Source of the DNA: an uncultured Clostridia bacterium | GTDB taxonomy: Bacteria > Bacillota > Clostridia > Oscillospirales > Ruminococcaceae | Assembly (NCBI GenBank): GCA_946535685.1 | Contig: CAMNDR010000103.1 | Coordinates: forward strand, 1 to 5,186 | DNA: 5,186 nt | Direction of reading: 5' to 3' | Part shown: positions 1 to 5,186 of the stretch, in pieces | Position numbering within the stretch: the stretch's first letter is position 1 | How the letters are laid out: every line of letters begins with the position of its first letter | The notes under the pieces: model-generated | Databases searched by the model: none | Told to the model about the DNA's origin: nothing | The model's input: the letters and a program-made list of their open reading frames with translations, nothing else | Made by a program: the position numbers and the translations under genes

Positions 1-16
1 GTGTTGGTTTCATCAT
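1..16 (-). CDS. possible start of a gene running off the left edge
   Basis: On the minus strand, a GAGGAAG Shine-Dalgarno-like site (plus 23-29) lies 6 nt upstream of a tandem ATG ATG, which reads M-M-K-P-T before the window ends. It would start 53 nt after the stop of the EAL gene on the same strand, so it could be the next gene of the same transcript. Only five codons are visible, so no product can be named. A third ATG (plus 18-20) lies too close to the ribosome site to be the better start. This rests on ribosome site spacing alone. Confidence 0.3.
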
Positions 17-69
17 GCATTACTTCCTCAGAATGTTTTCCCCTCTTGCATCGCCCTGCCGTATTTTCA

Positions 70-1986
70 TCAGTCCTCCTCTGCGTCCGCACCGGCGATG
101 AGTGCCAGGAACTTCTGCTCCGGCACAGGCATGGAGAAGTAATATCCCTGCAGATAATCCACGCCCAGCGTCCGCAGAAGCTCGATCTGCGCCCGTGTTT
201 CAACGCCCTCCACGAGGATCTCCCGGTGCATCTGCCGGATCATGCGCACGGAATTTTCGAGCAGCACCTGCCCGACCTCATCCTTGCCCGCATTCCACAG
301 CAGTGACTTGTCGATCTTGACCACATCAAAATCGAGCAGATAGATCGCCTTGATATTGGCATATCCGGTACCGTAATCATCCATCGAGAACAGATACCCG
401 TCCTGCTTGAGCGACGAGATCACCGAGCTGAGCAGCTCATAATCCGCCGCAGCCGCAGACTCCGTGATCTCAAAATTGATCAGGTGCTTCCCGATCCCGG
501 ATGCTTCCACGATCTCATTGATACGGCTGACAAAATCCGGCTGCATACAGTGCAGCACTGACAGATTGACATTGATGTTCTCGATCCCGGTTCGTTCAGC
601 GATCCCCGTGGAGAGCAGCCTGCAGACCTCCCGCAGCACCACGCAGTCCAGATCACCGATCACACCGAGCTTTTCGGCCACCGGAATGAACTCATCCGGC
701 AGCAGATCTCCGAGCTGCGGATCTCTCAGCCTGATCAGCGCCTCTGCGCCGTGCAGCGTACCGTCCGCATGATAGGTCGGCTGATAGCAGACGCAATAAT
801 TTCCCTGCTCCAGTCCTCTTGTCACAGCCGCCTCGACCTCCGCACGCCGTAGCAGATAGCCCAGATCCCGCCCTGTGAGCACCTCGCCCTCAGAGCCCTC
901 CGGCACAGGACTGTCCGCCATATACAGCGCCTCCGTCACCGTCCGCACATGCCACGGCACCTCCGCACACAGCACGGTCGCACGCAGCGGCAGCTCACTG
1001 TCCTGCCATTTCCAGGGTCTCCGGAAGCGCCCAGCAATGTCCCCGGCAAGCTCCACCGCATGGAATCCCCTTCGGTCGGGGACAGTCATCATGATGGTCT
1101 CCGGATTGACGACATAGATCAGGTATTGCGGCAGCTTTTCCCGCAAGTAGGGAGCGATCAGCTCCATGACCAACTGGGAATTATCCATGCCGGTCGCCCG
1201 CAGGATGCTCTCGGTATTGGTAATGCGCACCCCGATCAGATGCACCTGCTGCTCCGTCAGAAGTGCGGTATGCAGGTCATTCTGGAACGCAAAGCGGTTG
1301 CCGAACCCGGTCTGTGCATCGGTCCGGTCGTCCTCATTTTCCACAGCGATCATCAGTCCGAGCAATCCGATGGATTCCGCCAGCATTTCGCATTTGATCT
1401 CCTGGTTAACCGCCTGCACCGCCACACCGGCAAACGCCACGCCGAAGAAATACAGCAGCGCCGCCCGCCGCTTGGCAGTCATCGCCCTCCAGCTCCACAT
1501 GAGCAAAATAAACGACAGCAGGAAATAAAAAGCCGCCGCCGCATAGATGCAGTACTCTCCCCAGCGCCGCACGAACATCCTGTTCCGGTCATAGTAATAG
1601 ACCCAGTGCGTCAGCGGATTGAGTGCCGCAGCGGCCTCCGTAAGCAAAAACGGCAGCACAAGGACAAATTTCGCAAACATTCCCGACCTGACAAGTCGCC
1701 CCGTGACCATCGACACATACAGCAGAAGCGTCGGACAGAGCGCTGTATGCAGCAGAAAATAGAGATAATCGCTGGTCTTCACGATCCCGAAGGCATAGTC
1801 AGAGGCCCCGGCCATCGGAACCATATATTCCACCGCAGCCTGTGCTGCAGTATTGCACAGCAGCAGAAGGATCAGCCCGATAAATGCCTTATTCTGCGGT
1901 CTCTGCGTGCGCTGCTGCACCAGTGTGAACAGCAGGAGCGTCACGCAGTTCAGGAAAGCTGCAGCGCAGAATGCAAGTCCGCTCAA
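70..1986 (-). CDS. membrane protein with degenerate GGDEF and intact EAL domain (probable c-di-GMP phosphodiesterase)
   Basis: This 638-residue protein probably hydrolyses cyclic di-GMP to pGpG at the cytoplasmic face of the membrane. Seven hydrophobic segments occupy about residues 2-23, 33-52, 73-96, 103-121, 144-165, 174-195 and 201-216 and form a likely sensor. A GGDEF-like domain follows (about 222-375). It keeps the opening motif D-x-Q-T-G-x-x-N-R (223-231), but the signature position reads N-P-E-T-I (294-298) and the metal-binding D-x-D region is lost, so it should not make c-di-GMP. The EAL domain (about 380-632) has the catalytic set: E415 in EAL, N474, E506 in FEITE, D536-D537 in DDYGTGY, K557, E593 in EGVE and Q613 in QG. 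The start is TTG; an in-frame TGA three codons upstream excludes a longer start, and the next Met is residue 55, past two membrane segments. It is transcribed divergently from the amino acid transport operon and shares a promoter-overlapping dyad with it. The ligand of the membrane domain is unknown. Confidence 0.93.
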   Translation of the reverse strand: MSGLAFCAAAFLNCVTLLLFTLVQQRTQRPQNKAFIGLILLLLCNTAAQAAVEYMVPMAGASDYAFGIVKTSDYLYFLLHTALCPTLLLYVSMVTGRLVRSGMFAKFVLVLPFLLTEAAAALNPLTHWVYYYDRNRMFVRRWGEYCIYAAAAFYFLLSFILLMWSWRAMTAKRRAALLYFFGVAFAGVAVQAVNQEIKCEMLAESIGLLGLMIAVENEDDRTDAQTGFGNRFAFQNDLHTALLTEQQVHLIGVRITNTESILRATGMDNSQLVMELIAPYLREKLPQYLIYVVNPETIMMTVPDRRGFHAVELAGDIAGRFRRPWKWQDSELPLRATVLCAEVPWHVRTVTEALYMADSPVPEGSEGEVLTGRDLGYLLRRAEVEAAVTRGLEQGNYCVCYQPTYHADGTLHGAEALIRLRDPQLGDLLPDEFIPVAEKLGVIGDLDCVVLREVCRLLSTGIAERTGIENINVNLSVLHCMQPDFVSRINEIVEASGIGKHLINFEITESAAAADYELLSSVISSLKQDGYLFSMDDYGTGYANIKAIYLLDFDVVKIDKSLLWNAGKDEVGQVLLENSVRMIRQMHREILVEGVETRAQIELLRTLGVDYLQGYYFSMPVPEQKFLALIAGADAEED

Positions 1987-1995
1987 GCTGTCTCA

Positions 1996-2004
1996 CTTCC
2001 TTTC
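1996..2004 (-). promoter_or_regulatory. ribosome binding site for the TTG start of the EAL gene
   Basis: The minus strand reads GAAAGGAAG, ending 9 nt before the TTG at 1984-1986. Together with the in-frame TGA at 1993-1995, it fixes the TTG as the start. Confidence 0.65.
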
Positions 2005-2035
2005 GTCTGTATGACAAAAATCAGAAAATCTCTAA

Positions 2036-2130
2036 AAACCTCCCCTTTGCTTTTCTGCGAAAAGCAAAATGGCTCTGTGTGGTGCTTTGCCCCACATTCC
2101 GACTCAAAGAAGCATCGTTTTCAGAGGTTT
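2036..2130 (-). promoter_or_regulatory. potentially folded 5' leader of the EAL gene
   Basis: The predicted transcript from the leftward promoter has a leader of about 158 nt. In it AAACCTC (plus 2124-2130) can pair perfectly with GAGGTTT (plus 2036-2042), closing a domain of about 95 nt. Inside lie a 5-bp stem (TGTGG 2078-2082 with CCACA 2092-2096) and the perfect 10-bp hairpin at 2046-2068. A competing helix (CTCTG 2073-2077 with CAGAG 2122-2126) uses part of the closing strand, so two exclusive folds are possible. The 3' closing strand runs into a U5 tract. I could not match it to a riboswitch class I know. The pairings are seen in the sequence; any function is inferred. Confidence 0.35.
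2046..2068. repeat. perfect inverted repeat, 10-bp arms, 3-nt centre
   Basis: TTTGCTTTTC (2046-2055) and GAAAAGCAAA (2059-2068) are exact reverse complements around TGC. It lies about 60 nt before the TTG start of the EAL gene, inside its leader. The stem is AT-rich and neither strand has a T-run directly after it, so it is not a standard intrinsic terminator. It could act as an RNA hairpin in the leader or as a DNA operator. Confidence 0.7.
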
Positions 2131-2151
2131 CCATCATTACATTTATATTTT

Positions 2152-2180
2152 ATTATAGCATGGTTTTCTGAAAAATGCAA
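2152..2180 (-). promoter_or_regulatory. sigma-A type promoter for the EAL gene
   Basis: On the minus strand the -35 is TTGCAT (plus 2175-2180), the spacer is 17 bp, and the -10 is a perfect TATAAT (plus 2152-2157). A TGC directly before the -10 gives an extended -10. Transcription would start near 2145, leaving a leader of about 158 nt. The -35 hexamer lies inside a dyad shared with the opposite promoter. Confidence 0.8.
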
Positions 2181-2197
2181 TAGATTTTGTGCATTTT
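2172..2197. promoter_or_regulatory. candidate operator, copy 1 (over the EAL-gene -35 box)
   Basis: AAAATGCA (2172-2179) and TGCATTTT (2190-2197) are perfect 8-bp arms around a 10-bp centre. The dyad covers the -35 box of the leftward promoter. Read in the direction of that promoter, it matches copy 2 at the other promoter over about 25 bp, including an asymmetric CAAAA beside the first arm. A repressor binding here would block RNA polymerase. The regulator is not encoded in the window. Confidence 0.6.
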
Positions 2198-2289
2198 ATC
2201 ACAAAACGCTCTCCCGCTCCGCGCCCCGCTCTCCTCTGAGAATGCGTTATTTTTCGTCATATTCCATAAATCATAAGCGATTCAGAAAG

Positions 2290-2313
2290 AAATGCACAAA
2301 ACCACTTGCATTT
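2290..2313. promoter_or_regulatory. candidate operator, copy 2 (over the transporter -35 box)
   Basis: AAATGCA (2290-2296) and TGCATTT (2307-2313) are perfect 7-bp arms around a 10-bp centre, the same spacing as copy 1. The right arm overlaps the -35 hexamer of the rightward promoter. The CAAAA after the first arm is also conserved, so the two copies lie in the same orientation relative to the promoter each one covers. I do not recognise it as a CodY or ArgR box. Confidence 0.6.
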
Positions 2314-2334
2314 TCTGTCCCAATGGATTATAAT
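2306..2334 (+). promoter_or_regulatory. sigma-A type promoter for the amino acid transporter operon
   Basis: The -35 is TTGCAT (2306-2311), the spacer is 17 bp and the -10 is TATAAT (2329-2334). These are the same hexamers and spacing as the divergent promoter. The start would be near 2341, giving a leader of about 110 nt before the lipoprotein gene. No other promoter of similar quality was seen within the operon, so all four genes may depend on it. Confidence 0.85.
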
Positions 2335-2376
2335 AGTATGGTAGTCAGGTTCTCATGATCTGATACGCATTTTTTA

Positions 2377-2432
2377 TTTCATCTATATTTCATCAATAGA
2401 TGGAACGAAGGATTCGTATGAAATACCGTTTC
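2377..2432 (+). promoter_or_regulatory. hairpins in the transporter operon leader
   Basis: A 10-bp stem with one G-U pair forms between 2377-2386 and 2396-2405 around a 9-nt loop. A 5-bp hairpin, ACGAA/TTCGT, follows at 2405-2417. A competing helix pairs GGAACG (2402-2407) with CGTTTC (2427-2432). The structures end just before the Shine-Dalgarno site at 2438-2444. They could tune mRNA stability or ribosome access, but the pairings are short and AT-rich and may be chance. Confidence 0.3.
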
Positions 2433-2452
2433 AAAACAAAGGAGTATTTAAA

Positions 2453-3235
2453 ATGATGAAAAAAACAATCAGCGTACTGACCGCTTCCGTGCTGCTTGCC
2501 CTGAGCCTGAGCGCCTGCAGCAGCGTCCCCGCCAACACCGTCCACAGCGCCGATGACCTCACCGGCAAGACCATTGCCTGTCAGCTCGGCACGACCGGCT
2601 ATATCTTCGCCGGCGACATCGAGGGGGCAACCGTAGAGGGCTATAACAAGGGCGCCGACGCCGTCCAGGCACTCGTGCAGGGCAAGGCGGATGCCGTCAT
2701 CATCGACAGCGAGCCTGCCAAGGTATTCGTCTCCAAGAACAGCTCCCTGACCATCCTCGAAGATCCGTTCGCCGTGGAGGAATACGCCATCGCCTACAAA
2801 AAGGGCAATGACGAGCTCGGCAGCCAGATCGACGAAGCCCTCACCGCCCTCAAGGCAGACGGCACGCTCGATGCCATCACTGCCCACTGGATCGGTGACG
2901 AGGCAGATTATGTCTCCTATACCCCCGATGCATCCGTTTCCCGTGACGGCAAGATCGTCATGGCGACCAACGCCGAGTTCCCGCCCTACGAGAGCAAGGA
3001 GGGCGACCAGATCGTCGGCATCGACGCCGATATGATGCGTGCTGTCTGTGACAAGCTCGGCAAGGAGCTCGTGATCGAGGATATGGCCTTCGATTCCATC
3101 ATCGCCGCCGTGGATTCCGGCAAGGCTGATGTCGGTGTTGCCGGCATGACCGTGACAGAGGAGCGCAAGCAGAACGTCTCCTTCACCCAGGGCTATGCCA
3201 CCACGACCCAGGTCATCATCGTCCGCAAGGACTGA
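2453..3235 (+). CDS. amino acid ABC transporter solute-binding lipoprotein, SBP_bac_3 family, circularly permuted
   Basis: This 260-residue protein should bind a polar amino acid outside the cell and pass it to the permease encoded next door. Residues 1-22 are a lipoprotein signal ending in the lipobox LSAC, with Cys22 lipidated. The family's usual order is reversed. Residues about 30-148 match the normal C-terminal part: SADDLTGK, the GTTG loop (46-49), the IIDSEPA segment with D85, YAIAYKKG, and the closing LKADGTLDAITAHWIG. After a linker (149-166), residues 167-260 match the normal N-terminal part: MATNAEFPPYE (170-180), GIDADM, AGMTVTEER with the carboxylate-binding Arg at R238, and a final strand VIIVRKD. 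The contacts expected for the amino acid's amino and carboxyl groups (D85, T47/T48, R238) are kept, so it is probably functional. The start is ATG with AAAGGAG (2438-2444) 8 nt upstream; a second ATG follows at once. It is first in the operon. The exact ligand cannot be read from the sequence. Confidence 0.96.
   Translation: MMKKTISVLTASVLLALSLSACSSVPANTVHSADDLTGKTIACQLGTTGYIFAGDIEGATVEGYNKGADAVQALVQGKADAVIIDSEPAKVFVSKNSSLTILEDPFAVEEYAIAYKKGNDELGSQIDEALTALKADGTLDAITAHWIGDEADYVSYTPDASVSRDGKIVMATNAEFPPYESKEGDQIVGIDADMMRAVCDKLGKELVIEDMAFDSIIAAVDSGKADVGVAGMTVTEERKQNVSFTQGYATTTQVIIVRKD
2897..2950 (+). other. new linker joining the old C- and N-termini of the permuted binding protein
   Basis: Residues 149-166 (DEADYVSYTPDASVSRDG) lie between the helix that normally ends the family (AHWIG) and the first strand that normally begins it (KIVMATNAEF). 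They are polar and of low complexity, and I see no counterpart in the usual domain, as expected for a loop joining two ends that both lie in lobe 1. Confidence 0.65.
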
Positions 3236-3258
3236 TCCCGCACGCAAAGGAGATTTCT

Positions 3259-3960
3259 ATGCAGTTCCTGGACAGCTTCGTTCAGAAGCTCCACGACACG
3301 TTCATCGAGGGTGACCGCTGGCACTATCTCACAGACGGCCTGAAAACGACGCTCATCGTGACGTTTTTCGCAGCCCTGCTCGGCATCGTTCTGGGCTTTC
3401 TGACCGCCATCGTGCGCTCGACCCATGACAAGACCGGCAAGCTCACCATCCTTGATCTCATCGCCAAGCTCTATCTCACGGTCATCCGCGGCACACCGGT
3501 GGTCGTCCAGCTCCTCATCATCTATTTTGTCATCTTCGCCTCGGTCAATATCCCCAAGACCGTTGTGGCGATCATGGCATTCGGCCTGAATTCCGGTGCC
3601 TATGTGGCAGAGATCGTCCGTTCGGGCATCATGTCGATCGACGGCGGCCAGTTTGAAGCCGGTGCCAGCCTCGGCATGAACTACCCCAAGACCATGCTCT
3701 ACATCATTCTTCCGCAGGCGCTGCGCAATATCCTGCCGGCGCTTGCCAATGAATTCATCGTCCTGCTGAAGGAGACCTCCGTTGCCGGCTACATCGCCCT
3801 GACGGATCTGACCCGCGGCGGCGATATCATCCGCAGTGCGACCTATGAAGCCTTCCTGCCGCTGATCGCCGTGGCTGTGATCTATCTGGTCATGGTAGTG
3901 GCGCTCTCCAGGCTGGTAGGCCTGCTCGAAAGGAGGCTCGCAAGAAGTGATCGAGGTTGA
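3259..3960 (+). CDS. polar amino acid ABC transporter permease (HisM/GlnP type)
   Basis: This 233-residue inner-membrane protein would form the translocation channel, probably as a homodimer since it is the only permease gene in the operon. Hydrophobic segments lie at about residues 29-52, 80-96, 100-119, 160-182 and 198-222, the usual five-helix plan. The family motif RGTPVVVQL is at 77-85. The cytoplasmic EAA loop that docks on the ATPase runs from E133-A134-G135-A-S-L-G139 to I-I-L-P-Q-A (149-154). Length is normal for the family. The ATG has an AAAGGAGA site (3246-3253), and the gene starts 23 nt after the lipoprotein stop. Its 3' end overlaps the ATPase start by 14 nt, implying translational coupling. 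Substrate class follows from the family and the binding protein. Confidence 0.96.
3929..3936 (+). promoter_or_regulatory. ribosome binding site for the GTG start of the ATPase gene
   Basis: A perfect AAAGGAGG lies inside the 3' end of the permease gene, 10 nt before the GTG at 3947. It supports the GTG, since the protein then begins [12 protein letters not shown], a typical first strand for this ATPase family. Confidence 0.75.
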
Positions 3961-4672
3961 GAACTTAGAGAAATGCTTCGGAAGCAATTACATCCTCAAG
4001 GGCATCAGCACCGTCATCGAGAAGGGAGAAAAGGTCGTCATCATCGGCCCGTCCGGCTCCGGCAAGAGCACCTTCCTGCGCTGCCTGAACCGTCTGGAGC
4101 AGCCCACAGCCGGCCGCATCATCTTCGAGGGCAGGGATCTGACCTCCATGAAGGAGCGTGAGCTCTATGCCGTGCGTGAAAAGATGGGCATGGTGTTCCA
4201 GCATTTCCACCTGTTCCCGCATCTGACCATCCGCAAAAATATCACCATCGCACCGGTCAAGCTCGGCCTGATGAACCAGGAGCAGGCTGACCAGAAGGCC
4301 GATGAGCTGCTGAAAAAGGTCGGTCTGTCCGACAAGGCCGAGCAGTACCCCCGCCAGCTCTCCGGCGGCCAGAAGCAAAGAATTGCCATTGCACGCTCTC
4401 TCGCCATGAATCCGGACGTGATCCTGTTCGATGAGCCGACCTCAGCGCTCGACCCGGAAATGGTCGGCGAGGTGCTCAATCTGATGAAGGAGCTCGCCGA
4501 GGAGGGCATGACGATGGTCGTTGTCACGCATGAAATGGGCTTTGCGCGGGAGGTCGCATCCCGGGTGATGTTCATGGACGGCGGCGTGATCGTCGAAGAA
4601 AACGAGCCCGGCGAATTCTTCCGCAACCCGAAAAATCCCCGTCTCCGGGAATTTCTCTCGAAGGTGCTGTGA
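3947..4672 (+). CDS. polar amino acid ABC transporter ATP-binding protein (GlnQ/HisP type)
   Basis: This 241-residue cytoplasmic ATPase would power uptake by dimerising on the EAA loops of the permease. All nucleotide-binding motifs are present and intact: Walker [10 protein letters not shown] (34-42), Q-loop Q85 in VFQHFHLF, signature LSGGQ (138-142), Walker B VILFDEP (158-164) with catalytic E163, D-loop SALD (166-169) and switch H195 in VVTHEMGFA. The Q-loop motif followed by HFHLFPHLT is characteristic of the polar amino acid subfamily. Length is standard and there is no extra regulatory domain. It starts at GTG inside the permease gene, and its stop overlaps the next gene's ATG as TGATG, so all the downstream genes appear translationally coupled. 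Confidence 0.97.
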
Positions 4673-5103
4673 TGGGCTACACAGTACAGATCACAGAGAC
4701 GCTCAGCGAAGGCGCCAGAGCGCTGCGTGCGGGCGTTTTTCTCGATGAACAGGGCTTTTCCGTTGAATTTGATGACATCGACGACCATTGTCTGCATCTG
4801 GCACTCTATGACGGTGATGCAGTGATCGCCGCTGCCCGTGCCTATCCGGACGCAGAGCCCGGCCTCTGGCATATCGGCAGAGTGGTCGTGGACAAAGCGC
4901 ACCGTGGCGAGCATCTCGGCAGCCGCATCATGCAGGAGATGGAAGCGCATCTGCGTACAATCGGCGCAAAACGCACGACTGTTTCAGCGCAGTGCCGTGT
5001 CAGGGCATTTTACGCCTCCCTCGGCTACCGGGCGCAGGGCGAGATCTATATGGATGAATTCTGCCCGCACATCCGCATGGACAAACATCTGGCAGCCACA
5101 TAA
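4672..5103 (+). CDS. GNAT family N-acetyltransferase, ElaA-like
   Basis: This 143-residue protein should transfer an acetyl group from acetyl-CoA to an amine on an unidentified substrate. It resembles the ElaA group: an early V-F-x-x-E-Q (22-27), a D-D-I-D-D stretch (34-38), then GRVVVDKAHRG, where RGEHLG (78-83) is the acetyl-CoA pyrophosphate loop. Next come VSAQCRVRAFYASLGY (104-119), with Y114 a possible general acid, and a late MDEFCPHIRM (127-136). Length is normal for a single GNAT domain. The ATG at 4672 shares its A with the ATPase stop (TGATG) and has an AAGG site (4661-4664) 7 nt upstream. A GTG at 4669 would add one residue but sits too close to that site. Its place in a transport operon suggests it may act on the imported compound or a product of it, but that is inference. 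Confidence 0.9.
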   Translation: MGYTVQITETLSEGARALRAGVFLDEQGFSVEFDDIDDHCLHLALYDGDAVIAAARAYPDAEPGLWHIGRVVVDKAHRGEHLGSRIMQEMEAHLRTIGAKRTTVSAQCRVRAFYASLGYRAQGEIYMDEFCPHIRMDKHLAAT

Positions 5104-5186
5104 CCAAGCCATTTTTAGCCCCTTCCCCACTCAATGCCAACAACTTAGCAGAACCCAAATCTGCGGGTGCAGGGCTGCATAGTCCT
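5104..5186. other. right-edge spacer with small inverted repeats, no gene seen
   Basis: No convincing coding sequence is seen here. A 5-bp stem, GCAGA (5148-5152) with TCTGC (5160-5164), and the near-palindrome TGCAG-GG-CTGCA (5168-5179) are present. ACCC (5153-5156) can alternatively pair with GGGT (5165-5168). Neither stem is followed by a T-run in the visible sequence, so an operon terminator cannot be called. The second element may be one arm of a larger structure cut by the window edge. Confidence 0.4.

What the first reader, a model, noticed from the sequence alone, without database searches (positions are those of the whole stretch)
2453..3235. Naturally circularly permuted amino acid-binding protein (SBP_bac_3 halves in swapped order)
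In SBP_bac_3 proteins such as E. coli GlnH, the chain runs ATD..F.PFE - G.D.D - ALAGITITDER - strand - DL.GK - GT.. - D - GIA..KG - L..dGt...i..KW.G. Here the second half (residues about 30-148) comes directly after the lipoprotein signal and the first half (167-260) comes last, stopping at VIIVRKD, exactly where DLTGK would normally follow. Compared with GlnH, the cut falls in a lobe 2 surface loop after its first strand, so both hinge crossings stay intact, and ligand residues D85, T47/T48 and R238 are kept. The reading frame is continuous and both breakpoints are clean, as expected from tandem duplication followed by trimming of both ends. I am not aware of a description of this permutation in this family, but related gut Clostridia may share it.
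Basis: partly seen in the sequence, partly recalled or inferred. Interest (0 to 1): 0.85.

Follow-up and report, generated by a model that had tools for sequence, protein, structure and literature searches.

The report
Naturally rotated amino-acid receptor protein
A bacterium, likely from the gut, carries a gene of a common amino-acid-receptor family whose two halves stand in the reverse of the usual order; many relatives share this, and the protein is predicted to fold as usual but with its membrane anchor moved to the other lobe.

Summary
Confirmed and extended. The 260-residue protein at 2453-3235 matches PF00497 twice in inverted order. Rotated, it aligns with GlnH residues 2-224 of 226, with one clean cut between 95 and 99. 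AlphaFold predicts an ordinary two-lobed fold (pLDDT 94.5). No missing half lies elsewhere in the 59% complete draft genome. Of 79 related loci, 60 have the same order, including isolates such as the complete Ruminococcus bicirculans chromosome, so an assembly error is very unlikely; 41 of 58 single-module genes precede a permease and ATPase. In the window's family 33 of 197 genomes have it; Treponema and Synergistota loci have it too. New: a second, different permutation is also common (112 of 120 listed hits), so three rotations of one fold coexist in Clostridia. Both permutations put the new ends in the small lobe; grouping both as one clade is rejected (p 0.005). Some proteins string three permuted copies before a permease. 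Permuted binding proteins of other families are on record, so this is a new variant of a known kind. Amino-acid uptake and any benefit of moving the anchor are inferred.

The parts
2453..3235 (+). CP1 gene: circularly permuted SBP_bac_3 protein, predicted amino-acid-binding lipoprotein, 260 aa
   Evidence: AlphaFold2 model pLDDT 94.5
2453..2515 (+). predicted lipoprotein signal peptide, residues 1-21; lipobox L-S-A-C with Cys22 at 2516-2518
   Evidence: read from the sequence; a lipobox-like pattern (my own, recalled) stands before the first segment in 62 of 68 permuted ORFs read stop to stop
2534..2902 (+). canonical C-terminal half standing first (residues 28-150 = GlnH mature 99-224); holds T47, T48, D85
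   Evidence: PF00497 85-131 at residues 88-148
2903..2944 (+). linker (residues 151-164) joining the canonical C terminus to the canonical N terminus; the gap between matched segments is 13-25 residues in 68 permuted ORFs
2945..3232 (+). canonical N-terminal half standing last (residues 165-260; 165-258 = GlnH mature 2-95); holds F176, F213, T233, R238
2729..2749 (+). residues 93-99: about where the second permutation found in relatives (CP2) is cut; intact here
   Evidence: by comparison with L063 and P0121-P0240
3259..3960 (+). ABC permease, polar amino acid type (PF00528)
3947..4672 (+). ABC ATPase, GlnQ/TcyN-like (PF00005)
4669..5103 (+). GNAT acetyltransferase overlapping the ATPase end; a relative lies within 2500 bases downstream of 17 of 58 single-module permuted ORFs

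Best explanation
The gene at 2453-3235 encodes an SBP_bac_3 (PF00497) protein that is a natural circular permutant, with the canonical second half first and the canonical first half last, and it likely works as an ordinary Venus-flytrap amino-acid receptor feeding the ABC permease and ATPase encoded just downstream. Shown: the swapped order, one clean cut (GlnH 95/99), a short new linker across the old termini, conserved ligand residues, and the same order in many relatives. Predicted: the normal two-lobed fold. The cut maps to the small lobe (GlnH 90-180) just past the first hinge strand, so both hinge crossings survive, and the lipid-carrying N terminus would leave from the small lobe instead of the large one. 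Inferred: it binds an alpha-amino acid, closes, and docks on the permease as usual. Origin inferred: in-frame tandem duplication of a canonical gene followed by trimming of both ends. A second permutation in relatives (CP2, cut between about GlnH 166-171 and 183) likely arose separately and also puts both ends in the small lobe.
Confidence: 0.87

Rival explanations
1. The single permuted protein is a break-out from a tandem array: the second half of one binding domain and the first half of the next were kept from a GlnP-like protein with several domains, so the two halves would come from different paralogues.
For: Fused arrays exist in this register: L042 and L045 (three copies plus permease), L102 (two) and L103 (several) plus permease. 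The short link between copies 2 and 3 of L042 looks like a canonical junction. In the half trees one permuted protein, L049, has different neighbours: canonical L075, L076 and L073 for its N half, the L042 and L045 arrays for the other.
Against: The nearest rows to the window protein are single permuted proteins for both halves when tested apart. Copies 2 and 3 of both arrays form one clade (100/99), which fits late duplication of an already permuted unit. A long Pro/Glu-rich stretch between copies 1 and 2 of L042 suggests the permuted unit is the module.
Confidence: 0.25
2. Assembly or binning artefact, or a frame-shifted pseudogene that only looks permuted.
For: The window is from a fragmented draft (292 contigs, 59% complete). 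One relative, L014, is broken by an in-frame stop.
Against: Same order in isolates including one complete chromosome (L059), in 113 of 120 listed protein clusters, with dN/dS of 0.08-0.20.
Confidence: 0.01
3. The protein folds but no longer serves transport; it is a sensor or storage lipoprotein.
For: Six of 58 single-module loci with room show no permease or ATPase nearby.
Against: 41 of 58 have both downstream and 6 are fused to the permease; the window has both directly downstream.
Confidence: 0.06

Closest known systems
Glycine-betaine-binding proteins 2B4L (OpuAC), 1R9L and 1SW1 (ProX): circular-permutation relationships reported by CPSARST (PMC2395249; passages and section 11 read)
   Different: Different family and ligand. 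The paper's partners share under 24% identity, whereas four canonical sisters here share 62-69% (N half) and 50-59% (C half) with the window protein. No second rotation is described in what I read.
TpMglB-2 (Tp0684) of Treponema pallidum, proposed 'Type Ic / Cluster Bc' (PMC4990184; passages read)
   Same: Natural circular permutant of a tethered ABC binding protein. The paper places its relatives in treponemes and Gram-positive, often gut, bacteria, the same kinds of hosts as here, and suggests the change may be an adaptation to membrane anchoring.
   Different: Type I sugar-binding fold; the paper reports poor sequence conservation of the permuted part and a fourth hinge crossing. Here it is an amino-acid family with close canonical sisters and no extra crossing by the GlnH mapping.
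GlnPQ tandem SBD1-SBD2 (PDB 6H30)
   Same: PF00497 domains in tandem in a polar amino acid transporter fused to its permease (from title and recall).
   Different: The GlnPQ domains are canonical in order; the L042, L045, L102 and L103 arrays start with the canonical second half and end with the first half before the permease.
Ionotropic glutamate receptor ligand-binding domain (PF10613, S1)
   Same: The S1 profile match ends at position 113 of 115 at residue 259, the new C terminus. From recall, this is where the iGluR pore helices are inserted, so one site would tolerate both changes.
   Different: Not an ion channel; the link rests on a match at the threshold (28.5 bits for the whole protein and 30.6 for the half alone; cut-off 30).

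Membership tests
SBP_bac_3 (PF00497) | Sequence match above the curated cut-off | tested here: met
   121.1 bits against 26.4; profile 1-93 and 85-131 covered, in inverted order
SBP_bac_3 (PF00497) | Collinear order of the profile along the chain | tested here: not met
   Inverted; it is a permuted relative by descent, not a canonical member
SBP_bac_3 (PF00497) | Residues that hold the amino-acid backbone (GlnH G68, T70, R75, D157; roles recalled) | tested here: met
   G231, T233, R238, D85 by alignment; R238 and D85 invariant in 59 sequences
SBP_bac_3 (PF00497) | Two-lobed type II fold | tested here: met
   By prediction only: AlphaFold2 pLDDT 94.5; each half matches solved binding proteins by sequence
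Natural circular permutant | Both halves homologous to a canonical relative, order swapped, old termini joined, new termini at one old loop | tested here: met
   Cut between GlnH 95 and 99; linker of 14 residues
Natural circular permutant | Close canonical relative with the usual order exists | tested here: met
   L066: 69% identity over the N half, 50% over the C half, order N-C
Polar amino acid ABC transporter (PAAT) | Binding protein, permease and ATPase encoded together | tested here: met
   3259-3960 PF00528 and 3947-4672 PF00005
Polar amino acid ABC transporter (PAAT) | Uptake of a polar amino acid | not testable with these tools
   No assay; no NCBIfam equivalog reached its cut-off for binding protein, permease or ATPase among the rows shown (for the ATPase 25 of 190 rows shown)
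TpMglB-2 type Ic | Type I sugar-binding fold with permuted N-lobe strands | tested here: inconclusive
   Sequence matches are to PF00497 and amino-acid binding proteins; no direct comparison with TpMglB-2 was run

The most novel reading that the evidence does not exclude
Gut Clostridia hold a natural set of all three rotations of one small receptor (N-a-b, a-b-N, b-N-a), switched repeatedly through in-frame tandem arrays whose repeats contain every register. Selection has at least twice moved the tethered end from the large to the small lobe, so rotation is a way of re-plumbing how a lipid-anchored receptor is held over its transporter.
Probability: 0.35. Interest if true: 0.8.

Novelty: new variant of a known kind. 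Interest (0 to 1): 0.62.

Why it matters
SBP_bac_3 rings in 12 of 14 well-known control genomes, and from recall it is a standard scaffold for biosensors and ancestral reconstruction. The names shown for permuted proteins are ordinary binding-protein names, so the rotation seems to pass unnoticed. Three rotations of one fold, with canonical sisters at 62-69% identity in the N half, give matched natural pairs to test how termini, tether position and folding order affect a hinge protein. They also make testable whether tethering drives permutation, an idea put forward for Treponema MglB-2 (PMC4990184, passages).

Tried and rejected
Assembly artefact: very unlikely, given isolates and a complete chromosome with the same order; raw reads were not available. 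Canonical half just outside the ORF: none in the window's draft genome. Riboswitch naming the ligand: in 14 sources the one match at gathering score is a T-box in L049 at 8039-8259, well downstream. Promoter and terminator scan: nothing persuasive. Ligand from family models: no equivalog cut-off reached among the rows shown.

One-and-a-half-domain proteins as captured intermediates: 7 of 120 listed hits of one search and 8 of 120 of one search are not simple three-segment orders. P0024, P0034 and P0049 carry segments 98-100% identical to known permuted proteins next to a different half, and 14 of the 15 are on no contig over 6.3 kb, so chimeric assemblies are not excluded; I do not use them as evidence of the mechanism. 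Repeated switching of order: suggested by the 89-row tree (5 changes) and by canonical L074 inside CP2, but one origin of CP2 is not rejected (p 0.275) and CP1 is at p 0.05, or 0.415 without the five outgroup rows and nine divergent rows, among them the Treponema, Christensenella and Synergistota ones. The canonical ingroup as one clade is rejected (p 0.02), as expected if CP2 arose inside it. Of the 333 rotated rows, 89 went into: 44 of 187 CP1, 15 of 114 CP2, 30 of 32 canonical; L096, L099 and the first copies of L042 and L045 were dropped by name. Divergent permuted candidates L106-L109 were not put into the trees.

Papers opened that added nothing on PF00497 permutation (passages only): PMC2861598, PMC9815098, PMC2912341, PMC9732360. 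My first neighbour count had a wrong distance condition; one search replaces it.

Full report
What is there. The ORF at 2453-3235 encodes 260 residues with a predicted lipoprotein signal (lipobox L-S-A-C22). Pfam finds SBP_bac_3 at 121 bits in two stretches of inverted order: residues 168-260 match profile 1-93, and the first half, scanned alone, matches profile 85-131 at 88-148. Solved amino-acid-binding proteins show the same: the best, 6svf, matches query 164-260 with its residues 8-105 and query 33-148 with its residues 113-228. GlnH residues 2-95 align to query 165-258 and GlnH 99-224 to query 28-150; in canonical order the score is 325, unrotated 187, and 200 shuffles never pass 74. Three GlnH residues lie between the two breakpoints, and a linker of 14 residues joins the old ends.

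The pocket. The GlnH residues that hold the amino-acid backbone (G68, T70, R75, D157; roles recalled) are G231, T233, R238 and D85 here. Other positions differ: D10 to N173, K115 to Q44, H156 to I84. T47, T48, D85 and R238 do not vary in 59 permuted sequences. So an alpha-amino acid is the likely ligand; which one is open. No riboswitch helps.

How widespread. Of 79 related loci in genome contigs (the best 80 of 328 were kept), 60 are permuted as in the window (58 with one module, of which L014 is broken by a stop, and 2 triple arrays), one (L054) is cut by a contig end, two carry a different permutation and 16 are canonical. Named holders include Ruminococcus bicirculans 80/3 (complete chromosome), R. 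flavefaciens 007c, R. callidus ATCC 27760, Lachnobacterium bovis DSM 14045, Drancourtella massiliensis, a Christensenella, three Treponema MAGs and a Fretibacterium MAG (Synergistota). In the window's own family, 33 of 197 genomes (the window's included) have a single match reaching into both halves at E 1.8e-44 or better; one of these (G181) has a stop inside and one (G026) is partial. Two other members of its genus have no match at E 0.001. In a phylum-wide draw, 3 of 397 other genomes pass E 1e-40. The arrangement is thus common in one family and sparse elsewhere in the phylum. dN/dS of 0.08-0.20 against five relatives fits purifying selection.

Neighbours. Of 58 single-module permuted ORFs, 41 are followed by permease and ATPase, 6 are fused to the permease at the permuted C terminus, 5 have under 1500 bases of contig left and 6 have neither. 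In the window the permease and ATPase follow directly.

Origin. L042 and L045 encode three permuted copies in a row and then a permease; the link between copies 2 and 3 reads like a canonical N-to-a junction, while a long Pro/Glu stretch separates copies 1 and 2. L102 and L103 are more distant arrays of the same register. Such arrays contain every rotation, so trimming their ends would give any of them; this is inference. The trees do not settle the number of origins: the best tree needs 5 order changes and no bootstrap tree of 200 has CP1 as one group, but single origins of CP1 (p 0.05 or 0.415) and CP2 (p 0.275) are not rejected.

Comparison with what is known. Permuted binding proteins are on record: glycine-betaine-binding proteins (PMC2395249, section 11 read) and Treponema MglB-2, for which the authors raise the possibility that tethering favours the permuted form and note relatives in treponemes and Gram-positive, often gut, bacteria (PMC4990184, passages read). 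Ten full-text searches, seen as listings, showed no report of a permuted PF00497 protein; most subscription papers are not in that library. The present case adds an amino-acid family, close canonical sisters, two separate cut sites and permease-fused arrays, in the same kinds of host as MglB-2. That coincidence makes the tethering idea testable.

Verdict. A real, conserved natural circular permutation; new variant of a known kind. The order, cut and conservation are shown; the fold is predicted; ligand, transport and any benefit of moving the anchor are inferred.

Noticed in passing
L063:4932-5735, L065, P0121-P0240: A second, different circular permutation (b-N-a) of the same family, 112 of 120 listed hits.
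   Followed up: yes
L042:3363-6407; L045:1333-4434: ORFs of 1015 and 1034 codons (read stop to stop) with three permuted binding domains in a row fused to a permease.
   Followed up: partly
L102:2-2218 (-); L103:2-3577 (-): More distant permease-fused arrays whose repeats also start with the canonical second half.
   Followed up: partly
L106-L109: Single-domain permuted candidates at only 26-34% identity to the window protein; possibly further permuted lineages.
   Followed up: no
P0012, P0024, P0034, P0049, P0057, P0062, P0107, P0122, P0127, P0128, P0136, P0138, P0154, P0166, P0186: Proteins with extra or doubled segments (such as a-b-N-a-b or b-N-a-b-N); either recombination intermediates or chimeric assemblies.
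   Followed up: partly
L074:2129-2947: A canonical-order protein that groups inside the b-N-a clade (the fork of 5 that holds it has support 97/87); may be a reversal.
   Followed up: partly
L014:4986-5774: The permuted gene is split by an in-frame stop in one MAG.
   Followed up: no
window 70-1986 (-): Divergently transcribed EAL-domain protein of 638 aa; Pfam recognises only residues 387-620.
   Followed up: no
window 4669-5103: GNAT acetyltransferase overlapping the ATPase; a relative lies downstream of 17 of 58 permuted loci and of none of the 17 canonical ORFs counted.
   Followed up: no
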